Positions 1-55,272 of a DNA stretch of 55,272 bases are shown here, one piece after another; position 1 is the stretch's first letter, and each line of letters opens with the position of its first letter. The position numbers were made by a program, and so were the translations under genes. The stretch lies in contig CALXAR010000005.1 of assembly GCA_944386345.1 (NCBI GenBank), forward strand, positions 1-55,272, given 5' to 3'. Source of the stretch: an uncultured Clostridia bacterium. Lineage in GTDB: Bacteria; Bacillota; Clostridia; TANB77; CAG-465. The notes beneath the pieces were generated by a model, which did no database searches, was not told the origin of the DNA, and saw only the letters and a program-made list of their open reading frames with translations.

Positions 1-18
1 GCAATAAAATTTATATAT

Positions 19-51
19 AAAAAAAGACCTGAAACATAGTAGTTTCAAGCC
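19..51 (-). terminator. Intrinsic terminator after tRNA-Pro
   Basis: On the minus strand a ten-pair stem (arms 26-35 and 42-51, two G-U pairs) is followed directly by a run of T. It lies about 20 bases beyond the tRNA 3' end and would end that transcript. Confidence 0.8.
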
Positions 52-71
52 TTTCAAGAATATTTTTCTTT

Positions 72-147
72 TGGTCGGAGTGACAGGACCCGAACCTGCG
101 ACCTCATGGTCCCAAACCACGCGCTCTACCAACTGAGCTACACCCCG
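72..147 (-). tRNA. tRNA-Pro (anticodon UGG)
   Basis: The minus strand reads as a 76-base cloverleaf: the acceptor arm begins CGGGGTG and pairs with CACTCCG, the D-arm has AGCTCAGTTGGTAGAGC, and the T-arm has GGTTCGGGTCC. The anticodon loop TTTGGGA places TGG in the anticodon position, which gives proline. The CCA tail is encoded. A consensus promoter lies upstream and a hairpin terminator downstream, so it is a single-gene unit. Confidence 0.96.
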
Positions 148-158
148 ATACGAAGATA

Positions 159-187
159 ATTATAACACCAGTTATATAAAAAATCAA
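159..187 (-). promoter_or_regulatory. Sigma-A-type promoter of tRNA-Pro
   Basis: Minus strand TTGATT (182-187), 17-base spacer, TATAAT (159-164), ending 11 bases before the mature tRNA 5' end. Both boxes and the spacer fit the housekeeping consensus. Confidence 0.75.
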
Positions 188-266
188 TAGTTTTTTACAA
201 AATATTTTATAAATTTATATAATATTTATTATATGAAAATAATTTTAATTAGTTAATATTATACAG

Positions 267-295
267 AAATAGCGGGCTTTCATGCCCCGCTATTT
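267..295 (-). terminator. Hairpin terminator after the GerMN-like gene
   Basis: Near-perfect inverted repeat with an AAATAGCGGG arm, notably GC-rich for this region, directly beyond the stop codon at 298. The T-tract after it is short, so termination may be partial. Confidence 0.65.
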
Positions 296-297
296 TA

Positions 298-924
298 TTA
301 TTTATATGCATTACTTCCTTGATAAGGTTCTTCATATGGTAAATATAGCTCTGGCTCTATTGTATCAATTGTTATCTCTTGATCTTCTACTACATACCAA
401 ATATCTGGATTACCTCCAAAATACTCTTTTAAAGTTTTTTGAATACTATCAAAAATAGTATATACTAAATTTTTTTCATCGCTAATTTCTACTTTACCAT
501 TTCCAACATATGAATCCATATTAAAAGGTGCAGAATTTGAACTAAAATTAACTGTTATTCCACCTTTGCCATTTACAATATCAACAACTTCAATGTTATA
601 TCCTAAAACAGCTCCGATTTCTTCGACTATTTGTTTTGCTTGCTCCATTACGTCTGCCTCTTTATTAATATCTACACCATATTCCTTAAAATTATTCTCT
701 GTACCAATATACAAAGTTGAATTATATTCTACATCATTATTTTCTTCTTCGTTTGCATTATTATTTGACAAACTAGAATTTATATTATTATCATTTTCAT
801 CATTATTACTCTCTATATCTGATATATTCTTCATACTATCGTTATCATTTAAATAGTTAAGTCCAAGAAAAACTGCAATAACTACTAATATAATCACTAT
901 AAATAACACCAAAAACTTTTTCAC
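298..924 (-). CDS. GerMN-like membrane-anchored protein
   Basis: About 208 residues. A GTG start at 924 is chosen because GAAGTGA stands a few bases upstream; an ATG at 954 would add ten residues with no ribosome site. One N-terminal hydrophobic segment (residues 4-24) follows VKK, then an Asn/Glu-rich linker to about residue 70, then a folded domain. The pattern ITVNFSSNS, a downstream IFDSIQKTLKEYF helix and a final VVEDQEI strand resemble the GerMN domain seen in germination and sporulation proteins. There is no lipobox Cys, so it is probably held by a transmembrane helix outside the membrane. The assignment rests on domain pattern only; it could be another secreted alpha/beta domain. Confidence 0.55.
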   Translation of the reverse strand: MKKFLVLFIVIILVVIAVFLGLNYLNDNDSMKNISDIESNNDENDNNINSSLSNNNANEEENNDVEYNSTLYIGTENNFKEYGVDINKEADVMEQAKQIVEEIGAVLGYNIEVVDIVNGKGGITVNFSSNSAPFNMDSYVGNGKVEISDEKNLVYTIFDSIQKTLKEYFGGNPDIWYVVEDQEITIDTIEPELYLPYEEPYQGSNAYK

Positions 925-1013
925 AAATATCACTTCATTATTATCATAAACCAATTTATATAGTCATTAATTATATTATATACTATTATCCTTAGCAAAT
1001 TTTTTTACTTTAT

Positions 1014-1403
1014 TTATTTGATTCTTTCATTTAATAGTTTAACTATAAACAAATCTGCTGGTGCAAAATCAAATTTATACAATTCATTTTTAGGTACCCA
1101 CTTAGCATTTTCATGTTCTGTTAAACTAATATTCCCATTAACGATACTACATTTTAATGCAATTAAATTAATATCTCTTTCAGGATAATCGAATTCTTTT
1201 TCATCTAAATACTTATCTACTTTTATGTCTATTGTTAATTCCTCTTTAATCTCTCGTATAATTGCCTCTTCTTTTGTTTCATTAGGCTCAATCTTTCCCC
1301 CGGGAAATTCCCATAGTCCTCCTTGGACTTTCTTTAAATTTCTTCTTGCAATTAAAACATTTCCATCATCATTTTCTATTACTGCTGCAACAACATTTAA
1401 CAT
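1014..1403 (-). CDS. NUDIX hydrolase, MutT-like (8-oxo-dGTP diphosphatase type)
   Basis: 129 residues, the usual MutT size. The full Nudix box is present (G36, E42, then REIKEEL at 50-56) after the WEFPGGK segment typical of MutT/CtfA-like pyrophosphatases. Such enzymes cleave a nucleoside triphosphate to the monophosphate and PPi, often removing oxidised dGTP before it is used in DNA. The start is the ATG at 1403 behind GGAGG, not the GTG at 1415, which lies inside the ribosome site. The exact substrate cannot be read from sequence; many clostridia have several paralogues. Confidence 0.88.
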   Translation of the reverse strand: MLNVVAAVIENDDGNVLIARRNLKKVQGGLWEFPGGKIEPNETKEEAIIREIKEELTIDIKVDKYLDEKEFDYPERDINLIALKCSIVNGNISLTEHENAKWVPKNELYKFDFAPADLFIVKLLNERIK

Positions 1404-1545
1404 TTTATCCTCCACATTTTTTTATTATTCTTTTAATTTTATCTTTAAAAATTTATTATACCTAAACATCTCTAAAACAAACTAAATATATTTTTTTAAT
1501 ATTTAGAATATTATAGTGCGATATCAGTAGTTGTATTCTAAAGCT

Positions 1546-1660
1546 TTAATATATTTTGTCATCAACACTTTCATCTTCTAACAATGAAAAGTTTGCAACA
1601 TTTACTTTAGCAACTAACATCAAGTTCTGTTATATCAGCTTTTATTATCTCTATATTCAT
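1546..1660 (-). pseudogene. Decayed macro-domain (ADP-ribose-binding) gene fragment
   Basis: From an ATG at 1660 the minus strand reads MNIEIIKADITELDV, the usual start of a bacterial macro domain, then meets a TAA. After a one-base shift it continues KVNVANFSLLEDESVDDKIY and a second stop at 1546. The second part lines up with the ADP-ribose loop of YmdB-like macro domains (VNAANSSLLGGGGVDGAIH). The glycines are lost and nothing recognisable follows. It looks like the first 40 residues of a dead gene. It sits in a 300-base stretch (1404-1722) that otherwise holds no gene. Confidence 0.6.
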
Positions 1661-1722
1661 TTTTTCTTCATACTATATATATGATAATTTAAAAGATAAT
1701 AAAAATCAACAACTTTTTTCTA

Positions 1723-2172
1723 TTAACTTATATTCTCTTTATTCTTATCTCTAAAATAATATATTGCTATTATACCAGTAAAGAAAAAGCAAATAACAAA
1801 TACTCCAAATATAACTTTAGGTACTGCAAATATATTTGTTAAGACTTCAACATCACTAGGATCGCTAGGATTTACAAGTAAGTCTATATCACTACCAATA
1901 ATCATATAATACGAATGGCCTTTTTGTTTTACAGTATGATTGCCCTCATATTCGTATGAAAATTCGGTCCAAACATTGTTTGAATCGCTTGTGTTATAGT
2001 TTGTAACTCTTGCACTTATAACCTCATAATTGTAGTTTTTATATAGTTGTATGCCAAATGCAATTATACAAGTAATTAATATTATCATACTAATACATGA
2101 GAAGATAACTAACATTTTTTTCTTTGATTTTACATTTAAAAGTCTTAAATTTTTTAAAACATTATAATACAT
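1723..2172 (-). CDS. DUF3592-like two-helix membrane protein
   Basis: 149 residues. A basic N-terminus (KSKKK) precedes a hydrophobic helix (about 20-42), an extracytoplasmic domain of about 60 residues and a second helix (about 115-137). The middle domain has GSDIDLLVNPSDPSDVEVL, which matches the 'G..v.v.vnP.nP.e' signature of DUF3592 proteins. The function of that family is unknown. It is followed by the macro-domain remnant and preceded, 25 bases away, by a phosphoesterase gene on the same strand. Confidence 0.6.
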   Translation of the reverse strand: MYYNVLKNLRLLNVKSKKKMLVIFSCISMIILITCIIAFGIQLYKNYNYEVISARVTNYNTSDSNNVWTEFSYEYEGNHTVKQKGHSYYMIIGSDIDLLVNPSDPSDVEVLTNIFAVPKVIFGVFVICFFFTGIIAIYYFRDKNKENIS

Positions 2173-2197
2173 ATGTTTCCCCCATATTCTATTGCAG

Positions 2198-2941
2198 TTA
2201 TTTAATTAAGACAATATCTTCATATAACATTATAAATTGCTCGTTTAATTGATATGTATTATGATAATGTCCAAAATACCATTTCTTAAATTTAGTTTTC
2301 TCATAAATTCCTTGCAAATAATCTGTAAAATAATTTTTATCATATTTACTACTAATCAAAGCTTGTACTCTTGTAGGGGCACAATGTGAAATAATATAAT
2401 CTACATTATATTCTACATTCTTTAATTTTTCTATTCCCCTTTGCATTTCTTCTTTTGTAGGAAGCTCCAAATCCCACCACGAAAAATCTCTTATTCTAAA
2501 CTCTGCTCCCCTTTTTCTGTATTCATTTATCTTATCAGTTTCATCTAAGTTTAATACTCCATCTTTTATATCGTGTGAACTTGCTCCACCAAATGTAAAA
2601 AACTTTTTATCATCTATATTAAAAATTTCTCCACGCATTAAGTGAAATACAGAATCTCGTACTTTATGAACTTTACCACCATGCCACTCTTCTACAGGAT
2701 ACTTATATAATCTTGTAAAATTTTCATGATTTCCGTCTACAAATAAAGTTGTAAAATTCTTTTCGTTTAACCAATCTAGCCAATATTTTTCTGTTTTACT
2801 TTCCAAAATATAATCCCATACTCCACCAAAATCTCCACAAATAATAATATAATCATCTTTTGTCATCTCTTTTTGTATAGGAAATCTTTTTGTTGAAAAT
2901 CTTGTAAAGTCTGAATGACAATCTCCTGTAATATAAATCAT
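2198..2941 (-). CDS. Calcineurin-like metallophosphoesterase
   Basis: 247 residues. The motifs that bind the two metals are in order: GDCH near residue 6, GDFGG near 37, GNHE near 70, HCAP near 190 and GHYH near 225. No signal peptide or membrane segment is seen, so it should be cytoplasmic. The family hydrolyses phosphomonoesters or diesters; the substrate is not evident. GGGGT (2946-2950 on the minus strand) gives a good ribosome site. It is unrelated in detail to the second phosphoesterase at 6696-7493. Confidence 0.85.
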   Translation of the reverse strand: MIYITGDCHSDFTRFSTKRFPIQKEMTKDDYIIICGDFGGVWDYILESKTEKYWLDWLNEKNFTTLFVDGNHENFTRLYKYPVEEWHGGKVHKVRDSVFHLMRGEIFNIDDKKFFTFGGASSHDIKDGVLNLDETDKINEYRKRGAEFRIRDFSWWDLELPTKEEMQRGIEKLKNVEYNVDYIISHCAPTRVQALISSKYDKNYFTDYLQGIYEKTKFKKWYFGHYHNTYQLNEQFIMLYEDIVLIK

Positions 2942-3015
2942 TTTATTACCCCTTATTATATAATAAATTAATAAAAATATTATACTATAAACTTAAGTAT
3001 AAATAAAGCTCACAC

Positions 3016-3047
3016 ATAAAAAGTGTGTCGTAATATATACGACACAC
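3016..3047 (-). terminator. Intrinsic terminator after the GH13 gene
   Basis: Minus-strand hairpin with perfect ten-base arms (GTGTGTCGTA at 3038-3047 pairing with 3023-3032) followed by TTTTT, directly after the stop of the glycosidase gene at 3056. Confidence 0.88.
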
Positions 3048-3055
3048 TAGTAGGC

Positions 3056-4912
3056 TCATTTCAAAATTATGGAACTATTTGGAACAAGTTTTTTAACCTT
3101 TTGTGGACCAGAAGTATAAAGTATCTCTTGAGAATCAGCAAAGCTTAAATCAAATGGCTTATCAGAAAGATTTACTCCGACAAGTAGCTTTTCATCACTT
3201 TCTAAAGACTCTCTTGCAAAAGTACATAGTCCTCCATGAAAAATTATTGGAACAAATCTTGCATCTTTAAGAAACTTACTATCATTTCTTATTTGACCAA
3301 GTTGTCTAAAGAAATTAATAAGCTCTATATCCTCTCTTCCCCATGGATATGTTTTTCTGTTATGTGGATCTTTATATCCATAAACTCCTGCTTCGTCACC
3401 ATAGTATAGACATGGATTTCCAGGCAAGAAATACTGAAGCACAGCCATCTTTTTAAGAAGATCTTTGCCTCTTTCATATGTTTGTGGATCCATATAATCA
3501 TGGTCTGCTTGCCAGAATCTGTCAGTACCATTTGCAGGTCCTTTTGCAAGTCTTGTTATAGCTCTTTCAATATCATGACCAGATATCATGTTCATCATTG
3601 CATCAAGATTATCTTTAGGATAGTTTTCTATTGTTCGTAAGATTGCATCAAGAAGACCTTCTGCATCTTTATGCTCAAAATACCAAAATAGTGCATCTTT
3701 ATATACATAATTCATTGCACTATCAAGTGTATTCTCAGTAAAATAATGCTTCCTTTCTCCATACGCCTCTTTAGTAGAAACATCTTCCCATACTTCACCA
3801 ATAATAGAAGCTTGAGAGCCATACGCCTGTTCTTGTTTAACAGCTCTAGATATCCTATATAACACATGATTCATAATTTCATCTACAACATCTAGTCTAA
3901 ATCCAGACGCTCCAAGTCCAATCCATTTTTTTACCACATTACAGCAATGCTCCACTACCATTTCCTCATTTTGATTAAGTTTTGGTAATGTTTTGTGTCC
4001 CCACCATGACTCATATCCTTCTGGATAATTAAAAAAGCAGTACCAATTATAATATGGACTATCTGGACTTGTATATGCCCCTATTGTTGCATAACGTCCC
4101 TCTTTATTAAAATAGATACTATCCGAACCAGTATGATTAAATACACCATCTAGTATTATTCGTATCCCTCTTTTTTTAGCTTCTTCACAGAGTTCCTTAA
4201 AGTCCTCTTCTTTTCCAAGTAAAGGATCGATTTTTAAATAATCGGCTGTGTTATAGCGGTGATTAGAATGTGCTTCAAAAATTGGATTTAAATAAATAAT
4301 TGTAGTACCTAAAGATTTAATATAATCTAGTTTTTGAGTTATACCCTTTAAATCTCCACCAAAATAATCATTATTTAAAATGATTCCATTTTCATCAGGC
4401 AAATAATCTGGATTTTCATACCAATCTCCATGAATTTTTCTATCCTCTGGTACATTCTCTTTTGGAGTGCCAGAATTATAGAATCTATCTGGAAATATCT
4501 GATAGAATGTTGCTCCTTTCATAAAATCTGGAACTGAGATATCCTTTGTAAAAGCAGTAAGTTGGAAGCATTCATTTTCTTTGCCACCAAAGCACGACTT
4601 TGAAAATCTATCCTTACGTATCTCTACATGTTTTCCGTTAATATCTAGAGTAAAATAGTAATAATATACATCTGCACAATCTGGTACAAAAGAGCAAGAA
4701 TAATAGTTGTTATTAAGAGAAGCTTCTGAAAGCTTCAAATCAATCTCCTTTCTTTCATCCCATTTGTCTATTTTAAATATAACGAGTTTTGGATTCTCTA
4801 TTATACTAAACTTATCCATCCGTATACTAAATTTTACTTCGGTTCCTTCTTTTGCTGGGCCTATTGGATCCTTACATTTTGGATCCAAGCTACAAAAAAT
4901 TTCGTTAATCAT
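3056..4912 (-). CDS. GH13 alpha-glycosidase (neopullulanase / cyclomaltodextrinase type)
   Basis: 618 residues. An N-terminal beta domain of about 125 residues of the CBM34 kind precedes the catalytic barrel, as in the GH13_20 subfamily. The conserved regions are present: DGVFNH (255-260), GFRLDV with nucleophile D341, GEVWED with acid/base E373 and SGHD with transition-state Asp D447. There is no signal peptide, so it probably works in the cytoplasm on imported maltodextrins or cyclodextrins, cutting alpha-1,4 and perhaps alpha-1,6 bonds. GGAGGG precedes the ATG. It stands alone, without transporter or regulator genes beside it. Neopullulanase, cyclomaltodextrinase and maltogenic amylase cannot be told apart here. 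Confidence 0.9.
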   Translation of the reverse strand: MINEIFCSLDPKCKDPIGPAKEGTEVKFSIRMDKFSIIENPKLVIFKIDKWDERKEIDLKLSEASLNNNYYSCSFVPDCADVYYYYFTLDINGKHVEIRKDRFSKSCFGGKENECFQLTAFTKDISVPDFMKGATFYQIFPDRFYNSGTPKENVPEDRKIHGDWYENPDYLPDENGIILNNDYFGGDLKGITQKLDYIKSLGTTIIYLNPIFEAHSNHRYNTADYLKIDPLLGKEEDFKELCEEAKKRGIRIILDGVFNHTGSDSIYFNKEGRYATIGAYTSPDSPYYNWYCFFNYPEGYESWWGHKTLPKLNQNEEMVVEHCCNVVKKWIGLGASGFRLDVVDEIMNHVLYRISRAVKQEQAYGSQASIIGEVWEDVSTKEAYGERKHYFTENTLDSAMNYVYKDALFWYFEHKDAEGLLDAILRTIENYPKDNLDAMMNMISGHDIERAITRLAKGPANGTDRFWQADHDYMDPQTYERGKDLLKKMAVLQYFLPGNPCLYYGDEAGVYGYKDPHNRKTYPWGREDIELINFFRQLGQIRNDSKFLKDARFVPIIFHGGLCTFARESLESDEKLLVGVNLSDKPFDLSFADSQEILYTSGPQKVKKLVPNSSIILK

Positions 4913-5107
4913 CGAGTTTTTCCCTCCTAACCAAAATAATTATTTCAGTCGTAAAATGTCGACTACATGATATATTTATCACAATGTAATTTAAAAGTCA
5001 ACACAAATATATAATTAATATCATTTTATTATAAAAAGATTTTTTTATACATATAGTATTAAAACAATACAAAAAATTTATAATTTAAATTTTAATAAAT
5101 CTAGTTA

Positions 5108-5135
5108 ACAAATATAAATATTTACTCATAAAATA
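5108..5135 (+). promoter_or_regulatory. Candidate sporulation (sigma-K/sigma-E-type) promoter of cwlJ-gerQ
   Basis: AC at 5108-5109, a 17-base gap and CATAAAATA at 5127-5135 match the mother-cell -10 form CATAnnnTA with an AC-type -35. No housekeeping promoter of comparable quality is seen in front of the operon. The rest of 4913-5157 is very AT-rich and shows no gene. Confidence 0.45.
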
Positions 5136-5157
5136 CTATATAAAAGTAGGTGATAAT

Positions 5158-5604
5158 GTGAATTATTCAGACAGAGAATTGTTAGCAAGAATAATAATGT
5201 GTGAAGCTGGTGGCGAAGGCGACAATGGAATGAGAGCAGTTGCATCAGTTATAATGAACAGAGTAAATGCAAATCAGGGTGAATATTTTAGAATATCTCA
5301 AGGTGGAAATATAAGAAATATTATATTTCAAACAGGACAATTTAACTGTGCAACTGATATGCTAAACGGAGCATATAATCCTCAAAACTTATATAATATG
5401 ACACCAACAGATATCCATTATGCAATTGCTGACTGGGCTTTAAGCGGAAATATTTTAAATGAAGTTGGAACATGTCTTTGGTTTATGAATCCATATAGAC
5501 CAACATGTCCAAAAGAGTTTCCATATAATGGAAGCGGTAGATTACATACAAGAATATTAAATCATTGTTTTTTTGAGCCTACTGAAGTATATGCTACTAC
5601 ATAA
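5158..5604 (+). CDS. cwlJ: Spore cortex-lytic hydrolase, CwlJ/SleB family
   Basis: 148 residues, essentially only the Hydrolase_2 catalytic domain. ELLARIIMCEAGGEG carries the proposed catalytic Glu (E16); VASVIMNRV and FNCATD are further family blocks. Without a signal peptide or peptidoglycan-binding domain it resembles CwlJ rather than secreted SleB. CwlJ degrades the muramic-lactam cortex during germination and is placed at the coat in the mother cell. The GTG start follows AGGTGAT. The next gene, 18 bases on, is GerQ-like; in Bacillus GerQ is needed to place CwlJ, so the pairing supports both calls. Confidence 0.85.
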   Translation: MNYSDRELLARIIMCEAGGEGDNGMRAVASVIMNRVNANQGEYFRISQGGNIRNIIFQTGQFNCATDMLNGAYNPQNLYNMTPTDIHYAIADWALSGNILNEVGTCLWFMNPYRPTCPKEFPYNGSGRLHTRILNHCFFEPTEVYATT

Positions 5605-5622
5605 ATGAAAGGAGAAATTTAT

Positions 5623-5955
5623 ATGATAAATAATACAGATAATCGTCAAGTTGCAGAGCTTAATAATAATACAACTAGTCCCTCTAACATGCCAGAAACT
5701 CTTACAAATTCTATTTATACTCCAGGGTTTCTAAGAAACTACATAGGCAAACTACTAAAGGTTGAATTTCTTATTGGTACCTCTAGTTTACAAGATAGAA
5801 TTGGTATTTTACTTGAAGTTGGAGCAAGCTATATAGTCTTACGTTCCGTACAAGACAATAATCTTTTATACTGTGATATCTTTTCTATAAAATTTGTTAC
5901 TATCTCAAATAATTCTTTTATATATAATACTCCGCCATTTCAATATGGAGTATAA
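5623..5955 (+). CDS. GerQ-like spore coat protein
   Basis: 110 residues from an ATG with AAAGGAG seven bases upstream; an ATG at 5605 overlaps that site and is less likely. A variable Asn/Thr-rich N-terminus is followed by a conserved C-terminal domain with YTPGFLRNYIGKLLKVEFLIG, then LLEVGASYIVLRS and a final CDIFSIKFVTI. This is the layout of clostridial GerQ proteins, where the C-terminal part is a small beta domain. In Bacillus GerQ is a coat protein crosslinked by transglutaminase and needed for CwlJ localisation. It is cotranscribed with the cortex hydrolase and ends at a strong hairpin. Confidence 0.7.
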   Translation: MINNTDNRQVAELNNNTTSPSNMPETLTNSIYTPGFLRNYIGKLLKVEFLIGTSSLQDRIGILLEVGASYIVLRSVQDNNLLYCDIFSIKFVTISNNSFIYNTPPFQYGV

Positions 5956-5987
5956 AAAAACTGCTATTATTTAGCAGTATTTTTTTG
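5952..5987. terminator. Bidirectional terminator between gerQ and the Imm5-like gene
   Basis: ACTGCT/AGCAGT hairpin (5960-5978) flanked by A-run and T-run, so it can end both converging transcripts. Confidence 0.85.
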
Positions 5988-6554
5988 ACTATTATATAAT
6001 TTCATCTCTTTATTTTGTACATCTTTCTTTAGGAAATCTGCCCATTTAATATTTATATTATCCACATTATCCTCATAGTATTTAAGCCTTTCTATATACC
6101 ATTTTATTTTTTCTTCTACTTTCTCCTTGTAATCTGCTTTATTATTTAATACAATTGCTGTAAGCTCATAAATTGGAAGCCCAATTGCATGAGTCTCAAC
6201 ATGTATAGTTGAAAGACCTTGTCCTATTGCATGACATATTGCAATATAGTATCTATCATCTATCTCTTTTGCAATACTGTGACACTCTATTATACGTAAT
6301 TTTGCTTCTTTCATCTTAATTTCTCCACTTGCCCACTTTTTACACGTTTCGTATGCAATAGCTAATCTAAAATCATCTGGATATTTCTCATTAAATATTT
6401 TTATTAACTCTTCAACACAACAAAAAGCCCATAATACCAGTGTCTTATGCTTTTGTTTACGTATAAGATTTAATAGTTCTTGTAAGCAAAGACTATTTCT
6501 TGAGAAAAGTATCTTGTTTTTCTTTTTAATTTTTAATTCTACATCATCAAACAT
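5967..6554 (-). CDS. Imm5-like putative immunity protein
   Basis: 195 residues, all-helical in character. LVLWAFCCVEELIKIFNEKY, FRLAIAYETCKKWASGEI, an alternating-Ala/His helix (IIECHSIAKEI) and ICHAIGQGLSTIHVETHA match the Imm5-like family, named for its appearance beside polymorphic toxins. Here no toxin or secretion gene adjoins it, and members of the family are often found alone, so a true antitoxin role is unproven. It converges on gerQ and has its own ribosome site (AGGAGATAGAAGAA) before the ATG. Confidence 0.6.
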   Translation of the reverse strand: MFDDVELKIKKKNKILFSRNSLCLQELLNLIRKQKHKTLVLWAFCCVEELIKIFNEKYPDDFRLAIAYETCKKWASGEIKMKEAKLRIIECHSIAKEIDDRYYIAICHAIGQGLSTIHVETHAIGLPIYELTAIVLNNKADYKEKVEEKIKWYIERLKYYEDNVDNINIKWADFLKKDVQNKEMKLYNSQKNTAK

Positions 6555-6613
6555 TTCTTCTATCTCCTAATTTATATATTATCATAATACAATTATATAT
6601 TCAACAATTTATG

Positions 6614-6642
6614 TATACAAGTCACACGTTTTATGCTATAAT
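6614..6642 (+). promoter_or_regulatory. Sigma-A-type promoter for the 6.7-kb phosphoesterase
   Basis: TATACA (6614-6619), 17-base spacer, TATAAT (6637-6642). The -35 box is only a partial match; the -10 box is perfect. Confidence 0.5.
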
Positions 6643-6695
6643 ATTCATGCTTATATATTTTAATTCATAAATAAATTTATTGTGAGGTGATATAG

Positions 6696-7493
6696 TTGAC
6701 TCAATTAAGAATTGATTATGTATCAGATCTGCATCTTAGTTATTATATAAAAGCACATTCTTACGGGTATGATAAAACTGACATGGAAAGATTTATAAAG
6801 GAAAATATAGAGCCAAAAGTAAATGGAGATATTCTTGTAGTAGCAGGAGACCTTAGTGAATTTACTAAGTCTGCAATTGAATTTCTTAAGCTCTGCTCAG
6901 CATATTATGATAAAGTGATATACGTAGCAGGCAATCATGAGTATTATATTTCTAGAGTATTAAATAGTAACATGAAAGAAGAATATAGTAATAGCAGTTT
7001 AAATAAACTAAAAGAAATATGTACTCTTGCAAATAGTACCGATAAAGTAGTATTTTTGGATAGGACAAATGAAAATAATGGTATTACTAATTATAACGGA
7101 TTTTTAATAGCTGGAGATACATTTTGGTATCTGCCTAAATCTATACCTGGTTGGTATTTTTATTATATGTATTCAAATGATTCAAGACTTATATTATCTG
7201 ACTTATCTAAAAAAGAAAAAATACAAAGCCTTCATTTAGATAGTATGAAATGGTATAATAATTTACCACAAGATATAGACTTAATTATTACTCACATTCC
7301 TCCTATTAATAATCCAAAAAAGAATAATAGCTGCTACTTTACAGATATTGATGACTTTAAAGCAAATTACTGGATATATGGTCACGATCATTTTGAAGAA
7401 GATTTTGAAAAAGATGGTACTAGGTTTCTATCTAATCCGTGGGGATATAATTCAAAAGATTTCAAGATAAAAACATTAACACTAAGAAAATAA
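6696..7493 (+). CDS. Calcineurin-like metallophosphoesterase
   Basis: 265 residues. SDLHLS near residue 10, GDLSE near 52, GNHEYY near 81, THIPP near 201 and GHDH near 228 form the complete dimetal site. The N-terminal 'YVSDLHL' and the long insert before the last motifs resemble Icc/YkoQ-like phosphoesterases. It starts with TTG behind GAGGTGA. It forms a one-gene unit with promoter and terminator. The substrate is unknown; no signal peptide is seen. Confidence 0.83.
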   Translation: MTQLRIDYVSDLHLSYYIKAHSYGYDKTDMERFIKENIEPKVNGDILVVAGDLSEFTKSAIEFLKLCSAYYDKVIYVAGNHEYYISRVLNSNMKEEYSNSSLNKLKEICTLANSTDKVVFLDRTNENNGITNYNGFLIAGDTFWYLPKSIPGWYFYYMYSNDSRLILSDLSKKEKIQSLHLDSMKWYNNLPQDIDLIITHIPPINNPKKNNSCYFTDIDDFKANYWIYGHDHFEEDFEKDGTRFLSNPWGYNSKDFKIKTLTLRK

Positions 7494-7525
7494 TATCTCA
7501 ATATTACTTGAGGTATTATTTTTTT
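7492..7525 (+). terminator. Intrinsic terminator after the phosphoesterase
   Basis: AATATCTCAA (7492-7501) pairs with TTGAGGTATT (7508-7517), followed by ATTTTTTT. Confidence 0.85.
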
Positions 7526-7574
7526 GTGCTATTTTAAATTAATATACATATGTATTATATAAAGGAGGTTAATT

Positions 7575-8822
7575 ATGAACCCATTTGATTTTAATAGTCC
7601 AATAACAGGCCAAAAATACTATAATTGGAAAAACATCTATCCTGTACCATATGATAAAGCTACTACAAGTCCTTATACTAAAGCTAGAGTTATACTAATG
7701 AATGGATGTGAAACAGAACAAGTATTTTTTCTACATCAGTTTAGTAGAAACTGTCCAGATAACGATCTAAGAAGAGAACTCGCTAAAATAAGAAGAATTG
7801 AACAGCAACAACAAAAGCTTGTTCAATGCCTAAAGCCTAAAAACGAAAATATTTTAGAAGAGACTATTCTTTATGAGCTACTTGCCGTCGATTTAACTGC
7901 TAAGCTTGCCAAATGTGAGCCTGATCAATATGTAAAAGAAGCACTAGATTTTGCTCTACTTGAAGATTTTGATCATTTATATAGATATGCTAATCTTATG
8001 AAGCTTGAGTATGGAAATAATGCCGAATATCTTGTTGGAAAATATACAGAAATTATGCCAGCAAGACCAACAATAGCGCATCACAGACATCCAGTAGATA
8101 CAATTAGACGATCAACCGACTCGGAAGCACATACTATAACTAAGCTTCACTGTAACATAATAACTGCTGCTGAGCAACAGACTATGAACTTTTATATGAA
8201 TGTATGTAACTTATATCCTTCAGATTTAGGTAGAAGACTATATCAAGAAATCGGTATGGTAGAAGAGGATCATGTAACTCACTATGGTAGCTTGCTTAAT
8301 ACAAACCTAACTCTACTCGAAAACTTAGTTATGCATATGTATACTGGATGCTATCTATACTACTCTTGTCTACAAAGTGAAGATAACCCACAAGCAAAAT
8401 GTGTTTGGAAAGAATGTTTCTATCAAGAAGTAGCAAACCTTAAACTCTCTGCTGATTTGCTAGAAAAATACGAAAACAAGCACTGGTCCTGTGTAATATC
8501 TGAAGGAGCTTTTCCAGAGTTATTAAACTTAGGACCAAATGTTGAATATGTACGTGATGTCTTAAAAAATACTGTAACATGTACTTGCTTAAAAGAGGAT
8601 TATTGCCCCGTAAATCTTATGCCTTTAGATTCTAACTTTTTCTATTATCAGTCAATAGTAAATTCTGATCTTGATTGTGTACCTAGTCATAATGTTATCT
8701 GTGATACAATTAATAAATTTAAAATAGATTATAGATATGAAAAAGCCCCAAACCCTATTGTCTCTCTTCAAGCTAGAAATGTAGACAATATTACTTTAGG
8801 AAGAGTTCCTGACTCTAAATAA
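7575..8822 (+). CDS. Clostridial ferritin-like (four-helix, diiron-type) protein
   Basis: 415 residues. Repeated helical pairs carry acidic/His ligands spaced as in ferritin-like and rubrerythrin-like folds: TILYELLAVDLTAKLA, then ALDFALLEDFDHLYRYA, then TAAEQQTMNFYM and IGMVEEDHVTHYG. This looks like a protein family shared by many anaerobic Firmicutes and normally called hypothetical. The E...D-H sets suggest a metal centre that could handle iron or reactive oxygen, but the chemistry is not known. There are many Cys in the C-terminal third, including a CTCLKEDYC cluster. AAAGGAGG precedes the ATG. It ends at its own terminator, and no redox partner lies beside it. Confidence 0.6.
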   Translation: MNPFDFNSPITGQKYYNWKNIYPVPYDKATTSPYTKARVILMNGCETEQVFFLHQFSRNCPDNDLRRELAKIRRIEQQQQKLVQCLKPKNENILEETILYELLAVDLTAKLAKCEPDQYVKEALDFALLEDFDHLYRYANLMKLEYGNNAEYLVGKYTEIMPARPTIAHHRHPVDTIRRSTDSEAHTITKLHCNIITAAEQQTMNFYMNVCNLYPSDLGRRLYQEIGMVEEDHVTHYGSLLNTNLTLLENLVMHMYTGCYLYYSCLQSEDNPQAKCVWKECFYQEVANLKLSADLLEKYENKHWSCVISEGAFPELLNLGPNVEYVRDVLKNTVTCTCLKEDYCPVNLMPLDSNFFYYQSIVNSDLDCVPSHNVICDTINKFKIDYRYEKAPNPIVSLQARNVDNITLGRVPDSK

Positions 8823-8826
8823 ATTT

Positions 8827-8856
8827 CTCCTCACTATCTTAGTGAGGAGTTTTTTA
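8827..8856 (+). terminator. Intrinsic terminator after the ferritin-like gene
   Basis: CTCCTCACT (8827-8835) pairs with AGTGAGGAG (8841-8849), followed by six T. It reaches into the stop region of the converging yolD-like gene. Confidence 0.9.
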
Positions 8857-9168
8857 ATGCCCTCTTTTTATAGTAAATATATCTGTAAAAAATATTTCAA
8901 TATCATTAATTATTATACTCTTTTTTACTGTATTAACTTTTTTTACTTTTCCATATATCTCTTTATATTGATTATCCACATAATACACAACCTTTATATT
9001 TTCTCCATCTTTTATCATTGTTAAAATACTAGATATTTGCTCTATTTGTTCTTCACTAAGTTCAGCTTTATTTACATACTCTATTTCTTTTTCTCTTAAG
9101 GCTTTTTGTAACCCGCTTACAGCATCAAAAGGTAGAAATTGTTTTGCTCTATTCATTCTACTAAGCAT
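8854..9168 (-). CDS. YolD-like protein
   Basis: 104 residues from the ATG at 9168, which follows GGAGG; the preceding in-frame codons lie inside the polymerase gene. The N-terminus MLSRMNRAKQFLPFDA and a beta-rich domain ending in DIEIFFTDIFTI match the YolD family. In Bacillus, YolD proteins are paired with UvrX/UmuC-type polymerases and are thought to act as their UmuD-like partner. The start overlaps the end of the polymerase gene by 8 bases (ATGCTTAG), so translation is probably coupled. Confidence 0.82.
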   Translation of the reverse strand: MLSRMNRAKQFLPFDAVSGLQKALREKEIEYVNKAELSEEQIEQISSILTMIKDGENIKVVYYVDNQYKEIYGKVKKVNTVKKSIIINDIEIFFTDIFTIKRGH

Positions 9169-10414
9169 TATGACCTCCAATTAACGTATTTCTTAATTTT
9201 GCAGTTGCTCCATCTTCAAAGCTCATTCCCTTTAAGATATAATTTTTTCCCATCTCATTTTTTATATTTATTATAGCTGATTCTACCTTTCTTTCTTTTA
9301 AAATAGCTTTATCATCTACAAAGAAGTCAAGCTGTATATTCTCCTCTTCTTCTACATCCTGAAAACTTATCCCTATTCTTCGTATTTTATTTTCCATGTT
9401 AGTTGTTCTATCAAATAGCTTTAAAAATCCTTTAACAAGCTCTGAATACACATTTGTTTTTAGAGATAGTCTTATTGTTCCTCCTGTTGCTTTAATACAA
9501 TTTTTAGAATAACCTATATATAGTCCTAATTTGTCTGTAACTAATCCTTTTTCAACAAGCTCTAAGCTTTTTAGCTCAACCATTTCCTTTAAAACAAGTC
9601 TTGCTTTTTGCCATGTATAATCCTCAAATAGCACTTGATTTGTAGATATCGAATTACTTTTAGGCGAATATGCTTTAATATCTGCAATTGTACAAGTCTC
9701 TCTTCCATAAGAGTGATCTATTAAAAGCTCTGCATTTATACCAAACTCTTTAAATAGTCTATTATAATTTGAGTGTGCTAAATCATACATATCATAGATT
9801 CTTAGCTTATTTAGTCTTCTCTCTATGCCCTTACCTATTTGCCAAAAGTCTGTAAGTGGTCTATGATGCCATAACTCTTTTTTATATTTTTCTTCATCAA
9901 GCCATCCTATATTACTTACATTATGCTTAGACATAATATCTAGTGCAATCTTTGCTAAATATAAGTTAGTACCAATTCCAGCTGTAGCTGTAAGTCCATA
10001 TACATCATATATCTCTTTTATAATTTTTCTTGCAAGCTGTAAAGCACTCATTTTATATGTTTTTAAATACTCTGTAACATCCAGAAATGCCTCATCTATC
10101 GAATATACATGAATATCATCCTTTGATATATACTTAAGATATATAGCATAAATATTTGCAGAATATTCAATATACTTACTCATTCTTGGCTTTGCGATTA
10201 TATATTTTATATTCGAAGGAATCTCAAATACTCTACATCTACTTTTTACCCCAAGCATCTTCATTTTAGGAGAAACTGCAAGACATACAGTACCTTTTCC
10301 ACGAGTAGGATCTGCGACAACAAGATTTGTAGTAAATGGATCTAAGTTCCTTTCTACACACTCTACAGAAGCATAAAAGCTCTTTAAATCTATACAAATA
10401 ATATCTCTATTCAT
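9161..10414 (-). CDS. Y-family translesion DNA polymerase (UmuC/UvrX/DinB type)
   Basis: 417 residues. The polymerase catalytic acids are visible: D9 in CIDLKSFYASVE and D107/E108 in YSIDEAFLDV. GKGTVCLAVSP follows the finger region, a helix-hairpin-helix segment lies near residues 190-215, and a little-finger domain follows. Presence of VADPTRGKGT and partner YolD places it in the UvrX/YqjW-like branch rather than the short DinB branch. It copies past lesions at a mutagenic cost. A LexA-type operator overlaps its promoter, so it is likely part of the SOS response. Confidence 0.88.
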   Translation of the reverse strand: MNRDIICIDLKSFYASVECVERNLDPFTTNLVVADPTRGKGTVCLAVSPKMKMLGVKSRCRVFEIPSNIKYIIAKPRMSKYIEYSANIYAIYLKYISKDDIHVYSIDEAFLDVTEYLKTYKMSALQLARKIIKEIYDVYGLTATAGIGTNLYLAKIALDIMSKHNVSNIGWLDEEKYKKELWHHRPLTDFWQIGKGIERRLNKLRIYDMYDLAHSNYNRLFKEFGINAELLIDHSYGRETCTIADIKAYSPKSNSISTNQVLFEDYTWQKARLVLKEMVELKSLELVEKGLVTDKLGLYIGYSKNCIKATGGTIRLSLKTNVYSELVKGFLKLFDRTTNMENKIRRIGISFQDVEEEENIQLDFFVDDKAILKERKVESAIINIKNEMGKNYILKGMSFEDGATAKLRNTLIGGHNA

Positions 10415-10441
10415 AGCTAGTGTTTCTCCTTTCTATAAAAA

Positions 10442-10479
10442 ATTATATCACTATAGTTCTAAAAAGTAAACATTTGTTC
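10442..10479 (-). promoter_or_regulatory. Promoter with overlapping LexA/DinR-type SOS box for the polymerase operon
   Basis: Minus strand TTTACT (10465-10470), 17-base spacer, TATAAT (10442-10447). GAACAAATGTTT (10468-10479) overlaps the -35 box and fits the Gram-positive LexA half-sites GAAC-N4-GTTY, with one transition from GTTC. LexA binding here would block RNA polymerase. Confidence 0.7.
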
Positions 10480-10551
10480 TTTACTATTTTTTTAGAAATT
10501 TTTACCAATTACATATTAGCTAAAAACAACTAAAACTTTACGTATTATGAA

Positions 10552-10580
10552 TTGATTTTATATATTCAATATGCTATACT
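10552..10580 (+). promoter_or_regulatory. Sigma-A-type promoter of the glycosyltransferase gene
   Basis: TTGATT (10552-10557), 17-base spacer, TATACT (10575-10580), about 30 bases before the start codon. Confidence 0.65.
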
Positions 10581-10610
10581 TTTTCCATAATAGAAAAAAG
10601 AGGGATAATT

Positions 10611-11621
10611 ATGAATGATTTAATTAGTATAATAATACCAATGTATAATGCCGAAAAATACATAACAAAATTACTTGATAGCATAAAGGCACAAACATAC
10701 AAAAATTTAGAGATAATTATAGTAAACGATGGGTCACAAGACAATAGTCTATCTATAGTAGAAAAATGGCAAAAAGAAGATAATAGAATAAAAGTTATTA
10801 CACAAACAAACTCTGGAGCAAGTAAGGCAAGAAATGTAGGAATAGAACATGCAACAGGAAAATATATTAGTTTTTTAGACGCAGACGATTATATAGAGCA
10901 TGATATGTATGAAAAGCTATATAAAAAAATGCTAGAAGTTGATGTAAATATATTAAGAGCTAATTATATAAAAGAAGATGTTGAAAATGGAATTACAGAG
11001 ACTGGTAGTCTTTATACAATTTCAAATAAAAAGCTAAATAGAGATGATATAAGACAAATACTACTACCATATATATTTGATGATAAAATAAAGGCATACT
11101 CACCTTTACTACTTTTAAAAACAGATTTTGTAAAAGGACATTTCTTTTTTAAAGAAAATATTCATATGATGGAAGATCTACTTTTCTTTTTAGACATATT
11201 AATGGCAACAGACTATGTATACTTTTATGATTTTGCTTGCTATCACTACATACTACATTCAGCAAGCAGTAGTCATTTAAGGAAAAATATAATAAGAAAT
11301 TATAAAAATACATTAATGGTAGTCTCATATATATTAGACACACTTAATAAGAATCAAGTAGGTGATATAGTATATAAAAAAGTTCATCATATTTATAGTG
11401 TAGTAATAACTAAATATATTACAAGACTACTTAAACTAAATGATGAATATACAATAACTTTTGATCAGATGAAGGAATTACTATCACTTGATGGTGTTGA
11501 TGAGCTTATTAAAGGAGTTGATTTCTCTGAAGATTTAGAATATATACAAGTTGCAGGAAAATATATTCAAGAAAAAGAGTATGAAAAACTATATAATTAT
11601 TCAAAAAGCCTTACTAATTAA
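10611..11621 (+). CDS. Family 2 glycosyltransferase
   Basis: 336 residues. The GT-A fold markers are present: SIIIPMYNAEKYI at the N-terminus, IIIVNDGSQDNS near residue 40, NSGASKARNVGI near 68 and the metal-binding FLDADDYI at 89-94. This group transfers a sugar from a nucleotide sugar to a surface polysaccharide or lipid acceptor. The C-terminal half is helical without a transmembrane segment. AGAGGGAT precedes the ATG. It stands alone, away from any polysaccharide cluster, so the acceptor cannot be guessed. Confidence 0.87.
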   Translation: MNDLISIIIPMYNAEKYITKLLDSIKAQTYKNLEIIIVNDGSQDNSLSIVEKWQKEDNRIKVITQTNSGASKARNVGIEHATGKYISFLDADDYIEHDMYEKLYKKMLEVDVNILRANYIKEDVENGITETGSLYTISNKKLNRDDIRQILLPYIFDDKIKAYSPLLLLKTDFVKGHFFFKENIHMMEDLLFFLDILMATDYVYFYDFACYHYILHSASSSHLRKNIIRNYKNTLMVVSYILDTLNKNQVGDIVYKKVHHIYSVVITKYITRLLKLNDEYTITFDQMKELLSLDGVDELIKGVDFSEDLEYIQVAGKYIQEKEYEKLYNYSKSLTN

Positions 11622-11637
11622 CAGTAAGGCTTTTTTT
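11607..11637 (+). terminator. Intrinsic terminator after the glycosyltransferase
   Basis: AGCCTTACT (11607-11615) pairs with AGTAAGGCT (11623-11631), followed by a T-run. The stop codon lies in the loop. Confidence 0.9.
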
Positions 11638-11647
11638 AGCCTAAAAC

Positions 11648-11676
11648 TTTACATAACGTAAATATTGTGATATAAT
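11648..11676 (+). promoter_or_regulatory. Sigma-A-type promoter of the 11.7-kb gene
   Basis: TTTACA (11648-11653), 17-base spacer, TATAAT (11671-11676). Good match in both boxes and spacing. Confidence 0.7.
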
Positions 11677-11709
11677 ACACACATATTGAGATTAGGAGGA
11701 TTGATACTA

Positions 11710-12216
11710 ATGTTACCATCTGAAGATCTAAGAGTGATTATCTCGGAAAGAATTGGTATTGACTTAAATCAATATGCGTGGGACGAACAGTTAAAGACTT
11801 TTATATTCGCAATAGAACTAAATAAAGATTTTGAAGATAAAGTATCTCGGTTAGATGAAGTTTTTAAACTAGGACTAAATATTGGTCATTGTGGATTAAC
11901 TGCTAAATATTTAGTTATAAATATTCCCAATTCAGATCTATATTATGGGAAATTTCCAGCACTTGCAGGAACTAAAAACTCACCTAAAGGAAGTCACGCT
12001 TGGGCTGTATGTGGAGACTATGTTATAGACACAAGTCTTATGATTACTCTTCCAACAGACAAGGCAAAGGAGTTAGGATATATATTTGAAAAACGAATTG
12101 CTCCTGAGAATGCAAGATACTTTTCCGAATACGATTTGTTCTCTAATGAGATTGTACATTATAAAAAAGACCCATATGGGTTTGTAAAGACTTTAACACT
12201 TGTTCAGGCCAAATAA
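11710..12216 (+). CDS. Unknown protein with a Cys-His-Asp triad-like pattern
   Basis: 168 residues from the ATG at 11710 (AGGAGG ten bases upstream; a TTG at 11686 precedes the ribosome site). I do not recognise a named family. GHCGLTAKYL with C61, then GSHAWAV with H96 and YVIDTSL with D107 follow the Cys...His...Asp order and strand-like context of transglutaminase/papain-type and McjB-like folds. No signal peptide or membrane helix is present, so it would act in the cytoplasm. It has its own promoter and shares a terminator with the converging ABC-F gene. The catalytic reading is an inference. Confidence 0.5.
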   Translation: MLPSEDLRVIISERIGIDLNQYAWDEQLKTFIFAIELNKDFEDKVSRLDEVFKLGLNIGHCGLTAKYLVINIPNSDLYYGKFPALAGTKNSPKGSHAWAVCGDYVIDTSLMITLPTDKAKELGYIFEKRIAPENARYFSEYDLFSNEIVHYKKDPYGFVKTLTLVQAK

Positions 12217-12243
12217 AAAGTGAGCTTTAAGCTCACTTTTTTC
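12216..12243. terminator. Bidirectional terminator, 12.2 kb
   Basis: AAAAGTGAGC and GCTCACTTTT arms around TTTAA; an A-run on one side and a T-run on the other serve both converging genes. Confidence 0.9.
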
Positions 12244-14134
12244 ATTCTAAAGAAGAACTTAGCTCTTGCCATAAGTCCATCTTTTCTTCTATTTCTTTTT
12301 CCAATTCGTCGACTTGACTTTGAAGCTCCGCAAGTTTTACATAGCTTGTACATATTTCCTCACTAGACATCTCTTCATGAAGTCTTTCCACTTTTGCTTC
12401 TCTTTCTTCTATTTCTTTTTCAAGTCTTTTTATTTTTCCTTGTACCCTATTTCTCTCTTTATTTTCTAAATATTGATTATTAGTTTTTTTCTCCTTAATA
12501 TTTACATTTTTCTCATCATCTTTTTCATTGTCTTTTCTAATCTGCATATACTCTTGATAAGTTCCATCAAAAAATTTTACTTCATCATTTTCAAAAATTA
12601 AAAGTGAATCTGCAATCTTATTAATAAAATACCTATCATGTGATACAACAATTAAAGTACCTGTATATGCTTTAAGTAAATTTTCTAGAGTCTCTTTTCC
12701 AACTATATCCATATGATTAGTAGGCTCATCTAAGAGCAAAAGATTTGGACCCTTCTTTAGTATTTTACATAGTTGCAATCTTACCTTTTCTCCTCCAGAT
12801 AAGAGTTTTATCTGTCTATCAATATCCTCTGAGAAAAATAGGAATGAAGCAAGGGAGGCTCTTGTTTGAGTAATCGTTAGATTTGGAAAGTCTCCTTCAA
12901 ACTCTTCAAGTACCGTTTTATTATCATCCTCAAATCCCATCTGTTGATCAAAGTACTCTTTATCTACATGATAACCATACTCAAAATCACCGCTAATACT
13001 ATTTGTATATCCCATAAGAGTCTTTAAAAGTGTTGATTTTCCTTTTCCATTTGCACCTATAATTCCAAGCTTTTGTCCTCTATATAGCTCAAAACTTATT
13101 TTTGCTATTGGTTTATCATATCCTATTTGTAGATCACTTACCTTAAGTACTAATTTTCCACTTTCTTCTTTTAGTTTAAAATTAGCAGAAAAGGACTTTA
13201 AATCATATTTGTTTGGTTCTTCGACTATTTTCATTTGCTCTATCTTTTTAAGCTTAGATAATGCCATTTTAGCCTTAGTAGGTTTATATCTAAATCTATC
13301 TGCTATAGCCTGTAGCCTTTTTATCTCTTTTTGCTGATATTCGTAGTCTTTTAACTGCTTTTCATAATTTACTCTTTTTTGCATTTCAAAAGCTGTAAAA
13401 TTTCCTGTGTACTCTGTAATAGCCCCATATTCTATTTCATACACTTTATTTACAATCTTATCTAAAAACATTCTATCGTGAGACACAATAACTATAGCCT
13501 TAGGATATGACTCAAGATAACTCTCTAGCCACTCTATAGTCTCTATATCAAGATGATTAGTAGGCTCGTCTAAAAGCAGTATATCAGGTTTGCTTAATAT
13601 TAATTTAATTAATGCAATTTTTGTCTTCTGCCCACCTGAGAACTCACCAATAGTTTTCTTCATATCTTCTTTGGTAAATCCAAATTTATATATTGCTGTT
13701 TCATACTCTTTTTTATATGTATATCCATCAAGTAATTTATATCTTTCTAGAGCATTAGTATATTCCTTTATGTTTTTATCATTGGAGTCTACTTGTAGTT
13801 TTTTCTCTAAAATACTTATCTTTTCTTCTAAAGCTATTATTTCAGAGTATACTTTTCTAATCTCATCAACCATTAAAATATTTGAATCTTCAAATTGTAT
13901 TTGCTTTAAATATCCAATTACTGTTGAGCCTTGCTTGTATACTCCAAATTTAGTTTCGCCTACGCCTTGCTCTAACATACTATTATCTATAATTGCTTTT
14001 AAAAGAGTAGTCTTTCCACATCCATTTCGCCCTACAATTGCTATTTTATCTTTTTCTTTAATCTCAAAATTTATCTCTTCTAAAATTGTATCAGCCCCAT
14101 ATGATACTGAGCCATTTACTATCTTATAATTCAT
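12242..14134 (-). CDS. ABC-F family ATPase with C-terminal coiled coil (Uup/YdiF-like)
   Basis: 630 residues with two ATP-binding domains and no membrane segment. First Walker A GRNGCGKTT near 35, signature FSGGQKTK, LLLDEPTNHLD; second Walker A GANGKGKST near 357, signature LSGGEKVR, LLLDEPTNHMD. The charged linker between domains (about 245-310) has the YKPTKAKMALSK element that meets the ribosome in this family. The C-terminal 90 residues form a Glu/Lys-rich coiled coil as in Uup and YdiF. ABC-F proteins work on ribosomes, relieving stalling or antibiotic binding. It is separate from the ABC-F gene inside the operon below. Confidence 0.9.
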   Translation of the reverse strand: MNYKIVNGSVSYGADTILEEINFEIKEKDKIAIVGRNGCGKTTLLKAIIDNSMLEQGVGETKFGVYKQGSTVIGYLKQIQFEDSNILMVDEIRKVYSEIIALEEKISILEKKLQVDSNDKNIKEYTNALERYKLLDGYTYKKEYETAIYKFGFTKEDMKKTIGEFSGGQKTKIALIKLILSKPDILLLDEPTNHLDIETIEWLESYLESYPKAIVIVSHDRMFLDKIVNKVYEIEYGAITEYTGNFTAFEMQKRVNYEKQLKDYEYQQKEIKRLQAIADRFRYKPTKAKMALSKLKKIEQMKIVEEPNKYDLKSFSANFKLKEESGKLVLKVSDLQIGYDKPIAKISFELYRGQKLGIIGANGKGKSTLLKTLMGYTNSISGDFEYGYHVDKEYFDQQMGFEDDNKTVLEEFEGDFPNLTITQTRASLASFLFFSEDIDRQIKLLSGGEKVRLQLCKILKKGPNLLLLDEPTNHMDIVGKETLENLLKAYTGTLIVVSHDRYFINKIADSLLIFENDEVKFFDGTYQEYMQIRKDNEKDDEKNVNIKEKKTNNQYLENKERNRVQGKIKRLEKEIEEREAKVERLHEEMSSEEICTSYVKLAELQSQVDELEKEIEEKMDLWQELSSSLE

Positions 14135-14198
14135 AAAATCTCCTACTTTTTAGTGTAAACTATTATACCATAATATATATTAAATATCTATATATACA

Positions 14199-14230
14199 AA
14201 AAAATAGAACCCTATTATAATAGGATTCTA
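14199..14230 (-). terminator. Intrinsic terminator at the end of the seven-gene operon
   Basis: Minus-strand hairpin, 13-base arms around TAATAGG with one wobble, followed by TTTTTTT; it begins 4 bases after the decarboxylase stop. Confidence 0.88.
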
Positions 14231-14233
14231 AAA

Positions 14234-15445
14234 TTAATCAATTATTATCTCAAGTGGCAGTGGGTGACTTAAAAACCACAAAGTTGATGCAGTGTAGCAA
14301 TAAGCACCTGACTGAGTCAATACAACAATATCTCCAATACTTGCTCTTTTAACTGGCTCATCCCATGATATCTTATCTTCGGTCATACATAATGGACCTT
14401 CAATATCTACTGTCTCATTTGAGACTTCAATCTGCTTATCATAAAGTCTAGGAATTCCCATTCTTATAACGTACACAGGATGTTTTCTGTCAGTAGCAAT
14501 TGGTAGTCTCATATGGTTTACTCCACCTGCAGTAACTATATGCTTCATTCCTTTGCAATCTTTAATGTCTATAATTTGTGTAGCATAATACCCTGCACTA
14601 CCAACAATATATTTGCCAAGTTCAAGTATAAATTCTTTATCTTCAAAAGAATATGTTTTTATAAGTCTATCTAAGCCTTCAAAATATGCCTTTGTATCAA
14701 ATGTTCTATTAGACTTTGTATAATCTATTCCAAAGCCTCCCCCAAAGTCTATAACTTTTACTTTGCCAACTGTTTTTTCTGCCTCTTTAACAAACTTAAA
14801 TACAAAATCAGTATACTTTAGCAAAATTTTATAATCTAATACCCCATCTGCAGCAAAAACATGAAATCCACATACTCTAATATGTTTAAGCTTAGAAATC
14901 AATTCATAATCCTCATAAAACCTAGACTGATCAATTCCCATTTTAGTTGACATACCAGCCATATACTCAGATGCACCATCTAAGAAATAATTTATATTTA
15001 CTCTTAAAAGCACGTCCACTTTATCTATGCCTTCTATCTCAGCTATCTCATTAATACGTATAGCTTCAACAACCGATTCAACATTTATAAATCGTATGCC
15101 ACTACGTATAACTTCACGAAGCTCAACAGGAGTTTTTCCAGGACCTGTAAAAAGTACATCATAATCATTTTTTAGTCCTGAGTCTCTAGCAATATTAAGC
15201 TCTCCAACAGATGCAATCTCTACTCCAGAAATTGCTCTATGTGACAAAATATGCTTTAACACATCCTTATTTGGATTTGCTTTCATCGCATAATACAACG
15301 ATACATTTGCAAGTTTAAAATGTTCTATTTCTTCAATCCGATTAGTAATTTCCTCTAAATCGTATATATAACATGTAGGATTTTTCATTACTTCAGAATT
15401 TGAAGAGAAAATAGATTTTATATATTCTTCTACTTTTTTATTCAT
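14234..15445 (-). CDS. Fold-III PLP-dependent decarboxylase (DAP/ornithine decarboxylase superfamily)
   Basis: 403 residues. PLP lysine K55 lies in YYAMKANPN, H195 stacks on the cofactor, GGGFG (235-239) binds phosphate, and the second-subunit Cys (GPLC, C353) and Tyr (Y382 in SGAYCY) are kept. The usual EPGR loop reads ELGK (275-278), an unusual change near cofactor and substrate. Relatives decarboxylate diaminopimelate, carboxynorspermidine, ornithine or carrier-bound glutamate; the loop change suggests a different substrate. It is the last gene of the operon, 89 bases after the ABC-F gene, with GGAGG before the ATG and a terminator after the stop. Confidence 0.8.
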   Translation of the reverse strand: MNKKVEEYIKSIFSSNSEVMKNPTCYIYDLEEITNRIEEIEHFKLANVSLYYAMKANPNKDVLKHILSHRAISGVEIASVGELNIARDSGLKNDYDVLFTGPGKTPVELREVIRSGIRFINVESVVEAIRINEIAEIEGIDKVDVLLRVNINYFLDGASEYMAGMSTKMGIDQSRFYEDYELISKLKHIRVCGFHVFAADGVLDYKILLKYTDFVFKFVKEAEKTVGKVKVIDFGGGFGIDYTKSNRTFDTKAYFEGLDRLIKTYSFEDKEFILELGKYIVGSAGYYATQIIDIKDCKGMKHIVTAGGVNHMRLPIATDRKHPVYVIRMGIPRLYDKQIEVSNETVDIEGPLCMTEDKISWDEPVKRASIGDIVVLTQSGAYCYTASTLWFLSHPLPLEIIID

Positions 15446-15478
15446 TTTAGTATTCCTCCAATCGTAATAATAAAAGTA

Positions 15479-15512
15479 GGGAGTAGCATAGTTGTAGCAA
15501 TTATGCTACCCC
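15479..15512 (-). other. Strong hairpin in the gap between ABC-F and decarboxylase genes
   Basis: GTAGCATA pairs with TATGCTAC, extended by GGG/CCC past one bulged base. The minus-strand T-tract is weak (CTACTTTTATT), so it may be a partial terminator, an mRNA end-stabiliser or a processing site that sets decarboxylase level. Confidence 0.5.
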
Positions 15513-15534
15513 ACTCATGTAAAATCGTCATGTA

Positions 15535-17211
15535 TTATCTTTTTAGTACCTTTCTTGGACCCTTTTGTTCGGGTCCTTGCGTGGGAGTGTTATCTGAATG
15601 CTCTAGATAAAAATCATAATTACCTAAATAATCAGTAAACTCACCATCTTCTAGCTCAACTACTCTATTTGCCACTTTATTAATAAAGTATCTATCGTGA
15701 GACACAAATAGCAAAGTACCTTCAAAATTACTTAAAGCATCTTCTAATATCTCACGATTTCTTACATCTAAATGATTAGTAGGCTCATCTAATATAAGAA
15801 AATTGACATCATTTTGAACAAGCTCTGCAAACTTAAGTCTTACTTTTTCACCACCTGATAGTGAAGAAATACGTTTTTGAACTTCTTCACCATAGAAATG
15901 AAAAGCTGCCAAAGTTGAATAAGTCTGAGTTAATGTTCCATTAAAATGCTTTTTAAACTCATCAATAATAGTCTCATCTTCATTTTCAAAAGAAACATTT
16001 TGTGGCAAGTAGCCAATTTTGACATTACTTCCAAGTTTAACTTGCCCATCAATTTGACTTAGTTGACCTAAAATAAGTTTTAGTACTGTTGACTTTCCAG
16101 AGCCATTTTTTCCAATCAAGCATACTTTATCTTTATACTCAAGAGATAAATTAGCTCCACAAAGTATAATATCATCGCCATCTGGATATGCAAACGTTAC
16201 ATCTTCTAATGACAATACATCATTACCAGATCTTGTCTCTTGATTGAAGTTTAAAGCAATATCCTTTTGTGTTTTCGGTCTATCAACTTTATCCATCTCA
16301 TCAATACGTCTTTCAAGTTGCTTAGCAACTCTGTATGCTTTCTCTGAACTTTGCGCTCCCCAAGCTCTATTTTTTCGTATTGCCTCTTCCATTCCTGCTA
16401 TTTTTTTCTGCTGAGTAACATATGCTTGTTCTTGAGCTTCTCTTTCAGCTTTTAAAGCTTCAACATATTGAGTATAATTTCCAAAGTATGTCTTAATTTT
16501 ACCATCTGCTATTGCAAACACTTTATTTATTGTTCTATCAAGAAAATATCTATCATGTGATACTAGTATCACTGATCCATTATATCCTTTGATAAAATCT
16601 TCAAGCCATCCAAGAGTTGGTATATCCAAATGATTAGTAGGCTCATCTAAAAGTAGGATATCAGGCTTTTGAAGTAGCATGCGAGCAAGACACACAATAG
16701 TCTTTTGTCCTCCACTAAGAGAGTTATACTCTTGATCTAATAACTCTGTAATCTTAAGATTTCCAGCCATTTTATCAATATTAGATTCAATCTCATATCC
16801 CCCTTTATTCATAAAGAGTTCTTGAGCTTTTCCATAAGAATTCATAGCTTTTTCAAGTTCATCAGGAGTTGTATTTGGATCCCCCATTATAAGTTCTAGT
16901 TTATGCATTTTTTCTTGAAGTCCAGCGATATCACCATAAGCTGTTCTTAAAAAATCCCGAACATTTATATCTTCTTGAACTTCAGGAGCAATCTGTGTTA
17001 AGAATCCAATTGTGGCATCTTTTCTTTTTGAAACAGTACCACTAGTTGGTTTTTCATTCCCATAAATGAGATTGAAAATACTTGTTTTTCCAGTTCCATT
17101 GTCTCCAACAATAGCAACCTTGTCACCACTGTTAACCTGGAATGTTGCACCATCTAAGATGTTTTTAAATCCATAATTTAAACTAACATTGCTAAGTTCT
17201 ACATCTAGCAT
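15535..17211 (-). CDS. ABC-F family ATPase inside the biosynthetic operon
   Basis: 558 residues, two ATP-binding domains: Walker A GDNGTGKTS near 36 with signature LSGGQKT and DEPTNHLD, then GKNGSGKST near 368 with LSGGEKVR and DEPTNHLD. The linker (about 240-305) carries the RVAKQLERRIDEMD helix. There are no membrane segments. ABC-F proteins bind the ribosomal E site; many in producers protect against an antibiotic. Its place between the ureohydrolase and decarboxylase genes suggests self-protection or a regulatory link, but a general translation role is equally possible. GGAGGT precedes the ATG; the upstream gap is 42 bases. Confidence 0.88.
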   Translation of the reverse strand: MLDVELSNVSLNYGFKNILDGATFQVNSGDKVAIVGDNGTGKTSIFNLIYGNEKPTSGTVSKRKDATIGFLTQIAPEVQEDINVRDFLRTAYGDIAGLQEKMHKLELIMGDPNTTPDELEKAMNSYGKAQELFMNKGGYEIESNIDKMAGNLKITELLDQEYNSLSGGQKTIVCLARMLLQKPDILLLDEPTNHLDIPTLGWLEDFIKGYNGSVILVSHDRYFLDRTINKVFAIADGKIKTYFGNYTQYVEALKAEREAQEQAYVTQQKKIAGMEEAIRKNRAWGAQSSEKAYRVAKQLERRIDEMDKVDRPKTQKDIALNFNQETRSGNDVLSLEDVTFAYPDGDDIILCGANLSLEYKDKVCLIGKNGSGKSTVLKLILGQLSQIDGQVKLGSNVKIGYLPQNVSFENEDETIIDEFKKHFNGTLTQTYSTLAAFHFYGEEVQKRISSLSGGEKVRLKFAELVQNDVNFLILDEPTNHLDVRNREILEDALSNFEGTLLFVSHDRYFINKVANRVVELEDGEFTDYLGNYDFYLEHSDNTPTQGPEQKGPRKVLKR

Positions 17212-17253
17212 AGTTTTTATACCTCCATTCTATAAGTTAATAAGTAGTGTTAT

Positions 17254-18123
17254 TTATTTAGTCATGTAACTCATCATTTCCATGATTAAATTAACAATTG
17301 TTATTCCCGTAAGCGAAGCCCCTGCACATGTAGGATTATATTCTACAAAATCAACTCCAATTATTCTCTTTGAAGAATTTATGATGGCTTTTAAATAAGA
17401 ACATGCTTCCTCATATGAAGGGCCTCCTGGCTCAGGGCAGTTTGTCGCTGGCGCAATAGCAGGATTTAAGAAATCAGTATCAAATGTTATATATACATTT
17501 TTATCTTTTAAATAATCTATTAGATTATCTATTTTTTCACCAATTTCATTATATGGAATAACTATATTTCCTTTTTCCTTGCTATCACTTATAGCAGGAT
17601 ATGAGTTAAGATTTCCTCTGATTCCAAAATGAATAATTTTTAAAACTCCTTCAAGTTTACTAGTCTCATTCATAACAGAGCCATGAGGATAATCATAAAA
17701 CTCATCAATAAAATCGCTATGTGCATCAAACTGAACTACTACAACATCTTTGTAATTTGTAGTCATTTTCTTTACAAGACTATATGTAACACTATGGTCT
17801 CCTCCAACAAAAATTGGAATACAATTAGTGTTTAGGTCAAGTCTTAGAAGCTTTTTATCAAGCTCTTTAAAATTATCGGCACTTATATTTCCCAAGTCAT
17901 AAGCTTTTGTATCTTTTAAAATATATCCTTCTTCAGGACTATATACTTTAAGAGGAAGGCTACTTCCATCTGCATTTGCATATCTAAAAGATAACTCTCG
18001 TATCCTATCTGCAGCCTTTTGTACGCCAAAAAGATATTTTGCACTGCAAAACTCAATACCTATAAAGCAAAATCCTTTTTCACCCTTAGACTTGGCATCT
18101 AATCCGAGGAATCTACTTGTCAT
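17254..18123 (-). CDS. Ureohydrolase (arginase/agmatinase superfamily)
   Basis: 289 residues. All six Mn ligands are readable: H110 (GGDHS), D133, H135 and D137 (FDAHSDF), D215 and D217 (TFDTDFLNP). H147 (PHGS) and the Glu of GVDFVEYNP, which holds the guanidinium in arginases, are also kept, so hydrolysis of a guanidino (or amidino) group to urea plus amine is likely. The third signature departs from the usual GTGTP, reading APATNCPEPGG. The substrate is unknown; agmatine, a guanidino acid or a pathway-specific intermediate are options. The ATG at 18123 overlaps the aminotransferase stop by 11 bases and has GGAGG nine bases upstream. Confidence 0.82.
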   Translation of the reverse strand: MTSRFLGLDAKSKGEKGFCFIGIEFCSAKYLFGVQKAADRIRELSFRYANADGSSLPLKVYSPEEGYILKDTKAYDLGNISADNFKELDKKLLRLDLNTNCIPIFVGGDHSVTYSLVKKMTTNYKDVVVVQFDAHSDFIDEFYDYPHGSVMNETSKLEGVLKIIHFGIRGNLNSYPAISDSKEKGNIVIPYNEIGEKIDNLIDYLKDKNVYITFDTDFLNPAIAPATNCPEPGGPSYEEACSYLKAIINSSKRIIGVDFVEYNPTCAGASLTGITIVNLIMEMMSYMTK

Positions 18124-19384
18124 TTGGACATTCCTCCTTAAACAATTCAACAATCCTTTTTAAGCCATCCATAAACTGATCATATCCTCTTGATATAGTA
18201 ACCCTAAAGCTAATATCTTCAAGTGGTAAACCAAAAACATTACCAGGTGTTACTAAAATATTCTCCTTTTCTAGAATATATACAAAGAGCTCATGTGATG
18301 TATAAACACCCTTTTTGCGACACACATCAGATTTAAAAGTAATATACATTATATTTCCAGCATCTGGATAAACAACGTTTTCTACTACATCTGTTTGAGA
18401 CATAAGATAATCATATGCATCATTAAACAGAGTAAAAATCTGATTATGATATTCTTCTTTCTCTTTAATATACTCTAAGGTCTCTGGTGACTTATCTCCA
18501 CTATCTACATTTACTCTTTGAGTCATCTCTACAATTCCAAGTGCCTCAAGGAATGTAGAATTAGAATAATTAACAGCTTCTCCAAGCTCAAGTAGCCAAT
18601 TTATAATTTTAGAATCTTTACATATAGTCCATCCGCATCTAAGATCGCTAAGCTGAGGAATATCTTTACTAAATCCTTTAATTTTAATTAGCTTCTTATA
18701 GTCATTTGCTAGCTTAAAAATCTGAACTCTTTTATTTTTAAATAGTGGAGCTTCTTCAAATATAGCATCATATATAATATATATGTCTTTTTCTATACAA
18801 AAGTTAACTATCTTTTCAAGCTCGTCTTCATCAATAAATTTACAAGCTGGATTTGCAGGATTTGTAATTAAAAGTGCTACAGTCTTATCTGTATATCCTT
18901 TAACAACATCTTCATAGCGCATCTTGTAATCGTTGCTTTTATCCATAGAAATAACATTAGTTTTAATACCATAAAAAGTTAGACTTTTCTTAAGTCCGGC
19001 ATATGCGGGCACTGGATAAATTATCTCGATATCATCTGCAAATTTATATTCTCGTGCAATAACTTGTGCAACAAAATTAAGTGCTCCTGTTGTTCCATTA
19101 CCTCCAACAATAACTTCATCTTTGGTAATAGTCTCACCTTCAATAACACTCTCATGAGAAGCAATAAGCTCTCTTAGCTTTGTCTTTCCCCCAGGATACG
19201 AATATCCCCAATCCATATCTTCATCTGGATCTTCAAGAGTTCTGTATATTTCCCGTCTAATACATGAAAAGAGAGGAAATGTAAACCAATCAAGATTGGA
19301 TGCATCCATAAGAAGTGCACCTTTTTCAAGTCCAATGTCAAAGTATTGAGACATTGTAAGTTTTTCTTTATGATTATTATTCAT
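18113..19384 (-). CDS. Class I/II PLP-dependent aminotransferase
   Basis: 424 residues. Fold-I landmarks: GGNGTTGALN near 94-103 (PLP phosphate), Tyr in VPAYAG near 128, NPANPA near 175-180, YDAIFEEA with D206, and the PLP lysine K240 in KGFSKDI followed by RCGW. It should exchange an amino group between an amino acid and a keto acid. Substrate is unknown. The start at 19384 overlaps the previous stop by 8 bases (ATGAATAA) with GGAGG inside the upstream gene, showing tight translational coupling. A start at 19399 would lie upstream of that site. Confidence 0.85.
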   Translation of the reverse strand: MNNNHKEKLTMSQYFDIGLEKGALLMDASNLDWFTFPLFSCIRREIYRTLEDPDEDMDWGYSYPGGKTKLRELIASHESVIEGETITKDEVIVGGNGTTGALNFVAQVIAREYKFADDIEIIYPVPAYAGLKKSLTFYGIKTNVISMDKSNDYKMRYEDVVKGYTDKTVALLITNPANPACKFIDEDELEKIVNFCIEKDIYIIYDAIFEEAPLFKNKRVQIFKLANDYKKLIKIKGFSKDIPQLSDLRCGWTICKDSKIINWLLELGEAVNYSNSTFLEALGIVEMTQRVNVDSGDKSPETLEYIKEKEEYHNQIFTLFNDAYDYLMSQTDVVENVVYPDAGNIMYITFKSDVCRKKGVYTSHELFVYILEKENILVTPGNVFGLPLEDISFRVTISRGYDQFMDGLKRIVELFKEECPNDK

Positions 19385-20468
19385 AAATTTTACCTCCATT
19401 TCTATTCTTACAGGTTAATACAACAACTATTTTTTCTTTACTCGTTTTTTTATATTCATCTAAAGCAGCCATAGCAGAAATTGATGTATAGTCATATTTA
19501 GCTTTAAATTCAGGATGTTCTAATATAAATTTATCTATCTGTTTATCACTAACAGAGATAAAAAAAGCTTCATCACGACTAGCCATATCATAAATCTTCT
19601 TGTAATTAAAACATGTATCATTAGAAAGTATTGTCTTAGAATCAATAGGGTCGATTATATTTAACCAACCATCTATTTTCTTTTCAAAGCCCTGTTTAAT
19701 AGGATTTCCTCCAATTATTTCAACAACTCCAATTTTAGGAATTTTAGAGATAACTCCTGCATTAAACATTTCTCTAAATGCCAAATTCTGAGCAACAATA
19801 TCCATTCCACTTCCACATGGTATAATAACCACATCTGGTACAGACTTCATATCTCTAATTATTTCATATGACATAGACCTAAGTCCAAGCATATAAGAGA
19901 TATTTGTATTTAAGAAGCCCCAAAAAACATCTTTGTGTTTTAGAGAATACTTCATAAAATCTTTGTAACTCGTAACAAAATCTTTGCTGTAAAAAACTTT
20001 ATCTGCATTTTCTATTTGAGCAAGACTACTCTTAGAAATCCCTTTATGAACAAAAACAATAGATTTAATCCCATACTCTCTTGCATAGAAAATAGCAGAT
20101 ATTGCACCACTTCCACATGATACAATAGAAATTGATTTTTTCTTATGAGTGATAACTTCATTCATAAGATTTTCCATACCTCTATCTTTAAAACTTCCTG
20201 TTGGATTAACTGACTCATCCTTTAGGAAAATATTATCATCATATTTAATAAGTGGTGTATTACCAGCCTTAAATTTAGTTTCTTTCCTAACTTTAGGAAA
20301 GATTATTTTTCCATCATTTGAAAATTTAATCTCAAATTCTGGTAAATAATCTTTTATATCCCAAAAATTAGGTGGAACTAAATCTAGTTCTAACTCAGGA
20401 TGTCTATGACAAATTTGTTCAAAAGGATAATCCATTTCTTTTTTACATATACTGCAAACAATTTTCAT
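19377..20468 (-). CDS. Threonine-synthase-like fold-II PLP enzyme
   Basis: 363 residues. The N-terminal CSIC...CHRH looks like the small zinc knuckle found in many threonine synthases. KDESVNPTGSFKDRG holds the PLP lysine K94; SCGSGAIS near 126 and IPCGSGMD near 216 bind the phosphate. Members of this group do beta- or gamma-replacement or elimination on amino acids, not only threonine synthesis. Its place in a dedicated operon, with no homoserine genes, argues for a specialised reaction. The ATG lies 3 bases after the radical SAM gene, whose last codons (GGAGGC) provide the ribosome site. Confidence 0.78.
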   Translation of the reverse strand: MKIVCSICKKEMDYPFEQICHRHPELELDLVPPNFWDIKDYLPEFEIKFSNDGKIIFPKVRKETKFKAGNTPLIKYDDNIFLKDESVNPTGSFKDRGMENLMNEVITHKKKSISIVSCGSGAISAIFYAREYGIKSIVFVHKGISKSSLAQIENADKVFYSKDFVTSYKDFMKYSLKHKDVFWGFLNTNISYMLGLRSMSYEIIRDMKSVPDVVIIPCGSGMDIVAQNLAFREMFNAGVISKIPKIGVVEIIGGNPIKQGFEKKIDGWLNIIDPIDSKTILSNDTCFNYKKIYDMASRDEAFFISVSDKQIDKFILEHPEFKAKYDYTSISAMAALDEYKKTSKEKIVVVLTCKNRNGGKIYE

Positions 20469-20471
20469 GGA

Positions 20472-21695
20472 TTATTCGCCTCCTAAAACATCATCAATTC
20501 TTGTATAAATACTACGAGAATCTTTGACTTTTTTAGTATCTTGCCACAATTTATAGCAATGTTTACATGGCTTTACAACGTCTAAATCTTTAACATCATA
20601 TGTCATGTTAAATTGTTTAATAGCCTCAACAAATTCATTAGTACAATAACTACAATTACTAGATGTCATATGTGGAAATATCTCATTTCTTTGTGCAAAT
20701 CCTGTTCCTTGACTTCCGCTTAATACTTCCTCATCAAAATATCCTCCAAGCCTTATATCTAGTTTAGAAACATGCATTCTATCGTAAATACCATGAATTA
20801 TATCTCTTAAGCTCCAAAGCCATGGAACTCTATATAATCCAAGATTATATAAATAATTTGCAAGTGAGTTTTCCTGTAAAGATGTTGGCTCAACTGACAC
20901 TGCATCAAAATTAAAATCTTTAAAGCAATCAACTGATGTTTTTATAGCATCTTCTATTGCCTCTGACTCGGTAAGAAAAATCGGTTTAAAATTAACATAT
21001 GCAAGTGCCTTCATATTATATTTATGAAGAAGAGCTACTGCATCAGATATTATTTGTGTATTTTCAATCGCTTTATGGTGACATAGTTCTCTTATTAAAA
21101 AGTTTGTAGATTCAACGCCGATACCTACCTCAACAACCCCATCATATACTTTGCGAATTGCGCTAAGTATATCTTCTGTTACATATTCAGCCCTAGATTC
21201 TATTATAACTTTCTTTACACCCTTATACTTATTTAAAGTACTAAAGATATATTGAACAGTTTTAACAGATATCTCTTCTGGATTTAAAAGACTACCTAAG
21301 TTATATACACAAACTACAGGATAATCATTAAGATTAAATTCTTTATCTGTTTTCTCAACAAAACTCCCATCAAGAACAGAATTCCACTGCTCGACATAAT
21401 TTTTATGTGTTATTTTCTCTTTAAGTGGTGCTCCATTTAAATGTGCACACATTGAACATCCACCATTAGTTTTGTAATGCTGGCATCCATTAGATCTTAA
21501 AACAATCATAACTCTGTCGACAGTTTTTCCTTCATAAAAGAATTTATTGATCTCCACTTCAGCAAGTTTGGTCTTTTCATAAGGTAAATTAGGTGTGTTT
21601 GAACGAATCTCCTTTATCTTTTCTTCTACTAAGCTAGAAGCTCTTTTAAAGACTTTCCGTTCAATCACTCTTTTAGTTTCGAATAAATAGCTCAT
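20472..21695 (-). CDS. Radical SAM enzyme of the RaSEA (archaeosine-type, TIGR01210) group
   Basis: 407 residues. The cluster motif is C71-x8-C80-x2-C83 in LRSNGCQHYKTNGGCSMC, the spacing of RaSEA rather than the usual CxxxCxxC. Further RaSEA signatures are FKPIFLTESEAIEDA, SVEPTSLQENSL and YRVPWLWS. Two C-terminal CxxC pairs (CSYC, CKHC) may bind another metal site. Archaeal RaSEA cleaves a lysine adduct to create the amidine of archaeosine in tRNA. A copy in a bacterial amino-acid-type operon without tRNA-modification genes suggests a related C-N bond cleavage on another substrate. It starts 5 bases after the adenylating gene, with AGGAGG inside that gene's last codons. Confidence 0.75.
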   Translation of the reverse strand: MSYLFETKRVIERKVFKRASSLVEEKIKEIRSNTPNLPYEKTKLAEVEINKFFYEGKTVDRVMIVLRSNGCQHYKTNGGCSMCAHLNGAPLKEKITHKNYVEQWNSVLDGSFVEKTDKEFNLNDYPVVCVYNLGSLLNPEEISVKTVQYIFSTLNKYKGVKKVIIESRAEYVTEDILSAIRKVYDGVVEVGIGVESTNFLIRELCHHKAIENTQIISDAVALLHKYNMKALAYVNFKPIFLTESEAIEDAIKTSVDCFKDFNFDAVSVEPTSLQENSLANYLYNLGLYRVPWLWSLRDIIHGIYDRMHVSKLDIRLGGYFDEEVLSGSQGTGFAQRNEIFPHMTSSNCSYCTNEFVEAIKQFNMTYDVKDLDVVKPCKHCYKLWQDTKKVKDSRSIYTRIDDVLGGE

Positions 21696-21700
21696 ATATC

Positions 21701-23062
21701 CTACCTCCTAACAAAGCTAATAACAGGTCTATACTTTACCCCTTTATCATAGAGTAAGTTATCCACTTTGTGAACACTTACCTCCATACTACGTGGTATC
21801 AAAGAATAGATACTTTCTTTGATAGCATCAAAGTCTAAAGAATACTCTCCTTCAATAATATAAAGGTCAAGTCTCTTTACGTCCGGTTGAACAAACTGGT
21901 ACTTAAGTCCGTGTACTGGAATTTCATATACCAAAAACCAGTTATATGCCAAATCCATAAAACATGAAGCTGGTATATACTCTCCTTCTGGTGTAATAAT
22001 AGAATCCATATTACGTCCTTTTACCCCCTCAATAATTCTTCCTTTGTCGCCACACTCACACTCTTGTGAAATAGTAATTTTTGCTAAATCTCCTTGAATG
22101 TAACGAATAATTGGAGTTGCAGTATTTAAAAGGTTAGTACCTACTACAATTCCAGTTTCACCATCTGGTAATTTGTTTCCTTTATCGTCAATAATCTCAA
22201 TAAAGCAAGCATCTTCCTCCAAATGGTAATGATGCATAGGACATTCCAATGCAATTCTTGTTAACTCTTCGCTGCTATACTCATCTAAAACTTGCACATC
22301 AAGTGCTTCTGCTAACATCTTACGTTGCATAACATTTGATTGCTCTGAATGAACAATTACAAGTTCTACTCCATAATCTGAAAGTTTAATTCCTGTTGAT
22401 GCAATCTTTTCAAGGTAAGTCGGATATGTTGAAATATATCTTGGTCGTGTTTTTCTAATATGATTTACTGCATCCTCAACTTTTGTTGTTGTTGGTAAAA
22501 AGTCCTGCTTGTATTCACCATTTATATTATCTACCCACCAAGGGCAAGTATAAATATATAAAATAGTGTCTTCAGGTCTATATTTACCTCCTGACTGCAT
22601 ATTAAATTGTCTAACTGTTTGCAAAGTATCTTTGTATATTGCCTCTTCAGATACTGCAATTGTAACAAACTTTCCACTAGAACCAGAACTACGGGTTGAA
22701 AGTACAAAATCATTAACATCTTTTACAATCGCATCTGGAAAACCTTCAATTAGTTCTTCTTTATGAAGATATGGTAACTTAAAGAAATCATCCCATGTCT
22801 TAATACTTCCCTTTTTATATCCCACTTCAGAATATTTCTTTCTGTATAAAGGAATATTTTCAAAAGCATAATCCACAATATAGCTTATTCTTTTAAGTTG
22901 CCAGTCTTGAATTTTTTCCAATGGTTGATTTAAAAAAGAGTTAAGCTTTTTTCCAGACTTTTTTAAAATTCTTGAAAGAATCTCATCATGAACTGGCAAA
23001 GTCATGTACTTTTCGCCCTTTTTTCTTAGAGCAACATATTCAGACTTAGAAATTTTACTCAT
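21701..23062 (-). CDS. Adenylate-forming enzyme, PaaK/CapK-like (phenylacetate-CoA ligase family)
   Basis: 453 residues. The P-loop STRSSGSSGK (122-131), DEYSSEE, the IIRYIQGDL segment and a C-terminal Lys in GVKYRPVISF match the PaaK/CapK branch of the ANL superfamily. It would activate a carboxylate as acyl-AMP and pass it to CoA, a carrier or an amine; no carrier protein is encoded nearby. A CECG zinc-like element (residues 326-329) is typical of the branch. It is the first gene of the operon, behind a very strong AAAGGAGGAGG site and a consensus promoter. The acyl substrate cannot be deduced. Confidence 0.8.
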   Translation of the reverse strand: MSKISKSEYVALRKKGEKYMTLPVHDEILSRILKKSGKKLNSFLNQPLEKIQDWQLKRISYIVDYAFENIPLYRKKYSEVGYKKGSIKTWDDFFKLPYLHKEELIEGFPDAIVKDVNDFVLSTRSSGSSGKFVTIAVSEEAIYKDTLQTVRQFNMQSGGKYRPEDTILYIYTCPWWVDNINGEYKQDFLPTTTKVEDAVNHIRKTRPRYISTYPTYLEKIASTGIKLSDYGVELVIVHSEQSNVMQRKMLAEALDVQVLDEYSSEELTRIALECPMHHYHLEEDACFIEIIDDKGNKLPDGETGIVVGTNLLNTATPIIRYIQGDLAKITISQECECGDKGRIIEGVKGRNMDSIITPEGEYIPASCFMDLAYNWFLVYEIPVHGLKYQFVQPDVKRLDLYIIEGEYSLDFDAIKESIYSLIPRSMEVSVHKVDNLLYDKGVKYRPVISFVRR

Positions 23063-23193
23063 AAAAAAACCTCCTCCTTTAAAAGTCCATCTACTAATAT
23101 TGTTTGACTATCTGTATCTGCAATGTAATTACATATGCACTAACCTCTGCCAAAATCATTATAAAGCAGATATTTGATTTGATAATCGCTATT

Positions 23194-23222
23194 ATTATAT
23201 TATCATATTGGCGTAAAGTCAA
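23194..23222 (-). promoter_or_regulatory. Consensus promoter of the seven-gene operon
   Basis: Minus strand TTGACT (23217-23222), exactly 17 bases, TATAAT (23194-23199). One mismatch to the sigma-A consensus. It leaves an untranslated leader of about 125 bases before the first gene, in which I see no known riboswitch. Confidence 0.85.
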
Positions 23223-23241
23223 GCAATTATGCGATTTTTTA

Positions 23242-23256
23242 TGCAAATCGTTTGCA
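23242..23256. repeat. Palindrome upstream of the operon promoter (candidate operator)
   Basis: TGCAAA-TCG-TTTGCA, a perfect six-base dyad whose edge is 19 bases upstream of the -35 box. The position would suit an activator. It may also be chance in AT-rich DNA. Confidence 0.4.
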
Positions 23257-23293
23257 AAAAAATAAAACCTAAATCAAATTTTAGGTTTTATTT
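23255..23293 (-). terminator. Intrinsic terminator after the VOC gene
   Basis: Minus-strand arms AAATAAAACCTAAA and TTTAGGTTTTATTT (23260-23293), then TTTTTTT. It separates the VOC gene from the operon promoter just downstream. Confidence 0.85.
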
Positions 23294-23307
23294 AGATAAA
23301 TTTCTAA

Positions 23308-23733
23308 TTATTCTTCTATTTTCCTATTTTCTAGGTCTTGACTAAATCTTAATAAAAATCCGTTAGGATCTTGCACTAAAAATTCTCTGCATCCCATTAG
23401 AACATTATCTTTTCTGTACCAATGGTCTTCCATATCAACAAATATTTTATATTTTTCTTTTTTTAATCTTGAATAAATCTCATCTATATTTGTAACATCT
23501 ATTTGGAAGTTTATTCCTACTCCTAAAGGATATTTAAGCTCTCCTGTTCCCCACTTATTATTTTCTTTATCAATTTCTTGTATCATAAGCTGTACATTTT
23601 CAAATTGTAAAAAAGCAAACCTGTCTTCTTTTCTATCATATTCTATATGAAAACCAATTAAATCAACATAAAAGTGAATGCTTTCCTCTAGATTAAAAAC
23701 ATCAAATTCTGGTATCATCTGATTCCATTCCAT
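23308..23733 (-). CDS. VOC-family (glyoxalase / bleomycin-resistance-type) protein
   Basis: 141 residues forming two beta-alpha-beta-beta-beta halves: N-terminal PEFDVFNLEESIHFYVDLIGF and C-terminal REFLVQDPNGFLLRFSQ. The overall order fits bleomycin-binding or fosfomycin-type VOC proteins; the second-half Glu/His metal ligands are not clear, so antibiotic binding without catalysis is possible. GGAGG precedes the ATG. It has its own terminator and is upstream of the seven-gene operon on the same strand, with no shared promoter. Confidence 0.75.
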   Translation of the reverse strand: MEWNQMIPEFDVFNLEESIHFYVDLIGFHIEYDRKEDRFAFLQFENVQLMIQEIDKENNKWGTGELKYPLGVGINFQIDVTNIDEIYSRLKKEKYKIFVDMEDHWYRKDNVLMGCREFLVQDPNGFLLRFSQDLENRKIEE

Positions 23734-23835
23734 AATTTTTCCTCCATTTCTAACAGTTGAATTATACCATAATAACCTTTAAAAATAAATAAATTTTAGA
23801 TTTTCAAATTGTAATTATTTAACAAACTCAATAAC

Positions 23836-24342
23836 TTAATTTTTTTGAATCTTTTCTTTTTTTATATCATTTTTCCAAATCACATAAGCTCCTACTGATA
23901 ATAAAATAAAATATCCTAAAACCATAAACCAGCTTTGGTAGTAGATATAATAAGCCCCATAGAATAATCCTGTTGTTATTCCTGATATTCTAACTAAATT
24001 CATATTTGCTTGCCATAAGCAATACGTCCTTATTATTGAGCCAATTGTTGGTAGTAATGATATTAAGCCATTCCATGTAAATATACAATTGGCTATAATT
24101 ATTCCTTCAAAGAAAATTAAAACAAAAAAATATATACTCTTATTTATCCTATTTTTATTTATAAATATAAAAGTCCTTATAAAATTTATAAGGTTTAATA
24201 CAGCTCCAGTATATGCTGAAATTATAAAATCATAAATTGATTCAAAAAGGCAACTTAATGATTGAACAAATAATGACTTATTTCTCTTTTTTATACAAAC
24301 ACTAATTACTAATGTTAAAAATGCCAACACACTAAATAACAT
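23836..24342 (-). CDS. YgjV-like multi-spanning membrane protein
   Basis: 168 residues with about six short hydrophobic segments. 'QSLSCLFESIYDFIISAYTGAVLNLINFIRTFIF', broken into helices around residues 28-60, followed by a middle pair and a short C-terminal Lys-rich tail, follows the pattern of the YgjV inner membrane family, whose role is unknown. GGGTAAGAGC precedes the ATG. Stands between the AbrB-like and VOC genes on the same strand. Confidence 0.6.
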   Translation of the reverse strand: MLFSVLAFLTLVISVCIKKRNKSLFVQSLSCLFESIYDFIISAYTGAVLNLINFIRTFIFINKNRINKSIYFFVLIFFEGIIIANCIFTWNGLISLLPTIGSIIRTYCLWQANMNLVRISGITTGLFYGAYYIYYQSWFMVLGYFILLSVGAYVIWKNDIKKEKIQKN

Positions 24343-24406
24343 GCTCTTACCCCATTTTTCTACACTCTAAATTATATCATATAAAATACTAAAAGCAAAT
24401 AAAACT

Positions 24407-24432
24407 AAGAGTGAGTTTTTAAACTCACTCTT
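24407..24432 (-). terminator. Hairpin terminator after the AbrB-like gene
   Basis: Perfect arms AAGAGTGAGTTT and AAACTCACTCTT (24407-24432). The minus-strand T-tract (AGTTTTATTT) is modest. Confidence 0.7.
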
Positions 24433-24436
24433 AATT

Positions 24437-24763
24437 TTAACGTTTCAAAACTTTTTTTAAAAGTAGCGATCTATGATTTTGATCATCTTCATTTTCATAC
24501 GACTCAAGCTTATCTCCAGTTTGAATATCAAATTTTTCACGAACTTCCTTTGGTATAGAAATTCTACCTTTATAATCCTGCTTTGAGATTGCTTGATAAA
24601 AATCAATCTCATAGCCAGAAATTTGAAGATACTTCTCTCCATCAATAACTTGAAGTTTCATATAAATTAAATCATTAAAGTCATATACTTGTCTAAGCAT
24701 AGATGTCAGTGTAATTCTGTTTTGCATATCAAGTTTGAAAATATAAACGGTCTCATTCATCAT
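24437..24763 (-). CDS. AbrB/SpoVT-type DNA-binding protein with a tandem repeat
   Basis: 108 residues. The C-terminal half (QDYKGRISIPKEVREKFDIQ, then GDKLESYENE) is a clear AbrB/MazE swapped-hairpin domain. The N-terminal half (LDMQNRITLTSMLRQVYDFND) repeats the same plan with fewer conserved positions, so one chain could supply both halves of the usual dimer unit, as in MraZ. Such proteins bind AT-rich promoter DNA, often at growth-phase transitions. Two ATG codons stand side by side; the first is 4 bases and the second 7 bases from GGAGG. No toxin gene adjoins it. Confidence 0.72.
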   Translation of the reverse strand: MMNETVYIFKLDMQNRITLTSMLRQVYDFNDLIYMKLQVIDGEKYLQISGYEIDFYQAISKQDYKGRISIPKEVREKFDIQTGDKLESYENEDDQNHRSLLLKKVLKR

Positions 24764-24849
24764 ATGTCCTCCTCAATTAATTAATTTTAGATAATCTTTT
24801 ATTAGGCAAAAATTATTATACCATTTTTATGTCTCTTCTGCAAGCAAAT

Positions 24850-25590
24850 TTAGCCTTTTTGTGCAACTATTCCATATAACTTTCTCTTTAAAAGTATTCC
24901 TTTATCAGTAGTGTTTTCTTTTACATATTTGTCTAATAGCTCCTCTTCTATCTCATTTTTGTAATGAGTGTCAGAAAAATCATTTATTATTGGTGTCTTT
25001 AATAGTAGTGCCATCAGATCTTCTTTTGTTTTATAATACTCATTTTCAAATATCTCTACCATTTTTATTATTTTAAATCCAGCATTTACTAAATCTTCAT
25101 AGTCTATTTGTGATATTGCTTTTTTTCCACGCTCTACATCACCCTTTTTAAAAGTATCCATTAACTCAATACAATCTCCTTTGTCTACTCCCTCAATTAC
25201 AACTACACCACCAGGCTCTAATACTCTGTAAATCTCTTTTGCGTTTATAACTGTGTGTCTTGCACTAACAAGATTAAATATTTTATCTGGAAAATTTATC
25301 TTTAAATTATCCATTTGTGCAAATTTTATTCTCTTTTTTCCTTTTAAATTAGACTTTGCAGTCTTTATCATCTCTTCAGAGAAGTCTGTTGCAACAAGCA
25401 TTCCGACTTTAGGATAATACTTTATTGCTTTTTCTCCTCCACCTGTTCCTAAGTCTAGGCATAAAGAGTTTTCATCAGTGTAGCTTGATATCTCTTTATA
25501 CATGTCCCAATCAGTTATCTTTTCTACAGTATAATTTATCATACTAAAGTCCCAATTTCCTATCTCTCCATAAAAATCTTTTTCTTTCAT
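24850..25590 (-). CDS. Class I SAM-dependent methyltransferase
   Basis: 246 residues. CLDLGTGGGEKAI (44-56) is the SAM-binding motif I, ATDFSEEMIKTAKSNL motif II, and YRVLEPGGVVVIEG motif post-III, as in Methyltransf_11/25 families. The C-terminal 80 residues are helical and family-specific. The methyl acceptor is unknown. The coding region follows an untranslated leader of about 180 bases containing a long hairpin with T-run, so its expression is probably controlled by attenuation; that is common for antibiotic-responsive methyltransferases but is only suggestive. GGAG precedes the ATG. Confidence 0.83.
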   Translation of the reverse strand: MKEKDFYGEIGNWDFSMINYTVEKITDWDMYKEISSYTDENSLCLDLGTGGGEKAIKYYPKVGMLVATDFSEEMIKTAKSNLKGKKRIKFAQMDNLKINFPDKIFNLVSARHTVINAKEIYRVLEPGGVVVIEGVDKGDCIELMDTFKKGDVERGKKAISQIDYEDLVNAGFKIIKMVEIFENEYYKTKEDLMALLLKTPIINDFSDTHYKNEIEEELLDKYVKENTTDKGILLKRKLYGIVAQKG

Positions 25591-25769
25591 ATTTACATCT
25601 CCTTATATATTTAAATTTGGTTGAAAAAAAGAACCTCCCTTCACTCATAGCAAAACCAACCATAATTTTTACTATGGTTTAGATTTGCCATTCATAAAGA
25701 AAGATTCTCAACATTCTTTATTATAATTTCTACGGTAATATCACGCGAATGGTCGAATTGAAATATTAC
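25591..25769 (-). promoter_or_regulatory. Attenuator-like 5' leader of the methyltransferase gene
   Basis: In transcript order: a GTAATAT/ATATTAC stem enclosing a CGA-CCAT-TCG hairpin; then ATAAAGA able to pair with TCTTTAT; then a three-part hairpin (25631-25707) ending in TTTTTTT at 25624-25630. TCTTTAT overlaps the 5' arm of the terminator, so the two structures exclude each other. I cannot match it to a known riboswitch class. An ATG inside the hairpin opens a 16-codon frame (MANLNHSKNYGWFCYE) but has no ribosome site. Confidence 0.6.
25624..25707 (-). terminator. Long intrinsic terminator within the methyltransferase leader
   Basis: GAATCTTTC (25699-25707) pairs with GGGAGGTTC (25631-25639) using G-U pairs; inner parts ATGGCAAA/TTTGCTAT and AACCATAGT/ATTATGGTT continue the stem; seven T follow. 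It lies before the start codon, so it must be bypassed for expression. Confidence 0.65.
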
Positions 25770-25775
25770 ATTTTA

Positions 25776-25804
25776 ATTATACCACATTTTTTACAATATG
25801 TAAA
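25776..25804 (-). promoter_or_regulatory. Promoter of the methyltransferase leader transcript
   Basis: Minus strand TTTACA (25799-25804), 17 bases, TATAAT (25776-25781), preceded by TGTGG. It lies between the 82-residue membrane gene and the leader. Confidence 0.72.
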
Positions 25805-25823
25805 CCTTATTATCGTATAAATA

Positions 25824-26072
25824 CTATTTTTCTAGCTCTTTATATTCATTTAATAGTATTATTTCGCCTACAACATCTAATATTAGACCAATAAAAGCTA
25901 CTATAGAACCAATTGTAAATCCAAAGATTTGATATGTTGTATTACTTATTACAAAAAAGCTAATTAAAACTATTATTAATCCAATTACGGCAACTAGTCC
26001 ACCAAAAAATCTCAATTTATAGTTTAAATTTTTCTCTTTATTACTTTGCTTTCTATAATCTATCTTAGTCAT
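25824..26072 (-). CDS. Small two-helix membrane protein, unknown
   Basis: 82 residues. A basic, soluble N-terminus of about 20 residues precedes two hydrophobic helices (about 22-45 and 49-74) joined by a short turn (NTTYQIFGF). No named family recognised. GGGAGTGATT before the ATG supports translation. The deaminase gene ends 15 bases upstream, so the two may form one transcript. Confidence 0.6.
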   Translation of the reverse strand: MTKIDYRKQSNKEKNLNYKLRFFGGLVAVIGLIIVLISFFVISNTTYQIFGFTIGSIVAFIGLILDVVGEIILLNEYKELEK

Positions 26073-26087
26073 ATAATCACTCCCTCT

Positions 26088-26567
26088 TTAATATATTATT
26101 TTATTTTCTATTTTCTTAAATTTCTCAAATACTTCTTTTGCCTCTTTACTATCTATATGATGTACCTTTAGGATATCATTATTTTTTCCTTCTATATACT
26201 TATATATAGCATCATCTCTAAATCCAATTTCATCTGCATCATATCTAGTATTAGCAAAATAGACTTCTTTTATATTTGACCATATAATTGCAGACAAGCA
26301 CATAGGACATGGCTCTGTACTTGTATACAAAGTACATCCTGATAAATCATTAGTGTTTAGTTTTTTTGCCACACTCCTTATTACATTAATCTCCGCATGA
26401 GCTGTAGGATCAGAGTCTTCCATAACAGTATTATGTGCACAAGCAAGTATCTTTTTGTCCTTTACTATTACTGCTCCAAAAGGTCCACCTTTTTTATATT
26501 CATTTTCTAAATTTATCTTTGATTCTTCTATTGCAAGCTCCATTGCTCTATTATTTATATTGCACAT
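26088..26567 (-). CDS. guaD: Guanine deaminase-like nucleoside/base deaminase
   Basis: 159 residues from the ATG behind GGAGG (the ATG at 26585 lies upstream of that site). Zinc site: H57 and catalytic E59 in TAHAEINVIR, C87 and C90 in TEPCPMC. GGPFGAVIVKD and the C-terminal 'ADEIGFRDDAIYKYI' fit the GuaD group, which turns guanine into xanthine and ammonia, more than tRNA adenosine deaminase TadA. Cytoplasmic purine salvage. Neighbouring threonine aldolase starts upstream on the same strand (gap 24). Confidence 0.8.
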   Translation of the reverse strand: MCNINNRAMELAIEESKINLENEYKKGGPFGAVIVKDKKILACAHNTVMEDSDPTAHAEINVIRSVAKKLNTNDLSGCTLYTSTEPCPMCLSAIIWSNIKEVYFANTRYDADEIGFRDDAIYKYIEGKNNDILKVHHIDSKEAKEVFEKFKKIENKIIY

Positions 26568-26591
26568 TTTTCCTCCAAAAATCACTTACAT

Positions 26592-27617
26592 TTATAGCTT
26601 TTCTATTAATTTATTAACATTTTCTTCTGTTGTTGCCCAAGATGTACAAATCCTTATTACTGTATTTTTCTCATCATATTTTTGCCATTTAAAAAAAGCA
26701 AAATCCTTTTCTAAAGATTTAAGTTTCGTATTAGGCATTATTATAAATTGCTGATTAGTAAAAGAGTTAAAATATAGCTTATATCCTTTCTCAATTGCTG
26801 CCTCTTTAATTTTTAAAGCTAGCTCTACCGCTTGCTTACATATTTTAAAATACAAATCATTCTCAAACAAGACGTCAAATTGTATTCCTAAAAGCTTTCC
26901 TTTTGCAAGCATTGCTCCTCTCTGTTTCATATAATACCTAAAATCTTTCTTTAACTTATCATTTATAATTACTACAGCCTCTCCAAATAAAGCACCACAC
27001 TTTGTCCCACCTATATAAAATACATCGCAAAGCTCTGGTAAATCTTCCATTTTTATATCTGTATCCTTTGCAACAAGACCATATCCAAGTCTTGCTCCAT
27101 CTATATATAAATATAAATCATTTTCTTTACAATAATCATATACTTCCTTAAGCTCTTCTTTTGTATAATTTGTTCCGCATTCTGTAGGTAACGATACAAA
27201 TACGAGTTTTGGCATAACTAAATGCTCTGGAAGATCGTAATTGCGTTGCTCTTCAACTAGTTCTTGTATCTGTCTTGCATTTATTTTTCCATCATGATTT
27301 TTTGCAGTCATAACTTTATTTCCAAAAGACTCAATTGCACCAGTTTCATGTACATTAATATGACCGGTATCTGCACAAATAACTGATTGATATGATCTTA
27401 ATATACTAGATATAACTGTCATATTCGTCTGAGTACCACCAACCAAGAAATGAACATCAACGTTATCACAATTTAAGGCCTTTCTTATCTTATTTTCAGC
27501 AGATTTTGAGTACTTATCTTTGCCATATCCTGGCTCTTGCTCATAATTAATTTCAACTAGCTTTTTTAATATTTTTGGATATGCTCCCTCTAAATAATCA
27601 CTATCAAATCTTATCAT
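26592..27617 (-). CDS. Low-specificity threonine aldolase-type PLP enzyme
   Basis: 341 residues. The fold-I beta-eliminating-lyase plan is clear: FLVGGTQTNMTVI near 58-70, GHINVHETGAIE near 85-96, YIDGARLGYG with D173 and PLP lysine K206 in YIGGTKCGALFGEA. These enzymes cleave threonine or allo-threonine to glycine and acetaldehyde. Length and motifs match LtaE-like proteins common in clostridia. GGGGTTATATT precedes the ATG. Likely transcribed together with the guanine deaminase that follows. Confidence 0.85.
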   Translation of the reverse strand: MIRFDSDYLEGAYPKILKKLVEINYEQEPGYGKDKYSKSAENKIRKALNCDNVDVHFLVGGTQTNMTVISSILRSYQSVICADTGHINVHETGAIESFGNKVMTAKNHDGKINARQIQELVEEQRNYDLPEHLVMPKLVFVSLPTECGTNYTKEELKEVYDYCKENDLYLYIDGARLGYGLVAKDTDIKMEDLPELCDVFYIGGTKCGALFGEAVVIINDKLKKDFRYYMKQRGAMLAKGKLLGIQFDVLFENDLYFKICKQAVELALKIKEAAIEKGYKLYFNSFTNQQFIIMPNTKLKSLEKDFAFFKWQKYDEKNTVIRICTSWATTEENVNKLIEKL

Positions 27618-27680
27618 AATATAACCCCTCTATATATAAACTAATTATATATAATAACTAATACTTTTTCAATAGAAGAA

Positions 27681-27708
27681 AAAAATAAAGGCTTTATATG
27701 CCTTTATT
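27681..27708 (-). terminator. Intrinsic terminator after the ABC permease
   Basis: Minus-strand AATAAAGGC / GCCTTTATT hairpin (27684-27708) with TTTTTT; it overlaps the permease stop codon. Confidence 0.88.
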
Positions 27709-30700
27709 CTACACTTTTTAAAGATTCAATCATATCTATTTTCTTTAAAGCAAAATATGTAAATATGTTTACTATAATCTTAAATGCTACAGTTATTAAT
27801 ATAGCAATCACAAAAGCAGAAACATTTAATTTAGGCTCAAATCTAAGTACATTTATCTCACAAGTTTTTAAAACAAATGTATTTAAGACAATACCTCCAA
27901 ACATTCCAAGAGCAATTCCAATAAGCGTTAATAACGTAGACTCTTTTGATATATAGTTATATACTTCATTATCATAAAATCCAAGTACCTTTATAGTTGC
28001 AAGCTCTCTTATTCTCTCACTTATGTTTATATTTTCTAAATTATATAATACTACAAAAGCAAGTAGTCCAGCTGAAACTATTAGTACCCATATAACATAT
28101 TTTAATAAGTCCATCATATTTACAATTGTTTCTTTCATACTATCTATATTTGTTACTGATAGTACTTTGCTATTAGAAACTAATTCTCTAGATAAATCAT
28201 CCTTTGCCTCATCAGATATATCATATGTATTTATCAATAAAGAATTTGGTGAATATTCTTCAAATAACTGACTATACAAATCCTTTGTTAAATACATATA
28301 ATGATATACATAGTTTTTAGCAATAGTATCTATTTTTACTTGAATCTCTTCATCATCATTAGTAGTTATTGTTATTGTGTCTCCAACATTTACTTCAAGC
28401 AATGTTGCAAGCTTATCTGTAATTACTACTCCTTCATTATTAAGCTCTATTTTATTTCCATTTAAATCTACTAAATTTATGACATCATATATTTGTTCAT
28501 TAATATCAGGAACAATTATCTGAACATCCTCTACAGCATCAGAATTAGTAATTGTCGCAGATGTAAATTCTACTGCTACTGTTTTATCAATATCTGAATT
28601 TTCACTAATCTCAAGTTTTAAATCATTAAAATCTTCATTTGTTAAAGACTCTTTAGCTGTCGTGATAAAATTGTAGTTAAAAATCTTACCATATTGATTA
28701 TCAATTATCGATACTATAGAATCTTTTAATAAAAATCCTAGTAATATAAGTGAAGTACAACCAAATATTCCTATTATTGTCATAAGGAATCTCTTTTTAT
28801 ATCTAAATATATTTCGTATTGTTACTTTTGTTGTGAAATTTAGCTTATTCCAAATAAAAGGAATTTTTTCCAAAAGAACTCTTTTACCTAATTTTGGAGC
28901 CTTTGGTCTCATTAAGATTGCAGGTTTTTCTACTAGCTCTTTAATACATGCATAAATTGTTGCACCAACTATGCATCCAAAAGCACAAATAAGTCCTATT
29001 GTACCCAAGCTAAAATTAAATTCTACTACAAAATTTGGAATATCATACATTAAGCTATACATCATCCAAATTACCTTTGGTAGTGTATAAAAGCATATAA
29101 TCATACCAAGTATTCCACCAATTATTGTTGCTAGTGTTGCATATAGAATATACTTTATAGATATTTGTAATTTTGTATATCCCAAAGCTTTTAATGTACC
29201 TATTTGCTGTCTTTGCTCTTCTACCATACGTGTCATAGAAGTAAGACTTATTAAAGTTGCAACGACAAAAAATACAATTGGAAACACTTTACCAAGATTT
29301 TCTACGCTCTGCGTATCCTGTATAAACCCACTATATCCACTATTGTCATCTCTATCCCATATATATAATTTAGGATGTTCAATATTTAAAGCTTCCTCTT
29401 TAGCATCAATTATCTCTTCTTCTGCTTCTTTAATTTTTTCTTCAAATTCGGCTCTACTATCATCAAGCTCCTTTTGACTCTCATTTAATTCCTCTTCACT
29501 ACTATCAAGCTCTTCCTCTGCATCGTCAATTGCCTGATATGCTTGAGACTTTAATGTAGAAATCTGATTCTCCTTTTCAGTTAATGCTATCTGTTGATCT
29601 ACTATTGTCTGCTCTGCCTCAGATATTGATGTATTTATTTGTTCAATTGTAGTATCTATTGTATATATTTTCTCTGAAAGCTCAATTTTAGTCTTCTCTA
29701 AATTTTCCTTTTCTGTTTCAAGTTGTAGCTTTACTCCTTTTAAATATTCAATATCCTCTTCTGTTAGTCCTATAGGATTTTCTAATGTTTCATACACTTC
29801 ATTATACTTATCTATAAGTATTTCTAAATTTAAATCTATTTGAGCAATATTTTCTTGCAATGTAGCCTTTGCTGAGCTTGCTGCATCAATATTTTCCTGT
29901 GCAGTAACTTTTTGACTTTCTAAAGTATTCTTTGCCTCTTCTATCTTTGTCTTTCCGTCTGCAATCTGAGTCTCATATTCTAAGAAAGTATTATATGTAT
30001 CAGTTCTAGTTTGCTCTAATTCTTGCCTTCCATCTGCAATTTGTTGTCTATAGTCGTCAATTTCAGCCTGAGCATCTTCAAGCTTTTTATTATTTTCATT
30101 ATATTCATCATCAAGCTCTTGCTGAGCCTCTTCTATCTTTTCATTTGCTTCTGATATTAGACTATCATATCTTCTAGTATTTATCTCTTCTTCATATCCC
30201 TCTATACTAGAAAGTGCTGTATCTACAAGCTCAGTATACTCATCAGAGCCATAAATATAACTTTGAGAATCTTTAACCTTTATATATATATTTGTATATA
30301 CATCCATGTTAAAATTCTCTCTTTTTATATACATATAATAGTTGACCTTACCAGTTCCTAGACTACTTGTTCCTCTTTCTGAAGATATATATAATGGGCT
30401 CTCTACAACACCAGTTATTTTTAATGAATCATTTTTTATTACATCGTCATCATCACTAATTTCTAGCGTATCACCTATTTTAGAGCCTGTTGCACTTAAA
30501 AAGGCTTTTTCAACTACACATTCATTATCGTTTTGTGGGAGTTCTCCTTCAACTAGCCTTACCTTATTAATATCTTCCATTGCAAGTAGTTTTGCAACCG
30601 GTTGATTGTTGTTTGAAGCATCTACTAATACATCAGTTGAATATGTCCCTATAATCTCAGATACATACTGATTAGTTTTTAACAGCTCAATATCATCATC

Positions 30701-30907
30701 TGTTAGTCCTAAAGTAGATACAAGCTCAATATCATAGACATTATTCTCTTTTAAATAATTATCTATAGTCTGCCTCATATCAGGTCCAGTTGCTCTAATT
30801 CCAGCAAAAAAACCAACGCCTAAAAGTGACATAAGCATTATAGATAAGAAACGTTTATATGTTTTTACTATCTCTTTTATACTATCTTTTAGTAACGCTT
30901 TTTTCAT
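27704..30907 (-). CDS. FtsX-like (MacB-type) ABC permease with long coiled coil
   Basis: About 1067 residues. One N-terminal membrane helix (about 20-40), a MacB periplasmic-type core domain, then a Gln/Glu/Lys-rich coiled coil at about residues 235-510, then three helices of the first FtsX domain (about 535-660), a further helix near 705, a second extracytoplasmic domain and three C-terminal helices (about 940-1065). The coiled coil outside the cell is shared with a known group of clostridial permeases. It works with the ATPase just upstream; mechanotransmission, peptide/antibiotic export or cell-wall control are possible. ATG at 30907 or GTG at 30913; the ATPase stop is immediately before. 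Confidence 0.85.
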   Translation of the reverse strand: MKKALLKDSIKEIVKTYKRFLSIMLMSLLGVGFFAGIRATGPDMRQTIDNYLKENNVYDIELVSTLGLTDDDIELLKTNQYVSEIIGTYSTDVLVDASNNNQPVAKLLAMEDINKVRLVEGELPQNDNECVVEKAFLSATGSKIGDTLEISDDDDVIKNDSLKITGVVESPLYISSERGTSSLGTGKVNYYMYIKRENFNMDVYTNIYIKVKDSQSYIYGSDEYTELVDTALSSIEGYEEEINTRRYDSLISEANEKIEEAQQELDDEYNENNKKLEDAQAEIDDYRQQIADGRQELEQTRTDTYNTFLEYETQIADGKTKIEEAKNTLESQKVTAQENIDAASSAKATLQENIAQIDLNLEILIDKYNEVYETLENPIGLTEEDIEYLKGVKLQLETEKENLEKTKIELSEKIYTIDTTIEQINTSISEAEQTIVDQQIALTEKENQISTLKSQAYQAIDDAEEELDSSEEELNESQKELDDSRAEFEEKIKEAEEEIIDAKEEALNIEHPKLYIWDRDDNSGYSGFIQDTQSVENLGKVFPIVFFVVATLISLTSMTRMVEEQRQQIGTLKALGYTKLQISIKYILYATLATIIGGILGMIICFYTLPKVIWMMYSLMYDIPNFVVEFNFSLGTIGLICAFGCIVGATIYACIKELVEKPAILMRPKAPKLGKRVLLEKIPFIWNKLNFTTKVTIRNIFRYKKRFLMTIIGIFGCTSLILLGFLLKDSIVSIIDNQYGKIFNYNFITTAKESLTNEDFNDLKLEISENSDIDKTVAVEFTSATITNSDAVEDVQIIVPDINEQIYDVINLVDLNGNKIELNNEGVVITDKLATLLEVNVGDTITITTNDDEEIQVKIDTIAKNYVYHYMYLTKDLYSQLFEEYSPNSLLINTYDISDEAKDDLSRELVSNSKVLSVTNIDSMKETIVNMMDLLKYVIWVLIVSAGLLAFVVLYNLENINISERIRELATIKVLGFYDNEVYNYISKESTLLTLIGIALGMFGGIVLNTFVLKTCEINVLRFEPKLNVSAFVIAILITVAFKIIVNIFTYFALKKIDMIESLKSVE

Positions 30908-30913
30908 AAGCAC

Positions 30914-31615
30914 CTACCATTCTATATTCTCTACAGGAATAATATTGTCATTTTTAATTATATCTATTGCTTTACCATTCTTAAATTTGATTATTTTATC
31001 AGCCATAGGGGCTATTGCTTGATTATGTGTAATAATTACTACTGTCATATTCTCTTTTCGTGATGTATCTTGAAGTAGTTTTAAAATCTGCTTTCCAGTA
31101 TTATAATCTAGCGCTCCTGTAGGCTCATCACATAATAGCAATTTTGGATTTTTTGCTATTGCTCTTGCAATTGCAACACGCTGTTGCTCTCCACCTGAGA
31201 GTTGAGATGGGAAATTGTTAATTCTATCTTTAAGTCCCACCTTCTCCATTACTTCTTTTGGATCTAGTGAGTCCTTACAAATCTGTGTTGCAAGCTCTAC
31301 ATTTTCAAGAGCTGTTAAGTTTTGAACTAAATTATAGAACTGGAAAACAAATCCAATATCATCTCTTCTATACTTAATCAGATCTCTTCCTTTTAGTCTT
31401 GTTATATCTTTTTTATCTACAATAACTTTTCCACTTGTAGCATTATCCATTCCTCCAAGTATATTAAGAGCTGTTGTCTTTCCTGCACCACTAGCACCAA
31501 CTATTACGACTAGCTCTCCTTTTTCTATACTAAATGACGCCCTGTCTAATGCTGTTATCTCTAGCTCTCCCATTTGATATTCTTTTACAACATCTTTAAA
31601 CTCAATATATGACAT
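30914..31615 (-). CDS. ABC transporter ATP-binding protein (MacB/LolD type)
   Basis: 233 residues from the ATG behind GGAGG (31615). Walker [10 protein letters not shown] near 36, Q-loop FVFQFYN, signature [14 protein letters not shown], Walker [13 protein letters not shown], switch H in IITHNQ. The DEPTGALD form marks the LolD/MacB/SalX group that powers FtsX-type permeases. It sits directly upstream of the 1067-residue permease. No two-component pair adjoins it, unlike bacitracin-type modules. Confidence 0.92.
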
Positions 31616-31710
31616 ATATTCCTCCATTATATTATATAAACAATTATATCATAAAGTAATAAAATTAACATATACAATTTATATTATATGTACATAATTA
31701 TACTTATAAA

Positions 31711-31739
31711 TTGTTTTTTTTATTACTATATGATATATT
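31711..31739 (+). promoter_or_regulatory. Promoter of the histidine phosphatase gene
   Basis: TTGTTT (31711-31716), 17 bases, TATATT (31734-31739), followed by GGAGGT and a TTG start at 31772. Confidence 0.55.
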
Positions 31740-31771
31740 TTGTTATATCTAAATAAAATGGAGGTAACATT

Positions 31772-32308
31772 TTGAATAACAAAACTGAATTTTTACTTAT
31801 GCGACATGCCACACCAGATTACTCTATAATTGATAAAAGACACTACAGAGGATTCGGTAATGATTTAGCACCCATCACTCAAAGTGGAGTAGAAGAGACA
31901 AGAAAAGCATCTAAAAATCCAATACTTAATAACGTTGATATTATTCTATCTTCTCCATATACTAGGACACTACAAACAGCAAGTATTCTTGCAAAAGAAC
32001 TTAATCTTGAATTAAAAGTTGAGATTGATTTAATGGAATGGATCCCTGATAAAACATTTATGTATGACGATTATTCCATGGTAGTAGAGTGGAGAAAACA
32101 CTACGATGAAAATAATGGAAAATGTGTATATAAAGATGATAACTTTGAAGAAAAAAATGAGATTATTTCCAGAGTAAATAGCGTTTTAGAAAAATATACT
32201 AATTATTCTAAAGTACTTGTTGTAACTCATGGTATGGTAATAACTGCATTAACAGATGTACAAAAACCAGAGCATACACAAATAGTCAAATATACTCTAA
32301 ATGATTAG
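31772..32308 (+). CDS. Histidine phosphatase (phosphoglycerate-mutase-like) family protein
   Basis: 178 residues. The phosphate pocket is complete: LMRHATPDYS with the acceptor His (RHA in place of RHG), SSPYTRTLQTA (second Arg), the acid in LMEW, and VTHGMVI (second His). Family members dephosphorylate sugar phosphates, nucleotides or cobalamin precursors; no cobalamin genes are nearby. Translation starts at TTG behind GGAGGT. Substrate unknown. Confidence 0.85.
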   Translation: MNNKTEFLLMRHATPDYSIIDKRHYRGFGNDLAPITQSGVEETRKASKNPILNNVDIILSSPYTRTLQTASILAKELNLELKVEIDLMEWIPDKTFMYDDYSMVVEWRKHYDENNGKCVYKDDNFEEKNEIISRVNSVLEKYTNYSKVLVVTHGMVITALTDVQKPEHTQIVKYTLND

Positions 32309-32361
32309 CAATAACATAAAAATTGTGATATAATATAGCAAATTTATGAAAGGAGATTAAT

Positions 32362-32886
32362 ATGGCTAATCCGATAGTAACAATTGAAATGGAAAATGGT
32401 GATATTATTCGTGCAGAGCTATATCCTGCAGTAGCACCAAATACAGTAAACAATTTTATATCTTTAATTAATAAAGGATTCTATGATGATGTTATATTCC
32501 ATAGAGTAATTCCTGGATTTATGATTCAAGGTGGCGATCCTCAAGGACTTGGCACTGGAGGTCCTGGTTATACAATAAGAGGAGAGTTCTCTAAGAATGG
32601 TTTTAAAAACGATTTAAAACACGAGGCTGGTGTACTTTCAATGGCTAGATCTATGCTTCCAAATTCTGCTGGTTCACAGTTTTTTATAATGCACAAAGAT
32701 GCTCCTCATTTAGATGGCTCATATGCAGCTTTTGGTAAAGTAATTGAGGGGATGGATGTTGTAGATAAAATTGCCAATACTCCAACAGATTCCTATGATA
32801 GACCACTTGTAGATCAAAAAATGAAATCTGTAACTGTAGATACACATGGTGTAAAGTTTCCTGAACCAATACACTATAAAGTATAA
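32362..32886 (+). CDS. ppiB: Cyclophilin-type peptidyl-prolyl isomerase
   Basis: 174 residues, a single cyclophilin domain. FHRVIPGFMIQGGDP (Arg of the active site), NSAGSQFFIMH and LDGSYAAFGKV are the canonical blocks. No signal peptide, so a cytoplasmic foldase that speeds Xaa-Pro isomerisation. AAAGGAG precedes the ATG, TATAAT lies at 32330-32335, and a strong bidirectional terminator follows. Confidence 0.95.
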   Translation: MANPIVTIEMENGDIIRAELYPAVAPNTVNNFISLINKGFYDDVIFHRVIPGFMIQGGDPQGLGTGGPGYTIRGEFSKNGFKNDLKHEAGVLSMARSMLPNSAGSQFFIMHKDAPHLDGSYAAFGKVIEGMDVVDKIANTPTDSYDRPLVDQKMKSVTVDTHGVKFPEPIHYKV

Positions 32887-32922
32887 AAGGAAGTCTAAAA
32901 AAATTAGACTTCCTTTTTATGA
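32885..32922. terminator. Bidirectional terminator between ppiB and the J-domain gene
   Basis: AAAAGGAAGTCTAA / TTAGACTTCCTTTTT hairpin with flanking A- and T-runs. Confidence 0.92.
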
Positions 32923-33546
32923 TATACCATCTGGTTCCTTTATATTTTCATCTATATCCTCTTCCTCTTGTGTATCATCTACATTAGGCTTTGGCTCTGG
33001 TGTATATACCTCTTCTGGCTCTTGTCTTTGAGGGACATTATTATTTGGTCTATATGTGTTAGTGTTATTTGTAGTGTTTTCTTGCTCATCTACATCCTCT
33101 TCAACTACTACTTCATCCTCATCTTCTTTTTTATCATCCCCACTACCTGCAAGTAGGATTCCAATCATAAAAGCAACTATAAACAAAATTATAACTCCAA
33201 TTATAATAATTTTTTTGTTTTTTAATAGCAACTTTATTTTGTCTTCTTTATTTTCATTCTCTTTTGTATTATTAGCTTTTTCTTCCTCTTTTTCTATTAT
33301 TTCTGTTTCTTCTTTTGGTGCATTAGGATCAATTTTAAAACCGTTATCATAATCATAAATTAAACGCTTATTGTCATCCATAAGAGTCTCATATGCTTCA
33401 TTTATCTCTTTCATCTTTTCTTGAGCATATTCTGGATCTCCCTTATATGAGTCTGGATGATATTTTTTTGTCAATGCTCTATAAGCATTTTTTATAACTT
33501 CTTTTGATGCATTAACACTTACTTCTAAAATCTCATAATAATTCAT
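32917..33546 (-). CDS. Membrane-anchored J-domain (DnaJ-like) protein
   Basis: 209 residues from the second ATG (AGAGGT upstream). J domain at residues 1-65 with the HPD motif in [10 protein letters not shown], then an acidic linker, one transmembrane helix (about 108-132) and an acidic, Thr/Pro/Asn-rich tail. The J domain would face the cytoplasm and stimulate an Hsp70, as type-III co-chaperones do. It lacks the G/F and zinc regions of true DnaJ. It is the last gene of an operon with a 77- and a 708-residue protein, suggesting a dedicated client. Confidence 0.82.
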
Positions 33547-33557
33547 ACGCATACCTC

Positions 33558-33791
33558 TTACTGTTCTTTATTATTTAGTTTTATTATTTCTTGCATTTTA
33601 CTATATAGCCTATCTATACTTATTTTTAAATCTTTTATTTGCTCTTCTTGAGTATTTAGCTCTATAGAATATATTAGGTTAACTGCCTCAAGATACTCTG
33701 GCTCAATTATATACGAATCTATTTTTCCAGCTTCAAAATCAGATTTTATTTTAAATATTTTTTCAATTTCTTGATTTTGAATTTTATCCAT
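33558..33791 (-). CDS. Small helical protein, unknown
   Basis: 77 residues, charged, with predicted coiled-coil character in the C-terminal half ([20 protein letters not shown]). No family recognised. It has a clear GGAGAA site and lies 11 bases before the J-domain gene and 20 bases after the 708-residue gene on the same strand. An adaptor or assembly role between its neighbours is possible but only inferred from position. Confidence 0.6.
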
Positions 33792-33811
33792 TATAATTCT
33801 CCTTCCTATCT

Positions 33812-35938
33812 CTATTTAAAGGCAAACTCCCCTATTTTTTTCTGAGCTGAATTTAATTTACTAAAGATTAAATCCTCTCTTTTATTGTAATTTAGAATTT
33901 GACTTTTAAGAATTTCACTTCTATCTCTATTTGCATAAATCATCTTTTTATTATATTTATCTATCTTTAGTATAGCATTATATAGCCCTAATGTATTTGG
34001 TATATTTGCTTTTATATTGACGCTAGCAACTTGTTGCTTATAATTAAACTCTATTAATTTGTATTTTAAATTAATATATTTTAAAATTTCTGTGATTATA
34101 TCTATAGAAAATTTATACTCATTATACATAGATTGAACAGCATTTAATTCCTTATCTTTATAACTGTACAATTGATATAATCCTATTCCTACAAAATCTT
34201 CTACAATTTTTACAATAGTAGGCAAGCTAAGGACATCTTTTACTTTTTCAAAATCCTCAAAATTTATTAAGTCTAGTAGTGTCATACCACATTTTATTAT
34301 ATATTTATTGTAGTCTTTTTGAATTATATCTGATATTTTTTGAAAATCTGTTCTAATTCCATTAACACTACTATATATAGTTTCTATATCTTTATTTGTT
34401 ATCGAGTTTAACGATTTTGAAATATCGTCTGATTTAAAACATTTATCATAAACTTCTTTACATTTATTATCATTTTTATTTAGTCTATCAACAATTTCCA
34501 CATTGTTTTGTGATAAATTTTCTTCCCTTTTTAGTAAATATTTAAAAAATGTTGCATAATACTTATTACAATGAATATTTATTTTAGCAAGCTCTCTTTT
34601 TTGTTTTAATATATAAACTATATTATTACAAAGCTCTGCATCTGAATATGTAATAAGTGCCTCTTTTTCTTTTTCACTCATATGTATATATTTATAATAC
34701 ATACCATATGTATATTTTTCCTCTAGATTACTCAACTCTACTTCTAATTCTTCTTGTTTCTTTGTTCCAATTTGTTTTATGTCTGAAATAAAATTCTTAT
34801 ACTCTATCAAGAACTCATTTTTTAAATAATTATCAATCTCTTCTGGCAAATTATTAATCTTATCATAAAATTGTAATGGATTCATCTTAGATGAAATTAC
34901 TTTTACAACGTCAGGATAATTCTCTATTAAATACTCATATACTGATTTTTCCGGGTCAATCTTTTCTAAATTAATTATATCCTCATTTCTCTCATCTATA
35001 ATTTGTTTAACTAATAACGGTAGGTCTTCTCTACTACTAGTAAAATCTTTTTTACTAGCACTTAGTATCTTATTTATCTCTTTATCCAAACTATCGTATA
35101 CTTTTTGAGCCTCATCTTCGACTTCTATTACAGAGATAACATCATCTACATTTATATAATCAGTTTGAAATTCTTGCTTTATATAATCAATAATCTCTTT
35201 AAGCTGAGAGTCATATAAAATAGCTTTACTCTCGCTTCCATCTCTTGATGAATCAATATTTGAAATCTTTATATCTACAGTTTTTTCTATTCTATATAAA
35301 AAGTCATCTATACTTTCATCTTTGCTTTTAAATCTGCTATAAAAATCATCTAAGTTTTTCTTAAGTATACTAATATGTACCTCTTTTTCGCTATTTAAAT
35401 ATTTATTATAGCAATCATTAACTTGCTCTATATAATCAAGCATCTCACTAGTTTGAAAATTAGCACTTGCAATAATATCTAGCATTTCTTCTTTTGTATA
35501 TTGTAATGCAGAATATTTTTCTATATATGTTTCATACTTATCTGTATCGAATTTATAATTTAAACTAAAAGTTAAATTTTCAAATTTATTGTACTGAATA
35601 TACAGTAAGTTTAATTCATAAAGCAATTCAAAAACAAACATATTTTTTTGGTGATTATACTCATTATACTGTTTTATAGTAGTGATATCATTAATTCTAT
35701 CGTCTATTTTCCTCTTATTAATTATTACTTCTCTAATAAACTCTTTATCTGATATATCAATTAGATTATATTCAACATTACGTCCCTCTAATCCTGATTC
35801 ATCAATATAGTATTCAATATTATTTTTTATTTTATAATTTATAACATCTTTTATTATACTCTCAATTCTTACATATGACAAATCGGTACTTTTTAATTTT
35901 ATGCACTCTACAATTATTTCTTTTATTTTCTCATCCAT
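33812..35938 (-). CDS. Large helical protein of unknown function
   Basis: 708 residues, almost wholly helical, rich in Lys, Glu, Ile, Asn and Tyr, with no signal peptide, membrane segment, nucleotide-binding motif or zinc cluster that I can see. Coiled-coil-like stretches occur near residues 390-420 (KKQEELEVELSNLEEKY) and 480-520. It is the first gene of the operon with the 77-residue and membrane J-domain proteins, so it may be the J-protein's client or scaffold. No Hsp70 gene is in the window. Confidence 0.65.
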   Translation of the reverse strand: MDEKIKEIIVECIKLKSTDLSYVRIESIIKDVINYKIKNNIEYYIDESGLEGRNVEYNLIDISDKEFIREVIINKRKIDDRINDITTIKQYNEYNHQKNMFVFELLYELNLLYIQYNKFENLTFSLNYKFDTDKYETYIEKYSALQYTKEEMLDIIASANFQTSEMLDYIEQVNDCYNKYLNSEKEVHISILKKNLDDFYSRFKSKDESIDDFLYRIEKTVDIKISNIDSSRDGSESKAILYDSQLKEIIDYIKQEFQTDYINVDDVISVIEVEDEAQKVYDSLDKEINKILSASKKDFTSSREDLPLLVKQIIDERNEDIINLEKIDPEKSVYEYLIENYPDVVKVISSKMNPLQFYDKINNLPEEIDNYLKNEFLIEYKNFISDIKQIGTKKQEELEVELSNLEEKYTYGMYYKYIHMSEKEKEALITYSDAELCNNIVYILKQKRELAKINIHCNKYYATFFKYLLKREENLSQNNVEIVDRLNKNDNKCKEVYDKCFKSDDISKSLNSITNKDIETIYSSVNGIRTDFQKISDIIQKDYNKYIIKCGMTLLDLINFEDFEKVKDVLSLPTIVKIVEDFVGIGLYQLYSYKDKELNAVQSMYNEYKFSIDIITEILKYINLKYKLIEFNYKQQVASVNIKANIPNTLGLYNAILKIDKYNKKMIYANRDRSEILKSQILNYNKREDLIFSKLNSAQKKIGEFAFK

Positions 35939-36002
35939 AAAATCACCAAAAATTTAAATATATATGTATATTATATACTAATTACAAAACATTGTTCAAT
36001 AG

Positions 36003-36033
36003 AAAAAGAGTAGGAAATATAATTCCCACTCTT
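36003..36033 (-). terminator. Intrinsic terminator after the CobW-like gene
   Basis: Minus-strand AAGAGTGGGAA / TTCCTACTCTT hairpin then TTTTC, overlapping the region just after the stop at 36035. Confidence 0.85.
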
Positions 36034-36034
36034 A

Positions 36035-37195
36035 TTAGATTTCTGATAAGCAAGCATCAAGTCTACTTATAATATCATCTTTATCCATGTCTTTTCCTAT
36101 AAACACAATCTTATTCATTCTATCTCCACAAGACTCATCCCATACTTTTTGTATTTCAGGATTATACTTTAAGATTTTATCAATCTCATATCTTGGAGCC
36201 GCAGCAATCCATTGTCCTGCTTCAGATATAGTTTTTTGTTTACCAGCTTGTTCAAAACAGTATGACATATAATCATCATCACTTAACCAAACTAATCCTT
36301 TAGCTCTAATTATAGTTTTTGGAAATTCATCTAAGAAATTTTCAAACTTCTTAACTCTAAAAGGCTTTCTTCTATAATACACAAAAGAGCTAATACCATA
36401 TTCTTCAGTCTCTGTCTCATCATGATGATGGTGATGTCCGTGCTCATGCTCGTCCTCTTCTTCATCACTTTCTAGCTCTTCGATCCAGCCTGCACTAACA
36501 GAAGCTCTATTAAAATCAAATAAATTAGTGTTTAATAGTTTGTCTGTATCGACTTTACCATAATTTGTCTCAATTATCTCTGCGTTTGGCTGTAATTTTT
36601 TTATTATAGCTTTAACTTTTTGTAGCTCTTCTTTAGACACCTCATCAACTTTATTTAAAATAATTGTATTACAAAACTCAATTTGTTGTATAATTAAATT
36701 TTCTATATCCTCTTCTTCTATGTTATCTTTTACTAGATTATCTCCACATCCAAATTCTGTAGCAAGTCTTAGTGCATCAACAACTGAGACCACATTATCT
36801 AGCCTACATATTTTTGGTAAGCCATACTTTTGTGTTGACTCTGACAAAACAGTAATACTTTGAGCAATTGGTATTGGCTCACAAATTCCGCTAGCTTCAA
36901 TAAGTATATAATCAAATTGTTTTGTCTTAATCAAATCAACAATCTGCTGCATCAAATCAACCTTTAAAGTACAACAAATACAGCCATTTGTTAATGGAAC
37001 AAGACTATCATCTGTTTGATTTACTACTCCTCCTTTTGATATTAAGTCTGCGTCAATATTTACTTCTCCAATATCATTTACTATTACTGCCACTTTATAT
37101 CCTTCTTGATTATTTAATATGTGATTTATAAGGGTTGTCTTTCCTGAACCTAGATAACCTGTTAATAGTGTTATTGGTACAATTTTTTCTGGCAT
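36035..37195 (-). CDS. CobW/ZNG1-family GTP-dependent metallochaperone
   Basis: About 386 residues. GTPase motifs: GYLGSGKTTLINH near 13, the metal-binding CICC near 73-76, and NKVD near 182. A His-rich loop (EHEHGHHHHHDE) near 250 precedes the CobW C-terminal domain. The family moves zinc or cobalt to client enzymes using GTP. The His loop favours zinc. No Zur-type inverted repeat is obvious upstream and no cobalamin genes adjoin it. The ATG at 37195 fits the GGAG spacing better than the ATG at 37204. Confidence 0.85.
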   Translation of the reverse strand: MPEKIVPITLLTGYLGSGKTTLINHILNNQEGYKVAVIVNDIGEVNIDADLISKGGVVNQTDDSLVPLTNGCICCTLKVDLMQQIVDLIKTKQFDYILIEASGICEPIPIAQSITVLSESTQKYGLPKICRLDNVVSVVDALRLATEFGCGDNLVKDNIEEEDIENLIIQQIEFCNTIILNKVDEVSKEELQKVKAIIKKLQPNAEIIETNYGKVDTDKLLNTNLFDFNRASVSAGWIEELESDEEEDEHEHGHHHHHDETETEEYGISSFVYYRRKPFRVKKFENFLDEFPKTIIRAKGLVWLSDDDYMSYCFEQAGKQKTISEAGQWIAAAPRYEIDKILKYNPEIQKVWDESCGDRMNKIVFIGKDMDKDDIISRLDACLSEI

Positions 37196-37256
37196 ATTAA
37201 TCATTCTCCTTTACATCTTAGATATTATACAACAAAAACGACAAAAAATAAAGAGC

Positions 37257-37289
37257 AAAATAACAGAGTAAAATTTACTCTGTTATTTT
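37257..37289 (-). terminator. Hairpin terminator after the P-type ATPase
   Basis: AAAATAACAGAGTAAA / TTTACTCTGTTATTTT arms, nearly perfect; the sequence beyond is GCTC so the T-tract is inside the arm. Confidence 0.75.
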
Positions 37290-37293
37290 AAAA

Positions 37294-39921
37294 TTAATCT
37301 CTAAATAACTTCTTTACACCTAATTTTAAGAAATCTATTAATACAAATGAAATTATATTTATTAATACAATAACAATTATTTGCATAAAGCTTATTGCTG
37401 TAATGTTAAATATTTGACCTACAGGAGTTCCAAATACTATTAGTTGCATTATAATTAAAATAATCATACCTATATTCATTGCTTTATTTGAAAATAGCCC
37501 TTGTTTTACTGTAAGCTCTTTAAGATTTCTACAATTTAATGCATATACCATTTCTTGAACTACCATGCATAAGAATGCCATTGTACTTGCAACATCTTGA
37601 CCAAAATATATATTTGCAAAATAATATGTTCCAAGAACGGCTACCGCTTTAAATACAGCAGAAAGTGCTAAATTAGCAATAACAAATGGTGTAAAGAATG
37701 GTGCATTTACTGGTTTTGGTTTCCTTTTCATAATTCCTTTTGCCGCTTTTTCAAATGCTAAACATATAGATGGTATAGAATCTGTTGCTAAGTTAATATA
37801 CAATATGTGTAGTGGTAAAAATATCTCTATATTATAGAATAAACCTACAACAACTACTATTATTTCAGCAAAATTACTTGCAAGAGAATAAATAATACCA
37901 TTTCTTATATTATCATATATTTTTCTTCCTTCACCTACAGCATCAACAATTGTACTAAAACTGTCATCTATTAAAATTACATCTGCTACACTTTTTGTAA
38001 CCTCTGTTCCTGTTTTACCCATTCCTATTCCAACATGAGCAAGTTTTATTGCTGGTGCATCATTAACACCATCACCAGTCATAGCAACAACTTTGTTATT
38101 TGCCTGCCATGCTTTTACAATTCTTACTTTATGCTCCGGTTGAACTCTTGCATATACGCTATATTTAGGTACTTCTTTTATAAGTTGCTCGTCGCTTAAT
38201 TTATCTAACTCTTTTCCTTCTATTACTCCTGTACCTTCATCTATAATACCTATTTCTTTAGCAATTGCAGTTGCTGTACTAAGACTGTCACCAGTAATCA
38301 TAATAGGTCTAATGCCTGCTTCACGACATGTCTTTATAGATTCTTTTACTGTCTCTCTTGGTGGATCCATCATTCCAACTAGTCCCACAAAAGTTAAATC
38401 ATTTTCAACATTTGGTAATTCATCTTCATCTGGAACTTCCTTAATAACTTTATATGCAAAAGATAATACTCTTAAAGCTTTTTGAGCCATCTCTTTTTCA
38501 AAATTTAAAATCTTTTGCCTTTGTTTATCATCTAGCTTATATATTTTTCCATTTTCATAATATGATGTACAGACTTTTAACAAAGAATCTAAACTTCCCT
38601 TTGTTGAAACAATAATTTTATCTTGAACAGTATTAATTGTTGACATCATTTTTCTATCAGAATCAAATGGAACTTCTGCAACTCTTTTATTATTTTTTAC
38701 TATATTTTGTGGATTATATCCCATATCTAAGGCATACTTAAATAGTGCAGTTTCTGTTGGATCTCCAATTAGATTATCTTTATTTTGAGGATCTATTTTA
38801 CTGTCATTACATAAAACCATTACATCTATTAATAGTTCGCTTTTTTCTATAGGCTCTTTTTCAACTTTATATTTTTTATTGTTAAAAATAACTTCTTTAA
38901 CAGTCATCTTATTTTGTGTAATTGTTCCTGTCTTATCTGAGCAAATAATATCTATAGAGCCAAGTGTTTCAACCGAAGAGATTTTTCTTACGATTGTATT
39001 TTTCTTAGCCATAGCTGTTGTTCCCAAAGATAATGTAACAGTTATAACTGTTGGTAAATTTTCTGGTATTGCAGCAACGGCAAGTGAAATACAAAGCATT
39101 ATAATCTCTAATGTATCATTTCCTTTAGCTATACCATAAATTAATACAAAGCCTATTATACATGCAATTATAAGTGATAAGACTTTACTTATATTATTTA
39201 TTTTTATTTGTAAAGGTGATAGAACCTCTTTATCCTTTTGAACAGATGAGGCTATTTTTCCAAGCTCAGTATCCATTCCAGTCTTTACTACAACAGCCTT
39301 TAACTTTCCATATACTACATTACATCCAGAATAAACCATATTTATTCTCTCGTTAATCTGAGCATCAGAATTTACCTTTTCAACATCTTTAGAAATAGGC
39401 TCACTCTCACCAGTAAGCATAGACTCGTCGACACTTGAAGAGACTTCCCATATAACTCTCGCATCAGCTGGTACTGTATCTCCAGCTTCTAAGTCTATAA
39501 TATCTCCAGGGACAATCTTCTCTGAAGAGCAAATTGTAACTTGACCATCTCTAATAACTTTTGCATTAGGAGTAGTCATTTTCTTTAAGCTTTCTACTGC
39601 AGAATCTGCCTTTAGCTCTTGTGCAAATCCCATTATAGCATTTAATAACACTACCACTATTATCACAATAGTATCAGTATAAGGCTCTCCATTTAAATAT
39701 GAGCTTATTCCTGAAAAAACGGCAGCAATTAAAAGTACTATAATCATCATATCTTTAAACTGATCTAAAAATTTAGCCAATTTACTTTTCTTATTTGTTT
39801 CTTTTAATTTATTTAATCCATACCTGTTAAGTCTTGCTTGTGCCTCAGTAGCAGATAATCCTTCTTCACTTGTCTGCAGGGCATCTAAGACTTTATCTAC
39901 GTCCTCATCATAGTATTTCAT
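37294..39921 (-). CDS. Calcium-type P2 ATPase (cation-translocating P-type ATPase)
   Basis: 875 residues from the ATG behind GGAGG (39921). Cation_ATPase_N at the start, TGES actuator loop, phosphorylation site DKTGTITQNK, hinge MTGDGVNDAPA and about ten membrane helices. M4 has PENLP (PEGLP in SERCA) and M6 NLATDSIP (NLVTDGLP), which keep the Glu, Asn and Asp that bind Ca, so it most likely exports calcium, possibly manganese. It lies next to the CobW-like gene but with its own terminator. Cytoplasmic membrane. Confidence 0.9.
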   Translation of the reverse strand: MKYYDEDVDKVLDALQTSEEGLSATEAQARLNRYGLNKLKETNKKSKLAKFLDQFKDMMIIVLLIAAVFSGISSYLNGEPYTDTIVIIVVVLLNAIMGFAQELKADSAVESLKKMTTPNAKVIRDGQVTICSSEKIVPGDIIDLEAGDTVPADARVIWEVSSSVDESMLTGESEPISKDVEKVNSDAQINERINMVYSGCNVVYGKLKAVVVKTGMDTELGKIASSVQKDKEVLSPLQIKINNISKVLSLIIACIIGFVLIYGIAKGNDTLEIIMLCISLAVAAIPENLPTVITVTLSLGTTAMAKKNTIVRKISSVETLGSIDIICSDKTGTITQNKMTVKEVIFNNKKYKVEKEPIEKSELLIDVMVLCNDSKIDPQNKDNLIGDPTETALFKYALDMGYNPQNIVKNNKRVAEVPFDSDRKMMSTINTVQDKIIVSTKGSLDSLLKVCTSYYENGKIYKLDDKQRQKILNFEKEMAQKALRVLSFAYKVIKEVPDEDELPNVENDLTFVGLVGMMDPPRETVKESIKTCREAGIRPIMITGDSLSTATAIAKEIGIIDEGTGVIEGKELDKLSDEQLIKEVPKYSVYARVQPEHKVRIVKAWQANNKVVAMTGDGVNDAPAIKLAHVGIGMGKTGTEVTKSVADVILIDDSFSTIVDAVGEGRKIYDNIRNGIIYSLASNFAEIIVVVVGLFYNIEIFLPLHILYINLATDSIPSICLAFEKAAKGIMKRKPKPVNAPFFTPFVIANLALSAVFKAVAVLGTYYFANIYFGQDVASTMAFLCMVVQEMVYALNCRNLKELTVKQGLFSNKAMNIGMIILIIMQLIVFGTPVGQIFNITAISFMQIIVIVLINIISFVLIDFLKLGVKKLFRD

Positions 39922-39999
39922 ATTACATACCTCCAAAATGATTATACCATAAAAGAGATAATTATACTTATATTATATAAAAAAATATATTTTTTTCAC

Positions 40000-40030
40000 A
40001 AAAAAAAGAACTATAGTAATCTATAGCTCT
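40000..40030 (-). terminator. Intrinsic terminator after the 97-residue gene
   Basis: Minus-strand AGAGCTATAG / CTATAGTTCT hairpin with TAAT-type loop, then eight T. It overlaps the stop codon at 40029. Confidence 0.88.
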
Positions 40031-40322
40031 AATAATTTACTTTTAAATAATTATATGTGTTTTTTAATAGCTCTATCTCATCAAGATAACTAAAATCGTT
40101 ATTTATCATTCCTTTTCTTAGCATTTCTATATGATTTAAAAATTTCGGATATGCATTCATAATTTTTGTTGTATAGCAATAAAAATCCTCATTTTGAGGT
40201 ACATCCACATTTTTCTTATTAAGCATTTTTCCAAATAACTCAACATACTTATCTTTGATTAGCTCTATTGCATCTTCATATTTTTCTTCATTTAAAAGTA
40301 TATTTATTCTTGCATCTTCCAT
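40029..40322 (-). CDS. Small helical protein, unknown
   Basis: 97 residues from the ATG with GGAGG eight bases upstream; an earlier start at 40346 lies before that site. EDARINILLNEEKYEDAIELIKDK resembles one TPR-like helical hairpin, broken here at about residue 24; the rest is helical with scattered aromatics. No family recognised. It has its own terminator and probably its own promoter. Confidence 0.6.
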   Translation of the reverse strand: MEDARINILLNEEKYEDAIELIKDKYVELFGKMLNKKNVDVPQNEDFYCYTTKIMNAYPKFLNHIEMLRKGMINNDFSYLDEIELLKNTYNYLKVNY

Positions 40323-40410
40323 TTTTATCGCCTCCAATAAGTACATTAATATTATACCATATTTAAAGTCAAAAGTAAAGTTATGTAATCTTAGTAACTT
40401 ATATAATTAT

Positions 40411-40441
40411 AAAAAGAAGGGTAAATAATTACCCTTCTTCT
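40411..40441 (-). terminator. Intrinsic terminator after the transglutaminase-like gene
   Basis: GAAGGGTAA / TTACCCTTC hairpin followed by TTTTTATAATT on the minus strand, overlapping the stop. Confidence 0.88.
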
Positions 40442-41343
40442 TAAGCTTGCGGAATGCCTTCTTGCATATGGTGATCTTGATAAAACTCTTCGTTGCTTTT
40501 TAGGAAATGTTTATATCGAATTTCTCCTTCTTGTACCTCGTCATCCCAAGTAACATCGATATTATACCATTTTCCATACAAATAGACCATGTTCCATATG
40601 TGATTTTTAGAGCTGTCCTCGTTTCCAATATCTACGCTTGCAAGTGATTTTATTCCAAGCTGGTCCATAATAAATTTAAATCCATATGCATATCCTGCAC
40701 ATACAGATTCACCAGTATCAAATATTGATACCATGTTTTGGAAAGATGAAATCTCTTCATCTGTAAAATCACGATATACAGATATTTCTATAAGCTTATC
40801 ATGGACGAATTTAATTTTTTGAAAATCGTTTTCTTGCTTTTTGGCCTCTTCAATGATTTTACTATAATTTTTTTCTATCCTAGCTTTAATCTCTTTTGCT
40901 TCCTCTTCAGAATAGGTATAGTATAATACTATTTCTGAAGATGTGTCTACATTTCCTAAAAAAGTCTGAGCGGTTGAGTAAGTATTTACCCAAAAAATCT
41001 CTGGATGATCTAGTTTTACTAGCAAATATACTTTTCTCATTTGAGATTCAGTTAAGCTATTTAGCCGAGTTGTAAATTCTTTTTTAAATTGAAGATACGC
41101 TTCTTTTATCTCATCATAAAGTATCTGTTCATCCTCATTTAATGTACCTCTCCAGTACTCATAGACATCTTTACCATCAAAAATTGGATAATCATCCTCA
41201 TTTGAAAGAGCATTTACGCTCTCTCCTTTGTTAGCCACTTTATACAGATTGCCAACAAATAGTCCTCCAAAAAAAGCTCCAAACAAAATTAATACTACTA
41301 ATACACACTTTGAAATAAGTAGTATTGTCTTTTTTTTCTTCAT
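40441..41343 (-). CDS. Membrane-anchored transglutaminase-like protein
   Basis: 300 residues. KKKK then one transmembrane helix (about 8-33) places the rest outside the cell. The C-terminal domain has the triad order of transglutaminase-like folds: Cys in GESVCAGYAYGF, His in NHIWNMV and Asp in WYNIDVTWDD. The middle 120 residues are helical. Clostridial relatives are found with cell-wall and surface proteins and may cleave or crosslink peptides. No substrate gene adjoins it. GGAGGATG precedes the ATG. Confidence 0.8.
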   Translation of the reverse strand: MKKKKTILLISKCVLVVLILFGAFFGGLFVGNLYKVANKGESVNALSNEDDYPIFDGKDVYEYWRGTLNEDEQILYDEIKEAYLQFKKEFTTRLNSLTESQMRKVYLLVKLDHPEIFWVNTYSTAQTFLGNVDTSSEIVLYYTYSEEEAKEIKARIEKNYSKIIEEAKKQENDFQKIKFVHDKLIEISVYRDFTDEEISSFQNMVSIFDTGESVCAGYAYGFKFIMDQLGIKSLASVDIGNEDSSKNHIWNMVYLYGKWYNIDVTWDDEVQEGEIRYKHFLKSNEEFYQDHHMQEGIPQA

Positions 41344-41464
41344 ATATCATCCTCCTCCATTTTTTTAATTAAAAAAATGCAAACTTAAAAATGTACATAA
41401 TAATTATATCACTCTTTTTCTTTTATGTCAACTTTTAACATACTGTAAAATCTCTTTAAATAAT

Positions 41465-41493
41465 TTGTTTTAGTACTATATTTATGATATAAT
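41465..41493 (+). promoter_or_regulatory. Promoter of hpt
   Basis: TTGTTT (41465-41470), 17 bases, TATAAT (41488-41493). Confidence 0.7.
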
Positions 41494-41517
41494 CCATATA
41501 CAAGGAGGACTTTTTTA

Positions 41518-42027
41518 ATGGAAATAAAAGAATTAATTAGTGAAGAAAATATTAAAGAAAAAATAAAACAAATTGCTAATAATATACAAAATGATTTTAA
41601 TAATGAAGAGATAGTATTAATATGTGTTTTAAAAGGTGCAGTTTTTTTTGCTACAGAGCTTGCTAAAAACATATCATCTCCTCTAATTCTTGATTTTACC
41701 AAAGTATCAAGCTATAAAGGAACTCAAAGTACAGGAATAATTCATTTTGACTTGAATATTTCAACTGATATTAAAGATAAAAATGTAATTGTTGTTGAAG
41801 ATATTATTGATACTGGTAGAACTCTATCTTATTTAAAAAGCTATTTAGAAGAAAAGAAACCTAAAAGTCTAAAATTATGTACTCTACTTGATAAAAAAGA
41901 AAGAAGAGAATTTGATTTAGAATCAGATTATGTATGTTTTAATATACCAGATAAATTTGTTATTGGATACGGACTAGATTATGATGAAAAATATAGAAAT
42001 TTGCCATATATTGGATATATAGAGTAA
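41518..42027 (+). CDS. hpt: Hypoxanthine phosphoribosyltransferase
   Basis: 169 residues. VVEDIIDTGRTLSYL is the PRPP-binding motif; VCVLKGAVFFATEL at the N-terminus and the C-terminal VIGYGLDYDEKYRNLPYIG complete the bacterial HPRT plan. It joins hypoxanthine or guanine to PRPP to give IMP or GMP. CAAGGAGG precedes the ATG by about ten bases. A guanine deaminase gene is elsewhere in the window but not linked. It has its own terminator. Confidence 0.93.
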   Translation: MEIKELISEENIKEKIKQIANNIQNDFNNEEIVLICVLKGAVFFATELAKNISSPLILDFTKVSSYKGTQSTGIIHFDLNISTDIKDKNVIVVEDIIDTGRTLSYLKSYLEEKKPKSLKLCTLLDKKERREFDLESDYVCFNIPDKFVIGYGLDYDEKYRNLPYIGYIE

Positions 42028-42048
42028 TTTATATTACTCTATTTTTTT
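42020..42048 (+). terminator. Intrinsic terminator after hpt
   Basis: TAGAGTAAT (42020-42028) pairs with ATTACTCTA (42033-42041), followed by seven T. Confidence 0.88.
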
Positions 42049-42072
42049 GTACATAATATATATGGTGATTAA

Positions 42073-42534
42073 ATGAAAATTTTTAGCTACTATATTAAGA
42101 TATTATCTTTTTTAACAATCTTTACTATAATTTGTATATCATTGCATATATTTATATGTTTAAATATAAATGAATTAAAAATAAATATACATGATATAAC
42201 AAGAAATTACCTAATACTAGAGCTTACATATCCCATTTTTTATATTTTGCTTGCAATAAGTGTTTATAATTATTCTACCACACTTGATAGCTCAAGAAAC
42301 ATACTAATTGTAGTAGTCATGTATCTACTTGTTTTGCTGCTTACATTTTTATCAGCAATCCTGTTTTTTAGATACGCAAATTTTATTTTTGCATTTTGGC
42401 TTACAATTTTTTGTATAGCCATAGATAGTCTTATGTCTGTCCTATTTTTAAAATCTCCTATATGCAATTTTCATATATGCATTTTAACATATCTTGCTAC
42501 TATCCAATTTTATTTTTATTATTCCATATTATAA
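42073..42534 (+). CDS. Five-helix membrane protein, possibly TspO/MBR-like
   Basis: 153 residues, mostly hydrophobic, with four to five helices. 'TYPIFYILLAISVYNY' and a later 'LLLTFLSAILFF' segment resemble the second and third helices of TspO/MBR proteins (P.xWTxLYxLMGIxxY and LxxNLxWxxLFF), but the hallmark Trp residues are missing, so the match is weak. A weak GGTGATTAA site precedes the ATG. It converges on tatD. Unknown function is the safe reading. Confidence 0.5.
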   Translation: MKIFSYYIKILSFLTIFTIICISLHIFICLNINELKINIHDITRNYLILELTYPIFYILLAISVYNYSTTLDSSRNILIVVVMYLLVLLLTFLSAILFFRYANFIFAFWLTIFCIAIDSLMSVLFLKSPICNFHICILTYLATIQFYFYYSIL

Positions 42535-42540
42535 AAGAAA

Positions 42541-42564
42541 AAAGAGTAAGATTCCTTACTCTTT
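42541..42564 (-). terminator. Intrinsic terminator after tatD
   Basis: Minus-strand AAAGAGTAAG / CTTACTCTTT hairpin then TTTCTTTT; it includes the tatD stop codon. Confidence 0.85.
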
Positions 42565-43326
42565 AATATTGAAAAATTCAAGTGAATTTCGGTATACAAT
42601 TTTAGATAATTCTTCTACATCCATATGCTTATACTCTGCCAATTTTTCTAAAATAATCGGTAGATTTTTAGATGTATTAATTGTTCCTCTTAATGGTACT
42701 GGTGGCAAATATGGTGCATCTGTCTCAATTACTATTTGAGTTGCTGGTATCATATCCATATACTTTTGAAACGATTTTGCTCTATTATATGTTATATTTC
42801 CACCAAAAGCTACCATATAGTTATTTTCTACTACAAGTCTTACTAAATCTTCCGTAGGAGAAAAGCAATGTAGTAAAGTTCCATATTTTGCCGGATGCTC
42901 TTTTAAAGTTAAATATGTATCTAGTGAGGCATCTCTGCTATGAACCACTATCGGTAATTTTAGTTTGTTTGCTAAATCTATTTGTGATATAAATAGCTTT
43001 TTTTGCTCTTCTTTATTATCTTTTACCCAGTAATAATCTAAGCCAATCTCACCAATTGCAACAATTTTACCATTATTTAGATTTTTATATAACTTTTCTA
43101 TATCTTCTACTTCACATTTTCCAACATCACTAGGATGAATTCCTATTACTGCATAACACTCATTATATTTTTTTGAAAGCTCTATAGCCTTTTTAGAGCT
43201 TTCTATATTGTATCCAATATTATTTATATAATGTACTCCTATATCTAAGCACTCTTTTATAGTCTCATCTACAACATCATCAAACTTCTCATCATTATAA
43301 TGCGCATGTGTATCATAATATATCAT
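42556..43326 (-). CDS. tatD: TatD-family metal-dependent hydrolase (DNase-like)
   Basis: 256 residues. The metal ligands are visible: DTHAHYND near 5, GEIGLDYYW near 90 (Glu), VVHSRDA near 126, LHCFSP near 150 and ETDAPYLPP near 202. TatD proteins are TIM-barrel 3'-5' exonucleases used in DNA repair or degradation. GGAGATAAT precedes the ATG. Nine bases upstream ends the histidine kinase gene, so the RR-HK-tatD set is probably one operon. Confidence 0.9.
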   Translation of the reverse strand: MIYYDTHAHYNDEKFDDVVDETIKECLDIGVHYINNIGYNIESSKKAIELSKKYNECYAVIGIHPSDVGKCEVEDIEKLYKNLNNGKIVAIGEIGLDYYWVKDNKEEQKKLFISQIDLANKLKLPIVVHSRDASLDTYLTLKEHPAKYGTLLHCFSPTEDLVRLVVENNYMVAFGGNITYNRAKSFQKYMDMIPATQIVIETDAPYLPPVPLRGTINTSKNLPIILEKLAEYKHMDVEELSKIVYRNSLEFFNIKE

Positions 43327-43334
43327 ATTATCTC

Positions 43335-44717
43335 CTATTCCTTAGTAGTTGGAAATGTTAGAGTAACTTCTGTTCCCTCATTTAATTTACTATCTATATT
43401 TATAGTACCATTATTTCCATCTACCATTTCTTTAACGATTGATAGGCCAAGTCCTGTTCCACCCATTTTTCTAGATCTAGCCTTATCAACTCTATAAAAT
43501 CTTTCAAAAATTCTTGCTAAATCTTTTTGTGGTATTCCAATACCATTGTCTATTACTTTTATATATACTCTATTATTTATTGGTCCAGCATATATCCTAA
43601 TAAGTCCACCTTCTGGAGTATATTTAATACTGTTTGTAAGTATATTAATAACTATTTGCTCAATTGAGTCTCTATCTGCATAAAGAGTAGGTGTATTTTC
43701 AGCACAAATTAACTCAAGTTTATGCTTTTTCTCTTCACACTCAAATCTAACTTTTTCACAGACTTTCTTTAGAATATCTACTGTATTTAATGTAGCTTTA
43801 TTCCAATTTACTCTGTTATAATCCATCTTAGATAATTGAAGCAGATCAGAAACAAGTCTACTCATCCTATTTGCTTCTTGATTTATTACTTTTGAGAATT
43901 TAATTATTTCTTGATAAGTAAGATCTCCATTCATTATTGTCTCAGAATAACCACGAATAGAAGTAAGAGGTGTCTTTAATTCATGAGATACATTTGCAAC
44001 AAACTCTTTTCTTACATTATCTGTCTTTACACTGTCAGTTATATTTCTAACAATCATTATTATTCCCATAGGATTTAATTCATCACTAAAAAAAGGCGCA
44101 AAAACTATACTAAGTGCTAATTCACCAACTTGAGTTTTTACCTCGACACTCTGATAGTTAGGCAAATACATTATTTTACTAAAATCAATATTTAACTTTA
44201 ATTTTTCACATATAGTATCAAATGTCTCATCTTCACTTGTTATGTTTAGCATTCTCATTGCTGCTTTATTCATATGAACAATTTCCTTTGTTGTAGAAAA
44301 AGCCATAACACCATCTGCCATATGCTCTAATATTATCTCAGTTTTACTTTGCTGACTATTCAAATCAAAAGTATTCTTTTTTATAACTTTTAGCATTGCA
44401 ATATAGTCTTCCATAAGCTCATGATATTCAGGAAAATCGTTTGTATCCTTTATTCTAGAAATATCTGGTAGTTTTCCTTCACTTACCATTTTCATACCTT
44501 TTTCAATCTTTCTTAAAGGAAATACAATCTTATTTGAAATAATTACAGAACTAATATATGCAATAAGAAGAAAGACTACTAATACTATAAGATTATTTAA
44601 ACTAAAAATATTATCTGTATTTATAACTGAACCAGATAAAATTATGGTAGTTATATATACTATAACTACCATAATTATACTCATAGCCCTAATAATTTTT
44701 TTCATAGAAACTTTCAT
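43335..44717 (-). CDS. Sensor histidine kinase, PhoR/WalK-like
   Basis: 460 residues from the ATG at 44717 (GAAAGTGAG upstream); longer starts overlap the response regulator. Two membrane helices (about 8-30 and 45-65) with a short outside loop, HAMP (about 65-115), PAS (about 125-220), HisKA with SHELKTPLTSIRGY (phospho-His) and HATPase_c with DNGIGIP and GTGLGLSIVKE. The short loop and PAS are like PhoR of clostridia and WalK. Signal could be phosphate or cell-wall state; neither phosphate-transport nor walHI genes are here to decide. Confidence 0.88.
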   Translation of the reverse strand: MKVSMKKIIRAMSIIMVVIVYITTIILSGSVINTDNIFSLNNLIVLVVFLLIAYISSVIISNKIVFPLRKIEKGMKMVSEGKLPDISRIKDTNDFPEYHELMEDYIAMLKVIKKNTFDLNSQQSKTEIILEHMADGVMAFSTTKEIVHMNKAAMRMLNITSEDETFDTICEKLKLNIDFSKIMYLPNYQSVEVKTQVGELALSIVFAPFFSDELNPMGIIMIVRNITDSVKTDNVRKEFVANVSHELKTPLTSIRGYSETIMNGDLTYQEIIKFSKVINQEANRMSRLVSDLLQLSKMDYNRVNWNKATLNTVDILKKVCEKVRFECEEKKHKLELICAENTPTLYADRDSIEQIVINILTNSIKYTPEGGLIRIYAGPINNRVYIKVIDNGIGIPQKDLARIFERFYRVDKARSRKMGGTGLGLSIVKEMVDGNNGTINIDSKLNEGTEVTLTFPTTKE

Positions 44718-44736
44718 TTTTTTCTCACTTTCTGTA

Positions 44737-45438
44737 TTATAATGAAACGTAATATCCCATTCCTCTTTTTGTTTGTACATATTGTGGCTCAGCAGAATTC
44801 TTCTCTATTTTCTCTCTTAGTCTTCTTACTGTAACGTCTACTGTTCTTGCATCACCATAGAAATCATATCCCCATACTCCTCTTAGTATTTGCTCTCTAG
44901 TAAATACTTGATTTGGGTTTGTTGCTAATAACTTTAATAACTCAAATTCCTTTATAGTTAAATCAATTGTTTTTCCACCAACAATTGCAATATATCTTTC
45001 AGGATCTATAATCATATCCTTAACTTTTATTTTATTCTTTGAAGAGTTTTTGTCTTCTTCAGCCTCAGGTAAAGTATGCTTTCTTAAGTTTGCTTTTACT
45101 CTAGCTATTACTTCTCTAATACTGAATGGTTTGGTCATATAATCATCTGCACCTAGCTCTAATCCTATTATTTTATCAACAACTTCTTCCTTTGCAGTTA
45201 ACATTATAATTGGACAAACTAAGCTCTTTCTTAATTTTTTGCATACTGTGAAACCATCAATTTTTGGTATCATTAAATCTAATAAAATTAAGTCTGGATT
45301 AACAGATAAAGCTATTTTAATTGCTTCTTCTCCATCATATGCTACTGTAGTAGTAAATCCTTCCTTTTCTAAATTAAATTTTAAGATATCTACTATTGCC
45401 TTTTCATCATCTACTATTAAGATTTTCTTATCATTCAT
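44737..45438 (-). CDS. OmpR/PhoB-family response regulator
   Basis: 233 residues. Receiver domain with acidic pair near residues 8-9 (VDDE), phospho-acceptor Asp in LILLDLMIP near 52, Thr in MLTAKE near 80 and Lys in MTKPF near 102; winged-helix C-terminal domain with GYDFYGDARTVDVTVRRLREK. The linker is charged. AGGTG precedes the ATG at 45438. The paired kinase follows 19 bases later. Most similar in plan to PhoP/WalR. Confidence 0.9.
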   Translation of the reverse strand: MNDKKILIVDDEKAIVDILKFNLEKEGFTTTVAYDGEEAIKIALSVNPDLILLDLMIPKIDGFTVCKKLRKSLVCPIIMLTAKEEVVDKIIGLELGADDYMTKPFSIREVIARVKANLRKHTLPEAEEDKNSSKNKIKVKDMIIDPERYIAIVGGKTIDLTIKEFELLKLLATNPNQVFTREQILRGVWGYDFYGDARTVDVTVRRLREKIEKNSAEPQYVQTKRGMGYYVSL

Positions 45439-45530
45439 ATATATACACCTCATTAACTCTTTTCAAACTGTAATAATTATATCACGTAAAAAAAAATATT
45501 GCTACTATTTATTGAAATTTTTCTGTAATT

Positions 45531-46346
45531 TTATTGTAATTTATATTCAAACTTTATTTTCTCTTTATCAAGAATTTGTTTAGTTCTAGCGATAAAATCT
45601 TGATTTTTACTTGTTAAAATAATTGTTACTTTTTTTGTATTTTTTAAATAAGTTTTATTACCATTTAATCTGTTTATATTTACTATCAAATTATTAGATA
45701 TTCCTTTTGCTCCATCTATAACTTGTATAGTTAAATTTGGATTAATTTCTTTTATTACTTTATAAAAATTATCTTTTAAAAGTGGAAAATGTGTACATCC
45801 TAGTACTATATGACTAAACTCATCAAGATTATACTGCATCAATATAGATTTTATATAATTATTAATTTCAAGTTCCATATTTTGACAATCTATATTCTCT
45901 GCAAATAGTACAAGCTTATCTGCAGAAGACAGCTCCACTTTATCTTTTATATGTAAGTTATCTATAAGGTTTAACAGCTTTTCTCTTTTTACTGTTATAC
46001 TTGTAGCTAGTACTAGTATCTTTTTATTCTGTTTAGAATCTGCCGCAACTTTAACTGCTGGCTCTGTACCAATAAAAACTATATCTGTATATTTTTCTCT
46101 AAGCTCATTTATGCAAAGACTTGTTGCAGTATTACAAGCAATAACAATCGGATTGCATCCTATTTTTACTAGATAATCTATATTATTAAAAATAACATCT
46201 CTTACAAATCGCTCATCTTTTACTCCATAAGGAGTATTTTTAGTATCTGCAAGATAATATATATCTTCACTTAACCCCTCATTTTCTATTGCCTCTTTTA
46301 AAACTGACAATCCTCCAAGTCCAGAGTCAAAAAATCCAACTTTCAT
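45531..46346 (-). CDS. murI: Glutamate racemase
   Basis: 271 residues. Both catalytic Cys are in place: C70ish in IVIACNTATS and C~184 in VLGCTHFPLL, with FDSGLGGLSVL at the N-terminus and YLADTKNTPYG. It makes D-glutamate for peptidoglycan. GGGAGTAG precedes the ATG. It lies downstream of recR behind a hairpin terminator, so it may have its own promoter. Confidence 0.94.
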   Translation of the reverse strand: MKVGFFDSGLGGLSVLKEAIENEGLSEDIYYLADTKNTPYGVKDERFVRDVIFNNIDYLVKIGCNPIVIACNTATSLCINELREKYTDIVFIGTEPAVKVAADSKQNKKILVLATSITVKREKLLNLIDNLHIKDKVELSSADKLVLFAENIDCQNMELEINNYIKSILMQYNLDEFSHIVLGCTHFPLLKDNFYKVIKEINPNLTIQVIDGAKGISNNLIVNINRLNGNKTYLKNTKKVTIILTSKNQDFIARTKQILDKEKIKFEYKLQ

Positions 46347-46358
46347 AACTACTCCCTA

Positions 46359-46386
46359 AATAAAAATAGGTGAAAACACCTATTTT
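46359..46386 (-). terminator. Intrinsic terminator after recR
   Basis: AAAATAGGTG / CACCTATTTT hairpin with TTTT loop, then TTTATTTAG on the minus strand; ends the dnaX-ybaB-recR transcript before murI. Confidence 0.85.
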
Positions 46387-46978
46387 ACATCTCTCTTCTT
46401 CCTTCTAAAGCTTTAATTAATGTAATCTCATCTGTATATTCTAAATCACCGCCAACAGGAATTCCATGAGCAATTCTTGTAACTGTTATACCTAAGGGCT
46501 TTATTAGCCTTGAGATATACATTGCAGTGGCTTCTCCTTCTACTGTTGGATTAGTTGCAAGTATTACTTCTTTAATCTTATCATCAGATAATCTTTGAAG
46601 AAGCTCTTTTATTTTTATATCTCCAGCAGTAATATTATTCATTGGCGATATTGAGCCATGTAGTACATGATATAGTCCTCTATACTCATGTGTTTTCTCC
46701 ATAGCAATAACATCTTTTACATTCTCAACAACACAAATAACAGAATCATCTCTTTTTTTATCTGAGCAAATATCACATGGATCTTTTTCTGTTAAGTTAA
46801 AGCAAACTGAGCAAAACTTAACATTTTTCTTTGCTTCTATAAGAGCCTTTGACATTTCTTCTGCAACTTGCATTGGTGACTCTAATATATAAAATGCTAG
46901 ACGAACAGCACTTTTATGTCCTATCCCAGGCAGTCTTTCAAACTGATTAATCAACTTATTTACAGTATCTGAATACAT
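46385..46978 (-). CDS. recR: Recombination mediator RecR
   Basis: 197 residues. Helix-hairpin-helix [17 protein letters not shown], the Cys4 zinc finger (CSVC...CDIC) near 57-72 and the TOPRIM domain with [16 protein letters not shown]. RecR with RecO/RecF loads RecA at gaps. The gene follows ybaB by 8 bases, the classic dnaX-ybaB-recR order. Confidence 0.96.
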
Positions 46979-46986
46979 CTAATCAC

Positions 46987-47322
46987 CTAAAATAGTCCAG
47001 GAATATTAAAAGATCCCATTTCTTGTTCCATCATAGAATCAGCTTTCTTTAAAGCCTCATTTACTGCTGTTAGGACTAAATCTTGTAGCATCTCAACGTC
47101 ATCTGGGTCTACCACATCTTTTTTTATAATAATCTCCTTTATTACTTTATCTCCTGTAGCTTTTACTATAACAGCTCCACCACCTGCTGATGTCTCAATT
47201 TCTTTAGCAGCAACAGCTTCTTGTTTTTTTTGCATATCTGCTTGCATCTTTTGCGCTTGTTTTAATAAATTTTGCATATTTCCCATGCCTCCGCCAGGAA
47301 ATCCACCATATTTGTTTCCCAT
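46987..47322 (-). CDS. YbaB/EbfC-family nucleoid-associated protein
   Basis: 111 residues. A Gly/Met-rich N-terminus ([13 protein letters not shown]) precedes [15 protein letters not shown] and the conserved beta core ending [15 protein letters not shown]. It binds DNA as a dimer and is usually coded between dnaX and recR, as here. GGATG before ATG. Confidence 0.93.
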
Positions 47323-47378
47323 TTTATATCCATCCTTTCACAAAAAATATTATAATACACTTTATATTGTTTTTCAAG

Positions 47379-48926
47379 CTAATCTAAACTTGTATACTCT
47401 ATATTATTATCTTTTAATATCTTTTCAATTTTAGAAATCGACTCGCCATTTTCATTTTTAAGCTCTAGCACTATATTCTTGTTAATTTTATATTTTTCAT
47501 AAAGAATCTGAGCCATAACCTCAGCATTTTCATCTAATGTCAATAACTTATATGCAAATGAATTTGTTGTAATTATTCTAACTACATCATCTACATATAT
47601 TTTAGCTCCAGCAAGAGCAGAATATAGCCTGATTTTTCCTTTATCTATTACAGCTTTTTTTAATTCTTCTGTATTTGGAAATTCTGTTAGATTTTCTTCT
47701 TTTATATCATCTTCTAATACAGGCTTTGCAGTTATATTAACCTTTGAAGGAGTATCTTCTTTTAATGCAGTACTCTCTTTTGAAGTCACATTATTTTTTG
47801 AAATATATTCCTTTAACTCCTTGACTTCTTTTTCTAAGTTTTCTATCTTTTTTTGATAAATCTTATCTATATTAGAAACAGGCTCTCCACTAGTACCACT
47901 TTTTATCTCCTGCTTAAAATTGCATAGTTGTACAATACATGCCTTAAGCACAATTTCTTTTCTTGTTGTAGATTTTAAATCATTATCAAGACTAGATAGT
48001 CTATCTATTACATTTATATATCTATCTTTATTTTCGTCTGTAGCTACTAGTCTATTTAAAAATTCTGTGGTAAGCTCAAATGTAAATTGCCTTAAATCCT
48101 TTCCTTTTTTTACTATCTCATCTATACATGAAATAGCAGTTAGCGAATCATAGTTTAAAATACTTTCAACTACTTTGTCTATTACGTTTTTATCTATAGC
48201 ACCTACTATATTTTGAACATCTTGATATTTTAAAATATCTTCTGTCTCAGAGATACATCTATCTAATATACTAAGTGCATCTCTAGCTGCACCATCGGCA
48301 AGCTTTGCAATATACCTACAGGCCTCATCCTCATATTTTATATGCTCACATTCTAAAACATATTTAATTCTATTATATAAGTCCTCTTCTGTTAACCTAT
48401 TAAAATCAAATTTTAAACATCTTGATAAAATTGTAACAGGTATCTTATGTTGTTCAGTTGTTGCTAGAATAAAAACAACATTCTCAGGTGGCTCTTCTAG
48501 TGTCTTAAGTAAGGCATTAAAAGCACTTGTTGTAAGCATATGAACCTCATCAATTATATAGACTCTATATTTAACATCTACTGTTGCATACACAACTTCT
48601 TGTCTTATTTGACGAATATTTTCAACACTATTGTTTGAAGCTGCGTCCATCTCTATAACATCCGTTATATTTCCATTTAATATGCCTTTACATACCTCAC
48701 ATTCATTACATGGCTCGCCATCTTGAGGATTAAGGCAATTAATAGCTCTAGCAAAAACTTTTGCCGCACTAGTTTTTCCTGTACCTCTAGTTCCACTAAA
48801 AAGATAAGCATGAGATATCTTTCCGTTTTTTATTTGATTTTTTAGTATTTTTGTTACGTTGTCTTGACCAATAATACTTGAGAAAGTATTTGGTCTATAT
48901 TTTCTGTATAATGCTATATATCCCAC
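47379..48926 (-). CDS. dnaX: DNA polymerase III gamma/tau subunit
   Basis: 515 residues. AAA+ clamp-loader motor: Walker A SGTRGTGKTS near 44, Cys4 zinc module (CLNP...CNECEVC) near 64-80, Walker B IIDEVHML near 125, and SRCLKFDF sensor. A Glu/Lys/Ser-rich linker (about 355-420) leads to a short tau-like C-terminal domain. GTG start behind GGAGG. The SRP RNA gene is directly upstream, and ybaB and recR follow. Confidence 0.95.
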   Translation of the reverse strand: MGYIALYRKYRPNTFSSIIGQDNVTKILKNQIKNGKISHAYLFSGTRGTGKTSAAKVFARAINCLNPQDGEPCNECEVCKGILNGNITDVIEMDAASNNSVENIRQIRQEVVYATVDVKYRVYIIDEVHMLTTSAFNALLKTLEEPPENVVFILATTEQHKIPVTILSRCLKFDFNRLTEEDLYNRIKYVLECEHIKYEDEACRYIAKLADGAARDALSILDRCISETEDILKYQDVQNIVGAIDKNVIDKVVESILNYDSLTAISCIDEIVKKGKDLRQFTFELTTEFLNRLVATDENKDRYINVIDRLSSLDNDLKSTTRKEIVLKACIVQLCNFKQEIKSGTSGEPVSNIDKIYQKKIENLEKEVKELKEYISKNNVTSKESTALKEDTPSKVNITAKPVLEDDIKEENLTEFPNTEELKKAVIDKGKIRLYSALAGAKIYVDDVVRIITTNSFAYKLLTLDENAEVMAQILYEKYKINKNIVLELKNENGESISKIEKILKDNNIEYTSLD

Positions 48927-48949
48927 TTTTTCCTCCTAAACAACAAAAA

Positions 48950-49027
48950 ACCAAGCACATAGAGTATATTGCTTATTGCTGCTTCCTTCCGGATCTGACA
49001 AGGTTCACAGTACTCTATCGCTTGGCA
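48950..49027 (-). ncRNA. ffs: Signal recognition particle RNA (small bacterial type)
   Basis: The minus strand carries the universally conserved apical loop GTCAGATCCGGAAGGAAGCA within a long hairpin whose ends GCCAAGCGATAGAGTA and ACTCTATGTGCTTGG pair. There is no Alu domain, so it is the short 4.5S-like form. TTTTTT follows directly. A consensus promoter stands upstream and dnaX begins 24 bases downstream. The ends are set by pairing and may be off by a few bases. Confidence 0.94.
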
Positions 49028-49034
49028 TAGATTT

Positions 49035-49063
49035 ATTATACAATATATTCTATTTTATTTCAA
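49035..49063 (-). promoter_or_regulatory. Promoter of the SRP RNA gene
   Basis: TTGAAA (49058-49063), 17 bases, TATAAT (49035-49040) on the minus strand; transcription would begin at the RNA 5' end. Confidence 0.8.
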
Positions 49064-49082
49064 CACTTTTTAACAAATTAAA

Positions 49083-49775
49083 TTATTCTACAATAGAAAA
49101 TATACTATTAGTTACATCTTGTCTTAAAATAGACATTCCATTTGAAAATGTTTCATCTGTTGGTATATTTAAGTTAATATTTGTCTTAACTATTTTTCCT
49201 GTTGTATCCTTAATAACTATATCAAAAGAAACATTAAATTTTAGCTGTGAGACATCTACTTTTAAAGCATTAAATATAGATGCATCATATTGTATCTTTT
49301 CAACATCTTCCCCAACACTTTGATTAGTTATGACGTTGTTATTATCTATTAATAATGTTATAACATACTTTCCATCATCTTCTTCCAAGTCAATTGGTAA
49401 AGAAGTTAGCTCTGGTGTTACATCAAATTTATCATGACCTTCTTGAGATATTTTCATTTCTCCTTTAAGTAAGGGCTCTGTTATTACTATATTTTCAATA
49501 TTTATCTCTGTCGCTTCTGCATTTGATTCAATTAAAATTGAAATTGTATTTGTCTGAGATACATCAAAAGCAATATCAGATAACTTTTCCAATTTTTTTT
49601 CTTCGTCTTGAACTTCTTTTAATGTAGCACTTGATTCAACAATAACATCACTAACTCTAAAATTACCTTGATTTACCTTTCCAGTAGTATCAAGAAGCAC
49701 ATTAGCAACCAATATTGTAACCACCACCGAAGCAATAGCAATAATAATTATTGATATATATTTTACCTTATCCAT
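49083..49775 (-). CDS. Membrane-anchored extracytoplasmic protein, unknown
   Basis: 230 residues from the ATG at 49775 behind GGAGG. One N-terminal helix (VKYISIIIIAIASVVVTILV) followed by a beta-rich extracellular part with two similar-looking strand-rich sections, no Cys. The pattern of alternating 'INIENIVITEP' and 'VSFDIVIKDTTGKIV' suggests an immunoglobulin-like or DUF-type surface domain. No family recognised. A terminator separates it from the coupling ATPase gene upstream, so it may be only partly co-expressed. Confidence 0.6.
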   Translation of the reverse strand: MDKVKYISIIIIAIASVVVTILVANVLLDTTGKVNQGNFRVSDVIVESSATLKEVQDEEKKLEKLSDIAFDVSQTNTISILIESNAEATEINIENIVITEPLLKGEMKISQEGHDKFDVTPELTSLPIDLEEDDGKYVITLLIDNNNVITNQSVGEDVEKIQYDASIFNALKVDVSQLKFNVSFDIVIKDTTGKIVKTNINLNIPTDETFSNGMSILRQDVTNSIFSIVE

Positions 49776-49835
49776 ATATTCCTCCACATCTAAATTATAC
49801 TATATATAATATCTTTTTACAAGAAAAAAAATTGG

Positions 49836-49867
49836 AAAAAAAGACTTAAGAATTTCTTCCTAAGTCT
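49836..49867 (-). terminator. Intrinsic terminator after the VirD4-like gene
   Basis: Minus-strand AGACTTAGGAA / TTCTTAAGTCT hairpin followed by seven T, directly after the coupling-protein stop at 49875. Confidence 0.85.
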
Positions 49868-49874
49868 CTATATA

Positions 49875-52016
49875 CTATAAGTAATCAGTATCACTCTTTT
49901 TACTTGACTTTCCAAATAGTTTATCAAATTTTGATTCAAGTTCACTCTGTAAATCAAAATCATCATCGTTACCATTTTCATCCTCTGATGCGATAGGATT
50001 TACATCGCTATTTTCATATAAATCATTATATGAAAGATTTTCTAGTCCTTGTGCAGATGGTCTAGTACTAACCTCTTCATCTTTATCATTTTCAGCCATA
50101 GAATATGAATATGCTTTTTTTGAATCCTGAGTAGCACTAGAAATATCACTTGTTGTTGAAGAGTTATTATTTGCAAATGAAGATGTATCAATATCAACAT
50201 CTTTTGATCTTGATTTTAGTATTTCCTGAGCTCTTCTTTTTCTTTCTGCTAAATACTCATGTACATCAAAATATGAGTATGGTACTGGCTCTGGAATTGG
50301 CATCTCTTTTATACTATTAATCTTCATTGATTCTATAATATCACGTTTTGGATGATATTTAAAATACCAAGCCTTCTCAGCCATTATAGGTTTTAGTCCT
50401 CTTACCATTATTATCTCTTTATTATTATCTAGTCTTCTTATTTCATCTACTGTCATAAGATCTCTTGCTTGTCTTTGAGTACTTATAGATACACCCTGCT
50501 TTTTAGCTTCGTCTTTATCTTTATTAATAGATTTTTGTTGAATTTTAATTGTTGTTTGTCCTAAGCTCTTAGAAAAATACTCTGCAGTTTTTTGTGAGTT
50601 AGTTCCAAGCAATAACTGAGTATCACAGTTACCTAGTATATTCTCATAAGACTCTTTATATAAAGCTTCTAGTTGATCCAAAGACTGAACGATTATAGAG
50701 ATACTTATTCCTAAGCTTCTTGTTGTAGAAAGCTTCTTTTGGAAATCTGGTATCTGACCAATATTTGCAAACTCATCAAGCAAGAAATACACTTGATTTG
50801 GAAGTCTTGAACCATAATCATCAGCTTGCTTATACAAAATTGAGAACATCTGACTAAAGAACATTGTTGATACGAAATCATATGTACTCTCAGCTGCAGA
50901 TGTAATAACATATATAACTGATTTTTTCTTTGCTACACTTCTAAAATCTATACTATTTGATGATGTAATTCTTTGAATTGCTGGCATATCAAAAACACGC
51001 ATCTTAGAAATAGAAGAAATAACAATACTTTGCATTGTTTTATCTGCAGCAGTCTTAAATGATTCATACTGTATTCTACCAGGATGCTCTGGTTTTAAAT
51101 CGTCAATAAACAATTTTTCGAAAATTGAAGAATCATTACCTCCTTGACGAATTATATTCAAACAGCTTCCTATATTTTGCTGCTCAAGTGGTAAAACAGA
51201 TAATACATAATATATAGTAGCACTAATTAGCATTTTTGCTGTATTATCCCAGAATGGATCATCTCCACCGCCACCTTCTTTGTGTGCTCCTGTTACAAGA
51301 ATATGTGCTAAAGTATCAACATCTTGATCAGAGCAAATATTTGCAATAGGATTATAGAAATCACTATATGTTGGGTTAACTAAATTAAAAGTCTTTACAT
51401 CATATCCTTCATTTTTTAAGAACTTTGATGTCTCTTTATATAGCTCTCCCTTTGGGTCAGTAATTACATAAGATCCTAAACATTGCATTATGTTTGGCTT
51501 AATATAACAAGCAGTTTTACCAGCACCAGAACCACCGACCACAAGAATATTTTTGTTTATTCCAACCTTCTTTAAGTCTGTTCCTAAATAATGCTTTCTA
51601 CTTAAGATAAATCCTTCTTTTCTATTTAATATCTCCCTACCATTTGAATCATGTTTATAGTCTTCTGCACCCTGACTCCACTGGCTAGATCCATTTTCTT
51701 TACCTTCATATTCACTATGACTTCCCGCATTAATTTTTGCAAGAATATATATTACAAAAACAATTACAAAAATCCATAATGTAATATGTAAAAATAGCCC
51801 AAAATCAGAGAACATTCCTGAAAAGAATGATAAATTTGTTATATTTCCTAACCATGTTTCAACAACTGCAAATAGCAAAGAATCTGCGCCAGATGCCTTT
51901 GCATCAGTTATTGATTTTGTAAGCGAGCCACCAAGTACTACAGCTGCAACTAAAGCAAGCACTATTAGTATTGGTGCTTTTTGCTTAAAATCCTCGAAAA
52001 AATCTCTCATTTTCAT
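49875..52016 (-). CDS. VirD4/TraG-like type IV coupling ATPase
   Basis: 713 residues. Two N-terminal membrane helices (about 14-32 and 70-92), then the ATPase: Walker A GGSGAGKTACYIKPN near 158, YVITDPKGELY, Walker B FLLDEFANIGQIPDF near 412 and LGTNSQKTAEYFS. This is the TraG/VirD4 plan that brings DNA-protein substrates to a type IV channel. The C-terminal 100 residues are acidic and Ser/Asn-rich. There is no relaxase, VirB4 or other transfer gene in the window; the neighbours are unknown proteins and an F420-ligase-fold protein. It could be a leftover of an element or a coupling ATPase with a non-conjugative job. Confidence 0.85.
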   Translation of the reverse strand: MKMRDFFEDFKQKAPILIVLALVAAVVLGGSLTKSITDAKASGADSLLFAVVETWLGNITNLSFFSGMFSDFGLFLHITLWIFVIVFVIYILAKINAGSHSEYEGKENGSSQWSQGAEDYKHDSNGREILNRKEGFILSRKHYLGTDLKKVGINKNILVVGGSGAGKTACYIKPNIMQCLGSYVITDPKGELYKETSKFLKNEGYDVKTFNLVNPTYSDFYNPIANICSDQDVDTLAHILVTGAHKEGGGGDDPFWDNTAKMLISATIYYVLSVLPLEQQNIGSCLNIIRQGGNDSSIFEKLFIDDLKPEHPGRIQYESFKTAADKTMQSIVISSISKMRVFDMPAIQRITSSNSIDFRSVAKKKSVIYVITSAAESTYDFVSTMFFSQMFSILYKQADDYGSRLPNQVYFLLDEFANIGQIPDFQKKLSTTRSLGISISIIVQSLDQLEALYKESYENILGNCDTQLLLGTNSQKTAEYFSKSLGQTTIKIQQKSINKDKDEAKKQGVSISTQRQARDLMTVDEIRRLDNNKEIIMVRGLKPIMAEKAWYFKYHPKRDIIESMKINSIKEMPIPEPVPYSYFDVHEYLAERKRRAQEILKSRSKDVDIDTSSFANNNSSTTSDISSATQDSKKAYSYSMAENDKDEEVSTRPSAQGLENLSYNDLYENSDVNPIASEDENGNDDDFDLQSELESKFDKLFGKSSKKSDTDYL

Positions 52017-52030
52017 TATCCTCTCTAATA

Positions 52031-52198
52031 TTATTCTTTAGTTTTTTCTATTTCTGATATTACTCTTTCTTGTCTTCCGTTTTTTATTTTAACTGCATCA
52101 ATTGGTTTCTTTTCTTTTTCAATTAACTCTTTGCCTCTAACAGAAATCGCATTTAATGTTCCGCCTTCGCCTTCTTTTAATATAGATTTTTTTGCCAT
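52031..52198 (-). CDS. 55-residue basic protein, unknown
   Basis: A small open frame with GGAGGGATAAAA directly before its ATG at 52198, between the 192-residue gene (19 bases upstream) and the coupling ATPase (14 bases downstream). It reads MAKKSILKEGEGGTLNAISV then a Lys/Glu/Arg-rich remainder ending EKTKE. Lys-rich, no membrane segment or Cys. Position and ribosome site make it a real gene; function unknown. It is shorter than 60 residues and easily missed. Confidence 0.72.
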   Translation of the reverse strand: MAKKSILKEGEGGTLNAISVRGKELIEKEKKPIDAVKIKNGRQERVISEIEKTKE

Positions 52199-52217
52199 TT
52201 TTATCCCTCCTTATTTA

Positions 52218-52796
52218 TTATAATACAACACTTTCTTCTGCTTCTTCTTCTAACAAATGTCTTGCCATATCCTCTTCACTAATAGTTACTTCAAGAACTA
52301 TATATGGTCTGTTAGGCATTATTTTACATCTACCTTTAACATTGCCATTTTCATCTCTATATAAAGATGGCTTTACTTCCTCACCAGTTTGAGAATCTAT
52401 AATTGAAAAGTTTCTTTTCATATCTGGTGTATAAGCAACATCTTTATACTCTATACCTTCTGAATTATATATAGAACCATATGTTAATGGCACATTAGTA
52501 GCTTCTGTCCTAAACCCTTCCTTATCTAGTATTCCAGTACTTAAAAAAGCCTTGTTATCTGTTAAAGTTAATAACACAATATCATCTTCATCCTCAGGAT
52601 CTTCAATAAGTACATTAAATATTTTCTTTATTTGTCCATCTTCTCTTACTTCGACGCTTCTTAGTTTTTCAAGAGAAAGAAACGCATATCCTTGATTATA
52701 TGCTTCTAAATCTCTTTCTACTAAAAATGCCAATGTATTCATGCCTGGTAAGTCAACAACCTCAAATTTGTTCATTTGAAATAAACTACTATCCAT
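52218..52796 (-). CDS. Acidic soluble protein, unknown
   Basis: 192 residues, Asp/Glu-rich throughout, with alternating strand-like segments and an acidic tail (EEEAEESVVL). No signal peptide, membrane helix or recognised motif. AGGTG precedes the ATG; it begins 23 bases after the F420-ligase-like gene and ends 19 bases before the 55-residue gene, all on the minus strand, so it is probably a fixed member of the coupling-ATPase operon. Confidence 0.62.
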   Translation of the reverse strand: MDSSLFQMNKFEVVDLPGMNTLAFLVERDLEAYNQGYAFLSLEKLRSVEVREDGQIKKIFNVLIEDPEDEDDIVLLTLTDNKAFLSTGILDKEGFRTEATNVPLTYGSIYNSEGIEYKDVAYTPDMKRNFSIIDSQTGEEVKPSLYRDENGNVKGRCKIMPNRPYIVLEVTISEEDMARHLLEEEAEESVVL

Positions 52797-52819
52797 ATAT
52801 CTTTACACCTCTTTCTTTA

Positions 52820-53515
52820 TTATACTTTTCTAATAAGAACCATTGGTGTTAAAGTTTTTGCTTGACCACATGGATTATCTTTTATCATACCTTTTAATTC
52901 AGCATCATCAATATCGATTGCATCTGCTTTTCCTAATATCTCAATGTTAAAATCATTTGCATCAACAATCATACATTTTACGCCTGTAGCCTCAAATATC
53001 TCATTACATACTCCTGTTGAATTATCTGGTATTCTAATACCAAACTCAGCATAATCTGAAAAAACATTTCCATAAAAACCATCAAGGCCACTTACTTCTT
53101 GACCAACAATTTCATAGAAAACACCTTTTTTACCAAATAACTTGCAAATGCCTCCTGCAATAGCAGCCCATAGCACTTTAAATGGACCACATAAATTGAT
53201 AGCAAATTGCATCTTATATGGGTTATCTACACCAACTCCTGCATCACTTCTCATAGCAAATTTAGATAAAAACTTTGCAAGACCTGATACTTTTACATCT
53301 TTTTTATATACTATTCTTCTTTGACAAAGACTTATTACCTTTTCACTAATTGAGACTATATCTCCTTCTTCATATATAGGTACAACGTATTTTTTAATTA
53401 AATCAACATAGCTTTCTCCTAGTTGAACATAGTGTGTTTCAATAGCATGTCTTTTGTATGTGTTGTCTCCTACTTTTATTTCTACATTTTTTCCTTCTAA
53501 AGCTTTAAATTCCAT
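52820..53515 (-). CDS. F420-0:glutamate ligase-fold protein (CofE/FbiB-like)
   Basis: 231 residues from the ATG at 53515, which follows GGGGGG; earlier codons have no ribosome site. VPIYEEGDIVSISEKVISLCQ, a central GKKGVFYEIVG / VSGLDGFYG section, MIVDANDFNIEILG and the C-terminal DNPCGQAKTLTPMVLIRK match the CofE domain, which adds glutamate through a gamma link using GTP. No F420 genes are in the window and most clostridia lack F420, so it probably glutamylates or modifies another substrate. It is the first gene of the coupling-ATPase cluster. Confidence 0.72.
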   Translation of the reverse strand: MEFKALEGKNVEIKVGDNTYKRHAIETHYVQLGESYVDLIKKYVVPIYEEGDIVSISEKVISLCQRRIVYKKDVKVSGLAKFLSKFAMRSDAGVGVDNPYKMQFAINLCGPFKVLWAAIAGGICKLFGKKGVFYEIVGQEVSGLDGFYGNVFSDYAEFGIRIPDNSTGVCNEIFEATGVKCMIVDANDFNIEILGKADAIDIDDAELKGMIKDNPCGQAKTLTPMVLIRKV

Positions 53516-53561
53516 AAAAAGCCCCCCCATCTCGTTAAAAATTATACTACTTATGATTTTA

Positions 53562-53602
53562 TTATAAAAAAAAATAAATGTCAATAATATTGACATTTAT
53601 TT
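53562..53602 (-). terminator. Intrinsic terminator after rnpB
   Basis: A perfect 15+1+15 inverted repeat (AAATAAATGTCAATA arms, 53572-53602) followed on the minus strand by about nine T. It is the strongest hairpin in the window. A TATAAT (53541-53546) beyond it may start the next operon, but its -35 box falls in the T-run and is poor. Confidence 0.88.
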
Positions 53603-53640
53603 GTATATTACCAACAATTAATTTTTTGGTTTTATATATG

Positions 53641-53976
53641 TTTTAGTATCTCATAAGCCGGATTCTGTATTAGATGATCATTTATCTAGAGTATATATCA
53701 CTATATACCTCAAGCCACCAACTCAAAACTAGGCGAGCAACCTCAAACGTTTTATTCTGGTGTTGCACTAGGTGGGGTTTACACCGTAACTATGTCTCCA
53801 TAGGTACTCGTGAGCTCTTACCTCACGTTTTCACCCTTACTACATAAAGTAGCGGTAATTTTCTGTTGCACTTTCCTTAAGATCACTCTCACTAGACGTT
53901 ATCTAGCACCCTGCTCTATAGTGTCCGGACTTTCCTCCCGCTTCTCGATAGCCGGCGATCATCAGAGATACTAAAA
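53641..53976 (-). ncRNA. rnpB: RNase P RNA
   Basis: About 336 bases. The P1 helix pairs AGTATCTC (53645-53652) with GAGATACT (53965-53972). Conserved core elements are readable on the minus strand: GAGGAAAGTCCGGAC near the 5' end, the central GTAAACCCCACC, GAGTACC-type P10/11 region and the 3' ATCCGGCTTATGAG. It is the catalytic RNA that matures tRNA 5' ends. TATAAT upstream near 53987 fits its promoter. Confidence 0.95.
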
Positions 53977-54013
53977 CATATATAATTATATCATAGATTT
54001 ATATAAAAATAAA

Positions 54014-54037
54014 GAAAAAGGCAATTAAATTTGCCTT
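54014..54037 (-). terminator. Intrinsic terminator after the AI-2E-family gene
   Basis: AAGGCAA / TTGCCTT hairpin followed by TTTTCTTT on the minus strand, overlapping the stop at 54036. Confidence 0.8.
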
Positions 54038-55223
54038 ATTCTTCTATTTTCTTCTTTTGAACATATTCCCTTATTAGTTTATATACTACAGAAGCTATTG
54101 GCACTCCAATTAGCATACCAATAATTCCAAGACTATTACCACCAACAAGTACTGCAAGCATAACCCAAATTCCAGGTAATCCAACAGAATCGCCAACTAT
54201 TTTTGGATAAATAAAGTTTCCATCAATTTGCTGTAATACAATAATAAATATTACGAACCATATAGCTTGCATTGGATCTACTGCAAGTATTAGTATAGCA
54301 CCTATAGCTGTACCAAAGAAAGCACCAAATACTGGTATAAGTGCAGTGACTCCTACAAGAACAGATATTGTAAGTGCATAAGGCATCTTAAATATACTCA
54401 TTCCTATAAAGCATAATACTCCTAGTAAAATAGCCTCAACAAATTGACCGCCAAAAAATTTCTTAAATGTATCGTTTGTTACATGTCCAATGTACATTAA
54501 TCTTTGCGCCTTATCTTCAGGCATACATGCTCTAATAACCCTTTTTAATTGACATGTCAACTTTTCCTTTTGCATAAGCATATATACAGCAAAGATTATT
54601 CCCATAAAGAAATTAATTATTCCAGAGAAAATACTAATGATAACATCAATTGAAACACCTATAATTCCACTTGCCATTGATTTTATCCAAGTTCCAGCCT
54701 CGTCATATATTTGTTGCCAGTCTGGTTTAAATTCATTAATTTTTTCAACTATTTCTGGATTGTTACTCATTAGGTCTCTTGCCCATTCTTGACATGTGTT
54801 AAATGCGCTTGGAATACTATCTTTAAAAATACTTATTGTATTTATAAACTCTGGTATAACTAAAAATAGAGTTAAAAATATAATTCCAATAAAAATTAGT
54901 AAAGATAGAATAATTGACAATACTCTAAGCTTTGGATTTGTTCTTTTTTGCTTTTTTGTTGCTAATTCTTCATGCTTTGCTCTAGAATTACTTACCTTTT
55001 TCTTCTTATTATCTTTCTTTCTAAAAGAGTTCTCTATTCTACTTAAAGGAATATTAAGTATAAATGCTATACAAAATCCAAATATAAATGGTTTTAGTAG
55101 ATTCAAAATATATCCTAATACATTAAGTAAAACATCAAACTTTATTATTGCAAAACATAATAATATTGTATAGGTAATAATTAGTAGAATCTTTCTTATG
55201 TTTTTCTTGTTTAATTCAAACAT
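54036..55223 (-). CDS. AI-2E (PerM/YdiK) family permease
   Basis: 395 residues with about eight membrane helices. Pairs of helices at about 10-50, a Lys-rich cytoplasmic loop (about 65-98), a helix near 105, an outside helical section to about 180, then GVTALIPVFGAFFGT and the C-terminal 'GNFIYPKIVGDSVGLPGIWV' signature of the family. Members export AI-2 or act as Na/H antiporters; which applies cannot be told. GGGAGG precedes the ATG. The remaining 49 bases to the window end hold no gene start that I can see. Confidence 0.9.
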   Translation of the reverse strand: MFELNKKNIRKILLIITYTILLCFAIIKFDVLLNVLGYILNLLKPFIFGFCIAFILNIPLSRIENSFRKKDNKKKKVSNSRAKHEELATKKQKRTNPKLRVLSIILSLLIFIGIIFLTLFLVIPEFINTISIFKDSIPSAFNTCQEWARDLMSNNPEIVEKINEFKPDWQQIYDEAGTWIKSMASGIIGVSIDVIISIFSGIINFFMGIIFAVYMLMQKEKLTCQLKRVIRACMPEDKAQRLMYIGHVTNDTFKKFFGGQFVEAILLGVLCFIGMSIFKMPYALTISVLVGVTALIPVFGAFFGTAIGAILILAVDPMQAIWFVIFIIVLQQIDGNFIYPKIVGDSVGLPGIWVMLAVLVGGNSLGIIGMLIGVPIASVVYKLIREYVQKKKIEE

Positions 55224-55272
55224 ACAGATTCCTCCCTTTCTAGTATATTATAACATAACTTTTAATATTTAA

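What the first reader, a model, noticed from the sequence alone, without database searches (positions are those of the whole stretch)
14234..23062. Undescribed seven-gene biosynthetic operon
Seven genes on one strand encode an adenylating PaaK/CapK-like enzyme, a RaSEA-type radical SAM enzyme, a threonine-synthase-like PLP enzyme, an aminotransferase, a ureohydrolase, an ABC-F ATPase and a fold-III PLP decarboxylase. Joins in the first five are very tight: gaps of 5 and 3 bases, then overlaps of 8 and 11 bases, with ribosome sites inside upstream genes. One near-perfect promoter precedes and one terminator follows. Three different PLP folds, SAM-radical chemistry and carboxylate activation in one unit point to a small amino-acid-derived product. 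I know of no pathway with this set. What the product is remains inference.
Basis: partly seen in the sequence, partly recalled or inferred. Interest (0 to 1): 0.88.

Follow-up and report, generated by a model that had tools for sequence, protein, structure and literature searches.

The report
Undescribed biosynthetic operon with RNA leader
Some small-genome gut bacteria carry a compact seven-gene operon, shared between families and led by a conserved folded RNA, that by its enzymes should make an amino-acid-derived small molecule (possibly a ribosome-acting antibiotic) by a route we could not find described.

Summary
Seven co-directional genes (14234-23062, minus strand) have the stated spacing, an 11/12 promoter and a terminator. 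The same seven genes, in the same order and strand, recur in nine more genomes of three genera (54-90% identity), with no internal stops in the matched frames. The PLP beta-synthase g3 occurs in exactly the 10 of 191 order genomes that carry the full set. A 98%-recR relative has an empty site at the same place (about 9.1 kb against 37 bp). The gene tree implies transfer between families. So g1-g7 is an accessory, horizontally moving module, not primary metabolism. The adenylating enzyme (g1) and RaSEA-like radical SAM enzyme (g2) form a two-gene core, adjacent also in three other, different clusters, two of which carry an ABC-F ATPase. New here: the 5' leader is a conserved three-way-junction RNA with covariation and a mutually exclusive alternative helix. 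It is absent from Rfam; a model built on five sequences recovers all five held-out ones. Most likely this is a specialised-metabolite operon for a small amine or guanidine-type molecule, with the cluster-specific ABC-F as immunity or sensor. Product, substrate order and ribosomal target are inference.

The parts
23194..23222 (-). sigma-A type promoter TTGACT-17-TATAAT (11 of 12)
   Evidence: TTGA and the -10 element conserved upstream of g1 in the 10 full loci
23092..23193 (-). structured 5' leader RNA: three-way junction (P1 GATTATC/GATAGTC, P2 TCTGC/GCAGA, P3 around TGTAATTACA) with an alternative helix ATCTGC/GCAGAT exclusive with P2
   Evidence: covariance model; held-out test; no Rfam family
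21701..23062 (-). g1: PaaK/CapK-like adenylate-forming enzyme, 453 aa
   Evidence: TRSSGSSGK motif, YSSEE and C-terminal Lys443 conserved
20472..21695 (-). g2: RaSEA-like radical SAM enzyme, 407 aa, CX8CX2C plus C-terminal CxxC...CxxC
19377..20468 (-). g3: threonine-synthase-like fold-II PLP enzyme, 363 aa, with N-terminal CxxC and HRH; only PALP protein of the genome
18113..19384 (-). g4: fold-I PLP enzyme (aminotransferase-like), 423 aa from the ATG at 19384
17254..18123 (-). g5: arginase/agmatinase-family ureohydrolase, 289 aa from the ATG at 18123, all six metal-ligand positions kept
15535..17211 (-). g6: ABC-F ATPase (ribosomal protection-like), 558 aa, cluster-specific clade
14234..15445 (-). 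g7: alanine-racemase-fold PLP decarboxylase, 403 aa, nearest solved relatives 6knh/6knk (SbnH) and BtrK
   Evidence: PMC7857480 names 6knk as SbnH
14205..14230 (-). intrinsic terminator after g7
14173..23287 (.). extent of the presence/absence module relative to the empty site in G035 (L052 7859-7895)

Best explanation
g1-g7 is one horizontally mobile transcription unit that makes a small specialised metabolite built from amino acids, probably an amine- or guanidine-type antibiotic. Shown: one conserved, selected, co-occurring gene module with its own promoter, structured leader and terminator. Inferred steps: g3 (fold-II PLP beta/gamma replacement) and g4 (fold-I PLP) make or remodel an unusual amino acid. 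g1 activates a carboxylate as its adenylate and joins it to an amine. g2, always next to g1, does radical chemistry on that conjugate; C-N cleavage as in archaeosine formation is the guess. g5 removes urea from a guanidino intermediate. g7 decarboxylates the amino-acid end of the conjugate, as SbnH, BtrK and MccE do. g6 protects or reads the ribosome while the product is made. The leader RNA tunes expression of the whole unit, either as a riboswitch or as an attenuator.
For: Same seven genes, order and strand in 10 genomes of 3 genera. g3 found in exactly the 10 full-set genomes of 191, g2 in these plus one. Empty site in a 98%-recR relative. Cluster tree puts a different family (G130 = L014, recR 60% and 84% over its two pieces, g1-g7 68-81%) and a different genus (G056 = L022) among same-genus members. 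Purifying selection on all genes. Catalytic residues invariant in g1, g3, g5, g7 and the Cys triad in g2. g1-g2 pair kept in other clusters with radical SAM, ATP-grasp, NRPS, glutamate 2,3-aminomutase-like or arginine-deiminase-like genes and, in two of three, an ABC-F. g6 clade only in cluster genomes. g7 closest to decarboxylases of conjugated amino acids (PMC7857480). BGC-borne ABC-F proteins as self-resistance and sensor: PMC8546547. Leader RNA.
Against: No exporter lies in the module. Every enzyme is below its family cut-off, so no substrate is known. ABC-F genes are common in these genomes (four in this one), and the ABC-Fs of L020 and L042 belong to another clade that also holds chromosomal copies. 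g6 keeps an EttA-like arm spacing (129 residues from Walker A to signature), unlike Lsa/Vga resistance factors. The GntC likeness of g4 is weak (113 of 415 bits) and not specific by fold. No step is biochemically tested.
Confidence: 0.62

Rival explanations
1. The operon makes a non-antibiotic small molecule (osmolyte, signal, metallophore-like or polyamine-like amine), and g6 is only a translation factor that adjusts expression.
For: g5 and g7 resemble polyamine and siderophore enzymes; ABC-F genes are common chromosomally and g6 has EttA-like arm spacing; no exporter or receptor in the module.
Against: Two of the three other clusters that share the g1-g2 core also carry an ABC-F, of a different clade; patchy distribution with gain or loss is more typical of antagonism genes.
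Confidence: 0.27
2. A nucleic-acid or protein modification system: g2 acts like RaSEA on a nucleoside, with g1 in the role of ArcS.
For: g2 is related to RaSEA (196.5 bits), and an ArcS-RaSEA pair joins an amino acid and then converts the adduct to archaeosine (PMC11298593). Foldseek neighbours include tRNA-acting Elp3 and MiaB.
Against: No ArcS, TGT or preQ0 gene in the module; g3, g4, g5 and g7 are free-amino-acid type enzymes; the module is dispensable in a near-identical genome.
Confidence: 0.06
3. Primary metabolism: replacements for threonine synthase, agmatinase and DAP decarboxylase in an auxotrophic genome.
For: g3 is the only PALP protein and g7 the only lysA-like protein of the genome.
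Against: Scores far below the thrC, lysA and agmatinase cut-offs; about 95% of the order sample lives without the module; a radical SAM and an adenylating enzyme have no place there.
Confidence: 0.03
4. Anti-phage defence island.
For: Patchy distribution, compact mobile operon.
Against: PADLOC finds only generic ABC ATPase matches to g6; enzyme set is biosynthetic.
Confidence: 0.02

Closest known systems
RaSEA, archaeosine radical SAM enzyme (TIGR01210), with ArcS
   Same: g2 aligns over nearly the whole model (55-383 to 9-301); a partner that joins an amino acid to an acceptor sits beside it, as g1 may here
   Different: Below the curated cut-off (196.5 of 212.15); bacterial; no ArcS/ArcTGT; partner is a PaaK-like adenylating enzyme; extra C-terminal CxxC pairs
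SbnH / BtrK / MccE type alanine-racemase-fold decarboxylases
   Same: g7's best solved relatives are SbnH (6knh, 224.6 bits by profile) and BtrK (173 bits), ahead of DAP decarboxylases
   Different: Glu-Leu-Gly-Lys where these have ...Gly-Arg (visible); no NIS synthetase or carrier protein in the module
PaaK-like ligases of natural-product clusters (AjiA1, BagE/FevW)
   Same: Adenylation motifs and C-terminal Lys; part of a biosynthetic unit
   Different: Below all family cut-offs; Pfam gives no match at all
Lincomycin-type clusters with a cluster-borne ABC-F (LmrC)
   Same: ABC-F inside the biosynthetic unit; LmrC also has an arm besides its resistance domain (PMC8546547)
   Different: No lincosamide enzymes; resistance not tested
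Arginine-derived amino acid pathways (guanitoxin GntC, viomycin VioD)
   Same: g4's best NCBIfam match is GntC; g5 is of a guanidino-hydrolysing family
   Different: 113 of 415 bits; no hydroxylase; fold search does not single out GntC (rank 32)

Membership tests
RaSEA (TIGR01210) | score above curated cut-off 212.15 | tested here: not met
   g2 196.5 bits; a distant relative in L043 reaches 232.9
RaSEA (TIGR01210) | three-Cys [4Fe-4S] motif and radical SAM fold | tested here: met
   C71, C80, C83 invariant; best model neighbours are radical SAM enzymes
RaSEA (TIGR01210) | works with ArcS and ArcTGT on tRNA | tested here: not met
   no such gene recognised among the neighbours in the window; activity not testable
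Phenylacetate-CoA ligase PaaK | score above cut-off 646.3 | tested here: not met
   104.5 bits
Phenylacetate-CoA ligase PaaK | adenylate-forming motifs | tested here: met
   T123-RSSGSSGK, YSSEE, D325, K443 conserved
Threonine synthase | score above thrC cut-off 167.1 | tested here: not met
   61.9 bits
Agmatinase / ureohydrolase | agmatinase equivalog cut-off 174.3 | tested here: not met
   127.9 bits
Agmatinase / ureohydrolase | binuclear Mn ligands H, DxHxD, DxD | tested here: met
   H120, D143, H145, D147, D225, D227 invariant
SbnH/BtrK/MccE decarboxylases of conjugated amino acids | closer to them than to DAP decarboxylases | tested here: met
   by score; no tree built
SbnH/BtrK/MccE decarboxylases of conjugated amino acids | decarboxylates a conjugated amino acid | not testable with these tools
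   -
ABC-F ribosomal protection-like (NF000355) | score above cut-off 380 | tested here: met
   466.5 bits
ABC-F ribosomal protection-like (NF000355) | confers antibiotic resistance; no EttA-like arm in Lsa/Vga types | tested here: inconclusive
   129 residues from Walker A to signature, i.e. arm probably present; resistance not testable
Natural-product biosynthetic cluster | co-localised, co-inherited, dispensable biosynthetic genes | tested here: met
Natural-product biosynthetic cluster | makes a secreted small molecule | not testable with these tools
cis-regulatory leader RNA (riboswitch or attenuator) | conserved structure with covariation upstream of the genes | tested here: met
   86% cells paired, 14 of 21 pairs with double changes, 0/500 shuffles, slid controls 32-49%; held-out recovery
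cis-regulatory leader RNA (riboswitch or attenuator) | ligand binding and a recognisable expression platform | tested here: inconclusive
   alternative helix found, but no terminator between leader and g1 in the scan and no anti-Shine-Dalgarno seen by eye; binding not testable
Known Rfam family | match above gathering score | tested here: not met
Anti-phage defence (PADLOC) | specific model match | tested here: not met

The most novel reading that the evidence does not exclude
A previously undescribed family of anaerobic, ribosome-directed antibiotics built around a PaaK-like ligase and RaSEA-like radical SAM pair (net amine transfer: ligation of an amino acid followed by radical C-N cleavage, in analogy to ArcS-RaSEA on tRNA), controlled by a new class of riboswitch or attenuator RNA that senses the product or its effect on the ribosome.
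Probability: 0.15. Interest if true: 0.88.

Novelty: new variant of a known kind. Interest (0 to 1): 0.63.

Why it matters
To my knowledge small-genome gut Clostridia have few characterised natural products. A 9-kb module that moves between families, has a ready empty-site comparison and a reusable two-gene radical SAM core is a directly testable lead to a new small molecule. It would also be a use of RaSEA-type chemistry outside tRNA, and a new regulatory RNA class.

Tried and rejected
Primary-metabolism and defence readings were tested and set aside. I first took the second ABC-F (12242-14134) and the VOC gene (23308-23733) for part of the cluster. Both occur next to each other in genomes without the module, so they are flanks. 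A GntC/VioD-like arginine cyclase role for g4 was considered and left open, because the fold search shows no special likeness. A leader-peptide reading of the 5' leader was considered: by eye an ORF beginning MILA is seen in five of the ten sequences but not in L015, L017, L018, L019 or L022, which keep the RNA structure. A DNA pattern scan of viral contigs with part of the leader gave 99 stretches that were not followed up and are probably chance. g2 relatives were not found in viral contigs; plasmids hold only 27%-identical Streptomyces relatives, and the one inspected has no PaaK-like neighbour annotated. In class and phylum samples (391 and 398 genomes) no other genome has a g2 relative at E <= 1e-20.
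Full report
What is there. Spacing is 5, 3, -8, -11, 42 and 89 bases using the starts with good ribosome sites (g4 at 19384, g5 at 18123). Families at superfamily level: PaaK-like adenylating enzyme (g1), RaSEA-like radical SAM (g2), threonine-synthase-like PLP (g3), fold-I PLP (g4), arginase family (g5), ABC-F (g6), alanine-racemase-fold decarboxylase (g7). Except for the ABC-F, each lies below the cut-off of its nearest named family, so none may be called by that name.

It is one inherited unit. A scan of 84,980 genomes and a search of the order found nine further loci with all seven genes in the same order and strand, at 54-90% identity to the window. No stop codon interrupts the matched frames. 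In a sample of 191 genomes of the order, g2 is in 11 and g3 in 10. The 10 are the same genomes; the eleventh, G170, holds only g1-g2. In samples of 391 class and 398 phylum genomes no other genome has a g2 relative at E <= 1e-20, and none of 249 phylum genomes other than the window's own has a g4 relative at E <= 1e-70. All seven genes evolve under purifying selection between window and L012 (dN/dS 0.07-0.22).

It is a mobile or at least gained-and-lost module. Genome G035 (recR 98% identical) is collinear on both sides and has 37 bp where the window has 14173-23287. The flanking VOC and ABC-F genes are neighbours there and, by protein matches, in G060, G080 and G078. A tree of the concatenated seven proteins places L014 (another family) and L022 (another genus) among same-genus members, while the same-genus L018/L019 form the longest branch; recR identities order the species differently. 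This is the pattern of transfer between families.

A two-gene core in other clusters. g1 and g2 stay adjacent, at 53-65% identity, in L020 (a Bacilli MAG), L021 (same place as L050) and L042. Their companions differ. L020: ABC-F, M20 peptidase-like protein, GNAT acetyltransferase, two more radical SAM proteins, ATP-grasp, HAD and an arginine-deiminase-like protein. L042: NRPS-like proteins (read by eye), a glutamate-2,3-aminomutase-like protein, ATP-grasp, radical SAM proteins, a methyltransferase, an ABC-F and an M20 peptidase. L021 has a further radical SAM protein and a GNAT-like protein before its contig ends; no ABC-F is seen there. A still more distant pair (32-35%), separated by one gene, lies in L043 with an ornithine-racemase-like, a histidine-decarboxylase-like and a B12 radical SAM protein. 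The reuse of g1-g2 beside different tailoring genes is the best sign that they perform one coupled reaction.

The leader RNA. The promoter of g1 is conserved in the ten full loci. The sequence between it and g1 folds in most of them into a three-way junction. On a MAFFT alignment made without structure, the junction has 86% standard pairs, 14 of 21 pairs with changes on both sides, no shuffle of 500 reaching the score, and 32-49% pairing when slid. The structure was first read from single-sequence folds of these same leaders, so the held-out test below is the cleaner one. An alternative helix (ATCTGC with the distal GCAGAT), exclusive with P2, is also well kept, and RNAalifold prefers it. A covariance model built from five sequences finds the five held-out leaders as its top five hits in 365 kb (E from 2e-9 to 0.006). 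The sequence-only model finds only two of them. Rfam has no match at gathering score. No convincing copy was found in the held flanks away from the operon. I infer a regulatory switch; ligand and output are unknown.

Mechanism. The assignment of steps is inference. Anchors: adenylation motifs in g1; the Cys triad in g2 and its relation to RaSEA, which converts a lysine adduct made by ArcS to archaeosine (PMC11298593); PLP and metal ligands kept in g3, g5, g7; and g7's closeness to SbnH and BtrK, which with MccE form a clade that decarboxylates conjugated amino acids (PMC7857480). Both the window cluster and L020 carry a guanidino-hydrolysing family, of unrelated folds, which hints at arginine-derived material. 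ABC-F proteins in antibiotic clusters protect or read the ribosome (PMC8546547). g6 orthologues (65% or more) are in all nine cluster genomes tested and in none of 16 without it, where the best match is 46%. The arm-bearing architecture and the commonness of ABC-F genes keep the ribosome-target claim at about 0.4.

Comparison and novelty. No described pathway with this set was found in the held literature, most subscription journals being absent. The kind (a specialised-metabolite operon) is known; the enzyme set, the g1-g2 core and the leader RNA appear new. Hence 'new variant of a known kind', interest 0.63.

Noticed in passing
L042 (G958 contig C1), 1-14891: A g1-g2 cluster with NRPS-like proteins, a glutamate 2,3-aminomutase-like protein (526 of 650 bits), ATP-grasp, a variant radical SAM, methyltransferase, ABC-F and M20 peptidase; cut by the contig end.
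   Followed up: partly
L020, 5197-15381: A second type of g1-g2 cluster in a Bacilli MAG: ABC-F, M20 peptidase-like and GNAT proteins (a possible protect/deprotect pair), two further radical SAM proteins, ATP-grasp, HAD, arginine-deiminase-like protein.
   Followed up: partly
L043 (G1020 contig C34), 915-12914: Distant g1/g2 relatives in a run with histidine-decarboxylase-like, MetK-like, ornithine-racemase-like, B12 radical SAM, methyltransferase, B3/4-domain protein and a TrpRS/TyrRS-family protein, which could be a self-resistance target or simply the housekeeping gene.
   Followed up: no
L051 14851-15966 (Streptomyces sp. FR1 plasmid pFRL3): A RaSEA-like radical SAM protein (27% to g2) begins a run with P450, serine hydroxymethyltransferase, carbamoyltransferase and rfaE2-like genes: another use of this family outside archaeosine.
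   Followed up: no
window 12242-14134 and 23308-23733: OptrA-like ABC-F (706 of 1450 bits) and a VOC/bleomycin-binding-like gene flank the module and are adjacent in genomes without it.
   Followed up: yes
L018 2676-3920 and L019 2671-3915: A second g4 paralogue (55-56% identity to g4) beside a VOC gene, a few kb upstream of the full cluster.
   Followed up: no
L022 17605-18306: Directly after g7 in genome G056 lies an ORF that reads like a truncated transposase (judged by eye), which would fit movement of the module.
   Followed up: no
own genome G000: g3 is the only PALP-family protein and g7 the only lysA-like decarboxylase in this 1.29-Mb genome (95.7% complete), so the host appears to lack its own threonine, cysteine and lysine end steps.
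   Followed up: partly
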